Assembly: GCA_013824615.1 (NCBI GenBank)
Contig: PNOC01000005.1
Span: 1 to 64,000, forward strand
Source of the DNA: Thermodesulfovibrio sp.
GTDB lineage: Bacteria > Nitrospirota > Thermodesulfovibrionia > Thermodesulfovibrionales > UBA6898
Direction: 5' to 3'
Length of the DNA: 64,000 nucleotides
Part shown: one piece after another, positions 1 through 64,000 of the stretch
How the letters are laid out: each line of letters starts with the position of its first letter
Numbering within the stretch: the first letter of the stretch is position 1
Position numbers and translations under genes: made by a program
The notes under the pieces: generated by a model
Told to the model about the DNA's origin: nothing
The model's database searches: none
What the model saw: the letters and a program-made list of their open reading frames with translations, nothing else

Positions 1-53
1 CACCTTCCTTATCAGTTTCAACTTATAATGTCAATAAAACTAATAACGCTCAA
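1..53. other. Spacer downstream of fusA
   Basis: Short AT-rich stretch after the EF-G stop codon. Read on the minus strand it ends in AAGGAAGG, which looks like a ribosome binding site for a next gene just outside the window. In a str operon that gene is usually tuf (inference). A TTGACA match lies at 29-34 on the minus strand, but the -10 position behind it is poor. Confidence 0.3.
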
Positions 54-2135
54 TTATTCGCCCTTAACCTTGGCGATAATGCCGTCAGCGATCCCCTTGG
101 GGACCTCCTCATAAAGTGCAAACTGCATGGTATACGTTGCCCGTCCCTGGGTCTTCGACCTCAGGTCTGTCGCATACCCGAACATCTCCGAAAGCGGAAC
201 TTGCGACTTGATCACCTGGGCCTTGCCCCGCTTCTCCATGTTCTGAATTCTTCCTCTTCTGGAGTTAAGGTCGCCGATAACATCACCCATATAATCCTCA
301 GGGGTTACCACCTCGACATTCATGATCGGCTCCATGATGACCGGCTTGGCCTTCCGCGCTGCTTCCTTGAAAGCCATGGAACCTGCTATTTTAAACGCCA
401 TCTCTGACGAATCAACTTCATGGTATGAGCCATCGTACAAAACTGCTTTTACGTCCACAACGGGATAGCCAGCAAGTATACCATTTTCAGTGGCTTCTTT
501 AATACCCTTATCGACTGCAGACCAATATTCCCTCGGAACCGTGCCGCCGACAACCTTTGTTTCAAATACATATCCCTGACCCGGCTCAGAAGGGCCAAGT
601 TCAATATATACGTGACCATACTGCCCCCGGCCTCCACTCTGACGGACAAACTTTCCCTCAGCCTTTGCAGTTGTCTTGATCGTCTCTCTGTAGGCTACCT
701 GGGGCTTGCCAACGTTTGCACCGACCTTGAACTCCCTGAGCAGGCGGTCAACGATTATCTCAAGATGCAGCTCACCCATACCGGCAATCAACGTCTGTCC
801 GGTCTCCTCGTTGGTTGTTACCCTGAAGGAGGGGTCTTCCTGCATAAGCTTTCCGAGAGACTGGCCCAGCTTCTCCTGGTCAACCTTTGTCTTCGGCTCT
901 ATCGCGACAGAGATAACGGGATCAGGAAACTCCATAGCCTCAAGAATTATAGGACTCTTCTCGTCACAAAGGGTGTCCCCGGTAAGTGTACTTTTCAGGC
1001 CGACAGCAGCGGCAATATCACCTGCGGTGACTTCCTTTATGTCTTCCCTCTTGTTAGCATGCATCTGGAGGAGCCGGCCGACACGTTCTTTCGTGCCTTT
1101 GGTAGAGTTGTAGATATAGGAACCGGCACTCATGACCCCGGAATAGACCCTGATAAATGTCAACTGGCCGACAAAAGGATCGGTCATCACCTTGAACGCA
1201 AGGGCGGAAAAAGGATCTTTGGCGTCAGGCTTTCTTTCTATCTCGGCGTCCTTTTTGTCCGGATCTTTGCCGATGATCGGCGGGACATCAAGCGGCGACG
1301 GCAGATAGTCAACAATGGCATCCAACAGCTGCTGGACCCCTTTATTCTTGAAGGCAGATCCACAGAGTACCGGGTTGATCTTCATTGAGATCGTTCCCTT
1401 CCTCAGTGCAGCCCGTATCTCTTCAGCAGAAATTTCTTCACCACCAAGGAACTTCTCCATAAGCTTCTCGTCGACATCTGAGAGCTGCTCAAGCATTTTC
1501 TCCCTGTATTCCTTTGCCTGAGCCATATACTCTTCGGGTATTTCGCCCTCGACAAACTTGGCTCCGAGGGTTTCGTCATCATAAAACAATGCCTTCATCG
1601 TAACAAGATCAATAGGGCCGCGAAAGTTCTCTTCAGCCCCAATCGGTATCTGGACCGCAACCGGGTTTGCCCCAAGCCTGTCGATCATTGTTGTTACACC
1701 CATGAAAAAATCAGCACCCATCCGGTCCATCTTATTCATGAATGCTATGCGGGGTACTTTATATTTATCTGCCTGTCTCCAGACAGTCTCTGACTGTGGT
1801 TCAACACCGGCAACAGAATCAAAAGCCGCAACTGCACCATCAAGCACTCGCAGGGAGCGCTCGACCTCGATCGTGAAATCAACGTGGCCAGGGGTGTCGA
1901 TTATATTGATACGGGTATCTCTCCAGGAGCAGGTGGTTGCCGCAGAGGTGATCGTTATACCTCTTTCCTGTTCCTGTACCATCCAGTCCATGACCGCAGT
2001 GCCTTCATGAACCTCTCCTATCTTATAGGTTACACCCGTATAATAGAGAATTCTCTCGGTGGTAGTGGTCTTCCCGGCATCGATGTGGGCCATGATCCCG
2101 ATATTGCGTGTGTTTTCTAATGAAATTGCTGACAA
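54..2135 (-). CDS. fusA: Elongation factor G
   Basis: EF-G, the cytoplasmic GTPase that drives translocation of tRNA and mRNA on the ribosome and works with RRF in ribosome recycling. The 693-residue length is typical. The P-loop AHIDAGKT is at residues 16-23, followed by the switch region with [13 protein letters not shown] and NKMD, then domains II-V ending in the conserved [16 protein letters not shown] stretch. It is the third gene of rpsL-rpsG-fusA, 21 bases after the rpsG stop, and is probably transcribed from the promoter ahead of rpsL. Nothing is missing or odd. A second, specialised EF-G copy cannot be excluded from one window, but the operon position argues that this is the main one. 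Confidence 0.97.
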
Positions 2136-2156
2136 AATATCTCTCCTCTATCCCCG

Positions 2157-3013
<857 letters not shown>

Positions 3014-3068
3014 GTTTCCTCCATAAAAATTAGTAATCAATTAATGTATACTGCTCTAGGGAAAAGAA

Positions 3069-3097
3069 ATTCTACCAGAGGAGCATATATTTGTCAA
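3069..3097 (-). promoter_or_regulatory. Sigma70-type promoter of rpsL-rpsG-fusA
   Basis: On the minus strand, TTGACA (3092-3097) is followed by a 17-base spacer and TAGAAT (3069-3074). The -35 is perfect and the -10 matches five of six. Predicted transcription start is near 3062, giving a leader of about 49 bases before the rpsL GTG. This separates the str operon from purH2 upstream. Confidence 0.75.
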
Positions 3098-3156
3098 GCT
3101 CTTGGCTGCGAAGACATTATTACAGGTCTTCTGTTAAGGAAGTTATGAGTATAACA

Positions 3157-3178
3157 TGCAAAAAAATATTTTTGCAAC
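3157..3178. terminator. AT-rich hairpin after purH2 (possible terminator)
   Basis: A near-palindrome of the form TGCAAAAA..TTTTTTTGCA lies between the purH2 stop and the rpsL promoter. The stem is almost all A-T pairs, so it is a weak candidate. It is listed because it is the only inverted repeat in the gap and carries a T run. Confidence 0.3.
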
Positions 3179-3213
3179 CGTTTTTCGCAGTAAAAAATAA
3201 TTATGATCAGTTC

Positions 3214-4506
3214 TCAGTGCTTAAAAGCGCGCTGACCGGTAAAAACCATGGCAATCTTAGGACTGGCCTGGTTGCAGGCCTCGATTACTTCAAAGTCCCG
3301 CTCTGAGCCCCCGGGTTGGACCACTGCCCTTATACCCTGCCTGATACCGACATCAATTCCGTCCCTGAAGGGGAAAAAAGCGTCTGACACCATGGTCGAA
3401 CCGATCAGGCCTCCGTTGTCCCGCTGCGTCTGCTCATCGATTTCTCTAAGAGCCGCTATATCCCGCTTGCCCTGGGAGGCCTCAAGCTCAAACGTCTTAT
3501 ACGGCACCCCGTATTTATTAAAGCAGCGCGCATCGGCATATTTTGTGTATGCCTTGAAGACTGCTATCTCGGCTACCCCGACCCGGTCCTGTTCGCCGGT
3601 TCCTATGCCGACAGTAACCCCGTCCTTTACATAGATGACAGAGTTTGAGGTGATCCCCTGCTCCACATTCCAGCCGAAGAGCATGTCATTATAATCCTGT
3701 GCATCCGGCTGGCGCTCGATGGCGTACTCTTTGCCTTTATAAACAGCCTTTGCCGGAAGAAAATCCTCTTTTGTCCTGATCCGGCTGACAGGGGACTGCT
3801 GAACAATAATGCCCCCGTCGATAAGGCATTTGAAATCAACAAACCGTTTTGAGCGGAAACCCTCAAGAGTCTCTATCCTGCTGATCCTGACAATTCTCAG
3901 GTTCTTCCGCTTTGCAAGGATCTCGACCGCACCTGCTTCAAAGTCCGGGGCAGCGACAACCTCGAGGTAGTTGGCGCTCACCATATCTGCCGTTGTCTTA
4001 TCCAACGGCCGGTTCACAACCAGGCAGCCCCCAAAGGCCGCAATGCGGTCGGCCATATTTGCCCGGTCATAGGCCTCGGCAACCGATTCCCCATGCGCAG
4101 CACCACAGGGGTTGTTATGTTTCAAAATTACGGCTGCAGGACGGGCGGAAAGGTATTTCAGAATATTGAGCGCATTATCGAGGTCGGTCAGATTCGTCTT
4201 GCCCGGATGCTTTCCGGCCTGGATCATCTCTTCCTCAGAGATGCTGCTTACCAGGCCATTCCCCGGTTCGACAAAGCGACAGTCACCGAGCACAAGATTG
4301 CCGTTGACCAGTTCGAACAAGGCCGCCTCCTGATCAGGGTTTTCTCCATAGCGCAGCCCTTTTTCGATCAGCTCCCCGGTCTTTTCATCAGGGATCTTCC
4401 ATGCCCGCTTTCTATATGTCAGTTTCTGGCCACCAAACGTGATCGTCATTTCATCAGGGAAATGATCGTCCATAATGGTTTTATACATTTTCTTGAGATC
4501 AGACAT
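3214..4506 (-). CDS. purH: Stand-alone AICAR transformylase (PurH C-terminal domain)
   Basis: Formylates AICAR to FAICAR with 10-formyl-THF, the ninth step of purine synthesis. The 430 residues match only the transformylase half of bifunctional PurH: LRYGENPDQ near residue 51, the catalytic KHNNPCG motif at 129-135, IAAFGGCLV, a TSNSVIYVK stretch, SDAFFPFRDG and QPGGSERD, ending in MVFTGQRAFKH. The N-terminal MGS-like IMP cyclohydrolase domain (about 200 residues) is absent; instead the protein starts with about 50 residues of other sequence. IMP ring closure must therefore be done by another protein not in the window. It is downstream of cysS and a PilZ gene and upstream of the str promoter. 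Confidence 0.9.
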   Translation of the reverse strand: MSDLKKMYKTIMDDHFPDEMTITFGGQKLTYRKRAWKIPDEKTGELIEKGLRYGENPDQEAALFELVNGNLVLGDCRFVEPGNGLVSSISEEEMIQAGKHPGKTNLTDLDNALNILKYLSARPAAVILKHNNPCGAAHGESVAEAYDRANMADRIAAFGGCLVVNRPLDKTTADMVSANYLEVVAAPDFEAGAVEILAKRKNLRIVRISRIETLEGFRSKRFVDFKCLIDGGIIVQQSPVSRIRTKEDFLPAKAVYKGKEYAIERQPDAQDYNDMLFGWNVEQGITSNSVIYVKDGVTVGIGTGEQDRVGVAEIAVFKAYTKYADARCFNKYGVPYKTFELEASQGKRDIAALREIDEQTQRDNGGLIGSTMVSDAFFPFRDGIDVGIRQGIRAVVQPGGSERDFEVIEACNQASPKIAMVFTGQRAFKH

Positions 4507-4599
4507 ATCTATTCTCCCTTGATAGTAGTTTTCAGAAAAAAGAAGAGGTTACTAATACCGGCAGATGCCGTCCGCGTGGAAGCACAGAAAAAAACGACC

Positions 4600-4884
4600 C
4601 TACACAAACATCAGGCCGGCCTTGTAAAATCCATCCTCGACCTTGTTGATCCAGCGGATAGCTCCACGCTGCGCACTAACCGGGAGCTCACTTTTTATGA
4701 GTATATGACGACCGGGATCAATACAGGGACATTCATAGAGATACAGGCACATGCCTGACTTGCTGATATTAATGGTTACTCCCTTGAAAAGATCTCCTGC
4801 CACGTCCTGCTCACAGGCATAGGCAATGGTCTTAAGAAAGGGGAAGCGATCCTCACTCCTCTGCGCGTTCGAATATCCCAGCAC
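4600..4884 (-). CDS. Small PilZ-domain protein
   Basis: A 94-residue protein made of one PilZ domain, a module that commonly binds cyclic di-GMP. The arginine motif RSEDR is at residues 9-13. The second motif is NISKSGMCLYL, close to the family D/NxSxxG pattern, and the fold closes with AIRWINK and AGLMFV. The start is GTG at 4882-4884, chosen because AGGAGG lies 6 bases upstream and no ATG fits. It sits between cysS and purH2 with gaps of about 100 and 93 bases, so co-transcription is likely. Its target is unknown; a single-domain PilZ protein usually acts by binding a partner. Confidence 0.75.
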   Translation of the reverse strand: MLGYSNAQRSEDRFPFLKTIAYACEQDVAGDLFKGVTINISKSGMCLYLYECPCIDPGRHILIKSELPVSAQRGAIRWINKVEDGFYKAGLMFV

Positions 4885-4986
4885 CGGTGTCCTCCTGGAT
4901 GGCCCTGATTTGTGTCAGTATACTCCAAGGCTGCAAGAAAGCACAATAGCCTGGCAGGGAACTTGCCAAGGCAACAATCCGCCGTC

Positions 4987-6438
4987 TCAAACCTTTACCT
5001 TCCAGGTCGTACTGTCTTTTTTGTCCTCCAGAACAATACCCAGTGCGTCCAGGTCCTTCCTGATGCCGTCGGCTGCAGCCCATTCCTTATTTTCCCTGGC
5101 CTGCCTCCGCGCTTCAATCCTGGACAGAATATCGGGTTCAGTCAGGGAAATCTTCTTGACCGCCATGAGCGCCTTATACCACTCCTCGGGCGTTCGTGCG
5201 AATATGTTCAGGACATCTCCGGCCTCCCTCAGGAGTGCTTCCGCCCGGGTGACCAGTTCAGCCGAGCGGACCCCCAGGGGCTTGCCATCGAGATATTTGT
5301 TCAGTATGCGGATCAGTTCAAAGATCCCCCCTATCGCCAGGGCAGTATTGAAATCATCGTCCATCGCCTCCCTAAATCTCACGATAAAGCTGTCAAGGAT
5401 ATCCGAAAGAGCTTGTTCATCAACAGATTTTTTCTCGACAGATTGGTCCAGCGCAAGAAAGTCTCTGGCCCGCAAAACCGTCGTATAATAGCGGTCTATA
5501 GAAACCTCTGCCTCTTTCAGTTGCTCGTCTGAAAATTCTATCGGACTCCGGTAATGGGTAGAAAGAAGGAAAAAGCGCACTGCCTCTGCATCAAATTTAT
5601 GCAGAATCTCTCTGATCGTAAAGAAGTTGCCGAGCGACTTCGACATCTTTTCCTTGTCAACCGTTATAAAGCCGTTATGCACCCAGTATTTTACGAACGG
5701 CTTTCCTGTAAAAGCCTCAGACTGCGCTATCTCATTCTCGTGATGCGGAAAAATCAGGTCTGCCCCGCCGCCATGGATATCAAAGGTCTCCCCAAGGTGT
5801 TTCAGCGACATGGCCGAACACTCGATATGCCAGCCCGGCCTTCCCGGCCCCCAAGGGCTCTCCCAGGCCGGCTCACCTTCCTTCGAGGCCTTCCACAGGG
5901 CAAAGTCCATGGGGTTTTTCTTCCGCTCGTTCACCTCAATGCGGGCGCCGGCCATCATGTCCTCAAGGTCACGCTTGGAGAGCTTTCCGTATCCCCTGAA
6001 CGAACCGACTTCAAAATAGACGCTCCCGTCTGACACATACGCATGGCCTTTGTCGATCAGGCCCTGCACGATTTCTATCATCTCACCGATATAGTCAGTA
6101 GCCCTCGGCTCCACATCAGCTCTGCCGACTCCCAGCATATCCATATCACGGTAATATTCATCTATATATTTTTTTGCCACAGCGTCCCAGGCAAGACCCT
6201 CCTGATGACCCCGGTTGATGATCTTGTCGTCGATATCGGTAAAGTTCCTGATATAGGTTATGGTATAGCCTTTATACCGGATGTATCTCCTCATCACGTC
6301 AAAAACAATGGCGCTCCGCGCGTGGCCAATATGGCAAAAGTCATAGGCAGTAATGCCGCAGGAGTACATGCTTACCTCCCCGGGCCTTACCGGCACAAAC
6401 TCCTCTTTCTTGGCAGTGAGCGTGTTGTAAATCCTCAT
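4987..6438 (-). CDS. cysS: Cysteinyl-tRNA synthetase, internal start within the fused frame
   Basis: Class I aminoacyl-tRNA synthetase charging tRNA-Cys. From the internal ATG (6436-6438) it is 483 residues, the normal CysRS length, with Cys27 of the zinc site in MYSCGIT, HIGH at 36-39, a zinc/substrate region WHIECSAM and GGGADLIFPHHENE, and the KMSKS loop (DKEKMSKSLGNF). The codons just before this ATG contain GAGGAGG (6443-6449) ending 4 bases before the start, an excellent ribosome binding site placed inside the upstream cysE frame. That supports a separate CysRS product even if read-through also makes the fusion. Confidence 0.8.
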   Translation of the reverse strand: MRIYNTLTAKKEEFVPVRPGEVSMYSCGITAYDFCHIGHARSAIVFDVMRRYIRYKGYTITYIRNFTDIDDKIINRGHQEGLAWDAVAKKYIDEYYRDMDMLGVGRADVEPRATDYIGEMIEIVQGLIDKGHAYVSDGSVYFEVGSFRGYGKLSKRDLEDMMAGARIEVNERKKNPMDFALWKASKEGEPAWESPWGPGRPGWHIECSAMSLKHLGETFDIHGGGADLIFPHHENEIAQSEAFTGKPFVKYWVHNGFITVDKEKMSKSLGNFFTIREILHKFDAEAVRFFLLSTHYRSPIEFSDEQLKEAEVSIDRYYTTVLRARDFLALDQSVEKKSVDEQALSDILDSFIVRFREAMDDDFNTALAIGGIFELIRILNKYLDGKPLGVRSAELVTRAEALLREAGDVLNIFARTPEEWYKALMAVKKISLTEPDILSRIEARRQARENKEWAAADGIRKDLDALGIVLEDKKDSTTWKVKV

Positions 6439-7110
6439 GCTTCCTCCTCTTTCTTTTGTTGCACCATCACTATCGAGCCTCCGGGCAAGCTCCTCAAATT
6501 TCATCTCCAGTTCCGCCAACCGCTCAACAACCGGGTCGGGGAAATAGTCAGTCACTTCCACCATCCCCTCCTCGGTCGTCATCCTCACGGTCTTCCTCTT
6601 GGTTATCCTCCCGGGTACCCCGACACAGATCGAGTTATCAGGAATCGATTTCAGAATTACTGAATTGGCACCTACAACGACATTGTTACCGAGTGTAATA
6701 TTGCCGAGTATCTTTGCCCCTGTGCCGACAACAACATTCTTTCCGAGCGTGGGATGCCGCTTGCCTTTTTCCTTGCCTGTCCCTCCAAGGGTAACACCCT
6801 GATACAAAAGACAGTCCTCTCCCACCACGGCCGTCTCGCCGATGACCACCCCCATCCCATGATCAATAACCAACCCGGCGGCTATCTGCGCTGCCGGATG
6901 TATCTCGATTCCGGTCAAAAAGCGGGCGACATGTGACAAAAATCTTGGGAGCACCGGGACTCCGGCATTCCAGAGCCGGTGATTCAGGCGATGGAACACG
7001 AGCGCGTGAAACCCCGGGTAGGCAAGCACAACCTCCAGGGCGCTTCTCGCCGCAGGGTCCCGCTCGAAGACCGCCTTGTAATCCCTCTGTATATCGCTGA
7101 AAAACCCCAT
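4987..7110 (-). CDS. cysE-cysS: Serine O-acetyltransferase / cysteinyl-tRNA synthetase, one open frame
   Basis: One uninterrupted frame encodes two complete enzymes. Residues 1-224 are CysE (serine to O-acetylserine): a short alpha-helical N-terminus and left-handed hexapeptide repeats with DHGMGVVIGETAVVG, YQGVTLGGTGK and VGANSVILKSIP, ending with a helical tail. Residues 225-707 are CysRS. No stop codon separates them; the joint is GATKERGGSM. CysE starts at ATG 7108-7110, where homology begins; upstream codons do not resemble the family. A TATAAT box lies 12 bases before this ATG. cysE and cysS are neighbours in many bacteria as separate genes. Either a 707-residue fusion is made or cysS is also started internally. 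A missed stop codon from a sequencing error is the main alternative. Confidence 0.8.
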   Translation of the reverse strand: MGFFSDIQRDYKAVFERDPAARSALEVVLAYPGFHALVFHRLNHRLWNAGVPVLPRFLSHVARFLTGIEIHPAAQIAAGLVIDHGMGVVIGETAVVGEDCLLYQGVTLGGTGKEKGKRHPTLGKNVVVGTGAKILGNITLGNNVVVGANSVILKSIPDNSICVGVPGRITKRKTVRMTTEEGMVEVTDYFPDPVVERLAELEMKFEELARRLDSDGATKERGGSMRIYNTLTAKKEEFVPVRPGEVSMYSCGITAYDFCHIGHARSAIVFDVMRRYIRYKGYTITYIRNFTDIDDKIINRGHQEGLAWDAVAKKYIDEYYRDMDMLGVGRADVEPRATDYIGEMIEIVQGLIDKGHAYVSDGSVYFEVGSFRGYGKLSKRDLEDMMAGARIEVNERKKNPMDFALWKASKEGEPAWESPWGPGRPGWHIECSAMSLKHLGETFDIHGGGADLIFPHHENEIAQSEAFTGKPFVKYWVHNGFITVDKEKMSKSLGNFFTIREILHKFDAEAVRFFLLSTHYRSPIEFSDEQLKEAEVSIDRYYTTVLRARDFLALDQSVEKKSVDEQALSDILDSFIVRFREAMDDDFNTALAIGGIFELIRILNKYLDGKPLGVRSAELVTRAEALLREAGDVLNIFARTPEEWYKALMAVKKISLTEPDILSRIEARRQARENKEWAAADGIRKDLDALGIVLEDKKDSTTWKVKV

Positions 7111-7122
7111 AGAATTACGGAT

Positions 7123-7128
7123 ATTATA
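7123..7128 (-). promoter_or_regulatory. Candidate -10 box for cysE-cysS
   Basis: A perfect TATAAT on the minus strand ends 12 bases before the cysE ATG, which has no clear ribosome binding site. No good -35 hexamer was found. It is divergent from the TATAGT box of the HEAT-repeat gene. Confidence 0.4.
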
Positions 7129-7155
7129 CAATAAAAGCTGCTGCCGGCATTGTGC

Positions 7156-7161
7156 TATAGT
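7156..7161 (+). promoter_or_regulatory. Extended -10 box 6 bases before the HEAT-repeat gene
   Basis: TATAGT preceded by TG one base away (TGC-TATAGT) gives an extended -10 element. Exactly 6 bases separate it from ATG 7168, which would put the transcription start at or next to the A of ATG, i.e. a leaderless mRNA. No -35 was identified. Confidence 0.4.
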
Positions 7162-7167
7162 ATCCCG

Positions 7168-7581
7168 ATGCAGGAATACGGCACAAGCAATGTCAACCTG
7201 AGGCAGATGATCGCTGATCATATGGAGAACGGATTTCTCGAAAATATCATTGACATGTTCAGGCACGACAACAGCCTCTACCCCCTGATCAGCGCGCTCA
7301 TACAGGACGAACGGGTGCGGGTCAGGATAGGGGTAACGGCACTCATCGAAGAACTGGCCGGCCTTGATGCAGAACACATCCCCGGAGCAGTTCCTGGGCT
7401 GATCCGGACACTTGACCATACTGAATCCTTTGTCCGCGGCGATGCAGCAAACCTGCTGGGCATTATCGGAGACAGCTCTGCTCTGCCGCATCTGAAAAAA
7501 ACAGCTACGCTGGACGCAGATCCGAATGTCAGGCTCTTGGCTGACGAGGCGATCAAGGACATAGAAGAAAAGAAACCATAG
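7168..7581 (+). CDS. HEAT-repeat protein
   Basis: A 137-residue soluble protein made of helical HEAT (PBS-lyase-like) repeats. Three consecutive units are visible: LYPLISALIQDERVRVRIGV, then AVPGLIRTLDHTESFVRGDA, then ALPHLKKTATLDADPNVRLL. Such proteins are usually scaffolds that bind other proteins; the partner is unknown. I start at ATG 7168 rather than the in-frame TTG at 7150, because a -10 box lies 6 bases before the ATG. It is divergent from cysE and 20 bases ahead of the EVE gene, probably as one unit. Confidence 0.75.
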   Translation: MQEYGTSNVNLRQMIADHMENGFLENIIDMFRHDNSLYPLISALIQDERVRVRIGVTALIEELAGLDAEHIPGAVPGLIRTLDHTESFVRGDAANLLGIIGDSSALPHLKKTATLDADPNVRLLADEAIKDIEEKKP

Positions 7582-7601
7582 GCAGTATCCGGGAGGTTCT
7601 C

Positions 7602-8087
7602 ATGCAAAAAAATTACTGGTTGATGAAGACCGAACCCACCGTCTTTTCGTTTGATGACCTGAAGGCAAAGCCGGAGGCAACCGACCACTGGGAGGGCGTC
7701 AGGAATTATCAGGCCCGCAACTATATGCGTGAGATGAAGAAGGGCGATCTGGCTCTCTTCTACCATTCAAACTGCGAGTTACCCGGCATTGTCGGCATTG
7801 CCGAAATCGTCCGCACATCATACCCTGATCATACGTCATGGGACAAATCCTCCCGCTACTATGACCCGAAATCAACCCCTCAGAACCCGCGCTGGTTCAT
7901 GGTAGACGTGCGCTGGAAAAAGCAGTTTGAGAATATCATAAGTCTGACGCAACTGAAGGATATCCCTGCACTGCAGCAGATGAAGGTGCTCCAGAAGGGC
8001 CAGCGGCTCTCGGTCATGCCGGTGACACAGGACGAATTCAAGAAAGTCCTGAAACTGGCCGGGACTACTTACAGCCGGAAAACCTGA
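7602..8087 (+). CDS. EVE-domain protein
   Basis: A 161-residue single EVE domain, a PUA-related fold that binds modified bases in DNA or RNA (homologues include human thymocyte nuclear protein 1). The signature start YWLMKTEP at residues 5-12, GVRNYQARNYMR and KGDLALFYHSN are all present, as is NPRWFMVDVRW. Its precise ligand is unknown. It follows the HEAT-repeat gene by 20 bases. Its 3' end overlaps the convergent glgP gene by 23 bases, so there is no room for a terminator between them. Confidence 0.88.
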   Translation: MQKNYWLMKTEPTVFSFDDLKAKPEATDHWEGVRNYQARNYMREMKKGDLALFYHSNCELPGIVGIAEIVRTSYPDHTSWDKSSRYYDPKSTPQNPRWFMVDVRWKKQFENIISLTQLKDIPALQQMKVLQKGQRLSVMPVTQDEFKKVLKLAGTTYSRKT

Positions 8088-10569
8088 TCGGCAGACGCTT
8101 TACGCCCCATATCTCGTCGGCATATTCCTGAATGGTACGGTCTGTCGAGAAAAACCCCATATTAGCCACATTCATGATTGATTTTACGGCCCAGGCATCA
8201 GGATTCCTGTAGGTCTGACTGACTTTTTCCTGACAGGCGACATAGGTTGCAAAGTCAGCCAGGACCATATATGGGTCATGGTTCAGAATCCCATCAATAA
8301 TGGGCCTGAATATATGCGGGTTGGTGCGGGAGAAAAACCCGTTCGCGATCATATCGATGGCCAGCTTCAACTCCGGGTTGTTTTCATAATAATACCGGGG
8401 GTCATATCCCTTTTTCTGAAGCGCTTCTATCTCTTCCGCAGTGTTGCCGAATATAAATATATTTTCCTCGCCAACCTCCTGCATGATTTCGACATTTGCC
8501 CCGTCCAGCGTCCCGATGGTCAGTGCACCGTTCAGTGCAAATTTCATGTTGCCGGTTCCAGAGGCCTCGGTCCCGGCGGTCGAGATCTGCTCAGACAGCT
8601 CAGCCGCCGGCATAATCATTTCTGCCATTGATACCGAGTAATTGCTGATGAAGACAACCTTCAGAAGATCGTCAATATACCGGTCGCTGTTAATGACCTC
8701 GGCAATGGAGTTGATCAGCTTGATAATAAGCTTGGCAACGTAGTACCCGGGGGCAGCCTTGCCTGCAAAGAGAATCGTTCTGGGAACAATAGCATCGGAA
8801 GGCCCGGCTTTGATCCGGTTATAGAGGCTGACAACATGCAGAATATTCAGCAACTGTCTCTTGTACTCATGCATGCGCTTCGCATGACAGTCGAAGAGGG
8901 ATTCAGGGTTTACATCAACATGGATCTTGTCGGAGATATACGCTGCCAGCCGCTTCTTGTTCTGGGACTTCACCTCCTGCCACTGCTTAAGGAAATCCGC
9001 ATCTCTTGAAAAAGGTTCAAGCTTTTTCAATTCATACAAGTCAGTTGCCCAGCCGCCCCCGATCTTTTCCGTGATCAAAGATGCCAGGGCGGGATTGCAG
9101 AGCTTCAGCCATCTCCTCTGCGTTATGCCATTGGTCTTATTGTTGAATTTCTCCGGCCACATCTCATGAAAATCCCTGAAAAGGCCCTTTCTCAGGATTT
9201 CCGAGTGCAGGGCAGAAACGCCGTTCACCGAATGGCTTCCAATAATGGAGAGATGGGCCATCTTTACCCGTTTTTCGTCCCCTTCCTCGATAATCGACAT
9301 TCTGCTCAACCGGTCGAGATCGTTCGGATAACGGACATTCACATCGTCAAGGAAGCGGCGGTTTATTTCATAGATGATCTGTATATGCCGGGGCAGTACC
9401 CGCTCAAACAGGGAGACTGGCCATTTCTCAAGCGCCTCAGGAAGGACGGTATGGTTTGTGTACCCGAAGGTCCTGCCCGTAATATCCCAGGCACGGTCCC
9501 AATCGAGGCCCTCCAGATCGACAAGGATCCGCATGAGTTCGGATATGCCGATAGCCGGGTGGGTATCATTCAAATGAATCGCTACCTTATCAGGAAAGTC
9601 CTTGAACTGCTCGGAGGGGTTATGTGTCTTCTTGTAACGCCGGATGATGTCCTGTATCGTGGCGGAGACAAAGAAATATTCCTGCTTCAGCCGCAGCTCT
9701 TTACCTTCAAACACATTGTCATTCGGATACAGCACCTTGGAAATCGTCTCGGTATGCGCCTTGTCCGAAACAGCCCGCTCATAGTCACCATGGTTAAAAT
9801 ATTCCAGGTCAAATTCACGAGTGGACTTTGCGGACCAGAGCCTCATCGTATTCACGGTATTGTTTTCATATCCGGGAATGGGAGTATCATAGGCGACTGC
9901 AGCTATGTCCCTGGTCTCCACCCAGCTATACCGGAGATTTCTGTCGCCGTCAGGATGCTGTTCAACCCTGCCGTAGAATTTGACTATATACAGAAATTCC
10001 GGCCGTTCAATCTCCCAGATATTACCGTAACGGAGCCAGTTGTCGGCAGTCTCGACCTGATAGCCATCGATGATCCTCTGGAAGAAAATACCATACTCAT
10101 ACCGGATCCCATAGCCGTATGCAGGAATCTCCAGCGTTGCCAGAGAGTCCATAAAACACGCAGCCAGCCTGCCAAGACCTCCGTTGCCAAGGCCTGCGTC
10201 GAACTCAAGATCGCGCAATGCTTCCATTTCATGGCCGAGTTCCCGGAGCGCCCGGTGTGTACTGTCGAGAAGGTCCAGATTAATCAACGAATTTCCTAAC
10301 GTTCTGCCGATAAGAAATTCCAGTGACAGATAATATACCCTTTTGACGTCCTTTTTATAGTAGGCCTGCTGGGTCTCTATCCATTTATTGATCAGGCGGT
10401 CCCTGATCGTAAGGGCCACCCCCATGAAGCAATCAAGTTCTGTCGCGGAATACTCATCTTTTGCCAGCGAGTATTTAAGGTGGTTGGCAAATGATGCCTT
10501 TAATGCCTCGATGTCCTTGCAGTTGAAAGGATCGGTTTCTCCCCCTGCCTTTAATCCGGAATTTTCGAT
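8065..10569 (-). CDS. glgP: Glycogen/alpha-glucan phosphorylase, non-standard start codon
   Basis: Releases glucose-1-phosphate from glycogen or maltodextrin, using PLP. Visible are YLSLEFLIGRTLGNSL, GLGNGGLGRLAACF, NHTVLPEALEKW, the KRMHEYKRQ motif and the PLP lysine in GTGNMKFALNG. The first ATG (10425) would cut off a conserved N-terminal stretch (YSLAKDEYSATELDCF) that is in frame upstream. The frame is open to 10596 but contains no ATG, GTG or TTG before 10425. AGGAGG lies 5 bases before an ATC codon (10567-10569), which gives 834 residues, close to family length. I use that ATC provisionally; a base error in an ATG is the other explanation. It lies 27 bases after ispF in the htrA-ispD-ispF-glgP unit. 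Confidence 0.85.
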   Translation of the reverse strand: MENSGLKAGGETDPFNCKDIEALKASFANHLKYSLAKDEYSATELDCFMGVALTIRDRLINKWIETQQAYYKKDVKRVYYLSLEFLIGRTLGNSLINLDLLDSTHRALRELGHEMEALRDLEFDAGLGNGGLGRLAACFMDSLATLEIPAYGYGIRYEYGIFFQRIIDGYQVETADNWLRYGNIWEIERPEFLYIVKFYGRVEQHPDGDRNLRYSWVETRDIAAVAYDTPIPGYENNTVNTMRLWSAKSTREFDLEYFNHGDYERAVSDKAHTETISKVLYPNDNVFEGKELRLKQEYFFVSATIQDIIRRYKKTHNPSEQFKDFPDKVAIHLNDTHPAIGISELMRILVDLEGLDWDRAWDITGRTFGYTNHTVLPEALEKWPVSLFERVLPRHIQIIYEINRRFLDDVNVRYPNDLDRLSRMSIIEEGDEKRVKMAHLSIIGSHSVNGVSALHSEILRKGLFRDFHEMWPEKFNNKTNGITQRRWLKLCNPALASLITEKIGGGWATDLYELKKLEPFSRDADFLKQWQEVKSQNKKRLAAYISDKIHVDVNPESLFDCHAKRMHEYKRQLLNILHVVSLYNRIKAGPSDAIVPRTILFAGKAAPGYYVAKLIIKLINSIAEVINSDRYIDDLLKVVFISNYSVSMAEMIMPAAELSEQISTAGTEASGTGNMKFALNGALTIGTLDGANVEIMQEVGEENIFIFGNTAEEIEALQKKGYDPRYYYENNPELKLAIDMIANGFFSRTNPHIFRPIIDGILNHDPYMVLADFATYVACQEKVSQTYRNPDAWAVKSIMNVANMGFFSTDRTIQEYADEIWGVKRLPIRFSGCK

Positions 10570-10596
10570 GGTATCCTCCTGCGGCCTGTCGCTGTT

Positions 10597-11070
10597 TTAT
10601 TTATTGACTGTCAGAAGGCAGACCGCATATGCGGCTATGCCCTCACCTTTTCCGATGAAGCCCATGCCCTCATTCGTCTTGGCCTTTATACTGATCAGCT
10701 CCGCGGCCACTCCTGAGTGTGCCAGAGCTGACCGCATCAGATCGATATATCCGGCAAGCTTCGGTCTCTCGGCAATGACCGTTGTGTCTATCCACGAAAC
10801 AGTGTACCCGCTCCTGTCGGCGAGTGCAACCGTCTGCTTCAGCAGATCGATGCTGACCGCATCCTTCCAGGCCGGATCGCTATCAGGAAAATGACGCCCT
10901 ATATCCCCTGCCCCGAGGGCACCAAGGATCGCATCAATGATCGCATGGCAGAGCACATCAGCATCCGAGTGGCCGGAAAGCCCTTTTTCAAAGGGAATAT
11001 CAACCCCACCGATGACCAGCTTCCGCCCCGAAACAAGCCGGTGGGAGTCGTATCCGAAGCCTGTTCTCAT
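10597..11070 (-). CDS. ispF: 2-C-methyl-D-erythritol 2,4-cyclodiphosphate synthase
   Basis: MEP-pathway enzyme that cyclises CDP-ME 2-phosphate to MEcPP with loss of CMP; a zinc-dependent homotrimer. At 157 residues it has the standard length. RTGFGYDSHRL carries the zinc-binding Asp and His, GLSGHSDADVLCHAI carries the second site, and GDIGRHFPDSD and KTNEGMGFIGKGEGI complete the family motifs. Its start overlaps the ispD stop by 4 bases (ATGA), so the two consecutive MEP enzymes are translationally coupled. Confidence 0.96.
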   Translation of the reverse strand: MRTGFGYDSHRLVSGRKLVIGGVDIPFEKGLSGHSDADVLCHAIIDAILGALGAGDIGRHFPDSDPAWKDAVSIDLLKQTVALADRSGYTVSWIDTTVIAERPKLAGYIDLMRSALAHSGVAAELISIKAKTNEGMGFIGKGEGIAAYAVCLLTVNK

Positions 11071-11765
11071 CCTGACTGTCCCCTCATCCGGATAAAAAGC
11101 TCGGCCAACGGCAGGTCTTCAGGGGTGGTAACCTTGATATTCATATATGAGCCCTGCACGATCCGGACAGTCCCCCCGTAACGCTCTACCAGGGCCGAAT
11201 CATCCGTGGCATAAAACGCTTCGGCCTTCGCTTTTTCGTAAGCATCATGCAGAACCCTGTACCTGAATACCTGCGGGGTCTGGATTGCCCAGAGCAGACT
11301 CCTGTCACAGGTCCTTGTAATGACACCATCTGACGCCTCCTTGACCGTGTCCTTGACCGGGACACCGACAACTACCCCGTCGCAGCCCTCAAGCGCCTCA
11401 AGCGCCTTTTTGATATGGTCAGGTTCTAGCAGCGGCCGGGCGCCGTCATGGACAAGGACGACACTCTCCTCATCTCCGACAAGCTGCAGGCCGTTATATA
11501 CCGAATCCTGCCGCTCTTTGCCCCCCGGGGCAATACGCCGGACTTTGGTAATATGATGCTCATCTATCAGTTCTGTGGTCCACCCCATATTCTCGTCCCG
11601 GATTACCGGAATAATTTCACTGATCTCCCCAAGCGACTCTAAGGTCTCAAGCACCCAGGCCAGAAGGGGTTTCCCGGCGAGGACTGCAAACGGCTTGTTC
11701 GTTCCGGGACCGAACCGCTTCCCGATACCAGCACCTGGCACAATTGCAACAACCTTCTGCGTCAT
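11067..11765 (-). CDS. ispD: 2-C-methyl-D-erythritol 4-phosphate cytidylyltransferase
   Basis: Third step of the MEP isoprenoid pathway: MEP plus CTP to CDP-ME. 232 residues with a nucleotidyltransferase fold. The CTP-binding loop VPGAGIGKRFG near residues 8-18 differs from the usual PAAGxGxRMG by Gly for the second Ala, with the catalytic Arg and the downstream Lys of NKPF kept. VLVHDGARPLL, VPVKDTVKEA and TPQVFRY are conserved, and TDDSALVERYGG closes the site. It starts 6 bases after the htrA stop and overlaps ispF by 4 bases. Confidence 0.95.
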   Translation of the reverse strand: MTQKVVAIVPGAGIGKRFGPGTNKPFAVLAGKPLLAWVLETLESLGEISEIIPVIRDENMGWTTELIDEHHITKVRRIAPGGKERQDSVYNGLQLVGDEESVVLVHDGARPLLEPDHIKKALEALEGCDGVVVGVPVKDTVKEASDGVITRTCDRSLLWAIQTPQVFRYRVLHDAYEKAKAEAFYATDDSALVERYGGTVRIVQGSYMNIKVTTPEDLPLAELFIRMRGQSG

Positions 11766-11771
11766 GAGCGG

Positions 11772-13241
11772 TCAGGAGGTCCTGAGCGTGACATAGAACT
11801 TCTTTCCTGCCCTGTTGACAAAAAGGAGCAGGGTATCGCCCGGCTGCATGCCTGAGATAATCTTATTGTAGTCATCAAGCCGCTCAACCTTTTTTCTGTT
11901 AACCTCCTGAATTACGTCTCCCTTGCGAATGCCAGCCTCTTCAGAAGCACTTCCGGGCTCGACCCTGATGACCACAACGCCTTTCTCTTCCTTGTTAAGA
12001 CCAAGCTGCCTGGCAACTTCTTTCGTCAGGTCCATGACATTAAGCCCTACCAGCCCTTCGAAGGTCTGCTCATCCGGGGAATTCCCGCGGCTGGACTCAG
12101 CCAGGTCCCGCGGTAGCTCGGCAATGAGAATCTTAACTGAGTATTCCTTGTCTCCCCTCAGTATCGTAACCGGAACCTCGGTGCCGATTTTGCTCTGCGC
12201 AACCATATTCCGGAGATTGCCGACATCCTTCACCTTCTTGCCGTCATATTCGGTAATAATATCACCCCGGATGAGCCCGGACTTCTCTGCCGGGCTTCCC
12301 TTGGCAATATCACCAATCAGCGCACCCTTGGACTGTTTGAGCCCGAATTTCTGCGAAAGTTCCGGGGTAAGCTCCTGTATCGTCACTCCCAGCCAGCCGC
12401 GCGTAACCTTGCCCTTCTGCTCAAGCTGTCCCATGACAAGTCTGACCATGTTGCTCGGGACAGCAAAGCCGATTCCCTGATATCCGCCCGAGCGGGAAAA
12501 AATCGCGGTATTGATGCCGATCAGTTCACCTCTGATATTAACCAGCGGTCCCCCCGAGTTCCCCGGGTTGATCGCGGCATCGGTCTGAATAAAATCTTCG
12601 TAGTCCGCAATGCCGACATTAGCCCGGCCGACTGCGCTGATAATGCCCATGGTCACGGTATGGCTCAGGCCGAAGGGATTTCCGATGGCAAGGACAAACT
12701 CCCCTACCTGCAGCTTGTCAGAATCACCCCACTGGACTGTCGGCAGTTCCTTTGCATCGACCTTTATAACAGCAATGTCAGTCTTGGGGTCCGCGCCGAT
12801 AATGCGTGCCTTGAATGAGCGCTTATCAAAAAGCGTAATCCGGATCTCCTGAGCCTGCTCTATTACATGGTTATTGGTAATGATGAAGCCGTCGGCAGAC
12901 ACAATCACCCCGGAGCCGAGACTCTGCTCCTTCCATTTCTTCGGCGTCCTGAATTCACGAAAAGGGTTAAACAGGTCAAAAAACTGATCATCAAAAAGCG
13001 GGTTGGCATCTCTTTTGACAATTTTAGTGGAGGAAATATTTACGACCGCAGGAGATATGGCGCCGGCTATCTCGGAAAAGGCCTTGCTGGTGTCCACAAT
13101 CTGCTTCGGGACATTCGGGACGACTATAGGCGGATATCCCTTCTGCCGGCCGGTTAATTCGCCCAGCAGATAGTATGAAACTCCGCCCAGAAAAAAACCG
13201 GCCAGAAGGACAGCAGTAATAACAACAAACCTGTTTCTCAT
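11772..13241 (-). CDS. htrA: Periplasmic HtrA/Deg serine protease with two PDZ domains
   Basis: DegP/DegQ-type protease-chaperone acting on misfolded envelope proteins. 489 residues: an N-terminal membrane anchor or uncleaved signal (residues 5-27), a trypsin-like domain with His125 (NNHVIE), Asp155 (TDIAVIK) and Ser229 (NPGNSGGPLV), then PDZ1 (about 270-370) and PDZ2 (about 400-485). All three catalytic residues are present. It is first in a unit with ispD, ispF and glgP. The pairing with isoprenoid genes seems a matter of shared transcription. Whether it is DegP-, DegQ- or DegS-like cannot be settled, but two PDZ domains favour DegP/Q. Confidence 0.93.
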   Translation of the reverse strand: MRNRFVVITAVLLAGFFLGGVSYYLLGELTGRQKGYPPIVVPNVPKQIVDTSKAFSEIAGAISPAVVNISSTKIVKRDANPLFDDQFFDLFNPFREFRTPKKWKEQSLGSGVIVSADGFIITNNHVIEQAQEIRITLFDKRSFKARIIGADPKTDIAVIKVDAKELPTVQWGDSDKLQVGEFVLAIGNPFGLSHTVTMGIISAVGRANVGIADYEDFIQTDAAINPGNSGGPLVNIRGELIGINTAIFSRSGGYQGIGFAVPSNMVRLVMGQLEQKGKVTRGWLGVTIQELTPELSQKFGLKQSKGALIGDIAKGSPAEKSGLIRGDIITEYDGKKVKDVGNLRNMVAQSKIGTEVPVTILRGDKEYSVKILIAELPRDLAESSRGNSPDEQTFEGLVGLNVMDLTKEVARQLGLNKEEKGVVVIRVEPGSASEEAGIRKGDVIQEVNRKKVERLDDYNKIISGMQPGDTLLLFVNRAGKKFYVTLRTS

Positions 13242-13290
13242 GCTGGATTAATTATAATCACGTATCTCTGAAGTTGTAAAGCATCTTTTC

Positions 13291-13318
13291 TTGACAAAAA
13301 GCCTGCTCTAATGCTAAT
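13291..13318 (+). promoter_or_regulatory. Promoter of the aminotransferase-serA-purA unit
   Basis: TTGACA (13291-13296), a 16-base spacer and GCTAAT (13313-13318). The -35 is perfect and the -10 matches four of six. The leader of about 100 bases contains a possible stem between GGTCAG near 13350 and CTGACC near 13380, then AAGGAGG before ATG 13428. Confidence 0.5.
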
Positions 13319-13427
13319 TTTCAAGGCTTATTGAGCATCGGGTTCACGGGTCAGAACAAGAAGAGTCTTCTCTCAACCCTGACCAATTCCCAGAAAAATC
13401 CATTTTTTTATTGGTAAGGAGGTTCGG

Positions 13428-14567
13428 ATGTTAAAACGTTATCTGCTCGCACCTGGCCCTACCCCGGTTCCGCCGGAGGCCCTGCTGGCAATGGCCATGC
13501 CGATTATTCACCACCGGTCACCGGATTTTCTGCCGGTCATGGATTCAGCGAAGAAAGGCCTCCAGTGGCTTTGCCAGACCAAGAACGATGTTCTTATCCT
13601 CTGTTCGACCGGTACCGGCGGCATGGTCGGAGCAGTCAACAATTTCTTCAGTCCTGGGGACAAAGCTCTCGTGATCAACGGGGGCAACTTCGGTGAGCGC
13701 TGGACAAAAATATGCAAGGCCTACAACCTTGGCGTCGAAGAGATAAAGATCGACTGGGGCTATGCGGTAAAACCTGAAGATGTCGAAAATGCACTGAAGA
13801 AGGACCCTTCGATCAAGGGCGTCTTTGTTCAGGCCTCAGAGACATCCACCGGCGTATATCATGATATCCAGGCCCTGGCCTCCATCGTAAAAAAATATGA
13901 CGGTACGATACTCGTTGTCGATGCCATCTCCGCACTGGTTGCTCATGACCTGAAGATGGACGCCTGGGGCATTGATGTTCTGATCGGTGGATCGCAGAAA
14001 GGTCTGATGCTCCCTCCGGGGCTCGCCTTTGTCGGCGTCAGCGAAAAGGCCTGGGCCTTTGCCGAAAAAGCCACCTCCCCGAAATTCTATTTTAATTTCA
14101 AGAAAGAACGTGAGAATCTGGCAAAAAACCAGACAAACTTCACCTCCCCCGTCACCCTGATTATCGGGCTGAACGAATGCCTGAAGATCGTGCAGGCAGA
14201 AGGGCTTGAAAATGCCTTCGCACGTCACGCAAGACTGGCACATGCAACCAGGGAGGCGGTAAAGGCACTCGGGCTCGAAATGTTTACCAAAGAATCTCCG
14301 AGCAACTCGGTCACCGCTATCAACGCCCCCGCAGGACTGGACGGTCAGGAGATATACAAGAACCTCAGGGTCAAGTATGGCATCACAACAGCCGGAGGCC
14401 AGGGTCATGTAAAGGGAAAAATCTTCCGCATTGCCCACCTTGGGTACGCAGGCACGTTCGACGTCATTACCGCAGTTGCCGGCATCGAGATGGTGCTTAA
14501 AGGCATGGGGCATCCGATTAAACTGGGTTCCGGTGTTGCCGTGGCCCAGGAATTATTAATGGCTTAG
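13428..14567 (+). CDS. Class V aminotransferase (alanine-glyoxylate / serine-pyruvate type)
   Basis: PLP enzyme of the AGXT/SPT/PucG group, 379 residues. The N-terminus LLAPGPTPVPP and HHRSPDF are the group signature. STGTGGMVGAVNN binds the cofactor phosphate, VDAISALVAHDLKMD carries the PLP Asp, and the Schiff-base lysine is Lys191 in GGSQKGLMLPPG. It lies 16 bases before serA, so it probably moves amino groups between serine, glycine or alanine and their keto acids. It could be the phosphoserine-aminotransferase substitute of the serA pathway, or a serine-glyoxylate enzyme. The sequence alone does not choose between these substrates. Start has AAGGAGG 6 bases upstream. Confidence 0.88.
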   Translation: MLKRYLLAPGPTPVPPEALLAMAMPIIHHRSPDFLPVMDSAKKGLQWLCQTKNDVLILCSTGTGGMVGAVNNFFSPGDKALVINGGNFGERWTKICKAYNLGVEEIKIDWGYAVKPEDVENALKKDPSIKGVFVQASETSTGVYHDIQALASIVKKYDGTILVVDAISALVAHDLKMDAWGIDVLIGGSQKGLMLPPGLAFVGVSEKAWAFAEKATSPKFYFNFKKERENLAKNQTNFTSPVTLIIGLNECLKIVQAEGLENAFARHARLAHATREAVKALGLEMFTKESPSNSVTAINAPAGLDGQEIYKNLRVKYGITTAGGQGHVKGKIFRIAHLGYAGTFDVITAVAGIEMVLKGMGHPIKLGSGVAVAQELLMA

Positions 14568-14583
14568 CAAGGAGAACGGATAC

Positions 14584-16161
14584 ATGAAGGTACTTGTCAG
14601 CGATAATATATCCGCCAAAGGCGTGGAAATCTTAAAGAAGGCCGGGCTTGAGGTAGATGTCAAGACCGGCATGAAGCCCGATGAACTTATGGCCTGCATC
14701 GGCGAATACCACGGCCTGGTCATCCGGTCGGCTACCAAGGTGACCGCAGAGGTCATTGGCGCTGCCACCAACCTGAAGGTCATCGGCAGGGCCGGATCAG
14801 GTCTCGACAACGTCGACAAGGCCGCTGCATCCAAAAAGGGCATTGTCGTGATGAACACCCCCGGCGGCAACACGGTCACCACGGCCGAGCATACCATAGC
14901 CATGCTCTTTGCCGTTGCACGGTCAATCCCCCAGGCCACCGCATCGATGAAGGCCGGAAAATGGGAAAAGAAAAAGTTCATGGGGATCGAGCTCTTCAAT
15001 AAGACACTCGGCATCCTCGGACTTGGGGCCATCGGCAGCCAGGTCGCAAAAAAAGCCCTGGGCCTTGAAATGAACGTCATCGCCTATGACCCGTTCCTGA
15101 GCGAGGAAAAGGCGAGAGATATGGGTATCCGGAAGGTCGAGGTCAATGAGATCTTCTCTGAATCCGACTTTATTACAATCCACGCACCGATGACAGCCGA
15201 GACAAAAAATATCATAAATGCAAATACGATCAGCACCATGAAGAATGGGGTGAGGATCATCAACTGCGCCCGCGGTGGCATTGTTAATGAACAGGACCTT
15301 TATGAAGCCTTAAAAAGCGGCAAGGTTGGCGGTGCTGCCCTCGATGTTTTCGAAAAAGAGCCCCCCGACGGCAACCCGCTGCTGACACTCGACAATCTTA
15401 TCTGCACCCCGCATCTCGGTGCTTCCACTGAAGAAGCCCAGGAGAACGTTGCCCTTGCTGTGGCAGAGCAGATAGCCGATTACCTGGTGCATGGAACAAT
15501 CAGAAACGCTGTTAATTTTCCGTCAATCCCCAGCGACCAGATACCAAGGCTGCAGCCCTATATAACCCTTGCAGAGAAACTGGGAAGCTTTGCTTCACAG
15601 ATGTTCGTTGGAGGGGCCAAGGAAATCGTCGTCGAATACCACGGGGACGCTGCTGCTGTTAACACAGCGCCCGTCACCATCGCTGCTCTCAAGGGCTATC
15701 TCACGCCCATACTGCTGGAGACCGTAAACTTTGTCAATGCGCCGTTTATTGCCAAAGAACGGGGAATTGAAGTAAAGGAAGTCAAAAGCAGCGAGGCCGG
15801 CGACTACCAGAGTATGATCGCCCTCAGGATAAAGTCAAAGGACAAAGAGTTCTATCTCGCAGGGACTCTCTTCAGCAAGAAAGACCCGAGGGTCATCCTG
15901 ATTGACAACTTCAAGGTAGAGATTGTCCCTGATGACGTACTGCTGCTTATATACAACAATGACAAGCCTGGTGTCATCGGTAATATCGGGAACACCCTCG
16001 GCAAGAATAATATTAACATTGCGCGCATGCATTTTGGCAGAGAAACTGCTGGGGGAATGGCGATCTCGGTCGTCAGCATTGATTCGAACCCCTCTGCAGA
16101 AGTGATCGAAGAGATCAGAAAGCTGCCGAATATACTGTCTGTTCATCAGATATGTCTCTAA
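14584..16161 (+). CDS. serA: D-3-phosphoglycerate dehydrogenase
   Basis: First committed step of serine synthesis (3-phosphoglycerate to 3-phosphohydroxypyruvate, NAD-dependent). The 525 residues are the long type: catalytic and NAD domains (GLGAIG at 146-151, NCARGGIVNE, TPHLGASTEEAQ), an allosteric substrate-binding domain (about 320-445) and a C-terminal ACT domain (DKPGVIGNIGNTLGKNNINIARMHFGRE) that usually binds serine as feedback inhibitor. It lies between the class V aminotransferase and purA in a tight same-strand run, which supports a serine-forming pair with the aminotransferase. Confidence 0.96.
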   Translation: MKVLVSDNISAKGVEILKKAGLEVDVKTGMKPDELMACIGEYHGLVIRSATKVTAEVIGAATNLKVIGRAGSGLDNVDKAAASKKGIVVMNTPGGNTVTTAEHTIAMLFAVARSIPQATASMKAGKWEKKKFMGIELFNKTLGILGLGAIGSQVAKKALGLEMNVIAYDPFLSEEKARDMGIRKVEVNEIFSESDFITIHAPMTAETKNIINANTISTMKNGVRIINCARGGIVNEQDLYEALKSGKVGGAALDVFEKEPPDGNPLLTLDNLICTPHLGASTEEAQENVALAVAEQIADYLVHGTIRNAVNFPSIPSDQIPRLQPYITLAEKLGSFASQMFVGGAKEIVVEYHGDAAAVNTAPVTIAALKGYLTPILLETVNFVNAPFIAKERGIEVKEVKSSEAGDYQSMIALRIKSKDKEFYLAGTLFSKKDPRVILIDNFKVEIVPDDVLLLIYNNDKPGVIGNIGNTLGKNNINIARMHFGRETAGGMAISVVSIDSNPSAEVIEEIRKLPNILSVHQICL

Positions 16162-17465
<1,304 letters not shown>

Positions 17466-17466
<1 letters not shown>

Positions 17467-17978
17467 TGTCAAAGCGGAAGCATGCCCGTTTTATCAGACG
17501 CCTGGAGACAGAATTTTCGGCTGACGGAAAGGACTACCGGGCAATCTCAAGCGATTTCTCCTGTGACGGCCTCTTTATCCGGACAAATCACGCCTTCCCT
17601 CCGGGAACAGTGCTCTCGATCAGGGTCCACCTGCCAGACGGAGAAACTGCTGTACTGAAAGGCAGGGTCCGCAGAGCACTCAAGACAACCGTCGTTTCAC
17701 TGAAAAACGGTATGGGAGTCGAACTGCTTGAAAAAAATCTGTCATATACCAACTTCATGCTCGGCTTCACCGGTGAATGCACCGAGAATGTCGAACCCGC
17801 TGAGCCAAAGTTCAGGCCTGTGGATATTCCGCAGGCAGTTGAGGAAACTGCCCCTCCTGCTCCTGATTTTATGATTATCGGGTGTCCTGCCTGCGGCGTC
17901 AAGAACAAGGTAAGGACAGAACGCCTGTCCCAGGGTCCAAAGTGCGGGAAATGCGGCGAAATTTTGCCAACAACATAA
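17466..17978 (+). CDS. PilZ domain with C-terminal zinc ribbon
   Basis: 170 residues. Residues 1-105 form a PilZ domain: an N-terminal basic motif (KHARFIRR), SSDFSCDGLFIRT as the second motif, then beta strands to GMGVELL. After a proline-rich linker, residues 138-168 form a zinc ribbon with two CxxC pairs (CPACG and CGKCG). PilZ modules usually sense cyclic di-GMP; the ribbon suggests binding to nucleic acid or protein. It begins on the last base of purA and its end overlaps comF. I do not know a characterised protein of this layout, and its function is open. Confidence 0.7.
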
Positions 17979-18667
17979 TTTCAGGGATCTTTAATACCCT
18001 TTATCCATCGACCTGCCCTGCCTGCTCCCTAAAAACTGATACCATAGCTGCTGCGCCTTTCTGTCTTTCCTGCTGGTCGACCATGAGCAAGTATACTGGG
18101 GCGTCGTGCAGGATCTGCGCTGAACCCTTCATGACAGAATATTCCGGAATCTGCGGACATTGCATAAAGAATCCGCCTCCGTTCTCGAAGGCTCTATGCT
18201 TCGGCAGATACGAAAAAGTGCTGGCGCAGGCTATTCATGCCTTGAAATTTCAGAAAATAAAGAGACTGCACAGACCTCTGGGAAAGCTGCTGCTGCAACT
18301 CGAACTGCCGCAGGTTGATGCAGTCATCCCGATTCCGATGCACCTGAATGGGTTGCGGGAGCGGGGGTTTAATCAGTCACTGCTGCTGGCAAAAGTCGTT
18401 GCAGAAGGGACCAGGACGCCGTTGATCATCGACAGACTCATCAAGGGAAAGGAGACCCCGCCACAAATCGGACTGACCGCAAAAGAGCGCACCGCCAATC
18501 TTTCAGGCGCCTTTTCAGCCCTGCGGAGTTTTTCGGGGATGCGCATTTTACTCGTCGATGATGTCATGACCACCGGAGCAACCGCACGCGCAGGTGCAAA
18601 AGCCCTGCGTCTCGCAGGAGCTGATGACGTAACTGTCTGTACGCTCGCCCGGGCAGCAGCAACCTGA
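17951..18667 (+). CDS. comF: ComF-family phosphoribosyltransferase-like protein
   Basis: ComF homologue, linked to DNA uptake in naturally competent bacteria; the PRTase fold may act on nucleotides. With the start at ATG 17951 it is 238 residues. An N-terminal cysteine-rich region (CPACS, CLSCW, CRICAEP, CGHC) forms a zinc finger, VDAVIPIPMH and RERGFNQS are family motifs, and the PRPP loop is LLVDDVMTTGAT. An open extension back to 17882 exists but lies wholly within the previous gene and lacks homology. It overlaps the PilZ/zinc-ribbon gene by 28 bases. Confidence 0.88.
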   Translation: MRRNFANNIISGIFNTLYPSTCPACSLKTDTIAAAPFCLSCWSTMSKYTGASCRICAEPFMTEYSGICGHCIKNPPPFSKALCFGRYEKVLAQAIHALKFQKIKRLHRPLGKLLLQLELPQVDAVIPIPMHLNGLRERGFNQSLLLAKVVAEGTRTPLIIDRLIKGKETPPQIGLTAKERTANLSGAFSALRSFSGMRILLVDDVMTTGATARAGAKALRLAGADDVTVCTLARAAAT

Positions 18668-18683
18668 TTCTTCGTCAAAGCGC

Positions 18684-18713
18684 TTTACATTTTTCTCCTT
18701 CTTCCTGTATCTT
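18684..18713 (+). promoter_or_regulatory. Promoter for the PHP-domain gene, likely leaderless
   Basis: TTTACA (18684-18689, five of six), an 18-base spacer and TATCTT (18708-18713). Six bases separate the -10 from ATG 18720, so the transcript would start at the ATG. AGG just before the ATG is too close to act as a normal ribosome binding site. Confidence 0.45.
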
Positions 18714-18719
18714 TTTAGG

Positions 18720-19376
18720 ATGATCGATTTACACATGCATACCATATTCAGCGACGGAGAACTGATCCCGTTTGAGCTGATCCGGCGCGCGGAGGCAGCA
18801 GGATACGCGGCCCTTGCCATCACCGACCACATGGATGCCTCGAATATCGACCTTATCATTCCGCGCGTCATCAAGGCGATTGAGGCAATGAGACCTTACA
18901 TATCCATCGAGGTATTGCCAGGGGCAGAAATAACCCATGCAGCGCCTGAAATCATCCCGGATCTCATTAAAGAGGCGCGGAAGCTCGGAGCAAGGATCGT
19001 GATCGTCCACGGGGAGACACTCTCGGAACCGGTAAAAGAAGGAACAAACAGGGCTGCCATAGAAGGAGGGGCTGATATCATATCGCACCCCGGACTTATT
19101 TCAACTGAAGACCTGCTCTTTGCAAAAGAGAAAAACGTAATGCTTGAGATAACCGCAAGAAAAGGCCACTGCCTCGCAAACGGGCACGTCGCCCAGGAGG
19201 CAATAAAATTCGGGGTTCCTCTCTGCATAAACACCGACAGCCATAGTCCATCCGACCTGATCACCAGGGATATGGCAAAAAGGATTCTCCTCGGAGCAGG
19301 CATTGAGGAGAGCAGGATCAGTTCTGTATTTGACAATTCAAAACATTTAATAGAAAAAGCATTGAGGAGGGCGTAA
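18720..19376 (+). CDS. PHP-domain phosphoesterase (histidinol-phosphatase type)
   Basis: 218-residue PHP metal-dependent phosphoesterase. Metal ligands are visible in DLHMHTIFSDGE (residues 3-14), ITDHMD, VIVHGE, ISHPG and NTDSHSP. The nearest group is the stand-alone PHP family related to histidinol phosphatase and to the PHP part of DNA polymerase X. Substrate not predictable. It has its own candidate promoter after comF and its stop TAATG overlaps the start of the TPR gene, so those two are coupled. Confidence 0.82.
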   Translation: MIDLHMHTIFSDGELIPFELIRRAEAAGYAALAITDHMDASNIDLIIPRVIKAIEAMRPYISIEVLPGAEITHAAPEIIPDLIKEARKLGARIVIVHGETLSEPVKEGTNRAAIEGGADIISHPGLISTEDLLFAKEKNVMLEITARKGHCLANGHVAQEAIKFGVPLCINTDSHSPSDLITRDMAKRILLGAGIEESRISSVFDNSKHLIEKALRRA

Positions 19377-20080
19377 TGCCAAAGGCGATTAAAAGAAGAA
19401 TAAAGACAAAAGAGGTCACTGCTGAACATGAGGTCCAGGACCGGATATCGGATATACGGGAGTTAATGCAGCAGAAGCAGAAAGCGGTCATCACCTATGG
19501 GGGAGGCGCGGCGCTCGTTATCATTGCCCTTGTCGGGTTTATCTTCTACTGGTACTCGAACGAAGATAAGGCCCGCCGGCTTGAATACGAGGCCTATAAA
19601 GTCTATCACCATGAATTCCAGAAGACGCCGCTCCCCAGAAAAGAACAGCTTGAGAAGTCCGCAGCCCTCTTTCAGCAGGCATACAGCAGGCACAAATCAC
19701 CGCGAATTCTGCTCTATCTTGCAAACTGCTATTACGAGGAAGGGAAAGATGCAGAGGCTGTAACAACCCTCAATCTTTTTCTCAAGAACCATGCTTCCGA
19801 GAAAAGTCTTCTCCCGATCGCTTATCGGCAGTTGGCTGGAATCCAGGCCAAAATGGGCAATAAACCAGAGGCGCTAAAGACACTTGACAGCCTTTACAAG
19901 ACAGAGGGCGACATCTTCAAAGACCTTGCGCTGATTGAATCGGCCCGCATCCTAGAGAGCGACGGGAAAAAGGACGAAGCCACCGCGAAGTATAAGGAAC
20001 TTACCGAAAAATACAAGACTTCCCCGTTTGCTGATGAGGCAAAAGCAAAGCTCGGCCTTACCGAAAAGAAAGAAGGATAA
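19376..20080 (+). CDS. Single-pass membrane protein with TPR repeats
   Basis: 234 residues: a basic, helical cytoplasmic N-terminus (1-37), one transmembrane segment (38-60) and an outer C-terminal region with tetratricopeptide repeats, including ILLYLANCYYEEGKDAEAV, IAYRQLAGIQAKMGNKPEA and SARILESDGKKDEA. The plan resembles the YfgM/Tol-Pal-associated TPR group, which helps proteins leave the Sec translocon, but similarity is by layout only. GGAGG is 7 bases before ATG, which overlaps the PHP stop. It is the last gene before a strong terminator. Confidence 0.75.
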   Translation: MPKAIKRRIKTKEVTAEHEVQDRISDIRELMQQKQKAVITYGGGAALVIIALVGFIFYWYSNEDKARRLEYEAYKVYHHEFQKTPLPRKEQLEKSAALFQQAYSRHKSPRILLYLANCYYEEGKDAEAVTTLNLFLKNHASEKSLLPIAYRQLAGIQAKMGNKPEALKTLDSLYKTEGDIFKDLALIESARILESDGKKDEATAKYKELTEKYKTSPFADEAKAKLGLTEKKEG

Positions 20081-20120
20081 GCGCAGCAGCCTCTTACAAA
20101 AGTCCATAAGTCAGAACTGC

Positions 20121-20161
20121 AAAAAACCGCTCAGTCTTATATAGGCTGAGCGGTTTTTTTT
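20121..20161. terminator. Bidirectional intrinsic terminator
   Basis: Stem CCGCTCAG (20127-20134) pairs with CTGAGCGG (20146-20153) around an 11-base loop, flanked by an A run on the left and a T run on the right. It lies between the convergent TPR gene and mltD and can end transcription from both sides. Confidence 0.9.
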
Positions 20162-20243
20162 ACACGGTTCAATAGCTCTGGACATGCCAGCAGGATTACC
20201 GAACATGCGGCCATGGGACACACAAAGGGCTTACTGCCTGAAA

Positions 20244-21548
20244 CTAACGGCGTTTCGCTGAAGACTTCTTCTGCTTTCCCTTGGCTGACTGACTGCTACT
20301 CTTGAGCACCTTACTGCTCCTGTATGAAACCTTCTTTTTCACCGCGCGACGACGATCATCGGGATCAGCAACATAGGCACCCTTTGGCGGAAGGTATATT
20401 TCGGTTCCGGCAGTGAGCGGCATAATTTTTTCCGCAGGGTTCAATGAAAGGATCACCTGCTCAGAGATGCCCGTCTTCCTGGCAATCTTCTTGAATGTAT
20501 CGCCCTTCTGCACAGGGTAGCGCTCAATCGTAAGCCTCTCATCCCCGGGCACTGCTGCCAGCTTCTCCTCAAAGAGATCCTTCTTTCCCTTTGGAATGCG
20601 CAGCACGTACTGAGACATGTCAGGAGGCGTACACCATCTCCTGAGTTCAGGGTTCAGTTTCTTTATGGTGTCGAGATCTGTCTCCGCACACTCGGCAGCA
20701 ACAGCCAGGTCTATGGGGGCCGCCAGGACGACCTCATCATAGCTCATCGGCTGATGGTATTCAATATCTTCAAACCCGAACTCGCGGGGATTCGCCGCAA
20801 TCATGCTGGCGGCTATAAACCTCGGCACGTATTCCTTGGTCTCGGTCCTGATATGCCGGGTTCCCAGAAGGTCCCAATAGTCGTCAGACTTGTTTTTCCT
20901 GATCGCCCGCATGATCTTGCCTTCACCCGCGTTATATGCAGCCATAGCAAGGCTCCAGGAGCCGAACATGCCGTGAAGGTCCTTCAGGTAGTCAGCCGCA
21001 GCCATGGTTGATTTGACGGGGTCTCTGCGTTCATCCTTCCACCAGTCGATTTCGAGTCCGTACCGCTTTGCGGTCGAGGATATAAACTGCCAGGGACCGG
21101 CAGCCTTTGCAATCGAATAGGCATAAGGATTGAAGCCGCTTTCGATGAGTGACAGAAAAACAATATCTTCGGGAACGTTCTTCGCCCTGAGAATCTCCTG
21201 CATCATCCCCAGGTATTGTCCGGACCGGCTTAAATAAAGAGCAAATCTTTCCTTTATTCTCCGGCTGAATAGACCGACATTTTTCTCAACTGCCCGTGAG
21301 GCAACCGTATTCGAATCTACTGTTGGAATAAGAGGCGCATTAAGATTGACCTGTTTTTCAGCGAGTACTTCAGCCGTATTGAGAGCGACAACTATCGGCA
21401 CCTGTTCTTCGGTGATCGCGTGGCTGACCAGTTCGGGCTTCTGGCCTTCGACAGCGGCGTCCGGCACCGAAGCAAAGCCTGTTGACGGTACAACGGAAAA
21501 AAGCAAAAGAGCTGAGCAGAGAAAAAAGATAGGTTTTTTCATATGCAT
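20244..21548 (-). CDS. mltD: Membrane-bound lytic murein transglycosylase D type, with LysM
   Basis: Cleaves the glycan strands of peptidoglycan in the periplasm. 434 residues: signal peptide (residues 1-26, ending GFA), an SLT domain (about 95-235) with the catalytic Glu in LSLIESGFNP, AAGPWQFISSTAKRYGL and AYNAGEGKI, then one LysM (about 345-390: YPVQKGDTFKKIARKTG) and a very basic Ser/Lys-rich tail. E. coli MltD carries more than one LysM; only one clear copy is seen here. No lipobox cysteine follows the signal peptide. AAGGA lies 6 bases before ATG 21548; an ATG two codons later is also possible. Confidence 0.88.
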   Translation of the reverse strand: MHMKKPIFFLCSALLLFSVVPSTGFASVPDAAVEGQKPELVSHAITEEQVPIVVALNTAEVLAEKQVNLNAPLIPTVDSNTVASRAVEKNVGLFSRRIKERFALYLSRSGQYLGMMQEILRAKNVPEDIVFLSLIESGFNPYAYSIAKAAGPWQFISSTAKRYGLEIDWWKDERRDPVKSTMAAADYLKDLHGMFGSWSLAMAAYNAGEGKIMRAIRKNKSDDYWDLLGTRHIRTETKEYVPRFIAASMIAANPREFGFEDIEYHQPMSYDEVVLAAPIDLAVAAECAETDLDTIKKLNPELRRWCTPPDMSQYVLRIPKGKKDLFEEKLAAVPGDERLTIERYPVQKGDTFKKIARKTGISEQVILSLNPAEKIMPLTAGTEIYLPPKGAYVADPDDRRRAVKKKVSYRSSKVLKSSSQSAKGKQKKSSAKRR

Positions 21549-21629
21549 TAATTTTCCTTAATTGCGATATTTTTGTCAAGACAAATGTGTTGTTTTTGCA
21601 ATACTGCTGTATAAATATCACTACAGCGC

Positions 21630-23192
21630 TCATGGGTTGCCTTGACGGTTCTTAACAAAAAAAGGGGCATGATTCGAGGTAAAGACCACAGGATCTTTTT
21701 TCTGAATCCGCGTCACCACAGGATGTTTTCTGAATTCATTGTCGAGAAAATGCCGCACCTGTTTTCGGCCCCAGCCTTCGGGATGCGAAAAATCGGTATA
21801 GAGCGAAAGGTCCCCATCATAGAACCTTCTCGTCTCAAAAACGTATGCACCGCTACCGCAGACCGGCATATTGAATACTGCAAGGTTCAGAAAATCGATA
21901 TACTCCCCATGAGCCGCGACAAATTCAAGGGTCTTGCGCGCACGCTGCAGGTTTTCGGCAGGTGTTCCGAAGATAAGATACACGTATACAGCTATCCCTG
22001 CCTTCTTCAGTGTTTTCATCGCCTGCAAAGCCATGTCGACCGATATGCCTTTCTCCATCCTGTCGAGTACCAGTTGATCAGCTGATTCAAGGCCCAGTTT
22101 GAGCATAACGCAGCCTGAACGCTTGAGAGCCAGACAGAAATCAGGGTCAGTCAGTTGACTGCACACCCTGGCAAAGCCGTACCACGGAACACGCGGCCCC
22201 TTGCTGTCAAGGGCAGCCATCAGCGCAGGAGCCACCGCGCTGTCAAGAAGATGGATCAAAACCGGATCAGTCTTTTCAGCAAGGACTTCCAGATCGGCAA
22301 GCACCCTGTTGACAGGGACAGGGATATAGGGGTTGCCTTCAGCCTTTTCCGGGCAAAAATTGCATTGGTTCCAGAAACAGCCCTCAGACGCACTGTACGG
22401 AAGTATAAAGCCAGGTGAAAGATATTCGGTTCTGGACATGGTCTGATATCCAGGGGTAAAGGGGCCTTCAGCAGAAAGGCTGAACAGGCTGAGGAGCTTC
22501 TCTTCTCCCCGGCCGGCTGAGATACTATCCACTAAACCGGAAAAAGGATTCTGCCAGAAAGGACTCCGCATCCATGACGTTACCAGCCCGCCGCCGAGTA
22601 TCACCTTCACTGTTGGAAATTCTCTTTTGATGAAGCCGATCATCGCAAAGGTGCAGAGCGCCTGGCTCAGATAGTTCAGGGAAAAACCGATGAACTCAGG
22701 TTCCCGGTCAATAACAAGACCAGTCAGTCTTGCCTGAAAATAGGAATAGTAAGGATTCAACTCGGGTCGTTCGGCCGCAGACAGAAGGTCTTCAGACTTC
22801 AACGGAGACAGGGTCTCATGCTGATAGTTTGCAAGGCCCACCGTCGCACGATATTCACCGGAGACAACCTCCAGCAGACGACCCAGATCCATCACCGCCC
22901 TTGAATACCGGTCCATGTTGCGGTATAGCTCGGGATTCTTCATTATTGAGATATTCCTGTCAACGTTGCGGAAGGCACGCCTGCTCCAGGCGTCGTCAAT
23001 GTTGCGGGGGCGTGGTTGCTGCAGCAGATAGAGCATCCCTTCAAGGTTCGCATCCAGAAGCGTATGGCTGATTGCATGTGCTGATAATGCCCCGGAGAGC
23101 CTTGCAATGCCTGCCGGCGGCTCACCCGGCTTTGCAACAGGGGGATGGACAAGAATTATCCGGCTTCGGGGGATTTCATTCGAGGCTTTCAT
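21630..23192 (-). CDS. B12-binding radical SAM protein, CX4CX2C cluster motif
   Basis: 520 residues. The N-terminal half looks like a cobalamin-binding domain (HPPVAKPGEPPAGIARLSGAL; IGFSLNYLSQ; VKVILGGGLVTS). The radical SAM barrel follows, with cluster cysteines Cys272, Cys277 and Cys280 (GCFWNQCNFC), then LGLESADQ and YLIFGTP. Spacing is CX4CX2C rather than the usual CX3CX2C. Class B (cobalamin) radical SAM enzymes often do methylation or ring chemistry; no substrate is suggested by context. It is upstream of mltD with an 81-base gap, and divergent from the YHYH gene. No recognised biosynthetic neighbours. Confidence 0.8.
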   Translation of the reverse strand: MKASNEIPRSRIILVHPPVAKPGEPPAGIARLSGALSAHAISHTLLDANLEGMLYLLQQPRPRNIDDAWSRRAFRNVDRNISIMKNPELYRNMDRYSRAVMDLGRLLEVVSGEYRATVGLANYQHETLSPLKSEDLLSAAERPELNPYYSYFQARLTGLVIDREPEFIGFSLNYLSQALCTFAMIGFIKREFPTVKVILGGGLVTSWMRSPFWQNPFSGLVDSISAGRGEEKLLSLFSLSAEGPFTPGYQTMSRTEYLSPGFILPYSASEGCFWNQCNFCPEKAEGNPYIPVPVNRVLADLEVLAEKTDPVLIHLLDSAVAPALMAALDSKGPRVPWYGFARVCSQLTDPDFCLALKRSGCVMLKLGLESADQLVLDRMEKGISVDMALQAMKTLKKAGIAVYVYLIFGTPAENLQRARKTLEFVAAHGEYIDFLNLAVFNMPVCGSGAYVFETRRFYDGDLSLYTDFSHPEGWGRKQVRHFLDNEFRKHPVVTRIQKKDPVVFTSNHAPFFVKNRQGNP

Positions 23193-23243
23193 AGAGAAGT
23201 ATTATTATAACGTTAATGGCACGCTTGCAGCATTCAACCCTGT

Positions 23244-23272
23244 TTGACACGAAGGCAGAGATAGATTAAACT
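23244..23272 (+). promoter_or_regulatory. Promoter of the YHYH gene, likely leaderless
   Basis: Perfect TTGACA (23244-23249), 17-base spacer, TAAACT (23267-23272, four of six). Only 6 bases lie between the -10 and ATG 23279, and no ribosome binding site is present, so the mRNA probably begins at the start codon. Confidence 0.55.
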
Positions 23273-23278
23273 CTCGGC

Positions 23279-23755
23279 ATGCGGGGATTTATTGGGGTCG
23301 TAGTTATCAGTATCTTATTTTTTCCGTCAATAACCTTGTCTCATCCGGGGAAGACCGATCGCCGGGGCGGACACGAGTGCAAAAAAGACTGCAGTGCATG
23401 GGACCTGTATGTCGGGGAGTATCATCTCCATGAGGAGGACCTGCGTCCGATAAAAACCGAAAAGAATCTCCGGCCGAAATCAGTGTCAACTCCTGATCAA
23501 AAAGCAGAAAAGCCCGGTCCCAAACCTCCTGAGTTGGCCCCACCCCTGGGAAACAACTTGACCCGTGTTCTTGTTGAAGAGAATAAGGCAGTTCTGCCAA
23601 TTCCAGAACCGGCAACAGAAGAACCGGCGGCAATAGCACCAAAACCATCTGAACCAGAAGGTTTTTTTATGGATCAGCCATGGCTCCTGATGGCTGCGCT
23701 GGGACTGATACTCCTGCTGGTTGCGCTCATAGCGAGAAGAATAAGGTCCGGGTGA
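23279..23755 (+). CDS. Secreted/anchored protein with YHYH-type domain
   Basis: 158 residues: signal peptide (1-21), then a short domain HPGKTDRRGGHECKKDCSAWDLYVGEYHLH that matches the YHYH-type motif (two Cys, ending in a histidine-rich turn), a proline/glutamate-rich linker (about 60-130) and a C-terminal transmembrane segment (135-153) with a basic end. It is probably held in the membrane with the small domain exposed. YHYH domains have no settled function; metal binding by the His/Cys set is a guess. It precedes ligA by 42 bases. Confidence 0.65.
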   Translation: MRGFIGVVVISILFFPSITLSHPGKTDRRGGHECKKDCSAWDLYVGEYHLHEEDLRPIKTEKNLRPKSVSTPDQKAEKPGPKPPELAPPLGNNLTRVLVEENKAVLPIPEPATEEPAAIAPKPSEPEGFFMDQPWLLMAALGLILLLVALIARRIRSG

Positions 23756-23797
23756 TTTGACAAACCATAGTCGGCTATACAAAATAAAACCCATATC

Positions 23798-25837
23798 ATG
23801 ACTCATACCGTTCCAACAGAAATCATGAAAGAGATTGAAGGGCTCGTCAAGGAGCTCAATTATAACGCGTATCTTTACTATGTCCTCGATTCGCCAGTCA
23901 TGGCTGATGCCGACTATGACAAGTCCTACCGCAGGCTGAGAGACCTTGAAGAGCACTACCATTATATCCTGCCCGACTCTCCAACGCAGAGGGTCGGTGC
24001 ACCTGCACTTGAGAAGTTTGCCAAGGTGAAGCATGAAGAACCGATGCTCTCGCTCGACAACGCCTTCAGCCCGGACGAGCTCAGGGAATTCGACAAGCGA
24101 AACCGGAAGCTGCTCAGCCCTGATGACGTGCTTGAGTACACAGTCGAACCGAAATACGACGGCCTGGCCATGGAACTCATCTATATCGATGGTGTCCTGA
24201 CAAGCGCATCTACCAGGGGCGACGGATATGAGGGCGAAGACGTTACCAGGAACATAAGGACGATCAAGGCAATTCCCCTGAAGATAGAAAACAGCACAGT
24301 CCCGGCCCGTGTCGATATCCGAGGTGAAGTCTATATGCAGATCGCTGATTTTGAAGCGTTGAATCTCCAGCGTGCAAAAGACGGGGAGCCGCCCTTTGCA
24401 AACCCTCGCAACGCAGCCGCAGGTTCAATACGTCAGCTTGACCCGTCAATCACCGCCTCACGCAGGCTTCTCCTCGCATGCTACGGATTGGGATTTGCAA
24501 AAGGACTTTCACTGACCAGCCATGCAGAACTTATCAACTGGCTCAAACAGGCCCGCTTTCCGGTCCCTGCAGCTTTTGTCATGGCAAAAGACATCGAAGA
24601 AGTCATCAGCGCCGTCACCAACATCGAGATTGGACGTCAATCATTTCCTTTTGAGACAGATGGCGCAGTGGTAAAAGTAAATGCCTTCGCCTTGCAGCAG
24701 AAACTGGGAATGAAGACACGCGAACCCCGGTGGGCAACTGCTTACAAGTTCAAGGCCCATCAGGCCGCAACCCTCATCAGGGACATTCAGTCCAGTGTCG
24801 GCAGGACTGGGGTCATCACGCCTTTTGCCGTGTTTGAACCGGTACGAATCGGCGGGGTCACGGTCTCCCGCTCGACGCTTCATAACTGGGACGAAATCCA
24901 GCGGAAGGATATCAGGATCGGAGATACCGTCCTTGTTGAACGCGCAGGCGACGTCATTCCGCATGTCATTGCCGTGCTGACGGAAAAACGGACCGGCGCC
25001 GAACAGGTTGTTCCCCTCCCGGTTGTATGCCCGGCCTGCGGCGCAGGCGTTGTGCGCGAAGAAGGCGAAGTCGCTGTCCGCTGCATCTCGCTGCATTGCC
25101 CTGCTCAGGTGCAGGAAAAAATTATCCACTTCTCCTCCCGGGGCGGCATGGACATCGAGGGCCTGGGTGAGAAGAACGTCGAACTTTTCTATTCCCGAGG
25201 ACTGATAAAGCACTTTGAAGATATCTATAGACTCAAGAAAGAGGACCTTCTGGAGCTGCCCCGATTCGCGGAAAAATCAGCAGACAACCTGATCGCCGCC
25301 ATCGGGAAAAGCAAACAGGCCGCGCTTTCACGCTTCCTCTTCTCCATAGGGATACTGCATGTCGGTGAATATGCAGCAAAGGTCCTTGCCCGGAATTTCA
25401 GAAAACTGGAAGATCTCTACAACATATCTCCTGAAGAAATAATCACCATAAAGCAGATGGGCGACAAAATAGCTGGGTCGGTTTCAGCCTTTTTCAGTGA
25501 CCCGAAGAATATAGACCTTCTGAATTCGATGGTAAAGCTCGGAATAATAATAACCAACCCTGATTATGAGACTGAGAAAACCGCCGGACCGCTTGACGGA
25601 ATGACCTTCGTCATCACCGGCTCAATGCCGAAGCCCCGGAAAGAAATAGAGACCCTCATCGAAAAACACGGCGGCCACGCCGCCTCCGCAGTCTCAAAAA
25701 GTACCAGTTATCTCCTGACAGGCGATGACCCGGGATCGAAACTCGATAAGGCAAAGCAGCTCGGGGTAAAAGTGATATCATACGAGGAACTGCTCAAATT
25801 GATTGAAGATAAAGATAAACAGCCGAAGTTGTTTTGA
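23798..25837 (+). CDS. ligA: NAD-dependent DNA ligase
   Basis: Seals nicks in DNA during replication and repair, using NAD. 679 residues, full length. Domain Ia (YYVLDSPVMADADYD), adenylation site Lys119 in EPKYDGLAM, RGDGYEGEDVT, the OB fold, a four-cysteine zinc finger (CPACG...CISLHCPAQ), helix-hairpin-helix repeats (GGMDIEGLGEKN) and a C-terminal BRCT domain (about 600-679, GMTFVITGSMPKPRKE). The ATG at 23798 lacks a good ribosome binding site and an ATG at 23825 is an alternative; homology does not separate them. Confidence 0.96.
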   Translation: MTHTVPTEIMKEIEGLVKELNYNAYLYYVLDSPVMADADYDKSYRRLRDLEEHYHYILPDSPTQRVGAPALEKFAKVKHEEPMLSLDNAFSPDELREFDKRNRKLLSPDDVLEYTVEPKYDGLAMELIYIDGVLTSASTRGDGYEGEDVTRNIRTIKAIPLKIENSTVPARVDIRGEVYMQIADFEALNLQRAKDGEPPFANPRNAAAGSIRQLDPSITASRRLLLACYGLGFAKGLSLTSHAELINWLKQARFPVPAAFVMAKDIEEVISAVTNIEIGRQSFPFETDGAVVKVNAFALQQKLGMKTREPRWATAYKFKAHQAATLIRDIQSSVGRTGVITPFAVFEPVRIGGVTVSRSTLHNWDEIQRKDIRIGDTVLVERAGDVIPHVIAVLTEKRTGAEQVVPLPVVCPACGAGVVREEGEVAVRCISLHCPAQVQEKIIHFSSRGGMDIEGLGEKNVELFYSRGLIKHFEDIYRLKKEDLLELPRFAEKSADNLIAAIGKSKQAALSRFLFSIGILHVGEYAAKVLARNFRKLEDLYNISPEEIITIKQMGDKIAGSVSAFFSDPKNIDLLNSMVKLGIIITNPDYETEKTAGPLDGMTFVITGSMPKPRKEIETLIEKHGGHAASAVSKSTSYLLTGDDPGSKLDKAKQLGVKVISYEELLKLIEDKDKQPKLF

Positions 25838-26021
25838 CTGTTACCAGTGGGCCTCAATATCCTGATAGAACTACTGCCAGGCACTTACACCGACAAAACG
25901 GCGCCACACGCATTTCACCCATGGCCTTTATTTCCGAAAGAAACGAGGATAACGCGAATGCAACCCGTTTAACGGGTTGACAGACTGGTTGGAAGCTGAC
26001 ATCCGTCACACCTCAAGTTGT
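25838..26021. other. Non-coding stretch after ligA
   Basis: No gene was recognised here. It holds the 25961-25979 inverted repeat and leads into the toxin remnant on the minus strand. It marks the left side of a patch of small accessory genes. Confidence 0.4.
25961..25979. repeat. Perfect 9-bp inverted repeat
   Basis: CAACCCGTT and AACGGGTTG flank a single T. No T run follows, so it is not a standard terminator. It lies in the gap after ligA, near the toxin remnant. Confidence 0.5.
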
Positions 26022-26219
26022 TTAAGTTGGCAACGTCCCCCATTTCCCAGCGGATTTCTTACCTCCGAAATAACTTTCTGTTGCCTTTCTGCTCGGAATA
26101 ATAGTTTTCAGAAATAGTTCTTCCTCATCCTCAACATAAGGAATAAGATATGCATAATTATTTATTCCGATCACCATAATTCTCTGTTCCGGATATTTTT
26201 CTCTGACCCCACGAGCCCT
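26022..26219 (-). pseudogene. 5'-truncated BrnT-like toxin remnant
   Basis: Reading the minus strand from about 26219 gives some 65 codons ending at TAA 26022-26024. The peptide contains REKYPEQRIMVIGINNYAYL, then IPYVEDEEELFLKTIIPSRK and ATESYFGG. That pattern (KYPGQ..., YLVPYVE, LKTIIPSRKAT) is the C-terminal half of a common BrnT-like ribonuclease toxin family. The N-terminal half is missing: upstream the frame runs into the 3' end of the thioesterase gene with no suitable start. No antitoxin is seen after it. It is too short and start-less for standard gene finders. Family name is from memory of the motif. Confidence 0.6.
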
Positions 26220-26233
26220 TTTGAGGGGCGTGG

Positions 26234-26662
26234 TTATGTGAGTTTCTTGGTCGTCTTCTCTTTCATCTTTGAGTCGAACCTGTCCTTGATGATCACAAAA
26301 CGTTCATGTCTGCCCTTTGAGATCAAGTCAACGCCGTCATGTGCTTCGACTTCGAATACAAGTTTGCGGCCTTCGACTTCGACTAGCTTAACCTTTGCAG
26401 TAACGTCAAACCCCACTGGCGTTGCCGCGATGTGGCTTACGTCGATATGTGTACCAACAGTTTGTTCCTGCGGCCAATCCAGATGAGGATTGATCGCTTT
26501 GATGCAGGCCCACTCAAGAAAACCCACCATATATCCCGTTGCGAAGACTTCTGGCATCTCTTGAAACTCTGCCGCCTCGGGGTAGAGTGCCGAAACGGTC
26601 TTTGACTCAGGTATGCGAAATGTGAATTCTGACTCGATTCCAATCTTCAATGTTTCTTTCAT
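26234..26662 (-). CDS. FlK-like (fluoroacetyl-CoA type) hot-dog thioesterase
   Basis: 142 residues with strong resemblance to FlK of Streptomyces cattleya, which hydrolyses fluoroacetyl-CoA. The residues matching its catalytic set are present: Thr42 and Glu50 in FATGYMVGFLEW, and His77 in DVSHIAATPVG, with Arg121 in HERFVI. Shared stretches include YPEAAEF, PEVFATG and AHDGVD. The position of FlK Phe36, a gate for the fluorinated group, appears to be Met36. Many FlK relatives act on other small acyl-CoAs, so fluoroacetate resistance is only one option. It lies alone in an accessory patch with AAGGA before ATG 26662. Confidence 0.8.
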   Translation of the reverse strand: MKETLKIGIESEFTFRIPESKTVSALYPEAAEFQEMPEVFATGYMVGFLEWACIKAINPHLDWPQEQTVGTHIDVSHIAATPVGFDVTAKVKLVEVEGRKLVFEVEAHDGVDLISKGRHERFVIIKDRFDSKMKEKTTKKLT

Positions 26663-26692
26663 GTGTTCCTTCTTTCATATAACGTAATAAAT

Positions 26693-26753
26693 AACCGGGC
26701 TGGCGCGACCACCTTCGCAAACCAAAGCAGCGTTATCGCCAGCCAGTCGGGTT
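26693..26753. repeat. Imperfect inverted repeat between thioesterase and LprI-like genes
   Basis: GGCTGGCG (26698-26705) pairs with CGCCAGCC (26737-26744); AACCG outside pairs with CGGGTT with unpaired bases. ATAACG (26679-26684) also matches CGTTAT (26731-26736). The structure recalls integron attC sites but the core bases do not fit the consensus well. Confidence 0.45.
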
Positions 26754-26781
26754 GATTTGCGTGATTTGCATGTTCGGCGCT

Positions 26782-27186
26782 TTATTTCTGTTTGTATTGT
26801 TCTTTATAGAGTTGTTCAAGGTCATTGACTCTGCGCTCCGTCAGCAATACAAATGTTGTGTTGCGGATAAGCGGCTGAATACTGCCGCCGCGATAGAAGT
26901 CACCGTCAAATGTCACCTGCGCCGATCGATATTTTCTCCATGCCTGTTTGGCCTTCCGAAATAAAGCCAATGCCTCAGAGTCAAGTTTCTTCTCAATTTT
27001 CCTCTCGGATTTGAGCAGTTCTTTATCCCAATAATCTGCCAGTGCACCCGATGCCAAGTTCATGTCAGCTTGAGTTTGTGCCGAATCCAATGCCGCTTGG
27101 AGCTTTTTCAATTCATTTCGGTCTGCGGCCTGTGCTGGCCCTACGATAGAGACAAGAATTGTCAAATAAAGCAGTAATTTAATCAT
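26782..27186 (-). CDS. Secreted LprI-like (DUF1311) protein
   Basis: 134 residues with a clear signal peptide (1-21, ending AQA). The mature part is helical and ends with the pattern common in DUF1311/LprI proteins: FRKAKQAWRKYRSAQVTF, DGDFYRGGSIQPL and LTERRVNDLEQLY. In Mycobacterium LprI inhibits lysozyme; many homologues have no known function. Confidence in the family is moderate because the usual cysteines are lacking. It is the upstream member of the small accessory patch, with a 119-base gap to the thioesterase. Confidence 0.6.
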   Translation of the reverse strand: MIKLLLYLTILVSIVGPAQAADRNELKKLQAALDSAQTQADMNLASGALADYWDKELLKSERKIEKKLDSEALALFRKAKQAWRKYRSAQVTFDGDFYRGGSIQPLIRNTTFVLLTERRVNDLEQLYKEQYKQK

Positions 27187-27292
27187 TATTTATCTTCACA
27201 GAACATAATTACTATCCGATGGTCCCTTTACGCACGAATGTATCATATCAAGCCCGAGGATGACAGAAACAATAAATTGGGTTCACAAACCA

Positions 27293-29467
27293 TCATTTCC
27301 CGCCCCTTACTTCAAACCTCACCGAATCTACAACCACATTATTCTCATCCGCCAGGGCAAGAATATATCTCCCCTGTTGCGGCCTCCAGACAGCATCGGC
27401 CCTTGCCTCTCCCCAATATTCCCCGTTAAGCATCCAGTGAAGTCTGCCGTCTGCAACCCCAGCCTCAAAGAAGATGCGCTGATGATCATCAGGAATATCG
27501 GGGTCAATCGCTATTATTGAACCTTCCGCGGGATAGAGAATCCCGGGCCTTGCCTCAGACGACCTGGCCACAAGGGTGAGCGGTTCGGTGCCTTTATTAA
27601 ACAGCTCAAACCGCGGTACTTCAATATCATCGCCAAATTCAATCCTTTGACTGACAACACTCTCCGGCCTGCGCGGAGGTGTACCAGGACGGTTGTTCTG
27701 CAGCCGGTTCATGATCTCCAGCCAGACAGGGGCTGCGCCGGTAATACCGCTGACGTTCCACATCGGCCTGCCTGAAAAATTCCCAACCCAGACCCCAACG
27801 GTATAGCGGGCCGAATATCCGATGCACCAGTTGTCCCTCATGTCCTTGCTCGTCCCGGTCTTGACTGCAGACCAGAAGCGGGTGGCCAGGGGATTTTCGA
27901 GTCCAAAGGTCAGACTTCTGGCCTGCCGGTCAGAAAGAATGTCCGATATCAGGAAGGCGGTATCAGCGGAGAAAACAGGGCGTCCTTTTTTCTTTGTCTG
28001 GCCAGGCAGAAGCTGCAAGGGCGATCTGATGCCTCCGTTAGCCAGCGTCCGGTACGCATTCACCAATTCGCGGAGACTCACATCCACTGACCCCAACGCA
28101 GCCGAGGGGCCATAAAAGTCATCAGCTTCAAGCTGCTCAAAACCGAGCTCTCTGAGTTTTTCTATAAAGTCGTCAGAACCGGCAAGGCCGATTACCCTGA
28201 CGGCCGGTATATTCAGAGAAGAGGCCAGTGCCGTCCGGGCCGAGACGAGTCCCTTGAAATCGTGCTCGTAGTTTTCAGGCTTGTAGATCCCCTGTTCAGT
28301 CGGTATATCCAGCGGACTGTCATGTAATAGTGAGGCAGGGGTCAGGATCTTTTTTTCGAAGGCCAGCCCATATAAAAAAGGCTTGAGCGTCGAACCTGCC
28401 TGGCGCCTTGCTTCAACCCCATCGACAAACGGAGCAGGGGAACTGCTGCCGATATTGCCGACATAGGCAAGGATATCTCCGGTCTTATTTTCCACGACAA
28501 GGACTGCGCCGTCGGTAACATTTTGCGCCCTCACCAGTCCCACCTGGTGCCTGAGTGATTCAAGGGTAAACTGCTGGAGATCTGCATCGAGCGTGGAGCC
28601 TGAAACAGCGATTCCCTTCTTCAGGACTGCATGCGCCACATGGGGTGCATATGCTATGCGCTGCCGCACATGATAGACTCCGGTCAATGCCTTTTCTGCC
28701 GTTGCCCTGATAGTATGATCCTGAAGGGGGGCTCCTTCAGCCGCAAGCAGTGCGGCACGTCTGACAACATCGGCAACCGGGGCATTCGGTGCGCGTATCA
28801 AGGCAGCCAGGATAAACGCCTCTGCCGCATCAAGCCCGTGCGGATCTTTATCAAAAAGTCCTCTCGCTGCAGCAGACACTCCCTGCAACTCTCCTCTGAA
28901 AGTTATGAGATTCAGATAGGCCTCAAAGATCTCATTCTTGCTCCAACCCTTTTCAAGGTCCCGTGCCGCTGATATCTGGTTCCATTTCTGCGCATACGAT
29001 CTCTTGCGCTGTTTCGGCCTCAGGTCTTTATTGAGTATCGAGGCCAACTGCATGGTGATCGTACTGGCCCCGCGCGGTGAACGACTCACGACACCCTTTG
29101 CCGCGGCAGATCCGATAGCCATCCAATCGACCCCGGCATGCTGATAGAACCGCTTGTCCTCCGAATGCACCACAGCCCTGAGCAGCGCAGGCGAGATCCT
29201 GTCGATGCCGGTCCATTCAAGTCTCCTGCCAATCATATCGCGCCGGAGCTCGTGGATAACCGTCCCGTGCCGGTCGAGCAGAACCGCGTCCGAAGATTGG
29301 TAATTACTTTTCACGTCGTTAAATGAAGGCAGGGCAGAGGCAACAGAGGGGAGTGAAATGAAAACGAGAAAAATGATTCCCGACAAGCGGGCATACCCCC
29401 TTGCACGGGGCCAGCCAACACTCCTTTGCATCCAGGCAACTGGTGCGTCTGCGTTTACGTGAATCAT
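27293..29467 (-). CDS. pbpC: Penicillin-binding protein 1C
   Basis: Bifunctional peptidoglycan glycosyltransferase/transpeptidase of the PBP1C family, anchored in the inner membrane. 724 residues: transmembrane segment (about 28-46), GT51 domain with Glu103 in HSEDKRFYQH, RGASTITMQLA and the EAYLNL motif, transpeptidase with Ser359 (GSTLKPF), SSLN and Lys536 (KTGTS), and the C-terminal PBP1C domain (about 630-724). It follows the alpha-2-macroglobulin gene by 68 bases, the same pairing as in E. coli, and the pair is thought to repair the wall after breach of the outer membrane and trap invading proteases. Confidence 0.95.
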   Translation of the reverse strand: MIHVNADAPVAWMQRSVGWPRARGYARLSGIIFLVFISLPSVASALPSFNDVKSNYQSSDAVLLDRHGTVIHELRRDMIGRRLEWTGIDRISPALLRAVVHSEDKRFYQHAGVDWMAIGSAAAKGVVSRSPRGASTITMQLASILNKDLRPKQRKRSYAQKWNQISAARDLEKGWSKNEIFEAYLNLITFRGELQGVSAAARGLFDKDPHGLDAAEAFILAALIRAPNAPVADVVRRAALLAAEGAPLQDHTIRATAEKALTGVYHVRQRIAYAPHVAHAVLKKGIAVSGSTLDADLQQFTLESLRHQVGLVRAQNVTDGAVLVVENKTGDILAYVGNIGSSSPAPFVDGVEARRQAGSTLKPFLYGLAFEKKILTPASLLHDSPLDIPTEQGIYKPENYEHDFKGLVSARTALASSLNIPAVRVIGLAGSDDFIEKLRELGFEQLEADDFYGPSAALGSVDVSLRELVNAYRTLANGGIRSPLQLLPGQTKKKGRPVFSADTAFLISDILSDRQARSLTFGLENPLATRFWSAVKTGTSKDMRDNWCIGYSARYTVGVWVGNFSGRPMWNVSGITGAAPVWLEIMNRLQNNRPGTPPRRPESVVSQRIEFGDDIEVPRFELFNKGTEPLTLVARSSEARPGILYPAEGSIIAIDPDIPDDHQRIFFEAGVADGRLHWMLNGEYWGEARADAVWRPQQGRYILALADENNVVVDSVRFEVRGGK

Positions 29468-29535
29468 AATAAGATCATGTTGTCATTACAGAGTCTTTGA
29501 GGTCTTTCTGTCTTGCGCAATACACTATCACAGGT

Positions 29536-32500
29536 TTATTGGCCAACCTCCATCGCCTCGTTCGGAATCTCTCCGAAGGCCTCAGGAGCATACATCGCCT
29601 CGACCCTGGTAGACGGCAGGCGGAACGTCCCGCTGTTGTTTAATCGCACCGTGTACTCGGCAGTCCAGGACCCTTTGGGCACAAACTCATAATAAGACCT
29701 GAAGGCTTCGAAAGAGCGCTCCTCGAAGGCAGGCCAGACTGAGCGGGAATGCTGTTCCCCTGTTGTCATGATCTGTGAATCCCGGCCGAGGCCGGTGCCG
29801 AGGATCATTGAGCCTGCGGGGATCGGATCATTAAGCACAACCCAGGTCATGTCCGCCTGGGCCTCGACCTCCAGCCGCACCCGCAGAACATCGCCCTTTG
29901 TCCATATGCCAGGGGTCTTCTGCTCCACAGGGACCAGCGTCTTTTTTATCCGGTATCCGCTCGCAAAAGGCCCCTTCAGTGGAATTGCAGCAAGACTCTG
30001 GACCATTGCCCAGGGTCTCCCTGTACCGGCATGGTTGATGGTCATCCGCTCTCTGTCTTTCGGCCAGCCGAACTTCAGATCAGCTCCTGCTGCCTTCTCA
30101 GCCCAGTTTCTGTTTTTTGAACTATCCCCCAGCGTAACCGTGGTTAGACCGGTCACTGCCGTTGCCTCGAACTGCTTCGAAAATTTTTCGACTGCCAGCA
30201 CGCCCCAGGCATTCGCCGTGGTCAAGTCCCAGGAACCCCGGTGCTGCCGCCCCAGGGCCGCCCTGAGCAGTCTCGGCATATCCTGTTTCCAGTGTTCCAG
30301 CGGGAGCAGGGTAAGAATACTCTTTACCGCATTCAGGTCCGGGGAGACCATAAGCCACCATAACCGGTCCGATCTCTCGGTAGAAAATCCCAGAGTCGTC
30401 CCCTGGAAATTCATCCGGGATCTGAGCATCTGTTCTGCCTCTGTGATCTTTTTATCGCGGCCGGGAATTTCCTTCATCCGCAGCAGAAGGTCTGTCCAGT
30501 CGAGCAAAGCAGATGTCGGCCAGAGATTCGGCTCCAGGGAAATTGAGCCGAGCTGTTTGACCTCTGCCTTGCCGAGACGGGCAAGGGCTGCCAGCGCTGC
30601 CAGCTTTCTGATCGACAGGTCTGCCGCCGGCAGGGATGAATATCTGATAACCCGGCCTTCAACGAAGCCCTTCAGGCCCTCCTCCATGCGGAAGAGGAGA
30701 TCCTCAGGAATCACCCAGCCTGCCTCATGTGCGATCGAAACGATATAGGCGGTCAGCGCGTCACTGCCGTGAGTCAGCAAAGGAAAATATTTCACGAGCC
30801 CGTCGCCGTCAAGGTGAGCAGGCAGTTCGGAGATAACCGTTTTCCAGAGGGCCTCGTCACGGAGACTGACTGCCCGGGAGACCTTCTGTTCCATGCAGGT
30901 GTAGGGATATTTTTTCATATACAGGGTCACGCCGGAGAGGCTGTCGGCAATCCTCGGCCTGAGCGAAACAGAGATGCCCCCTTTCCCGGAGAGTGCAGCC
31001 TGAGGTTTTTCGAGGTCCAGCTGATACCGCCCGTCGACCTGGGTGATCGTTGCCTGAAACGTCCGGACCGGCACAGTCTCTGCAACCCGCTGCTTCATGC
31101 GTATGATGTCGCGGCCATCGCCACCCTTTTCAGAGGCAGTAACCTCATAGGTAAGGTTCGCTGCCCCCACAGGCACATTGATTTTCCAGCCGATCTCCTG
31201 CGCCCCGCCTGCAGCAAGAGTCAGCATCAACGGGTCGAGCTCCTTCTTCTCAATGCCCTGCAGGAGGGCCTTCACCTCAATGTCCATGCTCCTGTTCGAT
31301 GCATTCCGGACAGTGAACCCGGAGAAAAGACTGTCCCCTTCACGGACGACCGGCGGCAGGGAGGAGAGCAGCATAAGGTCCTGAGCAGTCCGGATGCTGG
31401 TCTGCCCTGTGCCGAAGAGCTCTGCCCCTCCGGTGGCAACGGCAACAATCCTGAATCCGGTAAGGGAATCATTCAGCGGCACCTCCACCTCTGCCTCGCC
31501 CTTTTCATTCAGGGCCACTTTGGCCTTCCAGAAAAGCAGGGTATCGAAAAGCTCCCGCGTGGTCTGCCTTCCTCCGCCGCCGCCCTGGGGCTGCGCCTTG
31601 AGACCGTAGTGTCTCTTGCCTACCACCTGCATCTGGGCGGTAGCAGTCCGTACCCGGTAGTCCCGCCGGCCCATCATCCCTTCGATAAGATTCCAGCTTT
31701 TGTTTGACATCAGCTCGAGAAGACCCTCGTCGATTGCTGCAAGCGCAACCTCACTTCCTTTCGGCAGTTTTTTCCCGTTCGCACGCTTTACCTGCACCCT
31801 TACCCTCGCTTTATCGCGGACCTTGTAGACCTGCCTGTCGGCCACAACCTCCACCTTCAGCTCAAAGGCCTTCCTGCCTACCTGTATTTCTCCAAGGCCG
31901 AGCCTGAAAGCAGGCTTCCCGAGGTCCACCAGGGCCGTTGGCTGAACACCGGCCACTCTGCCGCGAACCACCAGGGCCGAGACAAAGATATTCGGCGCAT
32001 AGGCCGCCCTGACAGGAACCTCTATTACCGGATGCTTCCCGGACAATTTCCTGACATAGGTATCCACGATCCCCTCCCGCTCTATCGAGATTAGCGCAGT
32101 CGCCTCTCTGAAGGGCATCCTGACCTGGAATTTAGCGGTTTCACCCGGCTCATATCTCTTTTTTTCGGGAATGAGGTCAATCCTGTCATGGTCCGCGACA
32201 TCGAACCACCAGTCCCCCTTACCCACGATCCAGACATCCCTGTGGACCCTTGACGCATTCCCGGCATCGTCAGCAGCCTCAGCCTGCAGAATCACATTGC
32301 CGGATACCGGAGATTTGGCTTCGCATATCAGCAGTCCCCGGCTGTCTGTTTTTCCTTCACATATTCTGCCGGTTTTTTTTGTCTCGGAAGTATGTTCATA
32401 AGCATAAAAACCCCCTACCAGCCGCTTACGGTGTGAATATGCTTTTTTCTGAAAGAGATCAACCTTTACAGGCCGTTCGGATACAGGCCTGCCGTCGAGA

Positions 32501-35349
32501 TCCACCACCACCACATGAAATCTGAAATCATCCTTTGATGCTGCCCATGAATCCGGCTTAATGCCTACGAGGACCCTGGCAGGCCATAAAGGTATCCGCC
32601 GGGAGACGGTCTGAGTCTCTCCGTTGGGGTCTCTGAATTCAAGTTCTGCCAGGATGTCATGAGGCTGCTCAACCTCCGGCAGCCCGGAAAGCTTCGTCCT
32701 CAGGCCGCCACTACCGTCAAGAATCAATTCAGTGGTCTGGGTCTTCGGGCGCAGACTTCTTTCAGCATCTTCCCCCTCATGCGCACGGGACCGCCTGGTC
32801 TTCTCCTCCCTGACCGCTCCGTTCGTAAAGACAAAATCCTCGTAGTCGGCAAAATTGATATATTTCGGCATAGTCTGACTGCGCAGCTTGACTGCTGCAT
32901 TCTTCACCCCGCCGCCGGATAGATATGAGAGCTGGATATCGACCTCCGCCTCGGTGACTTTTACCAGTGCCTCCTTCTGCGGCAGGAGCACCGCCTTCAT
33001 AAGCGGCACTCTGAATTCCTCAACCCTGAAAGATCCTGACTCCCAGCCTTCCGGATAGTCACCTTCCTCTTTCTTTCTGTTTTTCTTGCTATTGCCCTTT
33101 TTTCTGAGGAGCGTAATAGAATAAGAGCCGAGACTGGCCTCCTTCGGGATAACCCACTGACTCTCTGCAGCACCTTTCTTATCCCACACCAGAAGCATTT
33201 CATACTGCTGATCGCTCCCTGCATGCCTGATCAATACAGAACCAGGAAGCGTGCCTGCCGAAGCAAGGGATAGCCCGGAGGTCGTGTGTCGTCTGAACAG
33301 ATGCTTCATATGCACGGTATCTCCGGCCCTCAGGAGGCTCCGGTCAAGTATCGTGTGTGCAACCACCGGAGCGTTTTCTCCATTATCCGGCATATTGTAG
33401 CGCCACGGTTCTATTCCTTCATCCCAACCCGAATGCACAAACGTCATATCTGCTCCGGACGTGGCAAATACAAACAATCCACGGTTTATGCCCCTGAGCG
33501 CCTGCGTGGCCTCCTCGTAGTTAACGCCTGAACTGCAGGCCGGCAGATCACGTTCCGAAGGGAGCTGTTTCAGGATTCTCGCTATGCCGTCCTGATCTGT
33601 TTTTCCACGCCAGAGCTGTTTGCCGTTACAGTCTCTGAGTGAGACCGCGGCCTCTTTCACCGGTTCGCCCTTGTCAAGGGTCGTCACCCAGACAAGCGAA
33701 GATTCCATGCCCCATTTAAAATGAGCCGAAAGATTAGTGACCAGGGCAGCGGTCTGCACAAACATCGGTGCCTGCTTGCCAAGCAGAGATCGCCCGAGCA
33801 GCTGACTCTCCATCTCAACCACGTAGAGACCCGGTCCCTTCAGCGGAAGGCCGATAACTTCAAAGGCCTGCGCACCTCCTGGCTTAGGGACAGAAAAGGG
33901 CTTCAGGTCTTTTTCCCGGCTGAAAATGCTCTTCTCACGTTTTGCCGCCGCCACCGCCTTCAGCCATTCTATAAGCTGCTCTTCGCTGCCCATTCTGAGC
34001 TTATGCAGCCGCCCCTTGAGCCCGTCTACCATATCCTGATTCTTCCCTTTGAGGGACTCCGGGAGTACAGAACCAATAGCTTCACCGACCGCGCGCGTCT
34101 TGTCCAGCACCGCTTCCCGCGTCTTGTCCACGGCACCTTCCACCGGCTTCTCCACCCGGTGCATTCTTGTCCTGACCTCGGGCTCAATATTGCGAATGGT
34201 TACCGGAAGTGTTGCATCTCCCTTCAGCTCGATGATTCCAAAACGGGCGGCAAACTTTGCCAGGGGAGGATTGGCAGCAGTTTTAACGGTCAAAGGAAAA
34301 TTGTTCCTGTTCGCCAGAGGACGCCCGGCCTCGTCCTTCACCTCTTTGGGCAGTTCGAGCGTAAAGACCCCGTTTTCAGGGAAAGGTCCCTTGAAGACAA
34401 CGGCAGAGACGTAATTGTCGTCCTCTGCAGGCAGCTCATCTCCGCCCTCTTCGCCTTCATCGCCACGTGCGGGTTTCGCTGCCTTGTAGTTTTTGTTTCC
34501 ACCTCTCAGTTGTATTTTTCTTGCGACCTCCCAAGGTATGGGGGAAGAGAAATTAAGCCGCAACGGCAGCACCGGAATACAGGCAGAGCGGGCATTTTCA
34601 CGGCTGCAGCTGAATTCAGCAGTAAAGGGGGCCCGTGCCCTGAATTCGATTCTCCGGTCCACGGCAGTCATCACGCCCCCGGTCGTCGCAACCCCCTTGC
34701 CCCATACAAGGTGAACCTTTGCCTTCGCCGGAAATCTCTGCGTACACTGCAGCAGCGTGACCGGCCGGTCCTTCAAAAACCGGTACTGCTGAAGAATTTC
34801 TGCCCGCACCGGGTCTTTTACGATACGTATGCCGACCCGCTCCATCACGCCGTCAATCTCACAGGCGACATGGGCCAGAAGAGACGCTTCATCAGCCTCA
34901 GCATCGAGCTCCAGGACAAATATCTGGTCTTCGTCGATCTCCTCGGATGCCTCGCGGGGAAAAGCCCGCAGAACAGCAGGCCCCCCGGTAGAAAAAGAAT
35001 AGGTCTGCGGGCCCGCCAGGGTGAGGCCTGAAACTGACCGCAGATCTTTTTTCAGGGTGAATTCGCAGGAGATTCCGGCAGGAAGGTCACGGTCAAAATC
35101 ATATACCCAGTTACTGCTGTCCACCCATCTGCCCCGGCCTTTTTCAGGACAGGCCGCTACAAAGGGGTCTGAGATACCGGGGTCACCGAAGGCGACCATA
35201 GGTACAGAAAACCTCGCAGAAACCTGCCGAACATTCTTTATCGTTCCCTGAGGTGAAAAAAAATTAACCGAGGCATACTCCTCAGCAAAACCGGCAGAGG
35301 CAAGCAGCAGGAATGCTATGGCAGCACAGGAGATGGTACTATATTTCAT
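29536..35349 (-). CDS. Bacterial alpha-2-macroglobulin with thioester
   Basis: Large periplasmic protease trap. 1937 residues with a signal peptide (1-22). It has N-terminal macroglobulin/Ig-like domains, MG2-type sheets, a bait-like segment near RQTTRELFDTLLFW, and a thioester domain with CMEQ at 1485-1488, so the covalent trap chemistry should be possible. No lipobox cysteine is seen after the signal peptide, unlike E. coli YfhM, and the protein is some 280 residues longer than that homologue. A charged helical insert (about 395-480) accounts for part of this. GGAGGG precedes ATG. It is co-directional with pbpC. Confidence 0.93.
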   Translation of the reverse strand: MKYSTISCAAIAFLLLASAGFAEEYASVNFFSPQGTIKNVRQVSARFSVPMVAFGDPGISDPFVAACPEKGRGRWVDSSNWVYDFDRDLPAGISCEFTLKKDLRSVSGLTLAGPQTYSFSTGGPAVLRAFPREASEEIDEDQIFVLELDAEADEASLLAHVACEIDGVMERVGIRIVKDPVRAEILQQYRFLKDRPVTLLQCTQRFPAKAKVHLVWGKGVATTGGVMTAVDRRIEFRARAPFTAEFSCSRENARSACIPVLPLRLNFSSPIPWEVARKIQLRGGNKNYKAAKPARGDEGEEGGDELPAEDDNYVSAVVFKGPFPENGVFTLELPKEVKDEAGRPLANRNNFPLTVKTAANPPLAKFAARFGIIELKGDATLPVTIRNIEPEVRTRMHRVEKPVEGAVDKTREAVLDKTRAVGEAIGSVLPESLKGKNQDMVDGLKGRLHKLRMGSEEQLIEWLKAVAAAKREKSIFSREKDLKPFSVPKPGGAQAFEVIGLPLKGPGLYVVEMESQLLGRSLLGKQAPMFVQTAALVTNLSAHFKWGMESSLVWVTTLDKGEPVKEAAVSLRDCNGKQLWRGKTDQDGIARILKQLPSERDLPACSSGVNYEEATQALRGINRGLFVFATSGADMTFVHSGWDEGIEPWRYNMPDNGENAPVVAHTILDRSLLRAGDTVHMKHLFRRHTTSGLSLASAGTLPGSVLIRHAGSDQQYEMLLVWDKKGAAESQWVIPKEASLGSYSITLLRKKGNSKKNRKKEEGDYPEGWESGSFRVEEFRVPLMKAVLLPQKEALVKVTEAEVDIQLSYLSGGGVKNAAVKLRSQTMPKYINFADYEDFVFTNGAVREEKTRRSRAHEGEDAERSLRPKTQTTELILDGSGGLRTKLSGLPEVEQPHDILAELEFRDPNGETQTVSRRIPLWPARVLVGIKPDSWAASKDDFRFHVVVVDLDGRPVSERPVKVDLFQKKAYSHRKRLVGGFYAYEHTSETKKTGRICEGKTDSRGLLICEAKSPVSGNVILQAEAADDAGNASRVHRDVWIVGKGDWWFDVADHDRIDLIPEKKRYEPGETAKFQVRMPFREATALISIEREGIVDTYVRKLSGKHPVIEVPVRAAYAPNIFVSALVVRGRVAGVQPTALVDLGKPAFRLGLGEIQVGRKAFELKVEVVADRQVYKVRDKARVRVQVKRANGKKLPKGSEVALAAIDEGLLELMSNKSWNLIEGMMGRRDYRVRTATAQMQVVGKRHYGLKAQPQGGGGGRQTTRELFDTLLFWKAKVALNEKGEAEVEVPLNDSLTGFRIVAVATGGAELFGTGQTSIRTAQDLMLLSSLPPVVREGDSLFSGFTVRNASNRSMDIEVKALLQGIEKKELDPLMLTLAAGGAQEIGWKINVPVGAANLTYEVTASEKGGDGRDIIRMKQRVAETVPVRTFQATITQVDGRYQLDLEKPQAALSGKGGISVSLRPRIADSLSGVTLYMKKYPYTCMEQKVSRAVSLRDEALWKTVISELPAHLDGDGLVKYFPLLTHGSDALTAYIVSIAHEAGWVIPEDLLFRMEEGLKGFVEGRVIRYSSLPAADLSIRKLAALAALARLGKAEVKQLGSISLEPNLWPTSALLDWTDLLLRMKEIPGRDKKITEAEQMLRSRMNFQGTTLGFSTERSDRLWWLMVSPDLNAVKSILTLLPLEHWKQDMPRLLRAALGRQHRGSWDLTTANAWGVLAVEKFSKQFEATAVTGLTTVTLGDSSKNRNWAEKAAGADLKFGWPKDRERMTINHAGTGRPWAMVQSLAAIPLKGPFASGYRIKKTLVPVEQKTPGIWTKGDVLRVRLEVEAQADMTWVVLNDPIPAGSMILGTGLGRDSQIMTTGEQHSRSVWPAFEERSFEAFRSYYEFVPKGSWTAEYTVRLNNSGTFRLPSTRVEAMYAPEAFGEIPNEAMEVGQ

Positions 35350-35496
35350 AAGCCCTCCGTCATAGGTGATTTAAGGACAAATCTCATGCAACCTGGTTTC
35401 TACTGCTCCATTATATCAGCTCCCGGAGGCATCTGAATACCTGTTTTCTATTTATTGGGAAATGCGTTAATATGTAAGGAGGGGAGAAAATAATCG

Positions 35497-35859
35497 ATGG
35501 CAGAGAGATTGCTTATAGTCGAGGACGAAGAGACCCTCAGGGAGTCGCTTAAAAGGGTGCTCACCCAGGCGGGATATGAGGTTGACAGCGTCGGCAGTTC
35601 AGAGGCTGCCTTACAAACGCTGGACAAGAAGAGTTATGAACTGATCATTACGGATATCATACTGCCCGGAGTCAACGGGATTCAGCTCCTGAAAAAATGT
35701 AAAGAGAAAAACGAAAAAGTAAAATTCCTTATCATCACCGCCTTTGCCTCGATCGAGACCGCTGTAGAAGCGATACGGGCCGGGGCCTTTGACTATCTGG
35801 TCAAACCCATCCAGCACCAGGAGATAAAAGATACCATAAGAAAAGCCCTGCAGTCCTGA
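35497..35859 (+). CDS. Single-domain response regulator
   Basis: 120-residue CheY-like receiver with no output domain. Acidic pocket Glu9/Asp10/Glu11 region (VEDEE), phosphorylation site Asp53 (ITDIILPG), Thr81 (IITAFAS) and Lys103 (LVKPI) are present. It is divergent from the alpha-2-macroglobulin gene and convergent with the PhnD-like gene (8-base gap). No histidine kinase is adjacent, so its partner is elsewhere. The sequence is most like receiver domains of NtrC-type regulators. Confidence 0.88.
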   Translation: MAERLLIVEDEETLRESLKRVLTQAGYEVDSVGSSEAALQTLDKKSYELIITDIILPGVNGIQLLKKCKEKNEKVKFLIITAFASIETAVEAIRAGAFDYLVKPIQHQEIKDTIRKALQS

Positions 35860-35867
35860 CTTTCCGT

Positions 35868-36761
35868 CTACTCGTTCCGGTAGTTATAGGTTTTCATGTC
35901 CAGGCCGGCCTCGTGTGCCAGTTTCGAGACTATGCGGTAGTCTTCCCGGGTGTTCTCAATAAACTTGAGCGCTCCGAACTTTTCGAGCACCTGCTTCCCC
36001 TCCGGCTCTTTATCAAGATTAAGGAGTGCATTTTTGAGATTCTGCTGGAGTCCCTTATCCAGGCCTTTCCTGACACAGAGCCCGTTTGACGGGACCTTCG
36101 CTGATTCAGAGAGGACGACCAGCTCTTTGTCTACCCGGGGATCGGTCTTTCTGACCCTGTCATAAATACTGTGTTTTGCAGCGCCAACATCAGCCTTCCT
36201 CTCAAGCACTGCATAAATTGAGGCATCGTGACTGCCGGTAAAATAAAATTCTTTAAAAAAAGTCTTGTAATCCCTGACGCCATGCTGCCGGAGATACGCA
36301 ACAGGGAAAATGTAGCCTGCCGTGGTCGCCCTTTCGACAAAGGCCATCTTTTTTCCCTTCATGCCGGAGGCATCCCTGATTCCGCTGTCCTTGCGGACAA
36401 AGAGATACCCGTGGTATGTCGAACTGCCGTCCAGGTTCACCGGACGTGCCAGCGGTTCAGCCCCGAGTTTTTCGACTGCCAGAGCACCGGTGAACGAACC
36501 GAAGAAGGCGCCATCCATTTTTTCGGAAGTAAAGCGTTCGATGATATTGCCATATCTGCTCAGGATGGTAATATTCACCTTGACCCCGGTCTTTTTTGTC
36601 AGGTATTCAGCCAAGGGCCGAAAGCGCTCCTGCTGCTTAAAGACATTCATCTCAGGGATTAGCCCGATGAGAATCTCTTTCTGCGGCGATTCGGCGTATG
36701 CACCGGCAGAGAATGACAGGATAAGAATAACAGCCAGAAGCATCAAAACAACAGATTTCAT
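35868..36761 (-). CDS. PhnD-like periplasmic binding protein
   Basis: 297 residues with a signal peptide (1-23, ending AYA). It belongs to the PhnD/phosphonate-phosphite ABC substrate-binding group: LIGLIPEMNVFKQQERFRPLAEYL, DGAFFGSFTGALAVEKL, VRKDSGI and AFVERATTAGYIFPVAYL. No ABC permease or ATPase is adjacent, so it may serve a transporter encoded elsewhere or act as a sensor ligand-binder. Ligand unknown. GGAGG lies 7 bases before ATG, and cutA is immediately upstream (23-base gap). Confidence 0.82.
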   Translation of the reverse strand: MKSVVLMLLAVILILSFSAGAYAESPQKEILIGLIPEMNVFKQQERFRPLAEYLTKKTGVKVNITILSRYGNIIERFTSEKMDGAFFGSFTGALAVEKLGAEPLARPVNLDGSSTYHGYLFVRKDSGIRDASGMKGKKMAFVERATTAGYIFPVAYLRQHGVRDYKTFFKEFYFTGSHDASIYAVLERKADVGAAKHSIYDRVRKTDPRVDKELVVLSESAKVPSNGLCVRKGLDKGLQQNLKNALLNLDKEPEGKQVLEKFGALKFIENTREDYRIVSKLAHEAGLDMKTYNYRNE

Positions 36762-36784
36762 AAATAACCTCCTGATTTGCCTGA

Positions 36785-37117
36785 TTACATGGATTCAGTC
36801 TGAACAGTAACGCCCCGGAGCCATGCGAGATAGTCTGCAGACCCCTCCAGCAACGGCAGGGCAACAATCTCAGGAACACGATAACTGTGGAGCTCTTTGA
36901 CCCTTTTCATCAGGGCAGCTAAGTTGTCACCCCGCGTTTTGGCAATCATCAGGACCTCGGCATGGTCTTCTATCTTGCCCTCCCACCGGTATATGGACCG
37001 GGCCCCGCGGATGATATTTACGCATCCGGCAAGCCCTGCCCCGACAAGCTCTCTGGCCATGCTGGCAGCATCGTCCTCACAAGGTGCGGTAATGAATACA
37101 ACAATAAATTCGGTCAT
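36785..37117 (-). CDS. cutA: CutA divalent-cation tolerance protein
   Basis: 110-residue CutA1, a trimeric ferredoxin-like protein related to PII. Its link to copper tolerance is historic and its role is not settled. Motifs: FITAPCEDDAASMARELV, GLAGCVNIIRGARSIYRWEGKIE and HSYRVPEIVALPL. I start at ATG 37115-37117 (MTEFIVVF), where family similarity begins and AAAGGG is just upstream; a longer frame reaching into purF is a chance extension. It follows purF by 10 bases. Confidence 0.93.
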   Translation of the reverse strand: MTEFIVVFITAPCEDDAASMARELVGAGLAGCVNIIRGARSIYRWEGKIEDHAEVLMIAKTRGDNLAALMKRVKELHSYRVPEIVALPLLEGSADYLAWLRGVTVQTESM

Positions 37118-37127
37118 GCCCTTTCTG

Positions 37128-38630
37128 CTACTTAAATAGAAATTCGAGCTGCTCCATATGCTCACCGGGAAAGTTGATCGGGTAAACGTTCGAAAAGCAG
37201 GCAGTACAATAATCGCCCGCACCACGGACGCTCCGCAGCAGACCCTCCATGCTCAGATATGAAAGCGAGTCCGCAGTTACATACTTCCTGGTCTCATCAA
37301 CATCATGGCTTGAAGCTATAAGCTCCTGCCTGGTCGGCGTATCTATACCGTAAAAGCAGGGCATAATCGTCGGCGGAGAGCTTATCCTGAGATGGACTTC
37401 TTTGGCTCCGCCGTTTTCACGGATCATCTTGACGATCTTCTTGCTGGTCGTGCCGCGCACGATTGAATCATCAATAACCACGACCCTCTTGCCCTCAAGC
37501 AGTTCCCGCACCGGGTTGAGCTTTATCTTCACCCCGAAATGACGGATATTCTGTTTCGGCTCGATAAAGGTCCTGCCGATATAATGGTTCCGTATCAGGC
37601 CGAAATCAAATCCGATGCCGCTCTCTTCAGAAAAGCCGAGCGCCGCAGGAACCCCTGAATCAGGGACCGGGATGACAATGTCAGCATCCACCATAGACTC
37701 CCGGGCAAGCTGCCTGCCGAGTTCTTTGCGTATGCTGTTGACATTCTGATGCCCGAAAATATAACTGTCCGGCCGCGAAAAATAAATGAACTCGAAAACG
37801 CAGAACGCGCGCCGCTCGGAGTGGAGGGCCTTCAGCGACGTCAATCCCTGCTCATTGATTATCACCATCTCGCCGGGTTCGACATCCCGTATATATTTTG
37901 CCCCGATCAGATCCAGGGCGCAGGTCTCGGAGGCAAAGACATAGGCGCCGTCCACCTGACCCAGGCAGAGGGGGCGGACTCCGTAGGGGTCGCGGACAGC
38001 GACCAACTCGTTCTCCCTCAGGATCAGCAGACTGAACGCACCACTTACCTGCCTCAGGGCATGGACTACCCTCTCGTAGAAGCTTTCCCCTTTAGAATGG
38101 GCAATGAGATGCACGACGACCTCACTGTCAGACGTCGACTGGAAGATGGCCCCGTCGTCCTCCAGGGTTTTGCGGAGTTCTGCGGCATTCACCAGATTAC
38201 CGTTATGACCCAATGCGAGCGTTCCGAGCGCAAAATTGGCAACTATGGGCTGGACATTCTTCAATATGCTGCTGCCTGCCGTGGAGTAGCGGTTATGGCC
38301 AATCGCAGCATGGCCCGGGAGTTTCTTGAGCCGCTTTTCGCTGAAAATATCAGCCACCAGCCCCATCGCCTTTTCCGTATACAGCTGTTTACCGTCTGAA
38401 GAACAGATTCCGGCGCCTTCCTGGCCGCGGTGCTGCAGGGAATAGAGCCCAAGGTAGGCAAGATTCGCTGCCTCAGGGTGGCCGTAGACGCCAAAAACGC
38501 CGCATTCTTCATGGAGTTTATCCCCGGATATATCGGAAAGGTTGAGGTTATTGCAGCAGGAACATCGGTCCAGACTGCCGGGTACATGCCGGAAGTCTGG
38601 TATTGCGGATCTGTAAAGAGGATTATTCAC
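37128..38630 (-). CDS. purF: Amidophosphoribosyltransferase, long N-terminal extension
   Basis: First step of purine synthesis: PRPP plus glutamine to 5-phosphoribosylamine. The Ntn-type catalytic Cys is Cys43 in [10 protein letters not shown]; the usual propeptide is about 10 residues, here 42. PRPP loop [14 protein letters not shown] is intact. Cysteines expected of the Fe-S type (B. subtilis-like) are present: FCVFEF, PCFYG and YCTAC, implying an oxygen-sensitive [4Fe-4S] cluster. The start is GTG 38628-38630, with AGGAG about 11 bases upstream; no closer ATG/GTG/TTG exists before Cys43. The extension holds DRCSCC. Upstream is a divergent Mg-type transporter operon. Confidence 0.93.
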
Positions 38631-38777
38631 GTATGTGTAATCTCCTAATGAGCTAGTCTTTTATTCTAACACAACCTCCCCTTATATGTGCAGCCATAAT
38701 CCCGTCCCCGATCCGGCCCTGATCCGGGCCAGGCAAAGGCAGCGCAGCGGAGAAATATTGCCGAAACGCCCCTTATA

Positions 38778-38795
38778 AGGCTATACTTATAGCCT
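38778..38795. repeat. 7-bp hairpin upstream of the MgtE-like gene
   Basis: AGGCTAT and ATAGCCT flank a 4-base loop in the 214-base gap between purF and the MgtE-like gene. A GGCCC/GGGCC hairpin lies near 38715-38731. No known riboswitch was recognised in this gap. Confidence 0.4.
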
Positions 38796-38844
38796 GTATC
38801 TTCATTTCCTGCGGATCTGAACAACTAAACCTGAGGGAGTTGCT

Positions 38845-40107
38845 ATGCCTTTTTTCGGCGAAGTTTTTTCGAGCGAAATTATCAAGAAACCTGTCCTGGA
38901 CCCAAAAGGTGAAGACCTTGGCAGGGTAAAGGACATTGGAATTGTCAAGGGAGATCCGCTCCCGCTCGTCTCGGTGCTCATCATCGAAAAAAAGAAGAAG
39001 TACTTCAGGCTTCCCTGGGCCGAACTCAATATTTTCAACAAGAAAATCATCTCTTCGCGCACCTACCGTGACAAACTGATCCCCTATGAGTTCAGCGAAG
39101 ACGACCTGTTTGTGGTCAGGGACATTCTTGACAAGCAGATCGTCGATGCAAACGGGGCCAAGGTAGTCAGGGTGAACGACATTAAACTCGAAGGGTATCA
39201 GGACAATGCCATCCTGATTGCCGTGGACGTCGGCATGCGGGGCATTCTCCGGAGGCTCGGCATCGAACGCGGCAGTGAAGAATTTCTGAGCATGTTCAAA
39301 ACCAGCCTGCCCTACAACCTGATCAGCTGGAATTATATACAGCCCCTGCGTCCGAAGCTGAACGCCATTACGCTGACGGTGCCAAGACAGATCCTCGCTG
39401 AACTCCACCCCGCGGACATCGCCGACATCATCAGCCAGGTTTCACGCGAGGAAGGCGCGCACCTGTTCAGAGACCTGGATATCGAGACTGCTGCCGAGGC
39501 CCTCTCCGAGCTGAAGCCTGAGATGCAGGCGGACATCATCAATGCCATGGACACGGAAAAGGCCGCTGACATCATCGAGGAGATGCCTCCGGATGAGGCA
39601 GCCGATATCCTGAGCGACCTGCCGACTGAAAAGGCAAAAGAACTGCTCGAAAACATCGAAAAAGAAGAGGCTGAAGACATCCAGGAACTGCTCGAGCACG
39701 ACGAGGACACTGCAGGCGGGCGCATGACAAACAGCTATATCGCCTATGCCCCGCATATGACCGTCCAGGAAGCCTCAGAGCGCTTCAGGGTAAATGCCCG
39801 GGAAGTCGAAAACGTCTATTACATCTATATCCTGGACAAGGAAGAAAAACTGATCGGCGTCACCTCTTTGAAGGAAATGATTCTGGCTGAACCCGACTGC
39901 CTGCTGGCCGACATCATGGAAACCAACCTGAAAACTGTTTCTCCTGGCGAAGATGAGATGGACGCTGCCGCGATCATCTCAAAATATAATCTTCTGGCAC
40001 TGCCGGTTGTCGATGAAAACGGGTACATGCACGGGATTATTACCGTTGACGACATCATCGACATGCTGCTTCCTCCGGCTGCAAAGAAAAAAAGGAGAAA
40101 GGTATGA
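38845..40107 (+). CDS. MgtE N-domain/CBS protein with PRC barrels, transporter partner
   Basis: 420-residue soluble protein. Residues 1-165 contain two PRC-barrel-like units (VLDPKGEDLGRVKDI; IVDANGAKVVRVNDI). About 180-280 is an MgtE intracellular N domain, a superhelix of repeats (LHPADIADIISQV, LKPEMQADIINAM, MPPDEAADILSDL), then two CBS domains (about 285-410) ending GIITVDDIIDML. In MgtE these domains sense Mg2+ and gate the pore, but here no MgtE membrane domain follows. The stop overlaps the start of an Nramp-related transporter by 4 bases (ATGA), so this is very probably its regulatory subunit. Confidence 0.85.
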   Translation: MPFFGEVFSSEIIKKPVLDPKGEDLGRVKDIGIVKGDPLPLVSVLIIEKKKKYFRLPWAELNIFNKKIISSRTYRDKLIPYEFSEDDLFVVRDILDKQIVDANGAKVVRVNDIKLEGYQDNAILIAVDVGMRGILRRLGIERGSEEFLSMFKTSLPYNLISWNYIQPLRPKLNAITLTVPRQILAELHPADIADIISQVSREEGAHLFRDLDIETAAEALSELKPEMQADIINAMDTEKAADIIEEMPPDEAADILSDLPTEKAKELLENIEKEEAEDIQELLEHDEDTAGGRMTNSYIAYAPHMTVQEASERFRVNAREVENVYYIYILDKEEKLIGVTSLKEMILAEPDCLLADIMETNLKTVSPGEDEMDAAAIISKYNLLALPVVDENGYMHGIITVDDIIDMLLPPAAKKKRRKV

Positions 40108-41336
40108 GCCGCTGGAAACGGTTCCTGCTTTTTCTTTCGATCATGGGTCCGGGCATTATCACCGCCAATATCGACAATGACGCCAGCGGCATCACCACCT
40201 ATTCCGTTGCCGGCGCCCGCTTCGGATACAGCCTTCTCTGGACCCTGCTGCCGACAACCGTAGCGCTGGTCGTTATCCAGGAGATGATTGCGAGGATGGG
40301 CGTCATTACCGGGAAGGGGCTTTCCGACCTGATCCGGGAAAACTACGGGGTAAAGGCCGCCTTCTACATGATGCTCGGACTCCTGGTAGCCAATTTTGGA
40401 AACACTGTCGCAAACCTTGCCGGCTGGGCCGCGAGCATGGAGATACTCGGACTGAGCAAATATGTCATGGTCCCGGTCGGTGCTCTCGCCATATGGATGC
40501 TGGTGACCAAGGGCAGTTACCGTTTTGTGGAGAAGATACTCCTTTTCGCCTGTCTCCTTTATTTCGGGTATGTCGTCTCAGGCTTTATGGCAAAGCCGGA
40601 CTGGGCGCCGGTCCTCAGAAGCGCGGTCGTCCCCCAGATGAGATGGGATTCTGAATATATCATGCTGAGCATTGCGATTATCGGCACAACCATTACCCCG
40701 TGGATGCAGTTCTATCTGCAGTCCTCGATTGCTGAAAAAGGGATCAAAAAAGAAGATTACGCGGCCTCGCGGCTGGACGTTATTATCGGGTGCTTCATCA
40801 CCGACATTATCAGTTTCTTTATTATCGTCACCTGCGGAGCACTCCTCTTTCCCAACGGCGTCAGGATCAACGAAGCTGCCGAGGCTGCCCTTGCACTCAA
40901 GCCTCTTGCCGGCGAATATGCCTACCTGATCTTTGCCGTCTGCCTTGCCAATGCCTCTTTGCTGGGCGCAATCATCGTCCCGCTCGCGACCGCCTATTAT
41001 ATCTGCGAGGCAATGGGGTGGGAGGCCGGAATCAATAAATCCTTCAAAGAGGCTCCGCAGTTCATGTGGATATATACTCTGACCATAGCGCTGGCCTCAG
41101 CCGTCATCATGATCCCCGGAGCCCCGCTGGTATTCCTTATGGTGCTGTCCGCAGTGGTCAACGGCCTATTGCTCCCCTTTGTTCTTATCTACGCCCTCCT
41201 GCTCGTAAACAACAAGAAACTCATGGGATCGTATGTCAACCCCCGAAGCTATAATTACATCTCGTGGGGGACTATTGCTGCCATTATTCTGCTCACCGGC
41301 TTTATGATCATCACGACATTTGCCCCCCGGGCATAA
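40104..41336 (+). CDS. Nramp-related divalent metal transporter with altered metal site
   Basis: 410 residues with about 11 transmembrane helices, Nramp/SLC11 fold. The helix-1 motif DPGN reads DASG (Asp26 kept). The helix-6 motif reads TTITPW at 195-200 where classical Nramps have ATVMPH: the metal-binding Met becomes Thr198 and the His becomes Trp200. Loss of this soft ligand is what marks Nramp-related Mg2+ transporters (NRMT group), so Mg2+ or Mn2+ uptake fits better than Fe2+. Translational coupling to an MgtE-type sensor supports Mg2+. This is an inference; transport was not shown. Confidence 0.83.
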   Translation: MSRWKRFLLFLSIMGPGIITANIDNDASGITTYSVAGARFGYSLLWTLLPTTVALVVIQEMIARMGVITGKGLSDLIRENYGVKAAFYMMLGLLVANFGNTVANLAGWAASMEILGLSKYVMVPVGALAIWMLVTKGSYRFVEKILLFACLLYFGYVVSGFMAKPDWAPVLRSAVVPQMRWDSEYIMLSIAIIGTTITPWMQFYLQSSIAEKGIKKEDYAASRLDVIIGCFITDIISFFIIVTCGALLFPNGVRINEAAEAALALKPLAGEYAYLIFAVCLANASLLGAIIVPLATAYYICEAMGWEAGINKSFKEAPQFMWIYTLTIALASAVIMIPGAPLVFLMVLSAVVNGLLLPFVLIYALLLVNNKKLMGSYVNPRSYNYISWGTIAAIILLTGFMIITTFAPRA

Positions 41337-41429
41337 CCGGACCGGCAAAATCCTTCTGCCCGATATCGCGTGTCCATAAATAATGGCCTGATTTAGTTTA
41401 TAATATGGGAGAGAACCTCGGGAGGATGT

Positions 41430-42500
41430 ATGGTTAAAACAATAGAGTGGGTTAACGGCAAAGTGGTCATGCTCGATCAGACGCGACTTCCGATAGAGGT
41501 CGTCTATATCGAATGCGCCGATTACCACCAGGTGGCGGAGGGCATAAAGAAATTATGGATTCGCGGAGCCCCGGCGATCGGTATTGCTGCAGCGATGGGG
41601 ATAGCCCTTGCTGCTCAGGATATCCAGGCCTCCTCTGGAGACGCATTGCTCAAAGGTCTGGAACCTGCCTTCGCCGAACTTTTGGCAACAAGACCGACTG
41701 CAGTCAACATCCAATGGGCCGTCAACAGGTTCAGAGCATTCATAGACAAGCACAAAAATGAGACCGCCGCAGAGCTTAAGTCCTTGCTCATCAGAGAGGC
41801 CCAACTGGTTCTCGACGAAGATATTGAAATAAACAAAGCCATCGGGTTCTGGGGAGCCCAGCTCATCAAGGACGGTGACACCATCCTCACCCACTGCAAC
41901 GCAGGGTCCCTTGCCACCGGAGGCTACGGTACGGCAACAGCGCCGATGCGGGTAGCCAAAGAGCAGGGCAAACAGATCAGCGTCATAGCTGACGAGACCC
42001 GGCCTGTGCTCCAGGGAGCCCGGCTTACGGCATGGGAACTGATGGAGGACGGCATTCCGGTGACACTGATTTCCGACAACACCGCCGGCGCAATCATGCA
42101 GAAGGGTGAGATTAATCTGGCAATCGTCGGCACTGACCGCACGGTCCTGAACGGCGATGTTGCCAACAAGATCGGGACGTATTCGGTTGCGGTCCTCTGC
42201 AAAGAGCACGGCATCCCCTTTTATGTGGCTGCTCCCATGAGCAGCATCGACTTTTCTACCCCCTCCGGGGACCTGATACCGATCGAGGAGCGAAGCCCTG
42301 AAGAGGTGACCCATATCTTCGGTACCTGCAGGATTGCGCCTGAAGGGGTAAGGGTGAGAAACCTGGCGTTTGATGTCACTCCCGCAAAATATGTCACGGC
42401 GATCATTACGGAAAAAGGAATATTCAGGCCTTCTGACCTCAAAAAACTGGCGGACCCCTCGGCGGACATAAACAGGCTCAGGATAGAGGTCAGGCCATGA
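41430..42500 (+). CDS. mtnA: Methylthioribose-1-phosphate isomerase
   Basis: Methionine salvage enzyme converting 5-methylthioribose-1-phosphate to methylthioribulose-1-phosphate. 356 residues, full length. [13 protein letters not shown] near the N-terminus, the catalytic Cys in [16 protein letters not shown] and Asp in [18 protein letters not shown] are present, with ERSPEEVTH and [10 protein letters not shown] at the end. The eIF2B-like relatives lack this full set, so the call is firm. GGGAGG precedes ATG. No other mtn genes are nearby; a polyprenyl synthase follows 13 bases later. Confidence 0.95.
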
Positions 42501-42513
42501 GGGGGCCTCTGGC

Positions 42514-43518
42514 GTGATCGCGAAACAGGCCCAGGCCTCATCAATGCAGCTGCAGCAGGTTTTCGACCTGTATGAAGAGAGAATCAGGCTCGTTGAGCAG
42601 AAGATCCGGGAGCTTTTCAGCAACAGGGCTTCAATCATCCCCCTGATCGGAAATCATCTCATTTCGAGCGGAGGAAAAAGACTGCGTCCGCTCTTTCATC
42701 TCCTGAGCGCTGACCTGGCAGGCTATCAGGGTGGAGATGCAGACATTGAGATCGCCGGCATTATTGAATCGATCCACACCGCTTCGCTCCTGCACGATGA
42801 TGTGGTTGATATGGCCGATGTCAGAAGAGGCAAGCCGACGGCCAACTCAGTATGGGGAAATCAGGTTGTGGTTCTGGTAGGGGATTTTCTTTACTCAAAC
42901 GCGCTCAGGACAGCTGTCCTGCTGAAAAACCAGAAAATCATGGAATCCCTCTCAGGGGCAACAACAAGGATGACCGAGGGAGAACTCCTGCAACTGAACC
43001 GCATCGGCGACGTCGATATCACCGAGGAAGAGTATATGGAAATTATAGCTGCAAAGACCGGGGCCCTGATATCAGCGGCCTGCCGGGTTGGGGCGATTCT
43101 GGGAAAACTGCCGGAAGAGAAGGAAAATGCCCTGGCTGATTTCGGCATGAAAACCGGCATTGTCTTCCAGATGGCGGACGATATCCTCGACTATATGGCC
43201 AATGAGGGAGAGCTCGGGAAAAAACTCGGGAAGGATCTTGAGGAAGGCAAAGTAACCCTTCCCCTGCTCCATCTGCTACAGGCTGCAGGAAAAGAAGAGG
43301 CAGGCGAAATAAAAGAGATCATCCGGGAAGATTTTTCAGAAAAGGGCATCGGCCGCATACTCCTTCTCCTGAAAAAATACCGTTCCATTGAGGCGTCTTT
43401 TGATAAAGCGTCTGCACTGGTTACCGAGGCCCAGGAACATCTCTCCCTGTTCCCTGATTCTGCGGCGAAACAGGCGCTGCTTGCCATCTCTGCCTACTCA
43501 CTCCAGCGGGACAAATAG
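42514..43518 (+). CDS. Long-chain polyprenyl diphosphate synthase
   Basis: Trans-prenyltransferase extending farnesyl-type diphosphates to a long chain for quinones (octaprenyl/heptaprenyl type). 334 residues. GGKRLRPL, first aspartate motif LLHDDVVDMADVRRGKPTAN and second motif MADDILDY are present. Residues 4-5 before the first motif are small (Ala, Ser), which fits long products. Start is GTG 42514 with GAGGGGG upstream; ATG 42544 is an alternative. It follows mtnA by 13 bases and its stop overlaps the GTG start of the AMMECR1 gene. Confidence 0.9.
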   Translation: MIAKQAQASSMQLQQVFDLYEERIRLVEQKIRELFSNRASIIPLIGNHLISSGGKRLRPLFHLLSADLAGYQGGDADIEIAGIIESIHTASLLHDDVVDMADVRRGKPTANSVWGNQVVVLVGDFLYSNALRTAVLLKNQKIMESLSGATTRMTEGELLQLNRIGDVDITEEEYMEIIAAKTGALISAACRVGAILGKLPEEKENALADFGMKTGIVFQMADDILDYMANEGELGKKLGKDLEEGKVTLPLLHLLQAAGKEEAGEIKEIIREDFSEKGIGRILLLLKKYRSIEASFDKASALVTEAQEHLSLFPDSAAKQALLAISAYSLQRDK

Positions 43519-44024
43519 TGCACCTGCTCGTTACCGTCGCCAAACAGGCTGTCGAACAATTCGTGAAGCAGGGCACCGTCATGCCACCGCCACAGGATAT
43601 ACCTTCTGAATATCTTGAGAAGGCCGGGGTTTTTGTATCCCTTAAAAAAAAAGGTGAACTGCGGGGCTGCATCGGGACCTTTTCTCCCTGCACTGAAAAC
43701 ATAATCCGGGAAATTATTGCCAATGCCGTCTCGGCAGCAGTCCGGGATCCCCGCTTCAGCCCGGTAGGCCCTGACGAACTGGATGACCTTGCCTATTCCG
43801 TGGACATACTTTCAACCCCGGAAAGGGTCAGCGATGAAACCCGGCTCGACCCGAAACAATACGGCATCATCCTGCAGAGCGGCCAGAGACGGGGGCTGCT
43901 GTTACCGGATCTCGAAGGGGTGGATACCGTGACGGACCAGCTCAGGATAACCAGAATGAAGGCAGGTATACGTCCGGATGAAACTGCGGAAATTTACCGG
44001 TTTACCGTCACCCGCTATACATAG
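43518..44024 (+). CDS. AMMECR1-domain protein
   Basis: 168-residue single AMMECR1 domain (part A of the AmmeMemoRadiSam set). The hallmark LRGCIGTF is near residue 50, followed by AVRDPRFSPVGPDEL, VDILSTPE, and DPKQYGIILQSGQRRGLLLPDLEGVDT. The start is GTG sharing a base with the polyprenyl synthase stop (TAGTG). The Memo and radical SAM partners are not in this window. A role in radical SAM-linked modification has been proposed for the trio, but it is unproven. Confidence 0.85.
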   Translation: MHLLVTVAKQAVEQFVKQGTVMPPPQDIPSEYLEKAGVFVSLKKKGELRGCIGTFSPCTENIIREIIANAVSAAVRDPRFSPVGPDELDDLAYSVDILSTPERVSDETRLDPKQYGIILQSGQRRGLLLPDLEGVDTVTDQLRITRMKAGIRPDETAEIYRFTVTRYT

Positions 44025-44042
44025 TTTTTTTGGGAGACCGCA

Positions 44043-44321
44043 ATGGGAACATGGCTCACGATGATGCAGAACAGGATCTCGAAACAGGTTATCCTCCGGG
44101 TGTTTCTGATCTGCACCCTCCTTGCCGTGGTAGGGATTGAAGGCTATTATATATACGTTTTACGCAATATAATAGAAAAACAGTCAGAGGAACTTAATCA
44201 TACCAGTCTGCAGATTCAGGCACTGCGGCATGAAAGAGTTTCCCTTGAAGATGAACTGCACCTGATCAAGAAGACAGCAGGAGAAAAAAATGATGGAACT
44301 ACCGCTCAACGGCAACATTAG
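44043..44321 (+). CDS. Small membrane protein with coiled coil
   Basis: 92 residues: one transmembrane helix (about 18-40), then a heptad-rich coiled coil (IIEKQSEELNHTSLQIQALRHERVSLEDEL) and a charged tail. The layout is like FtsL/DivIC-type proteins, but it is too generic to name. The 3' end overlaps the next gene by 32 bases in another frame, so it is translationally linked to the DUF4388/J-domain gene. Function unknown. Confidence 0.55.
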   Translation: MGTWLTMMQNRISKQVILRVFLICTLLAVVGIEGYYIYVLRNIIEKQSEELNHTSLQIQALRHERVSLEDELHLIKKTAGEKNDGTTAQRQH

Positions 44322-45759
44322 AACCACAAGTCTCGTCAGAATCCTCGTATATCTCAACAGGCAGAGGAAGACGGGCACCCTCTCTCTGGCGACGGCAGCG
44401 TGGACAAAAAAACTCTTTGTCCATACCGGGGACGTCGTCTTTGCCTCATCGACCTATGAGGATGACAGACTGGGAGAAATGCTTCTGAAGGCGGGAAAAA
44501 TATCCGTAGAGCAGTATGACCGATCTGTTGAAATCCTGAAGACCTCCAGCAAAAGACAGGGAGCCATACTGGTTGAACTGGGTTATCTGACCCCTAAAGA
44601 CCTTTTCTGGGGGGTAAAGTATCAGGTAAGAGAAATCATCCAGAGTCTCTTCCTGGCTGAAGAGGCGGCATATGCCTTTATTGAGGGAGATATACCGGAT
44701 CAGGAGGTCATCACCCTCAAAATGAGCATGGGAAACCTGATCTATGAATCCGTGAAGCATATCGATAACTGGACAAGAATCAGGAATGAGATGCCTGAAA
44801 CTTCCTCCGTACTCCGGCTGAGCAGCGACCCGCTGAGTCTCTTTCAGGACATTGAACTGAGTGTACAGGACAAAAAAATTCTTTCCCTGATCGATGGCAC
44901 CCGGACTATCAACGAGGTTATTGAGGCCTCATGGCTTGCCTCTTTTGAAGCCCTGAAGATTCTCTACGTGCTGTGGTCTCTGGGCATCGTTGCAGCGGCA
45001 GAACAATCGATGACCTCAGGGGCGGCGGATGCAGCCAGCCCCCAGGAAACCGGGATCAGCATGTCTTTAAACGATATACTCCAGCCGCATCCGGAAGAGG
45101 ATGAAGCCCTCCTGCAGAAGATCAATACTATGTATGCAAAAATCGATACACTCAGCCCGGCAGAACTCCTTGAGACAGACGCCGGGTCAAGCGGTGACAC
45201 CATTAAAAAGAACTATTACCGCCTGGCGAAGGAATTCCATCCCGACCGTTATTTTGCCATCCGGGACAACTCGGTCAAGTCCAAACTTACAAATATTTTT
45301 GATGCCATAACCAAGGCATACAATCTTCTGAAAGACGATGCCTCCAGGGCATCCTATTTCAACCCGGCCGCAGCCACAGAAAAAAAAACCGGTCAGGAAG
45401 AGCCTCCACGGGCTGAAGACCAGTTCAAACGGGGTATCGAAGAATTCAAAAAAGGCAATTATTGGGGTGCTGCCGACCATTTCAGGTGGGTGACAAAACT
45501 TTCACCGGAAAACGGCGCTTACTGGAACTATCTCTCCCTCGCATTGTCCAAGATACCCGGCAGGCTGAAAGATGCAGAGGAAGCCTTGCTCACTGCCGCA
45601 AAGCTCGAACCGCTCAATGCAGACCTCCAGGCAAACCTCGGCCTGCTCTATCTGAAGGCGGGGATGAAGAAGCGGGCCGCGGGCTTCTTCGAAAAAGCAT
45701 TGCGGATCGATGCCTCCAATGATAAGGCATTAAAAGGGCTCCAGCAGGCTGAGCTGTAG
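44290..45759 (+). CDS. DUF4388 (PATAN)-J domain-TPR protein
   Basis: 489 residues, three parts. Residues 1-115 are a DUF4388/PATAN-like domain ([46 protein letters not shown]), common in bacterial signalling. About 200-240 is a winged-helix-like segment ([17 protein letters not shown]). About 295-360 is a DnaJ-type J domain with HPD at 317-319, so it could stimulate an Hsp70. The C-terminal 100 residues are TPR repeats ([30 protein letters not shown]). An AGGAG motif lies before ATG 44290. An adaptor linking signalling to Hsp70 is a fair guess; no characterised match is known to me. Confidence 0.78.
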
Positions 45760-45785
45760 CCTGCTTCAAGGCTCTGCTGAAAGCA

Positions 45786-46826
45786 ATGCCGACCATACGG
45801 GAGCAGGCCGAAGAGCTTGAGGCAAAATATCTGCACCCTGCAGCCTGCCTCAACTCCAGATCCAAAGGCCGGGCCGCACATGAAGACGAAGGCGAAATCC
45901 GCACCGGTTTTCAGCGCGACCGGGACCGGATTATCCACTCAAAGGCCTTCCGCAGACTAAAGCATAAAACCCAGGTCTTCCTTGCACCACAGGGAGATCA
46001 CTACCGCACCCGGCTGACCCATGTGCTGGAGGTGGCCCAGATAGCTCGTACCGTAGCACGCGCCCTCCGGCTGAACGAAGACCTCACCGAGGCCATTGCC
46101 CTGGGACATGATCTCGGGCATACACCCTTCGGGCATGCGGGGGAGACGGTCCTGCGAAGAATCCATCCCGGCGGTTTTGACCATTTCAAACAGAGTCTGC
46201 GTGTTGTCGATTTTCTCGAGAGGAACGGCCAGGGGCTGAATCTGACGTATGAGGTGAGGAACGGCATTGTCAAGCATTCAAAAGGTAAAGGACTTATAAT
46301 CCCGGCCAAAAAAACTGAGCGTGCAGCAACACTGGAAGGGCAGGTCGTCAGGGTCTCGGACCTGATAGCCTATGTAAACCATGACCTCGACGACGCCCTC
46401 CGGGCAGAGGTGATCCGGGAGTCTGATATTCCGAGGATTGCAGTGAAATGTCTGGGTACGACGCATGCGAAACGGATTGACGCCATGGTGAAGGACCTTA
46501 TCTATAGCACACTCAGGACAGACCTGACTGCCCTGCAGATGAGCGATGACCTCTCTGAGGCGACCTACGTACTCAGGGATTTTCTCTACGCGCGTGTCTA
46601 TGAAAGTCCGGTTATCCTGCGGGAGTTCAGAAAGGCCCAGAAAATACTGGAGGACCTCTACACCTATTATCTGGAGCATAGCGAAGAGATTGCCGGAGAT
46701 ATCCCGTCTGAGAAAAAACTGAATAAAAACCGCATGGTCTGCGACTTCATCGCCGGAATGACCGACAGCTTCGCCCTGATGACCTATGAAAAACTCTTCC
46801 TCCCGCAGCAGTGGACCGTTTTATAG
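45786..46826 (+). CDS. dgt: Deoxyguanosinetriphosphate triphosphohydrolase-like protein
   Basis: HD-domain dNTPase, cleaving dNTP to deoxynucleoside and triphosphate; it can limit dNTP pools. 346 residues, the shorter Dgt-like type. The signature is [24 protein letters not shown], then [13 protein letters not shown] and the metal motif [14 protein letters not shown], with [14 protein letters not shown]-like sequence ([14 protein letters not shown]) downstream. It starts 26 bases after the DUF4388 gene. Whether it prefers dGTP cannot be read from sequence. Confidence 0.93.
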
Positions 46827-46951
46827 CTCCACCACACCACACGGAGCAGGATACATTTTGTATAGGGGTTTTCGCTCCCGGCATCTCGTTCTGTCCGTCA
46901 ATAATATACTTTTTATTCTCTGGGCCGCCTGAACCTAATTTGGGCAAAAGT

Positions 46952-46990
46952 AAGGGGCAGGCCTGGGGATCGGGGAAAGGCCTGCCCCTT
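46952..46990. repeat. Perfect 13-bp GC-rich inverted repeat between convergent genes
   Basis: AAGGGGCAGGCCT (46952-46964) and AGGCCTGCCCCTT (46978-46990) flank a 13-base loop. It lies in the 264-base gap between dgt and ribF. There is no T run after the stem, so it may slow or end transcription by another route, or be a repeat element. A weaker GCTCC/GGAGC hairpin follows the dgt stop. Confidence 0.6.
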
Positions 46991-47090
46991 GGGGATGTAG
47001 GCGGATGTTCAAAAATGGGGATCTTTGGAGGGTATCCGCCTACGAAACTATCATAACATGTCTGAATTGCTTTTGCTACTTTTTTGTCGT

Positions 47091-48020
47091 TTATTTATTT
47101 TTTTGATGGATCTCTTTGGCACGCTCTATGTCCTTCTGGATCTGGACAATCAGGTCCTCCACACTTCCGAATTTCTTCTCGTCCCTGATCTTTTCCAGAA
47201 AATAGACCGATATCTCTTCGCCATAAATATCCTCGTCAAAGGCAAAGAGAAAGGCCTCGATCGAAAGAGTCTCTTTGCTGAACGTCGGACGGATCCCGAT
47301 ATTGGCAATGCCGTCATAAAACCGGTCCCGAACAAAAAGCCTTACCGCGTACACTCCGTGTGCCGGAATGATCGCATGTTTGGGCGCTACATTGGCCGTA
47401 GGAAACCCGAGGGTCCTGCCCCGGCCGTCACCCCGTACGACGACGCCGGTAATCGCATACGACCTGCCGAGAAGCCGGGACGCATGGTCAACCTCACCCT
47501 CTTTCAGAAGGTGTCGTATCTTTGTGCTGCTGATCACCTCCCCGCCGAGGGATATCTGCTCCACCTCCCTGACCACAAACCCGCATTCCCTGCCAAGGTC
47601 GCGCAGAGTTTGAACCGTTCCCTTCCTTTCCCTGCCAAAGCGATAATTGGCGCCGACAAAAATCTCCCTGGCCCCGAGCATACTGCAGAGGACCTCACGG
47701 ACAAAGGTCTCCGGCGGCATGCCCGCAAACTCAAGGGTGAACGGAATCTTCACCAGGACATCAATCCCCAGGTCTTCGATCAGTTTTATCTTTTCTTCAT
47801 AGATGCTAATCAGAGGAGGGCATTTCTCGGGACAGAGGATCTTCAGCGGATGCGGCCTGAAGGTGACGACCATGCTCTCGCCGCCGGTCTCCTTTGCGCG
47901 TCCGATGACCCTCCTGATCAACTCCTGATGTCCGAGGTGGAGGCCGTCAAAATTCCCCAGCGTAATAACGCTGTTTTTAAAGTGCCGCGGCAGGTCCTTC
48001 AGGTCGGTAATAAGCAGCAT
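47091..48020 (-). CDS. ribF: Bifunctional riboflavin kinase / FAD synthetase
   Basis: Makes FMN from riboflavin and ATP, then FAD from FMN and ATP. 309 residues. The N-terminal adenylyltransferase domain has GNFDGLHLGHQELI, VTFRPHPLKIL, GANYRFGRERKG and ISSTKIRHLLKEG. The C-terminal kinase has GRGRTLGFPTANV and GVYAVRL, then IEAFLFAFDEDIYG. Start ATG 48018-48020 follows the HD-domain gene by one base, so the two are probably translated together. Confidence 0.95.
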   Translation of the reverse strand: MLLITDLKDLPRHFKNSVITLGNFDGLHLGHQELIRRVIGRAKETGGESMVVTFRPHPLKILCPEKCPPLISIYEEKIKLIEDLGIDVLVKIPFTLEFAGMPPETFVREVLCSMLGAREIFVGANYRFGRERKGTVQTLRDLGRECGFVVREVEQISLGGEVISSTKIRHLLKEGEVDHASRLLGRSYAITGVVVRGDGRGRTLGFPTANVAPKHAIIPAHGVYAVRLFVRDRFYDGIANIGIRPTFSKETLSIEAFLFAFDEDIYGEEISVYFLEKIRDEKKFGSVEDLIVQIQKDIERAKEIHQKNK

Positions 48021-48021
48021 A

Positions 48022-48777
48022 TTATGTCAACTCCATTATGGAACGCATTTCCCGGTAGATTTCCTTCCCGATCTTTAATCCGAGTTCGACAAATTCCGGT
48101 CCATATCTCCTGCCGGTATCTGTCCTGAATGTTTCACTGATCCTGTTGATGCCCTCCAGTTTCTCTTCAAAATCCTGATAAAGTTTCCTGAGCGGTATTT
48201 GGAAAGATTCTGTTATCAACCAGAGTGTCTGGGTAAAGTTATCGGGTCCCCACCTGAACTTATCGGCATCATACAGGCAGTCACTCACCAGGAGAGCCGG
48301 TTCGTCTGCCGAGCTCAGCACTTTTTTGAAGGCCTCATGATTTCTGATCGCGGCAACGATATAGCGCTTATACTGAGCTTCCAGGTCAAAGTCCCTCAGA
48401 ATCCGCTCAGCCTCCCTGCTTCCCGCAACCGGATGATCGGCCTCACTCCGCCTGATATCATGGAGAAGTCCGGCAATCTGAACAGAGAGCAGCATTGCGC
48501 CCCGGTCGGTATCCAGCAGTCCCCGTTCCTGCCTCTCTATAAGCAGAATGGCCCCGGCCTCCCGGGCAACTTTCTCACAGTGCAGAATGCCATGAGCAGG
48601 GTGCAGCTTCGCTTCGTCCAGAAACTGCAGGCACCGGGAGATCGTGCTGCTCGCTTCGAAATAAGCAGACGACAGGCTCAACTCCTGCTCGTGCCGTGCA
48701 TAGAACAGTGGGTTGCCGAGCCGGCAGGATGCCTGCAGGGCGGTCTCTTTTAATTGTGCATAAAGATGAAAATCCAT
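48022..48777 (-). CDS. HD-domain hydrolase
   Basis: 251 residues with an HD metal-dependent phosphohydrolase domain: HPAHGILHCEKVAREAG, AGLLHDIRR (His-Asp pair), HPVAGSREAERIL and AAIRNHEAF. The last His-containing helix, DCLYDADKFRWGPDN, is of the kind seen in HDIG/HDc proteins that act on nucleotides. Substrate unknown. It is 1 base upstream of ribF, and divergent from the PAS-GAF gene. Confidence 0.75.
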   Translation of the reverse strand: MDFHLYAQLKETALQASCRLGNPLFYARHEQELSLSSAYFEASSTISRCLQFLDEAKLHPAHGILHCEKVAREAGAILLIERQERGLLDTDRGAMLLSVQIAGLLHDIRRSEADHPVAGSREAERILRDFDLEAQYKRYIVAAIRNHEAFKKVLSSADEPALLVSDCLYDADKFRWGPDNFTQTLWLITESFQIPLRKLYQDFEEKLEGINRISETFRTDTGRRYGPEFVELGLKIGKEIYREMRSIMELT

Positions 48778-48859
48778 GGCCGATAACCTTTATTAAGAGC
48801 TTACCTTTCATTATAATAGGTTTGCTGATAATTTATTCTATATTTCATACAGGGAACCG

Positions 48860-50923
48860 ATGTTCGACAAAAAAGCAAGACAGTATATCCAGATTCTCAA
48901 CAGCATTCCTGATGGCCTGTATATCATCGATAACAACCGACTGATCGAGTTCTGGAGCAGGGGGGCCGAAACAATCACCGGCTTTACGGCTGAAGAGATG
49001 ACAGGGCGGAAATGCTCCGGAAGTCTCCTGAAACATGAGGGAGAAAGTGGTCATGTCATCTGCGACTCTGAATGCCCGCTTACCGCAATCACAAAAGACC
49101 CTGTTCCCATAAGAAGAAACCTCTTTCTGACCACAAAGGACGGAAACAAGATTTTGGTTGAAGAGCATATCGCGCCGTTTCACATCGACGGTAAGCTCCG
49201 GGGTATTGTTATTGTCTTCAGAAATATTTCTGATTTTAAAGGGCTGCGGCTCTTCCAGATCAGACATGAAAAGATAGAAAGGCTTATTCCGATCTGCGGC
49301 TGGTGCAAAAAAATCCGGAACGACAGTGATGAATGGAACCAGCTGGAGACGTTTCTCACCGGGGAGGGCTTCGGGGACTTCACGCATTCGATGTGCCCTG
49401 CCTGTGCCGAAAAAATATTCTCGAAGAAAATATACCTTGAAAGCTATCAGGGCATCTGCAAGGCGATCAGCACAAGTCTCTCGCTTGATGAGGTCCTGAA
49501 GCTTATCGTGACCAATGTGGTGAAGGTCATGAATGTTAAGGCCAGCCTTCTGCGACTGCTGAACAAAGAAACAAACCAGCTTGAACTGGCGGCCTATCAC
49601 GGGCTGAGTCGGGGATATGCTGATAAGGGGCCGGTGGACTATGACGCCAGCATCGACGACGCACTGGCCGGCAAGCCCGTATCAATCTACGACATCACCG
49701 CAGATAAAAATGCCCGCTACCGCAAAGAAGCTGAAAAGGAAGGAATCCGCAGCATCCTTTCAATCCCCCTGCGCTTCAGGGAGGAGGTTATTGGCGTGTT
49801 GCGGATGTACACTGCCGAACCGGTCTCCTATTCTGACGAGGATCTGAAATTTGTTGCAGCCATCGCAGAGCAGGCTGCCATTGCAATCATGAATGCACGG
49901 ATTTTTGAAAAATCGGTATCACGTGAAAAGGAATACCTTAACGTTTTCCAGGCTGTAACCGATGCGGTCAGCTCGACACTGAATGTCAAAGAGGTCCTCG
50001 ATCTGATAGTCAAGAAGATCCCTGAAGTGCTGAACCTCAAAGGGGCGACTATACGGTTGCTGGATGAGGAAGGCAAGGAATTGAAGCTTGTCGCCGCATA
50101 TGGCTTAAGTGCCAGATATCTTAACAAGGGCCCGGTAGACACGGAAGAAAATATCAGAGAGGCGCTGCGCGAAAGCCCGGTAGCGATTAATGACGCTGCT
50201 ACAGACCCGAGGATACGGTATAAAAAGGAGGCAGAGGCTGAGGGCATCAGGAGTATGCTTACCCTCCCGATCATTGCCCGAAGCAAGGTAATCGGCGTAC
50301 TGCGGCTGCTGACCGGCCATCCCAGGGACTTCACCCAGGAAGAGATCGGCTTTGCCGCCTCTCTGGCAAAGCAGTGCGGCACGGCAATCGAAAATGCGCG
50401 CATGTACGAAAAACAGTACCGGGAAGTCCGTTATCTTAAGGCAATCCAGGAGGTTTCAAAGGTCATCAGCTCAACCCTCGACAGCCGTGAGGTCCTCGAT
50501 ACCATAGTCCGCAAGATTCCGGAGATTATGGCGACCAAGGCGGCAACTATTCGCCTTCTGGACGAGACAGGGAAAAAGCTTACGCTCGCCGCATCATACG
50601 GGCTGAGTGAGAAATATCTGGGCCGGGGACCGATCGAGGCTGAGGACAGTATCGCAGTAGCCCTTGACGGAAAGCCTGTCGCAATCTTCGATGCCACCTC
50701 CGACCCGCGCGTCACGTATCAGGACGAGAGCCGGGAAGAGGGTATCCGGAGCATGCTCGTCATTCCAATCGTCGTCAGACAGCGTATCATCGGCATTATG
50801 AGGCTCCTGACTGACACCTATCGCAATTTCAGTCAGGACGAGATAGATGTTGCAGTCGCAATGGCCGAGCAGGGAGGCATAGCCATTGAAAATGCCCGGA
50901 TATATGAGCAGCTAAAAAAATAA
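48860..50923 (+). CDS. PAS domain plus three tandem GAF domains, no output domain
   Basis: 687 residues. A PAS domain (about 6-130) is followed by a cysteine motif (Cys146, Cys149, Cys179, Cys182 in ICGWCKKIR and SMCPACAEK) common behind PAS in sensor proteins. Three GAF domains follow (about 195-350, 360-515, 525-685), very alike: each has VLxLIV, LRLLxE and KGPVD-like motifs, and each ends with RLYTxxx/NARIYE-like helices. No kinase, cyclase or HD domain follows. The protein may pass its signal by protein contact, or be one part of a split sensor. The repeats suggest recent duplication. SD AGGGAAC before ATG is weak. Confidence 0.82.
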   Translation: MFDKKARQYIQILNSIPDGLYIIDNNRLIEFWSRGAETITGFTAEEMTGRKCSGSLLKHEGESGHVICDSECPLTAITKDPVPIRRNLFLTTKDGNKILVEEHIAPFHIDGKLRGIVIVFRNISDFKGLRLFQIRHEKIERLIPICGWCKKIRNDSDEWNQLETFLTGEGFGDFTHSMCPACAEKIFSKKIYLESYQGICKAISTSLSLDEVLKLIVTNVVKVMNVKASLLRLLNKETNQLELAAYHGLSRGYADKGPVDYDASIDDALAGKPVSIYDITADKNARYRKEAEKEGIRSILSIPLRFREEVIGVLRMYTAEPVSYSDEDLKFVAAIAEQAAIAIMNARIFEKSVSREKEYLNVFQAVTDAVSSTLNVKEVLDLIVKKIPEVLNLKGATIRLLDEEGKELKLVAAYGLSARYLNKGPVDTEENIREALRESPVAINDAATDPRIRYKKEAEAEGIRSMLTLPIIARSKVIGVLRLLTGHPRDFTQEEIGFAASLAKQCGTAIENARMYEKQYREVRYLKAIQEVSKVISSTLDSREVLDTIVRKIPEIMATKAATIRLLDETGKKLTLAASYGLSEKYLGRGPIEAEDSIAVALDGKPVAIFDATSDPRVTYQDESREEGIRSMLVIPIVVRQRIIGIMRLLTDTYRNFSQDEIDVAVAMAEQGGIAIENARIYEQLKK

Positions 50924-50959
50924 CCTCCCGGAAACTTCCCCGGTTATTTCAGACTACAA

Positions 50960-50993
50960 CCCTGTGGAGCTACAGTCACTAAGCTCCACAGGG
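50960..50993. terminator. 12-bp hairpin between convergent genes
   Basis: CCCTGTGGAGCT (50960-50971) pairs with AGCTCCACAGGG (50982-50993) around a 10-base loop. It sits just after the PAS-GAF stop codon and just before the 3' end of the unknown gene. No strong T run is present, but position and symmetry fit a shared terminator. Confidence 0.6.
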
Positions 50994-51001
50994 TCAGCAT
51001 C

Positions 51002-51487
51002 TCAGGCGGCCTGAGGCATTGCCCTGCACATATCTTCCAGATAAACCTGCAGCTCTGCCGGGGAGGGGACAGTCTCCGGGACCTCATAGCCGAGCCTGCT
51101 GCAGGAGATGACCCGTTGCAGCAGGTTTCTGACACCAAAGGTAATGATTTCCTCGGGCGGTAAATTCTCTGTATTTTCCAGCTGCAGCGGCTCGGCGTAC
51201 CAGGCATCCTTTGTCGGGGCTATGCCATCACAATGATACCCCCAGATGTCCTTGGGGACTGCGCCCCTGGACATTGCAAGTGAGCAAAGATCGTACTTGA
51301 CGAGTTGAAGCCCGCTGAGGATAGGGTTGCCGCCAATGCCGTACCTGTTTCTGGTGATCGGAGAAAAACGGGAAAGATTTACCCCGGAGCACATGATCAG
51401 GACTTCTTTGTCCCCGCGCACCTCAGAACGCACCACAAAGTAGAGAAAGTCATTTACATATTCGTTTTTATTCACGGTCGCCAACAT
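51002..51487 (-). CDS. Uncharacterised 161-residue protein
   Basis: I do not recognise this gene. It is a soluble protein of 161 residues with no signal peptide or membrane segment. It contains CSGVNLSRFSPITRNRYGIGG, GNPILSGLQLVKYDLCSLAMSRG, a GYHCDGIAPTKDAW stretch and a final helical half. Cysteines are few (Cys34, and in LCSL, YHCDG, ISCSR, DMCRA). AGGAGG lies 8 bases before ATG. It has its own promoter 165-193 bases upstream, with three 12-base repeats in the leader. Codon pattern and ribosome site argue it is real. Confidence 0.6.
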   Translation of the reverse strand: MLATVNKNEYVNDFLYFVVRSEVRGDKEVLIMCSGVNLSRFSPITRNRYGIGGNPILSGLQLVKYDLCSLAMSRGAVPKDIWGYHCDGIAPTKDAWYAEPLQLENTENLPPEEIITFGVRNLLQRVISCSRLGYEVPETVPSPAELQVYLEDMCRAMPQAA

Positions 51488-51528
51488 TTTCTATACCTCC
51501 TGTTAATTGCACCATATTCCCGGGATGC

Positions 51529-51564
51529 CATTGTACAGCACATTCTACAGCACATGTACAGCAT
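51529..51564 (-). repeat. Three tandem TACAGCA repeats in a leader
   Basis: CATTGTACAGCA, CATTCTACAGCA and CATGTACAGCA lie head to tail (12, 12 and 11 bases). They sit in the 5' leader of the unknown gene, about 45-80 bases before its start codon. They could be operator or RNA-binding sites. Confidence 0.6.
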
Positions 51565-51651
51565 CCCCACCAAACGCGCCTTTATCCGCATAAACACCCT
51601 AAAATAAGAGCCACCCGCCAAAAGCCCGATATACGGGATCTTTATAGTCTT

Positions 51652-51680
51652 GTTTTATCACAAGAGGGATATTTTGTCAA
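51652..51680 (-). promoter_or_regulatory. Promoter of the uncharacterised gene
   Basis: On the minus strand TTGACA (51675-51680), 17-base spacer, TAAAAC (51652-51657). -35 perfect, -10 four of six. It gives a leader of about 155 bases that contains the tandem repeats. Confidence 0.55.
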
Positions 51681-51750
51681 TAATTAATTATAAAGGCATA
51701 AGCGCCGGAAGCTGGAAAGGGAAAGATGGTTAGGCAGTATACTTCCCGGC

Positions 51751-51790
51751 AGGCAACAAAAAAGGGTCTTTCGACCCTTTTTTGTTGCCT
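51751..51790. terminator. Bidirectional intrinsic terminator after atpE
   Basis: A perfect 17-bp stem (51751-51767 with 51774-51790) and 6-base loop. On the minus strand it reads GGGTC-GAAA-GACCC followed by TTTTTT, a textbook terminator with a stable tetraloop. It ends the atpB-atpE transcript. Confidence 0.92.
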
Positions 51791-51803
51791 GTATATCCGA
51801 AAA

Positions 51804-52163
51804 CTATATCTTGAACGGATTCACGAAGAGCAGTATCAGCGCAACGACAAGTGCATAAATCGCCAGAGACTCGATCATGGCAAGACCGATGATCAGGGTT
51901 GTGGTGATTTTGCCGGATGCTCCGGGGTTCCGAGCAATGCCCTCGGTTGCTCCCTTCAGACCCAGGCCCTGGCCAATGCCGGTGCCCAGAGCAGCGATGC
52001 CGATTGCCAGACCGCAGGCAAGGGCAGCAACGCCGTAATACTTCAGCTTTGCGTCTGCAGAAGACGCAACAGCTGCTGCGGCAGCCTCCTCAGCAAAAAC
52101 AGCCGGAGACATCAGGACTACCAGAGACAGTACCAATAAAACAGATGCGATAATTCTTTTCAT
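51804..52163 (-). CDS. atpE: ATP synthase F0 subunit c with N-terminal leader
   Basis: Forms the rotor ring of F-type ATP synthase. 119 residues, longer than the usual ~80, because it carries a signal-peptide-like leader (1-24, ending FAEE). The two-helix hairpin follows with the ion-binding Glu98 in [10 protein letters not shown]. Gln65 (GTGIGQG), Glu98, Ser99 and Tyr103 match the Na+ ligands of sodium-dependent c subunits at the same spacing, while the neighbouring Thr is Leu100. So Na+ use is possible but not certain. GGAGG is upstream. It follows atpB by 31 bases. Confidence 0.93.
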
Positions 52164-52194
52164 AACACTTCCTCCTTCCTCTAAGGAATTTTAA

Positions 52195-52881
52195 TTAATG
52201 TGCCTCTTCAACGGCACCACCAAGATAAAGCGCTGTCAGGAGAGTAAAGACAAACGCCTGGATAACACTGACCAGCACACCAAGAACCAGAATCGAAACC
52301 GGCAGGAACATAGGCGCCAGCATCAGCAGAACGCCCAGCAGATAATGTTTTGCTACCATATTTCCAAAAAGCCTGACCGTAAGGGTCACCGGACGCACGA
52401 GATGCCCGATGAATTCGATAACAAACATCAGGACCATCAGCGGAAGCGCATATATATTGCGGATAGGACCGAGGAAATGATTAAGGTACCCAAAACCGTG
52501 GACCCGGATGCCAAAGATATGCGTCGCCAGAAATATCGGGATGGCCATTGCAGCGTTTGTATTGATATTGCTTGTTGAGGCCGTAAAGCCCGGGATAAGC
52601 CCCATAAAATTGCAGACTGCGATAAAAAGTGCCACAGTGGCGATCAGAGGGAAAAAAGCCTTTGCCCAGTGATGGCCGATATTCTCTTCGCAGAGCTCCA
52701 GCAGCGTCTCGATAATCGTCTCCATGAAATTCTGGATTCCGCGGGGGATAAGGGAAAGCGAACGTCTCACCAGCAGGGCAACGATAATCAGGATTACTGA
52801 CGCAAGCAGGGCGTGCGACACGAAATGCGGAACCACTTCAGAACTTACAAATATATCCATTAACAGTTTTTCTTCATGCAT
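52195..52881 (-). CDS. atpB: ATP synthase F0 subunit a
   Basis: Stator a subunit, which forms the ion channels beside the c ring. 228 residues, with five or six membrane helices. The essential Arg is in LTVRLFGNM, and the conserved Asn/Pro region LIPGFTAST and the GLVSVIQAFVF-like end (GVLVSVIQAFVFTLLTALYLGGA) are present. It is first in an atpB-atpE pair with its own promoter; F1 genes and the b subunit are not here, so the operon is split. AGGAGG lies 10 bases before ATG 52879-52881. Confidence 0.95.
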   Translation of the reverse strand: MHEEKLLMDIFVSSEVVPHFVSHALLASVILIIVALLVRRSLSLIPRGIQNFMETIIETLLELCEENIGHHWAKAFFPLIATVALFIAVCNFMGLIPGFTASTSNINTNAAMAIPIFLATHIFGIRVHGFGYLNHFLGPIRNIYALPLMVLMFVIEFIGHLVRPVTLTVRLFGNMVAKHYLLGVLLMLAPMFLPVSILVLGVLVSVIQAFVFTLLTALYLGGAVEEAH

Positions 52882-52915
52882 AACCGGACAGCCTCCTCAG
52901 GTTAAATCGTTACAG

Positions 52916-52945
52916 ATATTACCTAACCCAATTAAACATTGTCAA
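52916..52945 (-). promoter_or_regulatory. Promoter of atpB-atpE
   Basis: On the minus strand TTGACA (52940-52945), an 18-base spacer, TAATAT (52916-52921). Perfect -35, and -10 four of six. The -35 lies inside one arm of a larger inverted repeat shared with the divergent MerR-type gene. Confidence 0.65.
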
Positions 52946-52984
52946 ATTAAAAAATAAAATACTTGCATTTTCTAATTTGATAAT
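52938..52984. promoter_or_regulatory. Inverted repeat between atpB and the MerR-type gene
   Basis: ATTGTCAAATTA (52938-52949) and TAATTTGATAAT (52973-52984) match at 11 of 12 positions as an inverted repeat, 23 bases apart. One arm covers the atpB -35 region. It is a candidate operator for the adjacent MerR-type regulator. Confidence 0.5.
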
Positions 52985-53036
52985 GTATTAATAACTACAA
53001 TTATCAGCAGCATTGCAGCACGGTACGGACATCTTA

Positions 53037-53471
53037 ATGGCACAGATAAAAATACGAAAAGACATCAGCGATGCTGAAAAACAGGATATGCCGCTTTACC
53101 CGATCGGTATCGTCGCCGAATTGATCGGCACCACGGACCAGACCCTGCGGCTCTATGAAAAGCATGGCCTGATCAAGCCGGCCCGCAGAAATAAAAATAG
53201 GTTTTATTCGGAAAATGACATTAAATGGCTTCGCTGCCTGCGGGATCTGATACATAATCAGAAAATAAGCATCGAGGGCATTAAAAAACTGCTTGATTAC
53301 GCACCCTGCTGGGAGATTACCAACTGCCCTGACGAACGGAAGGGCAAATGTTCGGCCTTTATAGACAAGACCAAGCCCTGCTGGGAGCTGAACCGGATGA
53401 TCTGCAACACCGCCTCAGGCAGGATCTGCGAAGACTGCATCGTGTATATCTCCAAACAGGCCAAAAAATAA
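53037..53471 (+). CDS. MerR-family regulator with cysteine-rich CW domain
   Basis: 144 residues. The N-terminal HTH (LYPIGIVAELIGTTDQTLRLYEKHGLIKPARR) is of MerR/HspR type, followed by the wing and a short dimer helix. The C-terminal part has about seven cysteines in a double CW pattern (PCWEITNCP...KCSAF...PCWELNRMIC...CEDC), which likely binds a metal or an Fe-S cluster. I use ATG 53037; a TTG at 53013 is in frame but lacks support. It is divergent from atpB and shares the inverted repeat, so it may control ATP synthase genes. Confidence 0.8.
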   Translation: MAQIKIRKDISDAEKQDMPLYPIGIVAELIGTTDQTLRLYEKHGLIKPARRNKNRFYSENDIKWLRCLRDLIHNQKISIEGIKKLLDYAPCWEITNCPDERKGKCSAFIDKTKPCWELNRMICNTASGRICEDCIVYISKQAKK

Positions 53472-53515
53472 CTTAAATCAGGCAGGCAGCAGGATGACCT
53501 CCTAACGCCTGCACC

Positions 53516-55819
53516 CTAATCGAAGTTAAACTGCGACGGATCTTTTATCTCCCATACGGACTTTGACGGTGAGATCTGCTTCGGCTGGGTGCCTTCCTTG
53601 AAGAACTCTCTCAGGCCTGAATCGTCCCGCGACAGAAGTCCCGACTTTGCGTCAATGGCATGCATCACGATGCCCTCAGGCGGCGCAAACGGCTCGGCCT
53701 GGCCGCGGACCGCACTCGACATAAAAGAGGCCCAGATCGGCGAGGCAGCCCGGGCTCCCGTTTCCATAGCACCCAGAGGCCGGGAATTGTCAAAGCCGAC
53801 CCATACGCTGGTTACCAGGTTAGAGGTGTAACCGACGAACCAGGCATCTTTATAATCATTGGTCGTCCCGGTCTTGCCGGCGACCGGCACACCAAGAGAC
53901 TTTGCCCTCCAGCCTGTCCCGTACTTTACGACATCCTCCATCATCGAAGTGATCAGAAAGGCGGTCTGGGGGCTTATAGCCTGCTCTGATTCCGGCTCAT
54001 TCGTCTCCAGCACCCTGCCCTTCCGGTCGGTTATATACTTGATCGAAACCGGTTTCACCTTCATCCCGTTGCTTGCAAAGACATTATAGACCATCGCAAT
54101 TTCGAAGGGGGAAATGTTAAAGGATCCCAAGGCCACACTGAGGTTACGCGGAATCTCTCCCTGGACACCGACTGTCCTCGAAAAATTCATAAGATTATCT
54201 ATTCCAATCGCATCCACCAGCTTCACCGTCACCACATTCCTTGAATAGGTGAGGGCCTCACGCAGGCGGGTAGGCCCGTAAAACTTGTGGTCGTAATTCT
54301 CCGGGCTCCAGGAGCCTTTCGCTCCCCCCATATAGGTGACCGGCTCGTCGTTAATAATGCTGGCCGGAGTAAATCCATGGTCCATGGCCGCGGCATAGAT
54401 GATCGGCTTGAATGACGACCCGGGCTGGCGCTTTGCATGAACCGCCCTGTTGAAATCACTTTTGGTCACGTCATAGCCGCCGACCAGTGCCCGAATAAAC
54501 CCTGTATGCGGCTCGACCGAAACCAGCGCCCCCTCGACCTCAGGATCCTGCTCAAGGGCCAGAGAGACATGTTTGTTCTGTATACTCTTAATGCTTACTT
54601 TGATCATATCGCCGGGCTTCAGGATACGGGTCAGGCCAAAATTCTGGACCATCTTTGATGTCCCGTCCTTCGCGTTCAGAACCTTGGCTGCCCACTGGGC
54701 ATCCTTTATGGAGAGTTTGCCGAGCACCCCGCGGGTCTTGATCACTGCCTCCTTCTCAGAAACAGTCAGGACAAGCCCGGAGTATATATCCCCGGGATTG
54801 ATAACAACCGTGGTTGCGAGATCTTTGCTCTTCAGTTCCTTCTCAAAATCAACCCCTTTTTTCTGATCGATCGCACCCCGCCAGCCCCTGCGTTTATCCA
54901 CTTCCCGCAGGCCGGACTGCATTGCATTGACCGCTGCGCTCTGCATGCCCCGGTCAAGGGTCGTAAAGACCTTCAGGCCGCCCTTATAAACAGTCTCTTC
55001 TCCATATTTATCCTCGAGATATTTTTTTATGTAGTCCACAAAATATGTATTCGCCTCAACCCCTTTTTTGAGGCTGGCAAGATAAAGCGGCTGTGCATAA
55101 GCATAATCCCGGTCTGACTTTTTTATATACCCTTCCTCCTCCATCCGCATCAGAACGATCGACTGCCGTTCCTTGGCCCTGGACAGATCATTGAACGGCG
55201 AGTAAATCGAAGGCGCCTTGACCAGCCCTGCGATCATGGCCGTCTCGCCGAGAGTCAGACTTTTTACAGACTTCCCGAAATAGACCTTGGCGGCCATCTC
55301 CACGCCGTAAGCGCCATGACCAAAATAGACACGATTGAGATACAGTTCTATGATCTCGTTTTTAGTGAGGTTTTTTTCGATCTTGAACGCCAGGGCGGCC
55401 TCCATCAGTTTCCGCTTGAGCGTCTTTTCCGGACCAAGGAAAACGACCTTGGCCAGCTGCTGTGTCAGGGTCGACCCTCCCTGCTTCAGACTGACATGGA
55501 TCACGTCCTGAACAACTGCCCGTGCTATGGCAATATAGTCAACCCCCTTATGTTTCCAGAAGCGGGAGTCCTCAACCGCTACAATTGCATTGATCATATT
55601 CTTGGGTATGCTCGCGACCGGAATAAAAATGCCCTTCTCGACCTTCAGCTCTCCGATCAGGGTATCGTCATCTGCATAGATTTTTGTGCCGGCAACCTGG
55701 TTGAAGGTCTTGAGCTCCTGGATCGAGGGCATGCCGCGCGCAATAGCAAAATAACCGCCCGCAATAACTCCGGTCATGACCGCAAGAAAGGTAAAGATAA
55801 CTATTAATTTCAACCGCAT
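53516..55819 (-). CDS. mrcA: Penicillin-binding protein 1A
   Basis: Class A PBP building and cross-linking peptidoglycan. 767 residues: transmembrane anchor (about 5-26), GT51 domain with Glu83 in VEDSRFWKHKG, GGSTLTQQLAK and ELYLNRVYFGHGAYG, an OB-like insert (about 320-430), and a transpeptidase with Ser468 (GSSFKPI), SRN (YSRNVVT) and KTGTT. The tail ends QFNFD. It is convergent with the MerR gene and divergent from the DUF523 gene. A second class A PBP, PBP1C, lies at 27-29 kb. Confidence 0.95.
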   Translation of the reverse strand: MRLKLIVIFTFLAVMTGVIAGGYFAIARGMPSIQELKTFNQVAGTKIYADDDTLIGELKVEKGIFIPVASIPKNMINAIVAVEDSRFWKHKGVDYIAIARAVVQDVIHVSLKQGGSTLTQQLAKVVFLGPEKTLKRKLMEAALAFKIEKNLTKNEIIELYLNRVYFGHGAYGVEMAAKVYFGKSVKSLTLGETAMIAGLVKAPSIYSPFNDLSRAKERQSIVLMRMEEEGYIKKSDRDYAYAQPLYLASLKKGVEANTYFVDYIKKYLEDKYGEETVYKGGLKVFTTLDRGMQSAAVNAMQSGLREVDKRRGWRGAIDQKKGVDFEKELKSKDLATTVVINPGDIYSGLVLTVSEKEAVIKTRGVLGKLSIKDAQWAAKVLNAKDGTSKMVQNFGLTRILKPGDMIKVSIKSIQNKHVSLALEQDPEVEGALVSVEPHTGFIRALVGGYDVTKSDFNRAVHAKRQPGSSFKPIIYAAAMDHGFTPASIINDEPVTYMGGAKGSWSPENYDHKFYGPTRLREALTYSRNVVTVKLVDAIGIDNLMNFSRTVGVQGEIPRNLSVALGSFNISPFEIAMVYNVFASNGMKVKPVSIKYITDRKGRVLETNEPESEQAISPQTAFLITSMMEDVVKYGTGWRAKSLGVPVAGKTGTTNDYKDAWFVGYTSNLVTSVWVGFDNSRPLGAMETGARAASPIWASFMSSAVRGQAEPFAPPEGIVMHAIDAKSGLLSRDDSGLREFFKEGTQPKQISPSKSVWEIKDPSQFNFD

Positions 55820-55891
55820 AGCAGTCTTGATTATACCCCTGCCGCAGTTGGAGAGTCAAAGGACCGGCTATTTCGGCTGCAGTACGTGAAC

Positions 55892-55900
55892 TGATATACT
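55892..55900 (+). promoter_or_regulatory. Extended -10 box before the DUF523 gene
   Basis: TGA-TATACT (55892-55900) is an extended -10 element ending 7 bases before ATG 55908. There is no ribosome binding site and no clear -35. The mRNA may begin at the ATG. Confidence 0.45.
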
Positions 55901-55907
55901 AGAAATA

Positions 55908-56882
55908 ATGGAAACTGCTATCAAAGTCGGGATCAGTGCCTGCCTCCTGGGCGAAAAGGTGCGCTATGACGGCGGACATAAGCTGGACCACTTTCTGAAA
56001 GACACGCTGGGACAATTTGTCGAGTGGATACCGGTCTGTCCCGAAGTGGAGTGCGGCCTGCCGGTCCCACGAGAGGCTATGAGACTCACGGGAGACCCGG
56101 ACAGACCCCGGCTCGTAACCGTCAGGACAGGCATTGACCATACCGACCGCATGAAACGCTGGGCTGAGGACCGCCTGATAAAGCTTTGCCAGGAGGATCT
56201 CTGTGGCTTTATTTTCAAAAGCAGATCCCCGAGTTCAGGAATGAGGGGCGTAAAGGTGTATGGCATATCAGGGGACGTATCCGGGGGCGCAGCGGGCATC
56301 CCCTCAAGGGCAGGCGTCGGCCTCTTTGCAGAGGCCTTCATGAAGCATTTCAGAATGATGCCTGTTGAGGACGAGGGAAGACTTAACGATCCCTCCCTGA
56401 GAGAGAATTTTATCGAACGGATTTTTATCTTCAAGCGCTGGAAGTCTTTTCTTCAATACGACGGCAGCCTGAAGGGCCTGGTGGATTTTCATGCAGACCA
56501 TAAGCTTAGTATACTTTCCCACAGTACGCGGCATTACACCGACCTGGGCCGATTGGTGGCACATGCCAGGGAGTACAAAACCGACATCCTCCATGAAAAA
56601 TACCTGGTCCTGCTCATGGAAGGACTGAAACTCCTGGCAACAAGCAGAAAAAATACGAATGTGTTGCAGCATATGATGGGATATTTCAAAAAGCAGCTGA
56701 CCCCTCCTGAGAAAAATGAGCTGATGGAAGTTATCGGGGACTACCATAACGGCCTGCTGCCCCTGATTGTTCCGATCGTACTCATCAGGCATTATGTGCA
56801 GAAATATGACGAGCCGTATCTGAAGAGACAATACTATCTTCACCCCCATCCCACGGAACTCAGCCTGCGGAACCACGTATAA
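55908..56882 (+). CDS. DUF523 (TudS-like) and DUF1722 (YbgA) fusion
   Basis: 324 residues. Residues 1-150 are DUF523, whose TudS members are [4Fe-4S] thiouracil desulfidases: ISACLLGEKVRYDGGHK (Cys12), VCPEVECGLPVPREAM (Cys44, Cys49). The third expected motif, SPSCG, reads SPSSG, with Ser110 where a cluster cysteine is usual. Residues 190-310 are the YbgA domain (DFHADHKLSILSHS, YKTDILHEKY, LLPLIVPIVLIRHYV). The DUF523-DUF1722 fusion occurs widely. Which reaction it does here is not clear. Confidence 0.85.
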   Translation: METAIKVGISACLLGEKVRYDGGHKLDHFLKDTLGQFVEWIPVCPEVECGLPVPREAMRLTGDPDRPRLVTVRTGIDHTDRMKRWAEDRLIKLCQEDLCGFIFKSRSPSSGMRGVKVYGISGDVSGGAAGIPSRAGVGLFAEAFMKHFRMMPVEDEGRLNDPSLRENFIERIFIFKRWKSFLQYDGSLKGLVDFHADHKLSILSHSTRHYTDLGRLVAHAREYKTDILHEKYLVLLMEGLKLLATSRKNTNVLQHMMGYFKKQLTPPEKNELMEVIGDYHNGLLPLIVPIVLIRHYVQKYDEPYLKRQYYLHPHPTELSLRNHV

Positions 56883-56921
56883 TCCTGGATCTGCTCCAGC
56901 CACATGGCGCACCAGCAGACC

Positions 56922-57051
56922 GTTGAAAAACTATTATCAACCGGGCTTTCGTCATTCCCGTGCAGACGGGGATCCATTATTTTCAGGGACTTTTGGATAC
57001 CCGCTTTCGCGAGCATGACAACCTTGAGAGACCTTTGTTATCTTTTTCAAC
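56922..57051. repeat. MITE-like/REP-like element
   Basis: About 130 bases bounded by GTTGAAAAA (56922-56930) and TTTTTCAAC (57043-57051). Inside is the familiar GTCATTCCCG...CGGGGATCC run and GGATACCCGC...GCATGAC, again inverted. This resembles a widespread bacterial repeat of the GTCATTCCCG type. It lies between the DUF523 gene and the end of the HD-GYP gene. Confidence 0.7.
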
Positions 57052-57057
57052 AACCTG

Positions 57058-58158
57058 TTAATCCTGATTTGTGCTGAAAATCTCGTCAAACTGCGGGGAA
57101 ATCGCCACAAAAACAGCCAGGACCTCAGGATCAAAATGCTCAGGGGACGTCCTGCCATCTCCTTCGGTAATTATGCGGTAGGTCTCCTGATGGCCGAGCG
57201 ACGTTTTATAGGACCGGACACTCCGCAGTGCGTCATATTCATCAGCCAGCTTCACAATACGGGCCTCAATCGGTATGTCTCTGCCCTTCAATGCCCGGGG
57301 ATAGCCCTCCCCGTTCCACTTCTCATGGTGATGCAGCGCAATGGAGCTGGCCATATGGAGTGTGGGATGGGAGGACCCGGAGAGAATTTTATGGCCCATA
57401 ATCGTATGCTCCTTCATTACTTCACGTTCAGCCTCTGTAAGATCAGCCTTCTTCAGAAGAACATTATCAGGAATCCCGATTTTACCGATATCGTGCAGGG
57501 AACTGGCAATGGCGACCTCCTCAATAAAATCTTTGTACATATTCATCGCCTCGGCAATGCACCTCGAATAAAATCCGATTCTTGAAATATGGGCAGCGGT
57601 ATAGCTGTCCCGGAACTCTGCCACGGCAGAGAGCCGCTGGACAATCTCGACGCTCAGTCTGTTTGCCATCACGGCAGCGTCCTCCAGCTCGCGCGTCTTG
57701 CGCATCACCGTGTTTTCGAGCGTGAGCATGTAATTTTTTTCAGACTGGACCATACTGTAGCGCTCCAGACCTCTGCTGACCAGGGTCATGAGATACTCCT
57801 GGTTAAAGGGTTTGGTGAGAAAACTGAAAGCGCCCTTATTGACCGCCTCAATCGCGATCTCGAGATCCCCGTAGCCGGTCATGAGGATAACCGGGATTTC
57901 AGAGTTGAACTGCTGAATTTGATCGAGAAGTTCGATCCCTGAAACCTCCGGCATTTTTATATCCGATAATACCAGGGCGACCGGATTTTCCGTCAGCTTT
58001 GCAATTGCCTCGACGGCTCCATCACAGGCAACGACCGGTAGTCCGCGCTTGCGGAACAACGACGAAAGGTAGCTACGAATAGAAGCGTCATCATCAACAA
58101 CAAGGATAAGCCCTTCAGACAGACTCATGGGAAAAGACCGTTCGACAGCTGCTTCCAT
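57058..58158 (-). CDS. Response regulator with HD-GYP domain
   Basis: 366 residues: receiver domain (about 17-135, Asp66 in LSDIKMPE, Lys in LTKPFN), a coiled-coil linker (about 145-175), and an HD-GYP domain (about 180-340) with HDIGK, DHTxxG-like EHTIMGHKIL and HHHEKWNGEGYP, then LADEYDALRS. Such domains hydrolyse cyclic di-GMP and need two metals; the key residues are present. Start ATG 58158 has AGGA 5 bases upstream, with a TATAAT box 9 bases before the ATG. It follows the giant cytochrome gene's reverse order: HD-GYP is upstream, the cytochrome ends 132 bases before it on the map. Both are on the minus strand. Confidence 0.92.
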   Translation of the reverse strand: MEAAVERSFPMSLSEGLILVVDDDASIRSYLSSLFRKRGLPVVACDGAVEAIAKLTENPVALVLSDIKMPEVSGIELLDQIQQFNSEIPVILMTGYGDLEIAIEAVNKGAFSFLTKPFNQEYLMTLVSRGLERYSMVQSEKNYMLTLENTVMRKTRELEDAAVMANRLSVEIVQRLSAVAEFRDSYTAAHISRIGFYSRCIAEAMNMYKDFIEEVAIASSLHDIGKIGIPDNVLLKKADLTEAEREVMKEHTIMGHKILSGSSHPTLHMASSIALHHHEKWNGEGYPRALKGRDIPIEARIVKLADEYDALRSVRSYKTSLGHQETYRIITEGDGRTSPEHFDPEVLAVFVAISPQFDEIFSTNQD

Positions 58159-58167
58159 TCATATCCT

Positions 58168-58176
58168 ATTATATCA
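58168..58176 (-). promoter_or_regulatory. Extended -10 box for the HD-GYP gene
   Basis: TGA-TATAAT on the minus strand, with the hexamer at 58168-58173, ends 9 bases before ATG 58158. The transcript would carry almost no leader. No good -35 was seen, which is common for extended -10 promoters. Confidence 0.45.
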
Positions 58177-58290
58177 TCACGCACCGTAACGGGGTAAAGT
58201 ACATTTCGTATCGATTTCTATCTGAGGCAACGGGAAGCAGCAGAAGCCGATACGCAAGCTCCGCAGTGGTTCAGCAAGCCGGAAGCATTA

Positions 58291-61200
58291 TCATGGACAC
58301 TTTCCGGTGGCCTGACAGCGGGCCAAGACTTCGGCATCGCTCAGGGCAGTACCGTAAATTCTGACCTCGTCCACTGATCCTGCAAATGCGCCGTAGGATG
58401 AGTCATCCAGGCACACGGAAGTTGATATGTATACATTTGGTCTCGCTGAAACAAGTCCGGTCCTTACCAGGTTGCCGTTGAGATATATACGCGGCTGTTT
58501 AGCGGTATACGTAACGACAATATGGTTCCAGCCGGACATCGGCGACAGGGTCGCATCGTATACCGCAAGTGCCGGCATATAGCTGCCACTGTGTTCATAA
58601 ACCGAAATGCCGTTCGTCCCGACAGAAACCCCCATGCCGGCATTGGGAGCGCCATAATAATTTGCTCCAAACAGATACCTTTGACCGGCAATCCCCAATG
58701 AGCCTGCCGTGCTTTCAGCTTCGATATCGTGGGCTGCAGTTGGCTGCACCATGGCCTCAAGGGTGAAGTTGTTTGCCGGTCTGCCCTCTGCATATGCCCA
58801 TGAGAGTTTGTCGTCACCGCTGCAGAAAAGTCCGCTGCCGGAATATCCGGCCGACCAGTACCCGGTGCCGGTAAGCCCTGCAGTGTTGCTGCCGCTGGAA
58901 TCAGCCGCAACCGTACCGGCCCCCTCGTCAAGATGCCATTGGCTGAGGAGTTTCATCGTCGCAAAAGAAGTTTCGTCCGAATATACAGACCAGACTCCCT
59001 TGCTATCCTGATATCTCACCTTCCAGTAGCAGAGCGTATTGACTGGCAGGTTTGAGCCTGTCACATGGTTTGCAGCCCCGGCAACCGCACCGCTGTCATA
59101 CAGGACGTTGGCGTCAAAAGCAGCCCCCGTCCCCCTGCTTATGCGCCACTGGCTTGCAAGGTGGGTATCTCCCGCATCGCCGTCAGCAAAGGCCGTGGCC
59201 TCCAATGTTGGTTTCCGGACAATATCCACCGTACCGGAGACAGGACTGACATTCACCGGTTTCCCCGGGGTGGCGTTGCTAAGCGTTGTATAGACTGTTT
59301 CGCTCGAATAGGCAGACCAGTCGCCGTTGCTGTCCTGATAGCGGACCTTCCAATAGTAGGTGGTGCCAAATGCCGCGGTCGCTGTTACACCGTGAATGGT
59401 ACTTCCCGCCGCAACGCCGCTGTCATACACAACAGCAGCATCAAAACCAGCGCCTGACGCCGTGCTTATCCTCCACTGGCTCGCAAGGTGCGTATCTCCG
59501 GCATCCGTATCAGCAAAAACAGAGGCGGTCAGGGTCGGACTGAGGGAAACCCCGGAGGCCCCGGACGCGGGAGAGGAATTCACCGGCGTAGCCGGCAGGT
59601 GATTCCCGAAACCGCTGACCGACACGGTGACCGGGTTGGCCTCGGGATCGTTGTTCGGTATCGCAAAACTCTCGGCAAAGGCACCAGCTGCTGCCGGAGA
59701 AAAGCTGACGTCAAAGGTGCAGAAAGCGCCGGACGCTATGGTATTGGTCGAGCAGGTGTCGTTTGCCACGAAGAAGGGATCTGCCAGGGGATTCATAGCC
59801 CCGATAGTTCCGATGACAAGATCTGCATTCACCGGACCGGTGTTCGTGACAGTTATCGTCTGCTGCGCACTGCTGCCGGGAACCACATGCCCGAAAGAAA
59901 TACTCTGAGAACTTACCTGGATATTCGGGGTATGCATCGTGATAAGAAATTTACCGAAACCTCGTGCTCCCTTATCGGTATTCACCGTTGCCACGACAGC
60001 ATTGTCCGATGTCCGGATAGCAGTCACCCACCCCGGAAGAGAGAGTGAATCCGAGGTCCCTGCATTATTGACAACGTAGATGTATCTGCCGTCAGAGGTT
60101 GCGGCAACACCAGTCGGGTATGATGCGATCGCCCCGGCTATGTCGATTGTCGCGGTGACCGTCCCTCCTGTTGTTTCGATAACCGAAACCGTCGGTCCCA
60201 GGGTATTGGCCACATAGGCAAAACTGCCGTCAGGAGTGAAGGCAAGGCCGCTGGGACTCGGGCCCACCGGGATTGTCCTGCTCACAGTATTGGTATCAGT
60301 CCCGATGACGGAAACAGTGTTTGAGCTGTAATTGGTGACAAATACCTGCTGTCCGTCGGGAGAGACGGCAACTCCGTACGGTGCGGACCCCACGGTCACC
60401 GGATCAAAAACCGTGTTGTCCGTGGTCCGGATTATGGTGACCGTATTACTGCTCGTGTTTGCCACGTAAACATAGAGACTGTCGGGGGTCACATCAAGTC
60501 CGCGCGGATTGGATCCGACCCCGATCGTTGCCGTGACCGCATGGGTAGTCCGGTCAATGACGCTGACGGTATTGTCGACCGCGTTTGCAACATAAAGCCG
60601 CTTGCCATCTGGCGACGCCGCAATCCCGGTCGGCGCCCTGCCGACGTTTATCTTGCCGGCTGCCGCAAACGTCCAGGTATTTTTCGCCGGGATATGCCAC
60701 ACCTGGTTATATCCCGAGGCCGTGATATAGATCCGGGAATCCGTCGCCGCCACCCCGAAAGGCATGGAGTTGCTGTTGAGTACGCCATCCCAAACTGCTG
60801 CATTTCCAAAATTCGTGTTGGTCAGGCTGCCTGTCGTGGCATTGACGCCGATGTAAATTGGCGAAACAGTATTGCTGGAGGTACAGGTTGTAAAGCGACA
60901 GATCCCTGAGTGGGTGTAGCTGTTTGGTATATAGGCCAGGTACGTCTCAAATCCATGGCCTGTCAGGGTCAGCGTTGCGGGGTTTTCATCCGGGTCATTG
61001 CTGGCGATGCTGAGGGCTAGCTCATAGGCAATACCGGCAGCAGGGGCGAATTTGAGGGTTATAGAGCATATACCTGCCGGATTCAGAGTGCCACAGGTGT
61101 TGGCCTGAACCGTAAACGGTCCGGCAGGCAGGGAGAGAGCCCCGATATTCAGAATGGCAGAGCCGTCATTTCGGATATACAGAATTTTCGTCAAAGAACC

Positions 61201-64000
61201 GGCGTGGTAGTCCAGGAAGCCAAAATCCATTGACATCACCGGCGGAGAACTCGCGGAATTCTGGTCGGTGAGTGTTATGTCCGGCGCAGGGGCCGTACCC
61301 GCACCGGTGACTGTTACGGCAAACGGACTCTTGTTCGGATCATTCGAGGAGATCGAGACCGTGCCTGTGTATCCGGTTTGAGCAGTCGGGGTGAATTGGA
61401 CATATAGCGTACAGGTACTTGCGGTTGTCATGCCGGTTGCCCCGAAATTATCGCAGGTGCTTGAGGCAAGGTCGATCGAAAAAGGAGCAGCAACCGTAAT
61501 ACTGCCGAAGACCAGGTTCCCCACACCGTTATTCCTGACGGTGATGATCCTGCTTCCGGTGGTATTTATCACCTGGTTCCCGAACGGCAGCAGGCTGTCA
61601 TCAGACGGAACAACCGGGTCCGTTACAACAATATCAGGATACGTGCCGCTGCCTTTCAGGGTTACCCTCACAACTTTTTCATTGGGGTCGTTGCTCGGGA
61701 TGTCGAAGGTCTCATAAACGACACCTGCTGCTATCGGTGAAAATCTGACTCCTATCGTACAGGTAGCGGACGGTGCTAGGGTCTGCCCCGCGCAGGTATT
61801 GGACGTGATCGAAAAGGGTGCTGTTGCCGGGTCCTGAACAGCGATACTGCCGATGACCAGGTTGGCGGCACCGGCATTCCTGACGGTGATGGTCTGGATA
61901 GCGGAGAACTGATTGACCGTAACATTCCCGAAATTCACACCGTGATCCGCAGTGGGTGAAACCGTATCAGTCAGGACAATATCCGGCTGGTCCAGGTTGG
62001 GATCGTCGGTCTGGATAAATTTACCATAATTGTACGGGGCGCTGGCAACGACTATCGAGCCGGCCTGGATATTAAAATCAGTACGGACAACCATGACCTG
62101 ATCCGCCGCAGGGACCGTGATAAAGAGGAGCCTGCCGTCCGGCGTTATGGAAATGCCTCCGAGGGTCCCGCTTGAGGGCGCAACCCCAATAACGGTCGAT
62201 ACCGTCTCCGTAACCGTTTCAATCACACTGATCGAGTTGTCAGACTCATTGACCACGTACAGCTTCGCTCCATCAGGAGATGCAACAATGTTTCTTGGTC
62301 CGGGGCCGACATCGATCGTGCCGGTCACCGTAAAATCAGAGGTCCGGACGACCGAGACCCTGTTCTCGGTGTTATTGACAATATACGCCTTTGAACTGTC
62401 CGGGGAAAAGGCTATGCCATACGGCGATGCCATAGCCAGAGTCGCCGCTACGGACATATCCACGGTACGCAGTACCGAGACGTAATGCGCTCCTCCCGAT
62501 ATGTTGACAGGGATATAGAGATATGCCCCGTCGGGAGACACGGCGAGACCGGACATATGCAGGTAATAAACAGTATCCAAGGGCGTCTGGGAAACCACGT
62601 TATTGCTTGCAGTATCGATGACAGAAAGGTAATTGGTATAGACGCTGGAATCCGCATTGACGAGAGCGTATACATACGCCCCGTTTTGCGAAGCAGCCTC
62701 ATGCTGCGTGCTGGTTGCGGCGGTCATCGTGACATTCTGTGCGACCAGCCCCGGGTTATAGATGCGGAGGATATCGCTGCCTGAGTAGTTTGAGTATACT
62801 TTTGACCCGTCCGGCGTAACCGCAACATAGGTATGCCGGTAGCTGGTTGTGGTCGGCAGCGTCTGGACGATCTGCCTGTCAAAGGTGCGTATTTTTGTAA
62901 CAGCGCCTGTATAGTTATTTGCCGAAGTGCCCTGGCTCATGATATAGGCATAGACAGGACTAATCCCGGTACCACTGACCGTGATGATGGCCGGATTTTC
63001 ATCCGGGTCATCGCTTGGAATATCGAATTGGTCGCTGAAGGTCCCTTTTGCTGTCGGAGCAAAGCGCACATTAAAGGTGCAGGATGCTCCCGGACTGAGT
63101 ACCAGTCCGGTTGAACAGGTATTATTGATGATCGAAAACGGCGCTGCCAGAGGATCTGTTGAAGCGAGAGTGCCAAGGGTGAGATTGACCACGCCGTTAT
63201 TGGTAACGGTAACCGTCTGATCTGCGGACAAGGAGATCAGCTGTTCCCCAAACGGTATCGACAGATCTTCAAGGGGAACCGCTGAGTCTGCAATAAAAAT
63301 ATCAGGACCAATGGCCGTTGCAACGCCACTGAGACTAATGATCGCAGGGCTTGCAGGATCATTACTGGGGAGATCAAAACTGTCAGAAAACGCACCGGGG
63401 CCTCCAGGGGCAAACCTCACCACAACAGCACAGGACGCAGCCGGAGTGAGCGCCTGCCCGGAACAGGTATCACTGATAATCGAAAACGGTGCTGCCAAAG
63501 GGTTTCCGGAGGCCACAGCTCCCAGGACAAGATCAGCATGACCAGCGTTCTTCACCGTTATGGTCAAGTCTTTCTGTGCTGTTGCGACAAGGCTGCCGAA
63601 GTCCAGGCTCTTGTCCGTGGCACTGCCCACCGGATCGATGACCCTGGTCAGAGGGCCTGCTATGCCGAAACTGTACTTATGGCTATGGCAGTTCATGCAG
63701 GATTTTCCTGTATCACCCTGGTGATGGTTGTTCGGCTGCGAGGTATCCGGATGAGAGCTTCCTGATGCAGTATGACAGGAACCGCATACGCCTGAGCCCG
63801 GAGTTGCATCCGGGGCAAGGTCCCTCAGATCCGAATCTGTCGACTCAAAACCTGAAACAGTCACGGAGTTACCGGCCCCTCCGACCCGGCCGTTGATAAC
63901 CGGCCTGATCATCGCCAGTTTGTTGGTCCCATGGCTGTCGTGGCAATCCTTGCATTGGTACCCGGGGCTCACCCCGTAATTTCCCTTATCGCCATAGGCA
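58291..64000 (-). CDS. Giant multiheme cytochrome with choice-of-anchor D, YVTN propellers, Fn3-like and LamG modules (5' partial)
   Basis: The frame is open to the window edge, so the N-terminus is missing; over 1900 codons are visible. From the N-terminal side: heme c motifs CKDCH (63940-63954), CGSCH (63772-63786) and CMNCH (63685-63699); two choice-of-anchor D modules (to about 62960); a YVTN-type beta-propeller (to about 61990); three more anchor-D modules (to about 60930); a second propeller (to about 59930); a sixth anchor-D module (to about 59610); two Fn3-like repeats (ADTDAGDTHLASQWRIS pattern); and a C-terminal LamG-like domain ending GKCP. It should be secreted and extracellular. 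Extracellular electron transfer or binding to a surface is likely. More hemes may lie upstream. Confidence 0.85.
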   Translation of the reverse strand, partial: AYGDKGNYGVSPGYQCKDCHDSHGTNKLAMIRPVINGRVGGAGNSVTVSGFESTDSDLRDLAPDATPGSGVCGSCHTASGSSHPDTSQPNNHHQGDTGKSCMNCHSHKYSFGIAGPLTRVIDPVGSATDKSLDFGSLVATAQKDLTITVKNAGHADLVLGAVASGNPLAAPFSIISDTCSGQALTPAASCAVVVRFAPGGPGAFSDSFDLPSNDPASPAIISLSGVATAIGPDIFIADSAVPLEDLSIPFGEQLISLSADQTVTVTNNGVVNLTLGTLASTDPLAAPFSIINNTCSTGLVLSPGASCTFNVRFAPTAKGTFSDQFDIPSDDPDENPAIITVSGTGISPVYAYIMSQGTSANNYTGAVTKIRTFDRQIVQTLPTTTSYRHTYVAVTPDGSKVYSNYSGSDILRIYNPGLVAQNVTMTAATSTQHEAASQNGAYVYALVNADSSVYTNYLSVIDTASNNVVSQTPLDTVYYLHMSGLAVSPDGAYLYIPVNISGGAHYVSVLRTVDMSVAATLAMASPYGIAFSPDSSKAYIVNNTENRVSVVRTSDFTVTGTIDVGPGPRNIVASPDGAKLYVVNESDNSISVIETVTETVSTVIGVAPSSGTLGGISITPDGRLLFITVPAADQVMVVRTDFNIQAGSIVVASAPYNYGKFIQTDDPNLDQPDIVLTDTVSPTADHGVNFGNVTVNQFSAIQTITVRNAGAANLVIGSIAVQDPATAPFSITSNTCAGQTLAPSATCTIGVRFSPIAAGVVYETFDIPSNDPNEKVVRVTLKGSGTYPDIVVTDPVVPSDDSLLPFGNQVINTTGSRIITVRNNGVGNLVFGSITVAAPFSIDLASSTCDNFGATGMTTASTCTLYVQFTPTAQTGYTGTVSISSNDPNKSPFAVTVTGAGTAPAPDITLTDQNSASSPPVMSMDFGFLDYHAGSLTKILYIRNDGSAILNIGALSLPAGPFTVQANTCGTLNPAGICSITLKFAPAAGIAYELALSIASNDPDENPATLTLTGHGFETYLAYIPNSYTHSGICRFTTCTSSNTVSPIYIGVNATTGSLTNTNFGNAAVWDGVLNSNSMPFGVAATDSRIYITASGYNQVWHIPAKNTWTFAAAGKINVGRAPTGIAASPDGKRLYVANAVDNTVSVIDRTTHAVTATIGVGSNPRGLDVTPDSLYVYVANTSSNTVTIIRTTDNTVFDPVTVGSAPYGVAVSPDGQQVFVTNYSSNTVSVIGTDTNTVSRTIPVGPSPSGLAFTPDGSFAYVANTLGPTVSVIETTGGTVTATIDIAGAIASYPTGVAATSDGRYIYVVNNAGTSDSLSLPGWVTAIRTSDNAVVATVNTDKGARGFGKFLITMHTPNIQVSSQSISFGHVVPGSSAQQTITVTNTGPVNADLVIGTIGAMNPLADPFFVANDTCSTNTIASGAFCTFDVSFSPAAAGAFAESFAIPNNDPEANPVTVSVSGFGNHLPATPVNSSPASGASGVSLSPTLTASVFADTDAGDTHLASQWRISTASGAGFDAAVVYDSGVAAGSTIHGVTATAAFGTTYYWKVRYQDSNGDWSAYSSETVYTTLSNATPGKPVNVSPVSGTVDIVRKPTLEATAFADGDAGDTHLASQWRISRGTGAAFDANVLYDSGAVAGAANHVTGSNLPVNTLCYWKVRYQDSKGVWSVYSDETSFATMKLLSQWHLDEGAGTVAADSSGSNTAGLTGTGYWSAGYSGSGLFCSGDDKLSWAYAEGRPANNFTLEAMVQPTAAHDIEAESTAGSLGIAGQRYLFGANYYGAPNAGMGVSVGTNGISVYEHSGSYMPALAVYDATLSPMSGWNHIVVTYTAKQPRIYLNGNLVRTGLVSARPNVYISTSVCLDDSSYGAFAGSVDEVRIYGTALSDAEVLARCQATGKCP

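What the first reader, a model, noticed from the sequence alone, without database searches (positions are those of the whole stretch)
26234..26662. FlK-like thioesterase in an accessory patch
The sequence keeps the catalytic Thr42, Glu50, His77 and Arg121 of the fluoroacetyl-CoA thioesterase FlK, but the gate residue appears to be Met36 rather than Phe. It lies with a toxin remnant and an LprI-like gene, in a region without operon links. It could remove a small toxic acyl-CoA.
Basis: partly seen in the sequence, partly recalled or inferred. Interest (0 to 1): 0.55.

Follow-up and report, generated by a model that had tools for sequence, protein, structure and literature searches.

The report
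FlK-type thioesterase with methionine gate
A bacterium from the Nitrospirota carries a small, probably acquired enzyme closely related to FlK, the enzyme that protects a fluoroacetate-making Streptomyces from its own poison, and the methionine that looked odd in it turns out to be the normal residue of the family, with FlK's phenylalanine the exception.

Summary
The gene at 26234-26662 (-) is real: 142 aa, about 51% identical to Streptomyces cattleya FlK, with a ribosome-binding site and low amino-acid divergence among relatives. Thr42, Glu50, His77 and Arg121 match FlK, and residue 36 is Met where FlK has Phe. A confident model superposes on FlK crystal structures at 1.0-1.3 A rmsd. The Met is not a peculiarity. 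Of 113 distinct homologues with FlK's lid loop, 111 have Met36; only FlK has Phe and one Streptomyces has Val. FlK falls among Met36 proteins in the tree, though an AU test does not exclude FlK branching outside them (p 0.42). Plasmid pUO1's homologue, next to its fluoroacetate dehalogenase and CrcB, is also Met36. The patch is an insertion-like 1.46-kb stretch between ligA and pbpC, which abut in one same-genus genome; it holds a truncated BrnT-like toxin gene and an LprI-like gene. Relatives sit at many different sites; 17 of 111 loci have a divergent LysR gene. Best reading: an accessory thioesterase that destroys a small, probably alpha-substituted, acetyl-CoA-like poison. The substrate is not shown.

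The parts
26234..26662 (-). FlK-type hotdog thioesterase gene, 142 aa
26667..26672 (-). Shine-Dalgarno-like GAAGGA before the ATG
   Evidence: sequence; by inspection
26555..26557 (-). codon of Met36 (FlK Phe36 position, lid)
26564..26566 (-). codon of Phe33 (lid residue shared with FlK)
26537..26539 (-). codon of Thr42 (triad)
26513..26515 (-). codon of Glu50 (triad)
26432..26434 (-). codon of His77 (FlK His76, triad)
26300..26302 (-). codon of Arg121 (FlK Arg120)
26055..26204 (-). C-terminal 50 residues of a BrnT-like toxin gene; first ~42 codons absent
26782..27186 (-). LprI-like gene, 134 aa (PF07007)
25838..27292 (.). patch between ligA (23798-25837 +) and pbpC (27293-29467 -), absent in one same-genus genome where the two genes abut

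Best explanation
It is an acyl-CoA thioesterase of the lid-bearing FlK subfamily (hotdog fold). Thr42, Glu50 and His77 hydrolyse the thioester, Arg121 and Gly70 sit in the active site as in FlK, and a lid (Val23, Leu26, Tyr27, Phe33, Met36) closes a very small acyl pocket. It most likely removes a small, probably alpha-substituted (halo- or otherwise activated) acetyl-CoA analogue before citrate synthase or other enzymes use it. It is a horizontally moving, stand-alone protective gene rather than part of a pathway. Shown: homology, residue equivalence, modelled fold and lid, purifying selection, accessory and variable location. Inferred: catalysis, the small substrate, the protective role.
For: Closest solved relatives are all FlK entries: sequence E 3e-40, Foldseek 50-53% identity and rmsd 1.0-1.3, Z 20-21. 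In 113 lid-bearing homologues (FlK and the window included) the catalytic and lid positions are nearly fixed: H77 113, E50 112, R121 112 plus one truncated row, T42 103 Thr/10 Ser, V23 112, L26 106, F33 108, M36 111. Met36 is not an artefact of retrieval: 45 of 46 in the set from whole-genome and plasmid searches, 65 of 65 in the pattern-search set. The Met36 homologue on pUO1 lies between a methyltransferase and an alpha/beta hydrolase, with crcB nearby. pUO1 is the plasmid of fluoroacetate dehalogenase dehH1 (PMC5485738, passages), and the same four-gene set is described for Caballeronia S22 (PMC11812338, passages). In one close clade member (L029, Desulfobulbaceae) a gene 42% identical to that methyltransferase directly follows the thioesterase. 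Accessory nature: 12 of 41 relatives and 16 of 295 genomes of the phylum carry it; no gene other than a LysR regulator recurs beside it widely; GC 0.473 against 0.522-0.548 for ligA and pbpC. A LysR gene sits divergently upstream in 17 of 111 loci, which fits an inducible single-enzyme function.
Against: No assay. No haloacetate gene lies beside the window copy, and the own-genome match to the pUO1 dehalogenase is only 34% over 123 residues. The methyltransferase link is 1 locus among those scanned, and that methyltransferase has no match to the trans-aconitate methyltransferase models while the pUO1 one scores far below their cut-offs. LysR is not next to the window copy. Carriers named are largely groundwater, sediment and freshwater bacteria, for which no organofluorine exposure is known to me.
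Confidence: 0.5

Rival explanations
1. A general short-chain acyl-CoA (acetyl-/propionyl-CoA) thioesterase used for CoA recycling; the fluorine selectivity of FlK came only with Phe36.
For: Met36 is the common state and FlK is the exception; carriers have no fluorine genes beside the gene; FlK sits among Met36 proteins in the tree.
Against: Patchy distribution, changing sites, and a dedicated divergent regulator in 17 of 111 loci look more like a conditional protective gene than housekeeping; the Met36 homologue on pUO1 lies in a fluoroacetate cluster.
Confidence: 0.3
2. A true fluoroacetyl-CoA resistance enzyme, like FlK, in an organism that meets fluoroacetate.
For: Same triad and lid as FlK; pUO1 homologue with Met36 beside dehH1 and crcB.
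Against: No convincing dehalogenase of that type in the own genome, no crcB or methyltransferase like pUO1's beside the gene, no fluoride riboswitch in the 13 kb scanned around it; F36 absent.
Confidence: 0.15
3. A decaying passenger gene with no present use, carried in on a mobile patch.
For: Neighbour is a truncated toxin gene; the patch is AT-rich; some homologues in the bacterial family carry in-frame stops (L087, L088).
Against: Intact frame, ribosome-binding site, all catalytic residues kept, dN 0.08-0.10 with dS saturated.
Confidence: 0.05

Closest known systems
FlK, fluoroacetyl-CoA thioesterase of Streptomyces cattleya (PDB 3kx8, 3p2q, 3kv7)
   Same: Hotdog fold, 51% identity, triad T-E-H, Arg, Gly and the lid with V23, L26, Y27, F33.
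   Different: Met instead of Phe at 36, one extra residue after position 61, not in a fluorometabolite cluster in the window; substrate unknown.
thioesterase-family protein WP_011137957.1 of plasmid pUO1, Delftia acidovorans
   Same: Lid-bearing, F33 and M36, triad; 47.5% identity.
   Different: Sits in the fluoroacetate dehalogenase cluster; belongs to a separate deep branch.
LysR-linked lid-bearing homologues (clade B, Nitrospirota and deltaproteobacterial groups)
   Same: Lid, M36, triad.
   Different: About 52-63% identical to the window protein, most with a divergent LysR gene upstream.
TTHA0967 of Thermus thermophilus (2cwz)
   Same: Related by sequence and fold, Z 18.1, 27% identity.
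   Different: Much more distant (E 3.1e-08); deposited as a thioesterase family protein.

Membership tests
Pfam PF22636 (FlK) | score above the curated cut-off | tested here: met
   115.4 bits, cut-off 27
lid-bearing FlK subfamily (named here) | lid loop 22-36 with V23, L26, F33 before the triad Thr/Ser | tested here: met
   alignments; lid helices 23-26 and 31-34 in the model
FlK, fluoroacetyl-CoA-specific thioesterase | triad Thr42-Glu50-His76 and Arg120 | tested here: met
   T42, E50, H77, R121 aligned
FlK, fluoroacetyl-CoA-specific thioesterase | Phe36 gate | tested here: not met
   Met36; Met in 111 of 113 lid-bearing homologues
FlK, fluoroacetyl-CoA-specific thioesterase | about 10^6-fold preference for fluoroacetyl-CoA over acetyl-CoA (PMC5485738) | not testable with these tools
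   needs kinetics
FlK, fluoroacetyl-CoA-specific thioesterase | located with a fluorinase gene | not tested
   no fluorinase search of the whole genome was made; neighbours in the window are ligA, pbpC, LprI
fluoroacetate-degradation cluster (methyltransferase, thioesterase, dehalogenase, CrcB) | the three partner genes beside the thioesterase | tested here: not met
   pUO1 partner proteins have no match in the window-genome loci L001, L076, L100, L166

The most novel reading that the evidence does not exclude
The Met36 lid-bearing proteins are a broad, mobile, partly LysR-controlled family of haloacetyl-CoA (or similar alpha-substituted acetyl-CoA) resistance enzymes in anaerobes and chemolithotrophs, and FlK is a late offshoot in which a single Met-to-Phe change at the gate tuned an older enzyme to fluorine.
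Probability: 0.25. Interest if true: 0.65.

Novelty: new member of a known kind. Interest (0 to 1): 0.45.

Why it matters
FlK is a textbook case of fluorine recognition, studied through its Phe36 gate. If almost all of its lid-bearing relatives carry Met there, including one in a known fluoroacetate plasmid, then how fluorine selectivity arose becomes directly testable with natural Met36 proteins and a single-residue swap. It would also mean that many uncultured groundwater and sediment bacteria hold a protective enzyme for an unidentified small acyl-CoA poison.

Tried and rejected
Met36 as a special feature of this gene: rejected, since it is the family state. A conserved operon partner: clustering of neighbours in the loci gave only LysR as a widely recurring neighbour; the other recurrent clusters were antisense shadows of the gene itself, loci of closely related genomes, or generic families scattered at varying distances. 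A fluoroacetate dehalogenase in carriers: of 37 genomes (carriers and non-carriers mixed) only G309 and G690 had full-length matches of 42-43%, both carriers and neither beside the gene; the rest were weaker, mostly partial alpha/beta-hydrolase hits. Fluoride riboswitch or another known RNA element near the genes: none in the window stretch; in 40 loci only tRNAs, tRNA-Sec and a group II intron; pUO1 gave none either, so this test has no positive control. A defence-system role: no PADLOC match for the thioesterase. A firm claim that Phe36 is derived: support 98/94 places FlK within the lid clade apart from the pUO1 branch, but forcing FlK outside all other lid rows is not rejected (p-AU 0.418). 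Phage or plasmid carriage of close relatives: only matches under 60% identity. Papers on FlK itself (JBC 2010; PNAS 2012 and 2018) are not held, so residue roles of FlK beyond the PDB titles are recalled. The searches for FlK papers listed no paper whose title or shown abstract describes a Met36 subfamily; I read passages of six of the listed papers only.

Sampling limits: the pattern search used peptides of the window protein, one of which spans residue 36; this is why the count was repeated on the other sources. Actinobacterial genomes could not be surveyed, so Phe36 in other fluorometabolite producers was not checked. In one search, 154 loci gave, with the window and FlK added and identical rows merged, 148 distinct proteins, of which 35 were set aside as lacking the full lid; a few of those are fragments or frames with stops (L087, L088, L089, L132). 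L068 (truncated) was dropped from the tree.

Full report
What is there. The minus-strand ORF 26662-26234 encodes 142 aa and begins four bases after a GAAGGA ribosome-binding site. Against all PDB sequences the best hits are the FlK entries of Streptomyces cattleya (E 3.2e-40, residues 1-137), with TTHA0967 far behind (3.1e-08). Pfam gives PF22636 FlK at 115.4 bits, cut-off 27. The own genome (3.6 Mb, 96 contigs) holds one copy and no other member of the family.

Residues. The FlK alignment pairs T42/T42, E50/E50, G70/G69, H77/H76, R121/R120, F33/F33 and M36/F36 (window/FlK); the window has one extra residue near position 62. That these are FlK's catalytic, lid and gate residues is recalled from the FlK literature, which is not held here; PDB titles confirm that T42 and F36 were studied by mutation. 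The AlphaFold2 model (28 sequences, pLDDT 96.3, pTM 0.87) superposes on FlK chains with rmsd 1.0-1.3 in Foldseek and Z 20-21, rmsd 1.0-1.4, in the second aligner, including the F36A mutant 3p3f.

Met36 is the rule. In the 74 homologous loci plus the window, M36 is found in 68 of 75; the other seven lack the lid. After adding loci from whole-genome searches of the relatives and phylum, of two further phyla centred on the genomes of L011 and L010, and plasmids, 148 distinct proteins were aligned. 113 have the full lid, and position 36 is Met in 111, Phe only in FlK and Val only in Streptomyces sp. BHT-5-2. E50 is kept in 112, H77 in 113, R121 in 112 with one truncated row, T42 is Thr in 103 and Ser in 10. 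Splitting by source, Met36 is 65 of 65 in the pattern-search set and 45 of 46 in the rest.

Tree. With 112 lid-bearing rows and 8 lidless ones, FlK lies inside the lid clade and inside a 108-row group that excludes the pUO1 branch (SH-aLRT 97 and 95), and state 36 changes twice. A careful tree of 55 rows repeats this (98/94), but an AU test does not reject FlK outside all other lid rows (p 0.418). So Phe36 as a derived state is favoured, not proven. The window protein belongs to a 67-row clade (99) from Nitrospirota, Methylomirabilota, Acidobacteriota, Thermodesulfobacteriota, Pseudomonadota and others, and within it to a 10-row group of Nitrospirota loci (97).

Link to fluoroacetate. Plasmid pUO1 carries a lid-bearing, Met36 homologue between a class I methyltransferase and an alpha/beta hydrolase, with crcB close by. 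A review states that pUO1 encodes fluoroacetate dehalogenase dehH1 (PMC5485738, passages); that the alpha/beta hydrolase here is dehH1 is my inference from its family and place. A genome announcement describes the same methyltransferase-thioesterase-dehalogenase-CrcB set in Caballeronia S22 and assigns the thioesterase to fluoroacetyl-CoA, citing FlK work (PMC11812338, passages). In L029 (Desulfobulbaceae) a protein 42% identical to the pUO1 methyltransferase is encoded right after a clade-A thioesterase. This is a single locus, and these methyltransferases score weakly (pUO1) or not at all (L029) against the trans-aconitate methyltransferase models. None of the pUO1 partners lies beside the window gene, and the best own-genome match to the dehalogenase is partial, 34% over 123 residues.

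Context. In the window the order on the minus strand is pbpC, LprI-like gene, thioesterase, toxin remnant, with ligA converging from the left. In same-genus genome G001 the ligA match ends at 1489 and the pbpC match ends at 1501 of L167, so the two genes abut and the 1.46-kb patch is absent. In G002 and G004 ligA is not within 1.5 kb of pbpC, so only one of three comparisons is informative, and loss in G001 is not excluded. The patch is AT-rich: thioesterase 0.473 and LprI 0.444 GC, against ligA 0.522 and pbpC 0.548. The toxin remnant matches the last 50 of 92 residues of BrnT-like proteins (90-92% identity to L219 and L220); the first 42 or so codons are missing and the break falls within 30 bp of the thioesterase stop. 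The intact protein scores 29.4 bits against PF04365 BrnT, below its cut-off of 34.5. In ten loci of relatives no close homologue of another window gene lies beside the thioesterase, except in L005, which shares one gene (73% over 707 aa) that in the window is about 19 kb away; the other matches were weak paralogues.

Distribution and regulation. Carriers are 12 of 41 relatives, 16 of 295 of the phylum, 26 of 398 of the phylum of G306 and 67 of 247 of the phylum of G307; the last two counts include lidless relatives. Among 111 loci with a callable thioesterase, 17 have a LysR-family gene divergently upstream within 500 bp. Of these, by comparison, 15 belong to clade B, one is a clade-A member (L186) and one is L187. 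The regulator resembles the CysB/Cbl and selenium-associated LysR models without reaching a cut-off. The outer neighbours differ in the ten loci read, so regulator plus enzyme is the conserved unit there. The window copy has no such neighbour.

Mechanism and verdict. Most likely the protein hydrolyses a small acyl-CoA with FlK's triad under a hydrophobic lid, and protects the cell from an acetyl-CoA-like poison. The fold, the residues and the accessory nature are shown by computation; catalysis, substrate and purpose are inferred. The finding is a good member of a known enzyme family.

Noticed in passing
window 26055-26204 (-): Truncated BrnT-like toxin gene whose intact 92-aa form exists in relatives (G013, G014); the break lies next to the thioesterase stop codon.
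   Followed up: yes
window 26782-27186 (-): LprI-like gene (PF07007) with no match in any locus from another genome fetched by then.
   Followed up: partly
L029 3395-4153 (+): Class I methyltransferase 42% identical to the pUO1 methyltransferase directly after a clade-A thioesterase, in a stretch with an RHS-like ORF and a large integrase-like ORF (labels by eye).
   Followed up: partly
L083 1937-2030 (-) and L085 2468-2561 (-): Selenocysteine tRNA genes beside two LysR-linked thioesterases; a LysR of this kind resembles selenium-associated LysR models below cut-off.
   Followed up: no
L196 4533-5432 (-) and 16 other loci: LysR gene divergently transcribed from lid-bearing thioesterases, conserved while outer neighbours change.
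   Followed up: partly
window 26238-26486 (+): Open antisense frame across the thioesterase gene recurs in dozens of loci; probably a codon-use shadow of a conserved protein.
   Followed up: no
window 27293-35349 (-): pbpC preceded by a large alpha-2-macroglobulin-like gene (1937 aa, label by eye); the pair is kept in G001, G002 and G004.
   Followed up: no
   Followed up: partly

Follow-up and report, generated by a model that had tools for sequence, protein, structure and literature searches.

A giant multiheme cytochrome with an adhesin-type arm, and a Nitrospirota family whose heads are homogenised within genomes

Giant cytochromes that carry domains additional to their heme-binding parts are already known. 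The ANME cytochromes of types MHC-A and MHC-B contain S-layer or transmembrane parts, and a pectin-lyase (beta-helix) domain in MHC-C has been proposed to serve in the recognition of partner cells (Chadwick et al., 2022, PMC9012536). Gene clusters combining cytochromes with a PPIase and a beta-propeller protein have been described in D. ferrophilus and Ca. Desulfofervidus (DFE_0448-0451, DFE_0457-0465; PMC8322314, PMC9769857), and the cytochromes DFE_0450, DFE_0464 and DFE_0465 were detected among the extracellular proteins of D. ferrophilus (PMC8322314). OmcE (PDB 7tfs) is a small four-heme subunit of ∼230 aa, MtrC and OmcA are decaheme lipoproteins with two split-barrel domains, and the CxxxxCH/CxxCH repeat of Geobacter cytochromes is represented by the models TIGR01904 and PF09698.

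The gene studied here (the target) encodes 2,678 aa with 20 heme sites and matches none of these descriptions fully. By description it resembles ANME MHC types B and C as a giant multiheme protein joined to a large heme-free region, but the ANME proteins are archaeal, their heme-free region is N-terminal, and neither a shared head nor LamG tips have been reported for them. In the target the hemes are N-terminal and a beta-helix match is absent, although six tails of the family to which it belongs are beta-helices, as in MHC-C. OmcE is likewise a c-type multiheme protein, and its homologs share an operon with heme-only relatives of the target, but the size and heme number of the target are not those of OmcE, and a profile of the target's N-terminal head against 7tfs gives a non-significant E of 0.025 covering only 42 positions. 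Heme number also separates the target from MtrC and OmcA, for which the MtrC II/IV heme-domain model is the only match; the ortholog has Ala at the position of Cys16 in the signal region. The repeat of the Geobacter cytochromes is present in the heme body above the curated NCBIfam cut-off (TIGR01904, 34.3 bits against 27, three stretches), although this model names a repeat and not a head or tail. A search of openly available literature returned no account of the head family, of swapped LamG and beta-helix arms or of homogenisation within genomes, although an earlier mention is possible.

The window is the whole stretch of DNA analysed, 64,000 nucleotides from one end of a contig of 95,579 bp. 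The target frame is open throughout its part in the window and extends beyond it to contig position 66,327; it begins with GTG, contains no internal stop, and encodes a hydrophobic, signal-peptide-like N-terminus. The features that lie in the window are collected in Table 1. The original prediction, made from the window, described at least three CxxCH motifs joined in one frame to six choice-of-anchor D modules, two YVTN propellers, two Fn3-like repeats and a LamG-like domain, with the heme part N-terminal and truncated, and the remainder forming a long arm. Each of these elements is borne out: the motifs at aa 792, 848 and 877 are in the target frame, the modules are recovered by Pfam and NCBIfam matches at aa ∼900–2678, and extension of the contig past position 64000, as had been proposed, adds 17 heme sites at aa 42–738 and brings the count to 18 CxxCH and 2 CxxxxCH motifs, all within aa 42–881. 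The outcomes named in advance as fatal to the prediction did not occur, as the frame is unbroken, further hemes and a signal peptide are found upstream, and every heme motif belongs to the same 2,678-aa frame, which rules out a heme part encoded as a separate gene. A tRNA-Leu (CAA) gene lies 256 bases upstream of the target on the same strand (L002:8585-8671, contig 66,584-66,670), and a gene for an HD-GYP-type response regulator ∼130 bases downstream, also on the same strand (57058-58158).

Table 1. Features of the target gene within the window, listed from the heme body to the tip.
Feature	Residues (aa)	Positions	Strand	Basis
Window part of target gene	777-2678 + stop	58291..64000	(-)	Single open frame
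C-terminal end of heme body, last 3 of 20 heme sites	CxxCH at 792, 848, 877	63658..64000	(-)	Motifs and profile matches
Choice-of-anchor D module 1	approx. 901-1006	63310..63627	(-)	NF012200; Cys pair 955/966
Choice-of-anchor D module 2	1012-1110	62998..63294	(-)	Best NF012200 stretch; Cys pair 1071/1083
Beta-propeller 1, YVTN/lactonase type	approx. 1112-1455	61963..62994	(-)	Repeat positions
Choice-of-anchor D module 3	approx. 1456-1563	61639..61962	(-)	Profile stretch
Choice-of-anchor D module 4	approx. 1564-1680	61288..61638	(-)	Profile stretch
Choice-of-anchor D module 5	approx. 1681-1793	60949..61287	(-)	Profile stretch
Beta-propeller 2, YVTN repeats	approx. 1796-2130	59938..60942	(-)	Repeat positions
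Choice-of-anchor D module 6	approx. 2134-2243	59599..59928	(-)	Profile stretch; Cys pair 2192/2203
Two Fn3/Ig-like repeats	approx. 2244-2470	58918..59598	(-)	PF25788, two stretches, and alignment
LamG/ConA-like lectin domain, terminal tip	approx. 2506-2667	58327..58812	(-)	PF13385, E = 2e-13

An ortholog in a congeneric Nitrospirota MAG, a frame of 2,755 aa, is 74% identical across nearly its full length and retains the order of the modules and all 20 heme sites. The tails of the two proteins differ with dN of ∼0.14–0.15 and dS of ∼0.9, and base composition along the target gene is uniform. The ortholog, with the same order at this identity, and the dN and dS values of the tail exclude chance and chimeric assembly; the intact frame and the uniform base composition likewise rule out a chimera or a frameshift. 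The whole arrangement is retained in two species under purifying selection. In the sister species the gene adjoins ruvCAB-like genes, as read from sequence only, and the locus is thus not syntenic.

In the arm, the matches to choice-of-anchor D (E = 4e-71) and YVTN/lactonase repeats (E = 4e-48) are stronger than those to LamG and to Ig/Fn3-like domains (E = 2e-8). The anchor D model NF012200 scores 236.6 bits in six stretches against a cut-off of 45, and the LamG/ConA-like lectin model PF13385 scores 51.3 bits against a gathering score of 27.6, whereas the two propellers were located by the positions of their repeats and by the stretches that separate the anchor D modules. An AlphaFold2 model of the tip built from three sequences reaches a pLDDT of 44, a weak result attributable to the small number of sequences. 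The LamG domain and the propellers can have a purely structural role. Anchor D modules also occur in two very large proteins of the same genome (G000:C26:20956-25099, a 3,359-aa frame, and G000:C38:18509-21805, a 2,005-aa frame), which are a possible source of the arm modules.

The heme part divides into a head (aa ∼30–300), in which a beta domain separates the third and fourth of six heme sites, and a heme body (aa ∼300–890) with the other 14 sites, the seventh site, at aa 311, marking the border. The heme part exceeds the cut-offs of the Cytochrome_C7, MtrC/MtrF II-IV and CxxxxCH/CxxCH models, and the motifs are predicted to carry heme. AlphaFold2 applied to this part (the stretch of the ortholog, L072, with 21 relatives) gives a mean pLDDT of 36 and is confident only for the beta domain (residues 106–208 of the L072 stretch); the heme parts are poorly modelled because the prediction was made without cofactor. 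Foldseek comparison of the model with the PDB yields no match at E ≤ 0.001, and a profile search for solved structures homologous to the head yields nothing beyond short heme-motif matches.

Many giant cytochromes, the largest reaching 2,950 aa, share the first ∼300 aa of the target and are defined in this analysis as the family of Nitrospirota giant head cytochromes. The motifs PH, THS and CHxPHxQxQ are invariant or nearly so among 23 aligned members, and the target has all the features by which the family is recognised (PH...CxxCH, THS, CHxPHxQxQ and a heme cluster at aa 251–291). The head is present in 23 of 81 sampled relatives, and the family comprises Nitrospirota together with a few Desulfobacterota and other MAGs. 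Within the genome of the target (profile match of the head, E = 6e-116) there are exactly three heads: the target, a 1,258-aa protein on contig C9, and an 891-aa protein cut by the end of contig C37. A family member in a Desulfobulbaceae MAG (L118:9974-18817) has 2,948 aa, 65 CxxCH motifs and a 741-aa tail with Fn3.

The head and the rest of the protein have different nearest relatives. The target head is 80% identical to an own-genome paralog and 45% to the ortholog, and beyond aa ∼310 these identities reverse to about 30% and 77%, respectively. Target and ortholog are 38–52% identical over aa 1–300 and, almost without gaps, ∼77% identical from aa ∼330 to the end, while in windows of 50 aa the head is 56–90% identical to that on C9 and 48–82% to that on C37, falling mostly to 14–40% after it; the break in identity is thus near aa 300–330. 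The signal-peptide region is less alike (50–65%) than the remaining head. The head tree groups the three own-genome heads, and an AU test rejects forcing the heads of the two body-orthologs together (p-AU 1.2e-5). The same pattern is seen in proteins of three genomes (L095, L100 and L110), whose bodies and tails are 71–79% identical and whose heads are 47–54% identical, each head being nearest to another head of its own genome; forcing these heads together is also rejected (p-AU 2e-52), both AU tests having been set up after the trees and identities were seen. Among genomes with at least two heads, the nearest head is in the same genome in 23 of 40 cases (5,000 label shuffles: mean 0.8, maximum 8), and the nearest body in 3 of 38. 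Discordant head/body pairs number 21:2 (sign test, p = 7e-5), or 17:1 (p = 1.4e-4) if tandem copies are left out; for the shuffle and sign tests the groups were chosen from the same data and rows were taken as independent. The heads of L073/L078 and L077/L082 are exceptions that follow relatives in other genomes. In these alignments and trees, homogenisation within a genome affects the heads and spares the bodies and tails, and the pattern recurs in other genomes.

Tandem head cytochromes at L098:9950-20977 and L113:9935-20783 have heads that are 83% and 72% alike, respectively, with unlike bodies and tails, and each is an instance of the mosaic pattern inside one gene pair. Recent gene conversion of the target head is unsupported, since at the codon level the synonymous sites of the heads have diverged between own-genome paralogs; head exchange is thus old or repeated, and not recent in the target. 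An association of solitary position with head homogenisation, judged by eye, is too weak to claim.

A family member was classified as tailed if its last heme is followed by more than 300 aa; mapped on the head tree, this state has undergone at least 12 changes. LamG occurs in 14 of 23 tails and a right-handed beta-helix in 6 of 23, either at the tip or right behind the heme body. Across the family the tails fall into several kinds that are unrelated to one another: anchor D, YVTN, Fn3 and LamG in the target and its ortholog, SBBP, TSP3, LamG and Fn3 in a sister species, G004, beta-helix, polymorphic-membrane repeats and Calx-beta in G024, and Big_2 with beta-helix in G019. The Fn3-LamG tip of the target is 65% identical to that of G004, with an otherwise different arm between heme body and tip, which indicates that head, arm and tip are exchanged separately. 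In one tail (L109:9029-10189) the last module is a golvesin C-terminal domain (E = 1e-56), which is unusual in combination with a cytochrome.

The genes of tailed members are often solitary. None of 18 has an OmcE-like gene within 5 kb upstream, as opposed to 12 of 24 heme-only members (Fisher p = 3e-4, rows being treated as unrelated though several share a genome or kinship). A heme-only head cytochrome is often the last gene of an operon that in relatives of the target is conserved as a small NHL propeller protein, an OmcE-like protein, a seven-heme cytochrome, a second OmcE-like protein, a propeller-type protein of ∼900 aa and the head cytochrome; half of the heme-only members are outside such operons. 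In sequence, the OmcE-like neighbour is similar to 7tfs, the structure of the OmcE filament (E = 4e-14), and to 9yuq (E = 3e-19). An OmcE-like gene is found in 22 of 23 head-bearing and 27 of 58 headless genomes (Fisher p = 3e-5, kinship ignored), the one head-bearing genome without such a match being G016.

The genome of the target has an OmcE-like operon of this kind on contig C37, ending in the head cytochrome. This operon (G000:C37, L019:1-16702) encodes a possible porin, an NHL protein, two OmcE-like four-heme proteins, a seven-heme protein, an FG-GAP/BACON protein and the truncated head cytochrome, the small protein matching NHL and the ∼900-aa protein FG-GAP and BACON; further upstream are a third OmcE-like gene, a second NHL protein and a nine-heme protein. 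The proteins that precede the operon set at L019, L074 and L080 may be porins, as read from the ends of their sequences, and two of these putative porins match the Pfam model TrAA12-like. A SurA-like PPIase is encoded upstream of the set at L103. Since D. ferrophilus and Ca. Desulfofervidus also have clusters of cytochrome, propeller and PPIase genes, the operon is, by description, a known kind of locus; unlike the head family, the D. ferrophilus clusters have no described adhesin tails. In three nanowire operons the gene directly after the head cytochrome encodes another large cytochrome, whose long N-terminal part is poor in hemes (L080:15991-18867, L103:15118-19368, L074:15364-17985); the one at L103 contains 13 CxxCH motifs and an Fn3 domain. 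The end of the operon, a location common in the family though not universal, is occupied by the C37 paralog and not by the target, which is solitary, its neighbours including no OmcE-like, propeller or porin gene. The link of the target to nanowires therefore rests on its paralogs and on co-occurrence.

The explanation that accounts best for these findings, to which we assign a probability of about one half, is that the target is a secreted modular electron-transfer protein, probably at the cell surface, composed of a docking or secretion head, a heme wire and an exchangeable adhesive arm. A common genome-specific partner would recognise the head as a module for docking and/or secretion, and the homogenisation of the first ∼300 aa within genomes argues for such a docking or export head. 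Candidate partners are the end of a nanowire, a propeller, a porin or an export machine, and the partner would most likely be the OmcE-like nanowire/propeller apparatus encoded on C37. The heme body would serve as a short conducting wire, and the anchor D modules and propellers (aa ∼900–2678) as a spacer holding a LamG tip that might bind polysaccharide, a sheath, a partner surface or a mineral-associated matrix. Electron delivery to minerals, partner cells or a sheath, as suggested in the original prediction, is plausible. The original interpretation of a giant multiheme protein on an arm stands, although it missed the family, the OmcE-like operons, the differing tails and the homogenisation of heads. 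Counting against this explanation, deletion of comparable clusters in D. ferrophilus gave no Fe(III)-oxide phenotype (PMC9769857). A more specific version is put forward only tentatively, as a doubtful but possible refinement: a uniform, genome-specific conductive head, kept so by recombination or selection, would fit the cell's own nanowire apparatus, and exchangeable lectin or beta-helix arms would choose the surface or partner.

The strongest rival, which we consider somewhat less likely still, is that the N-terminal 300 aa are recognised by an export or heme-assembly route specific to the genome, and that the protein afterwards acts unattached in the matrix, as an adhesin that bears a cytochrome. 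The N-terminal position of the homogenised part, the frequently solitary position of tailed genes and the fact that LamG, Fn3 and anchor D are typical of secreted matrix proteins all favour this. However, a homogenised segment of ∼300 aa that includes a folded beta domain as well as six heme sites is far beyond a typical signal, the signal-peptide region is itself the less similar part of the head, and OmcE-type operons that encode partner proteins end in a gene with this head.

A purely periplasmic role, in which the protein would be an electron reservoir with its tail anchored to peptidoglycan or envelope proteins, fits less well and is considered improbable. The target has a Sec-type signal only, with no recognised outer-membrane export signal, and the presence of multiheme genes is by itself no proof of extracellular function (PMC9769857). 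Against this, the lectin- or adhesin-type tail modules vary between close relatives, as expected if they face outward, and the D. ferrophilus cytochromes found among extracellular proteins (PMC8322314) are, by description, comparable.

Catalytic propellers, which would make the target a self-wired extracellular enzyme of lactonase, NosZ-like or quinohemoprotein-like type, are very improbable and were rejected on model scores and histidine conservation: the YVTN repeats do resemble the models for hydrazine synthase beta, lactonase-type NosZ and 6-phosphogluconolactonase, but all score far below cut-off (120 of 560, 86 of 700 and 51 of 370 bits), the propeller histidines are few, with two of them lost in the ortholog, and the propeller section is replaced by SBBP/TSP3 in a sister species and by beta-helix in others. 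It is equally improbable that the protein lacks a special function and arose by ordinary accretion of promiscuous repeats to a multiheme gene since, although the anchor D, YVTN and LamG modules also occur in other large proteins of the genome, the full arrangement is kept in two species under purifying selection and the same head has repeatedly been fused to LamG or beta-helix tails.

The head family, in which lectin-type arm tips are combined with a head that is linked genetically to OmcE-like operons, is a concrete candidate for a missing adaptor that would anchor or cap cytochrome nanowires and aim them at a particular mineral or partner. The mosaic of head and body predicts that a common, genome-specific partner is bound by the heads. 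Phage tail spikes and fibres have a constant docking N-terminus and an exchangeable, receptor-binding C-terminus that is often a beta-helix, and the target family resembles them by analogy of design, not by homology. If uniform heads do plug into the nanowire apparatus while their arms grip a surface or partner, then a cell whose head proteins differ in their arms could link a single electrical connector to more than one surface, in the way that phages exchange receptor-binding tips while the base of the fibre stays constant. The swappable arms also suggest a natural set of parts with which conductive proteins might be directed to surfaces of choice.
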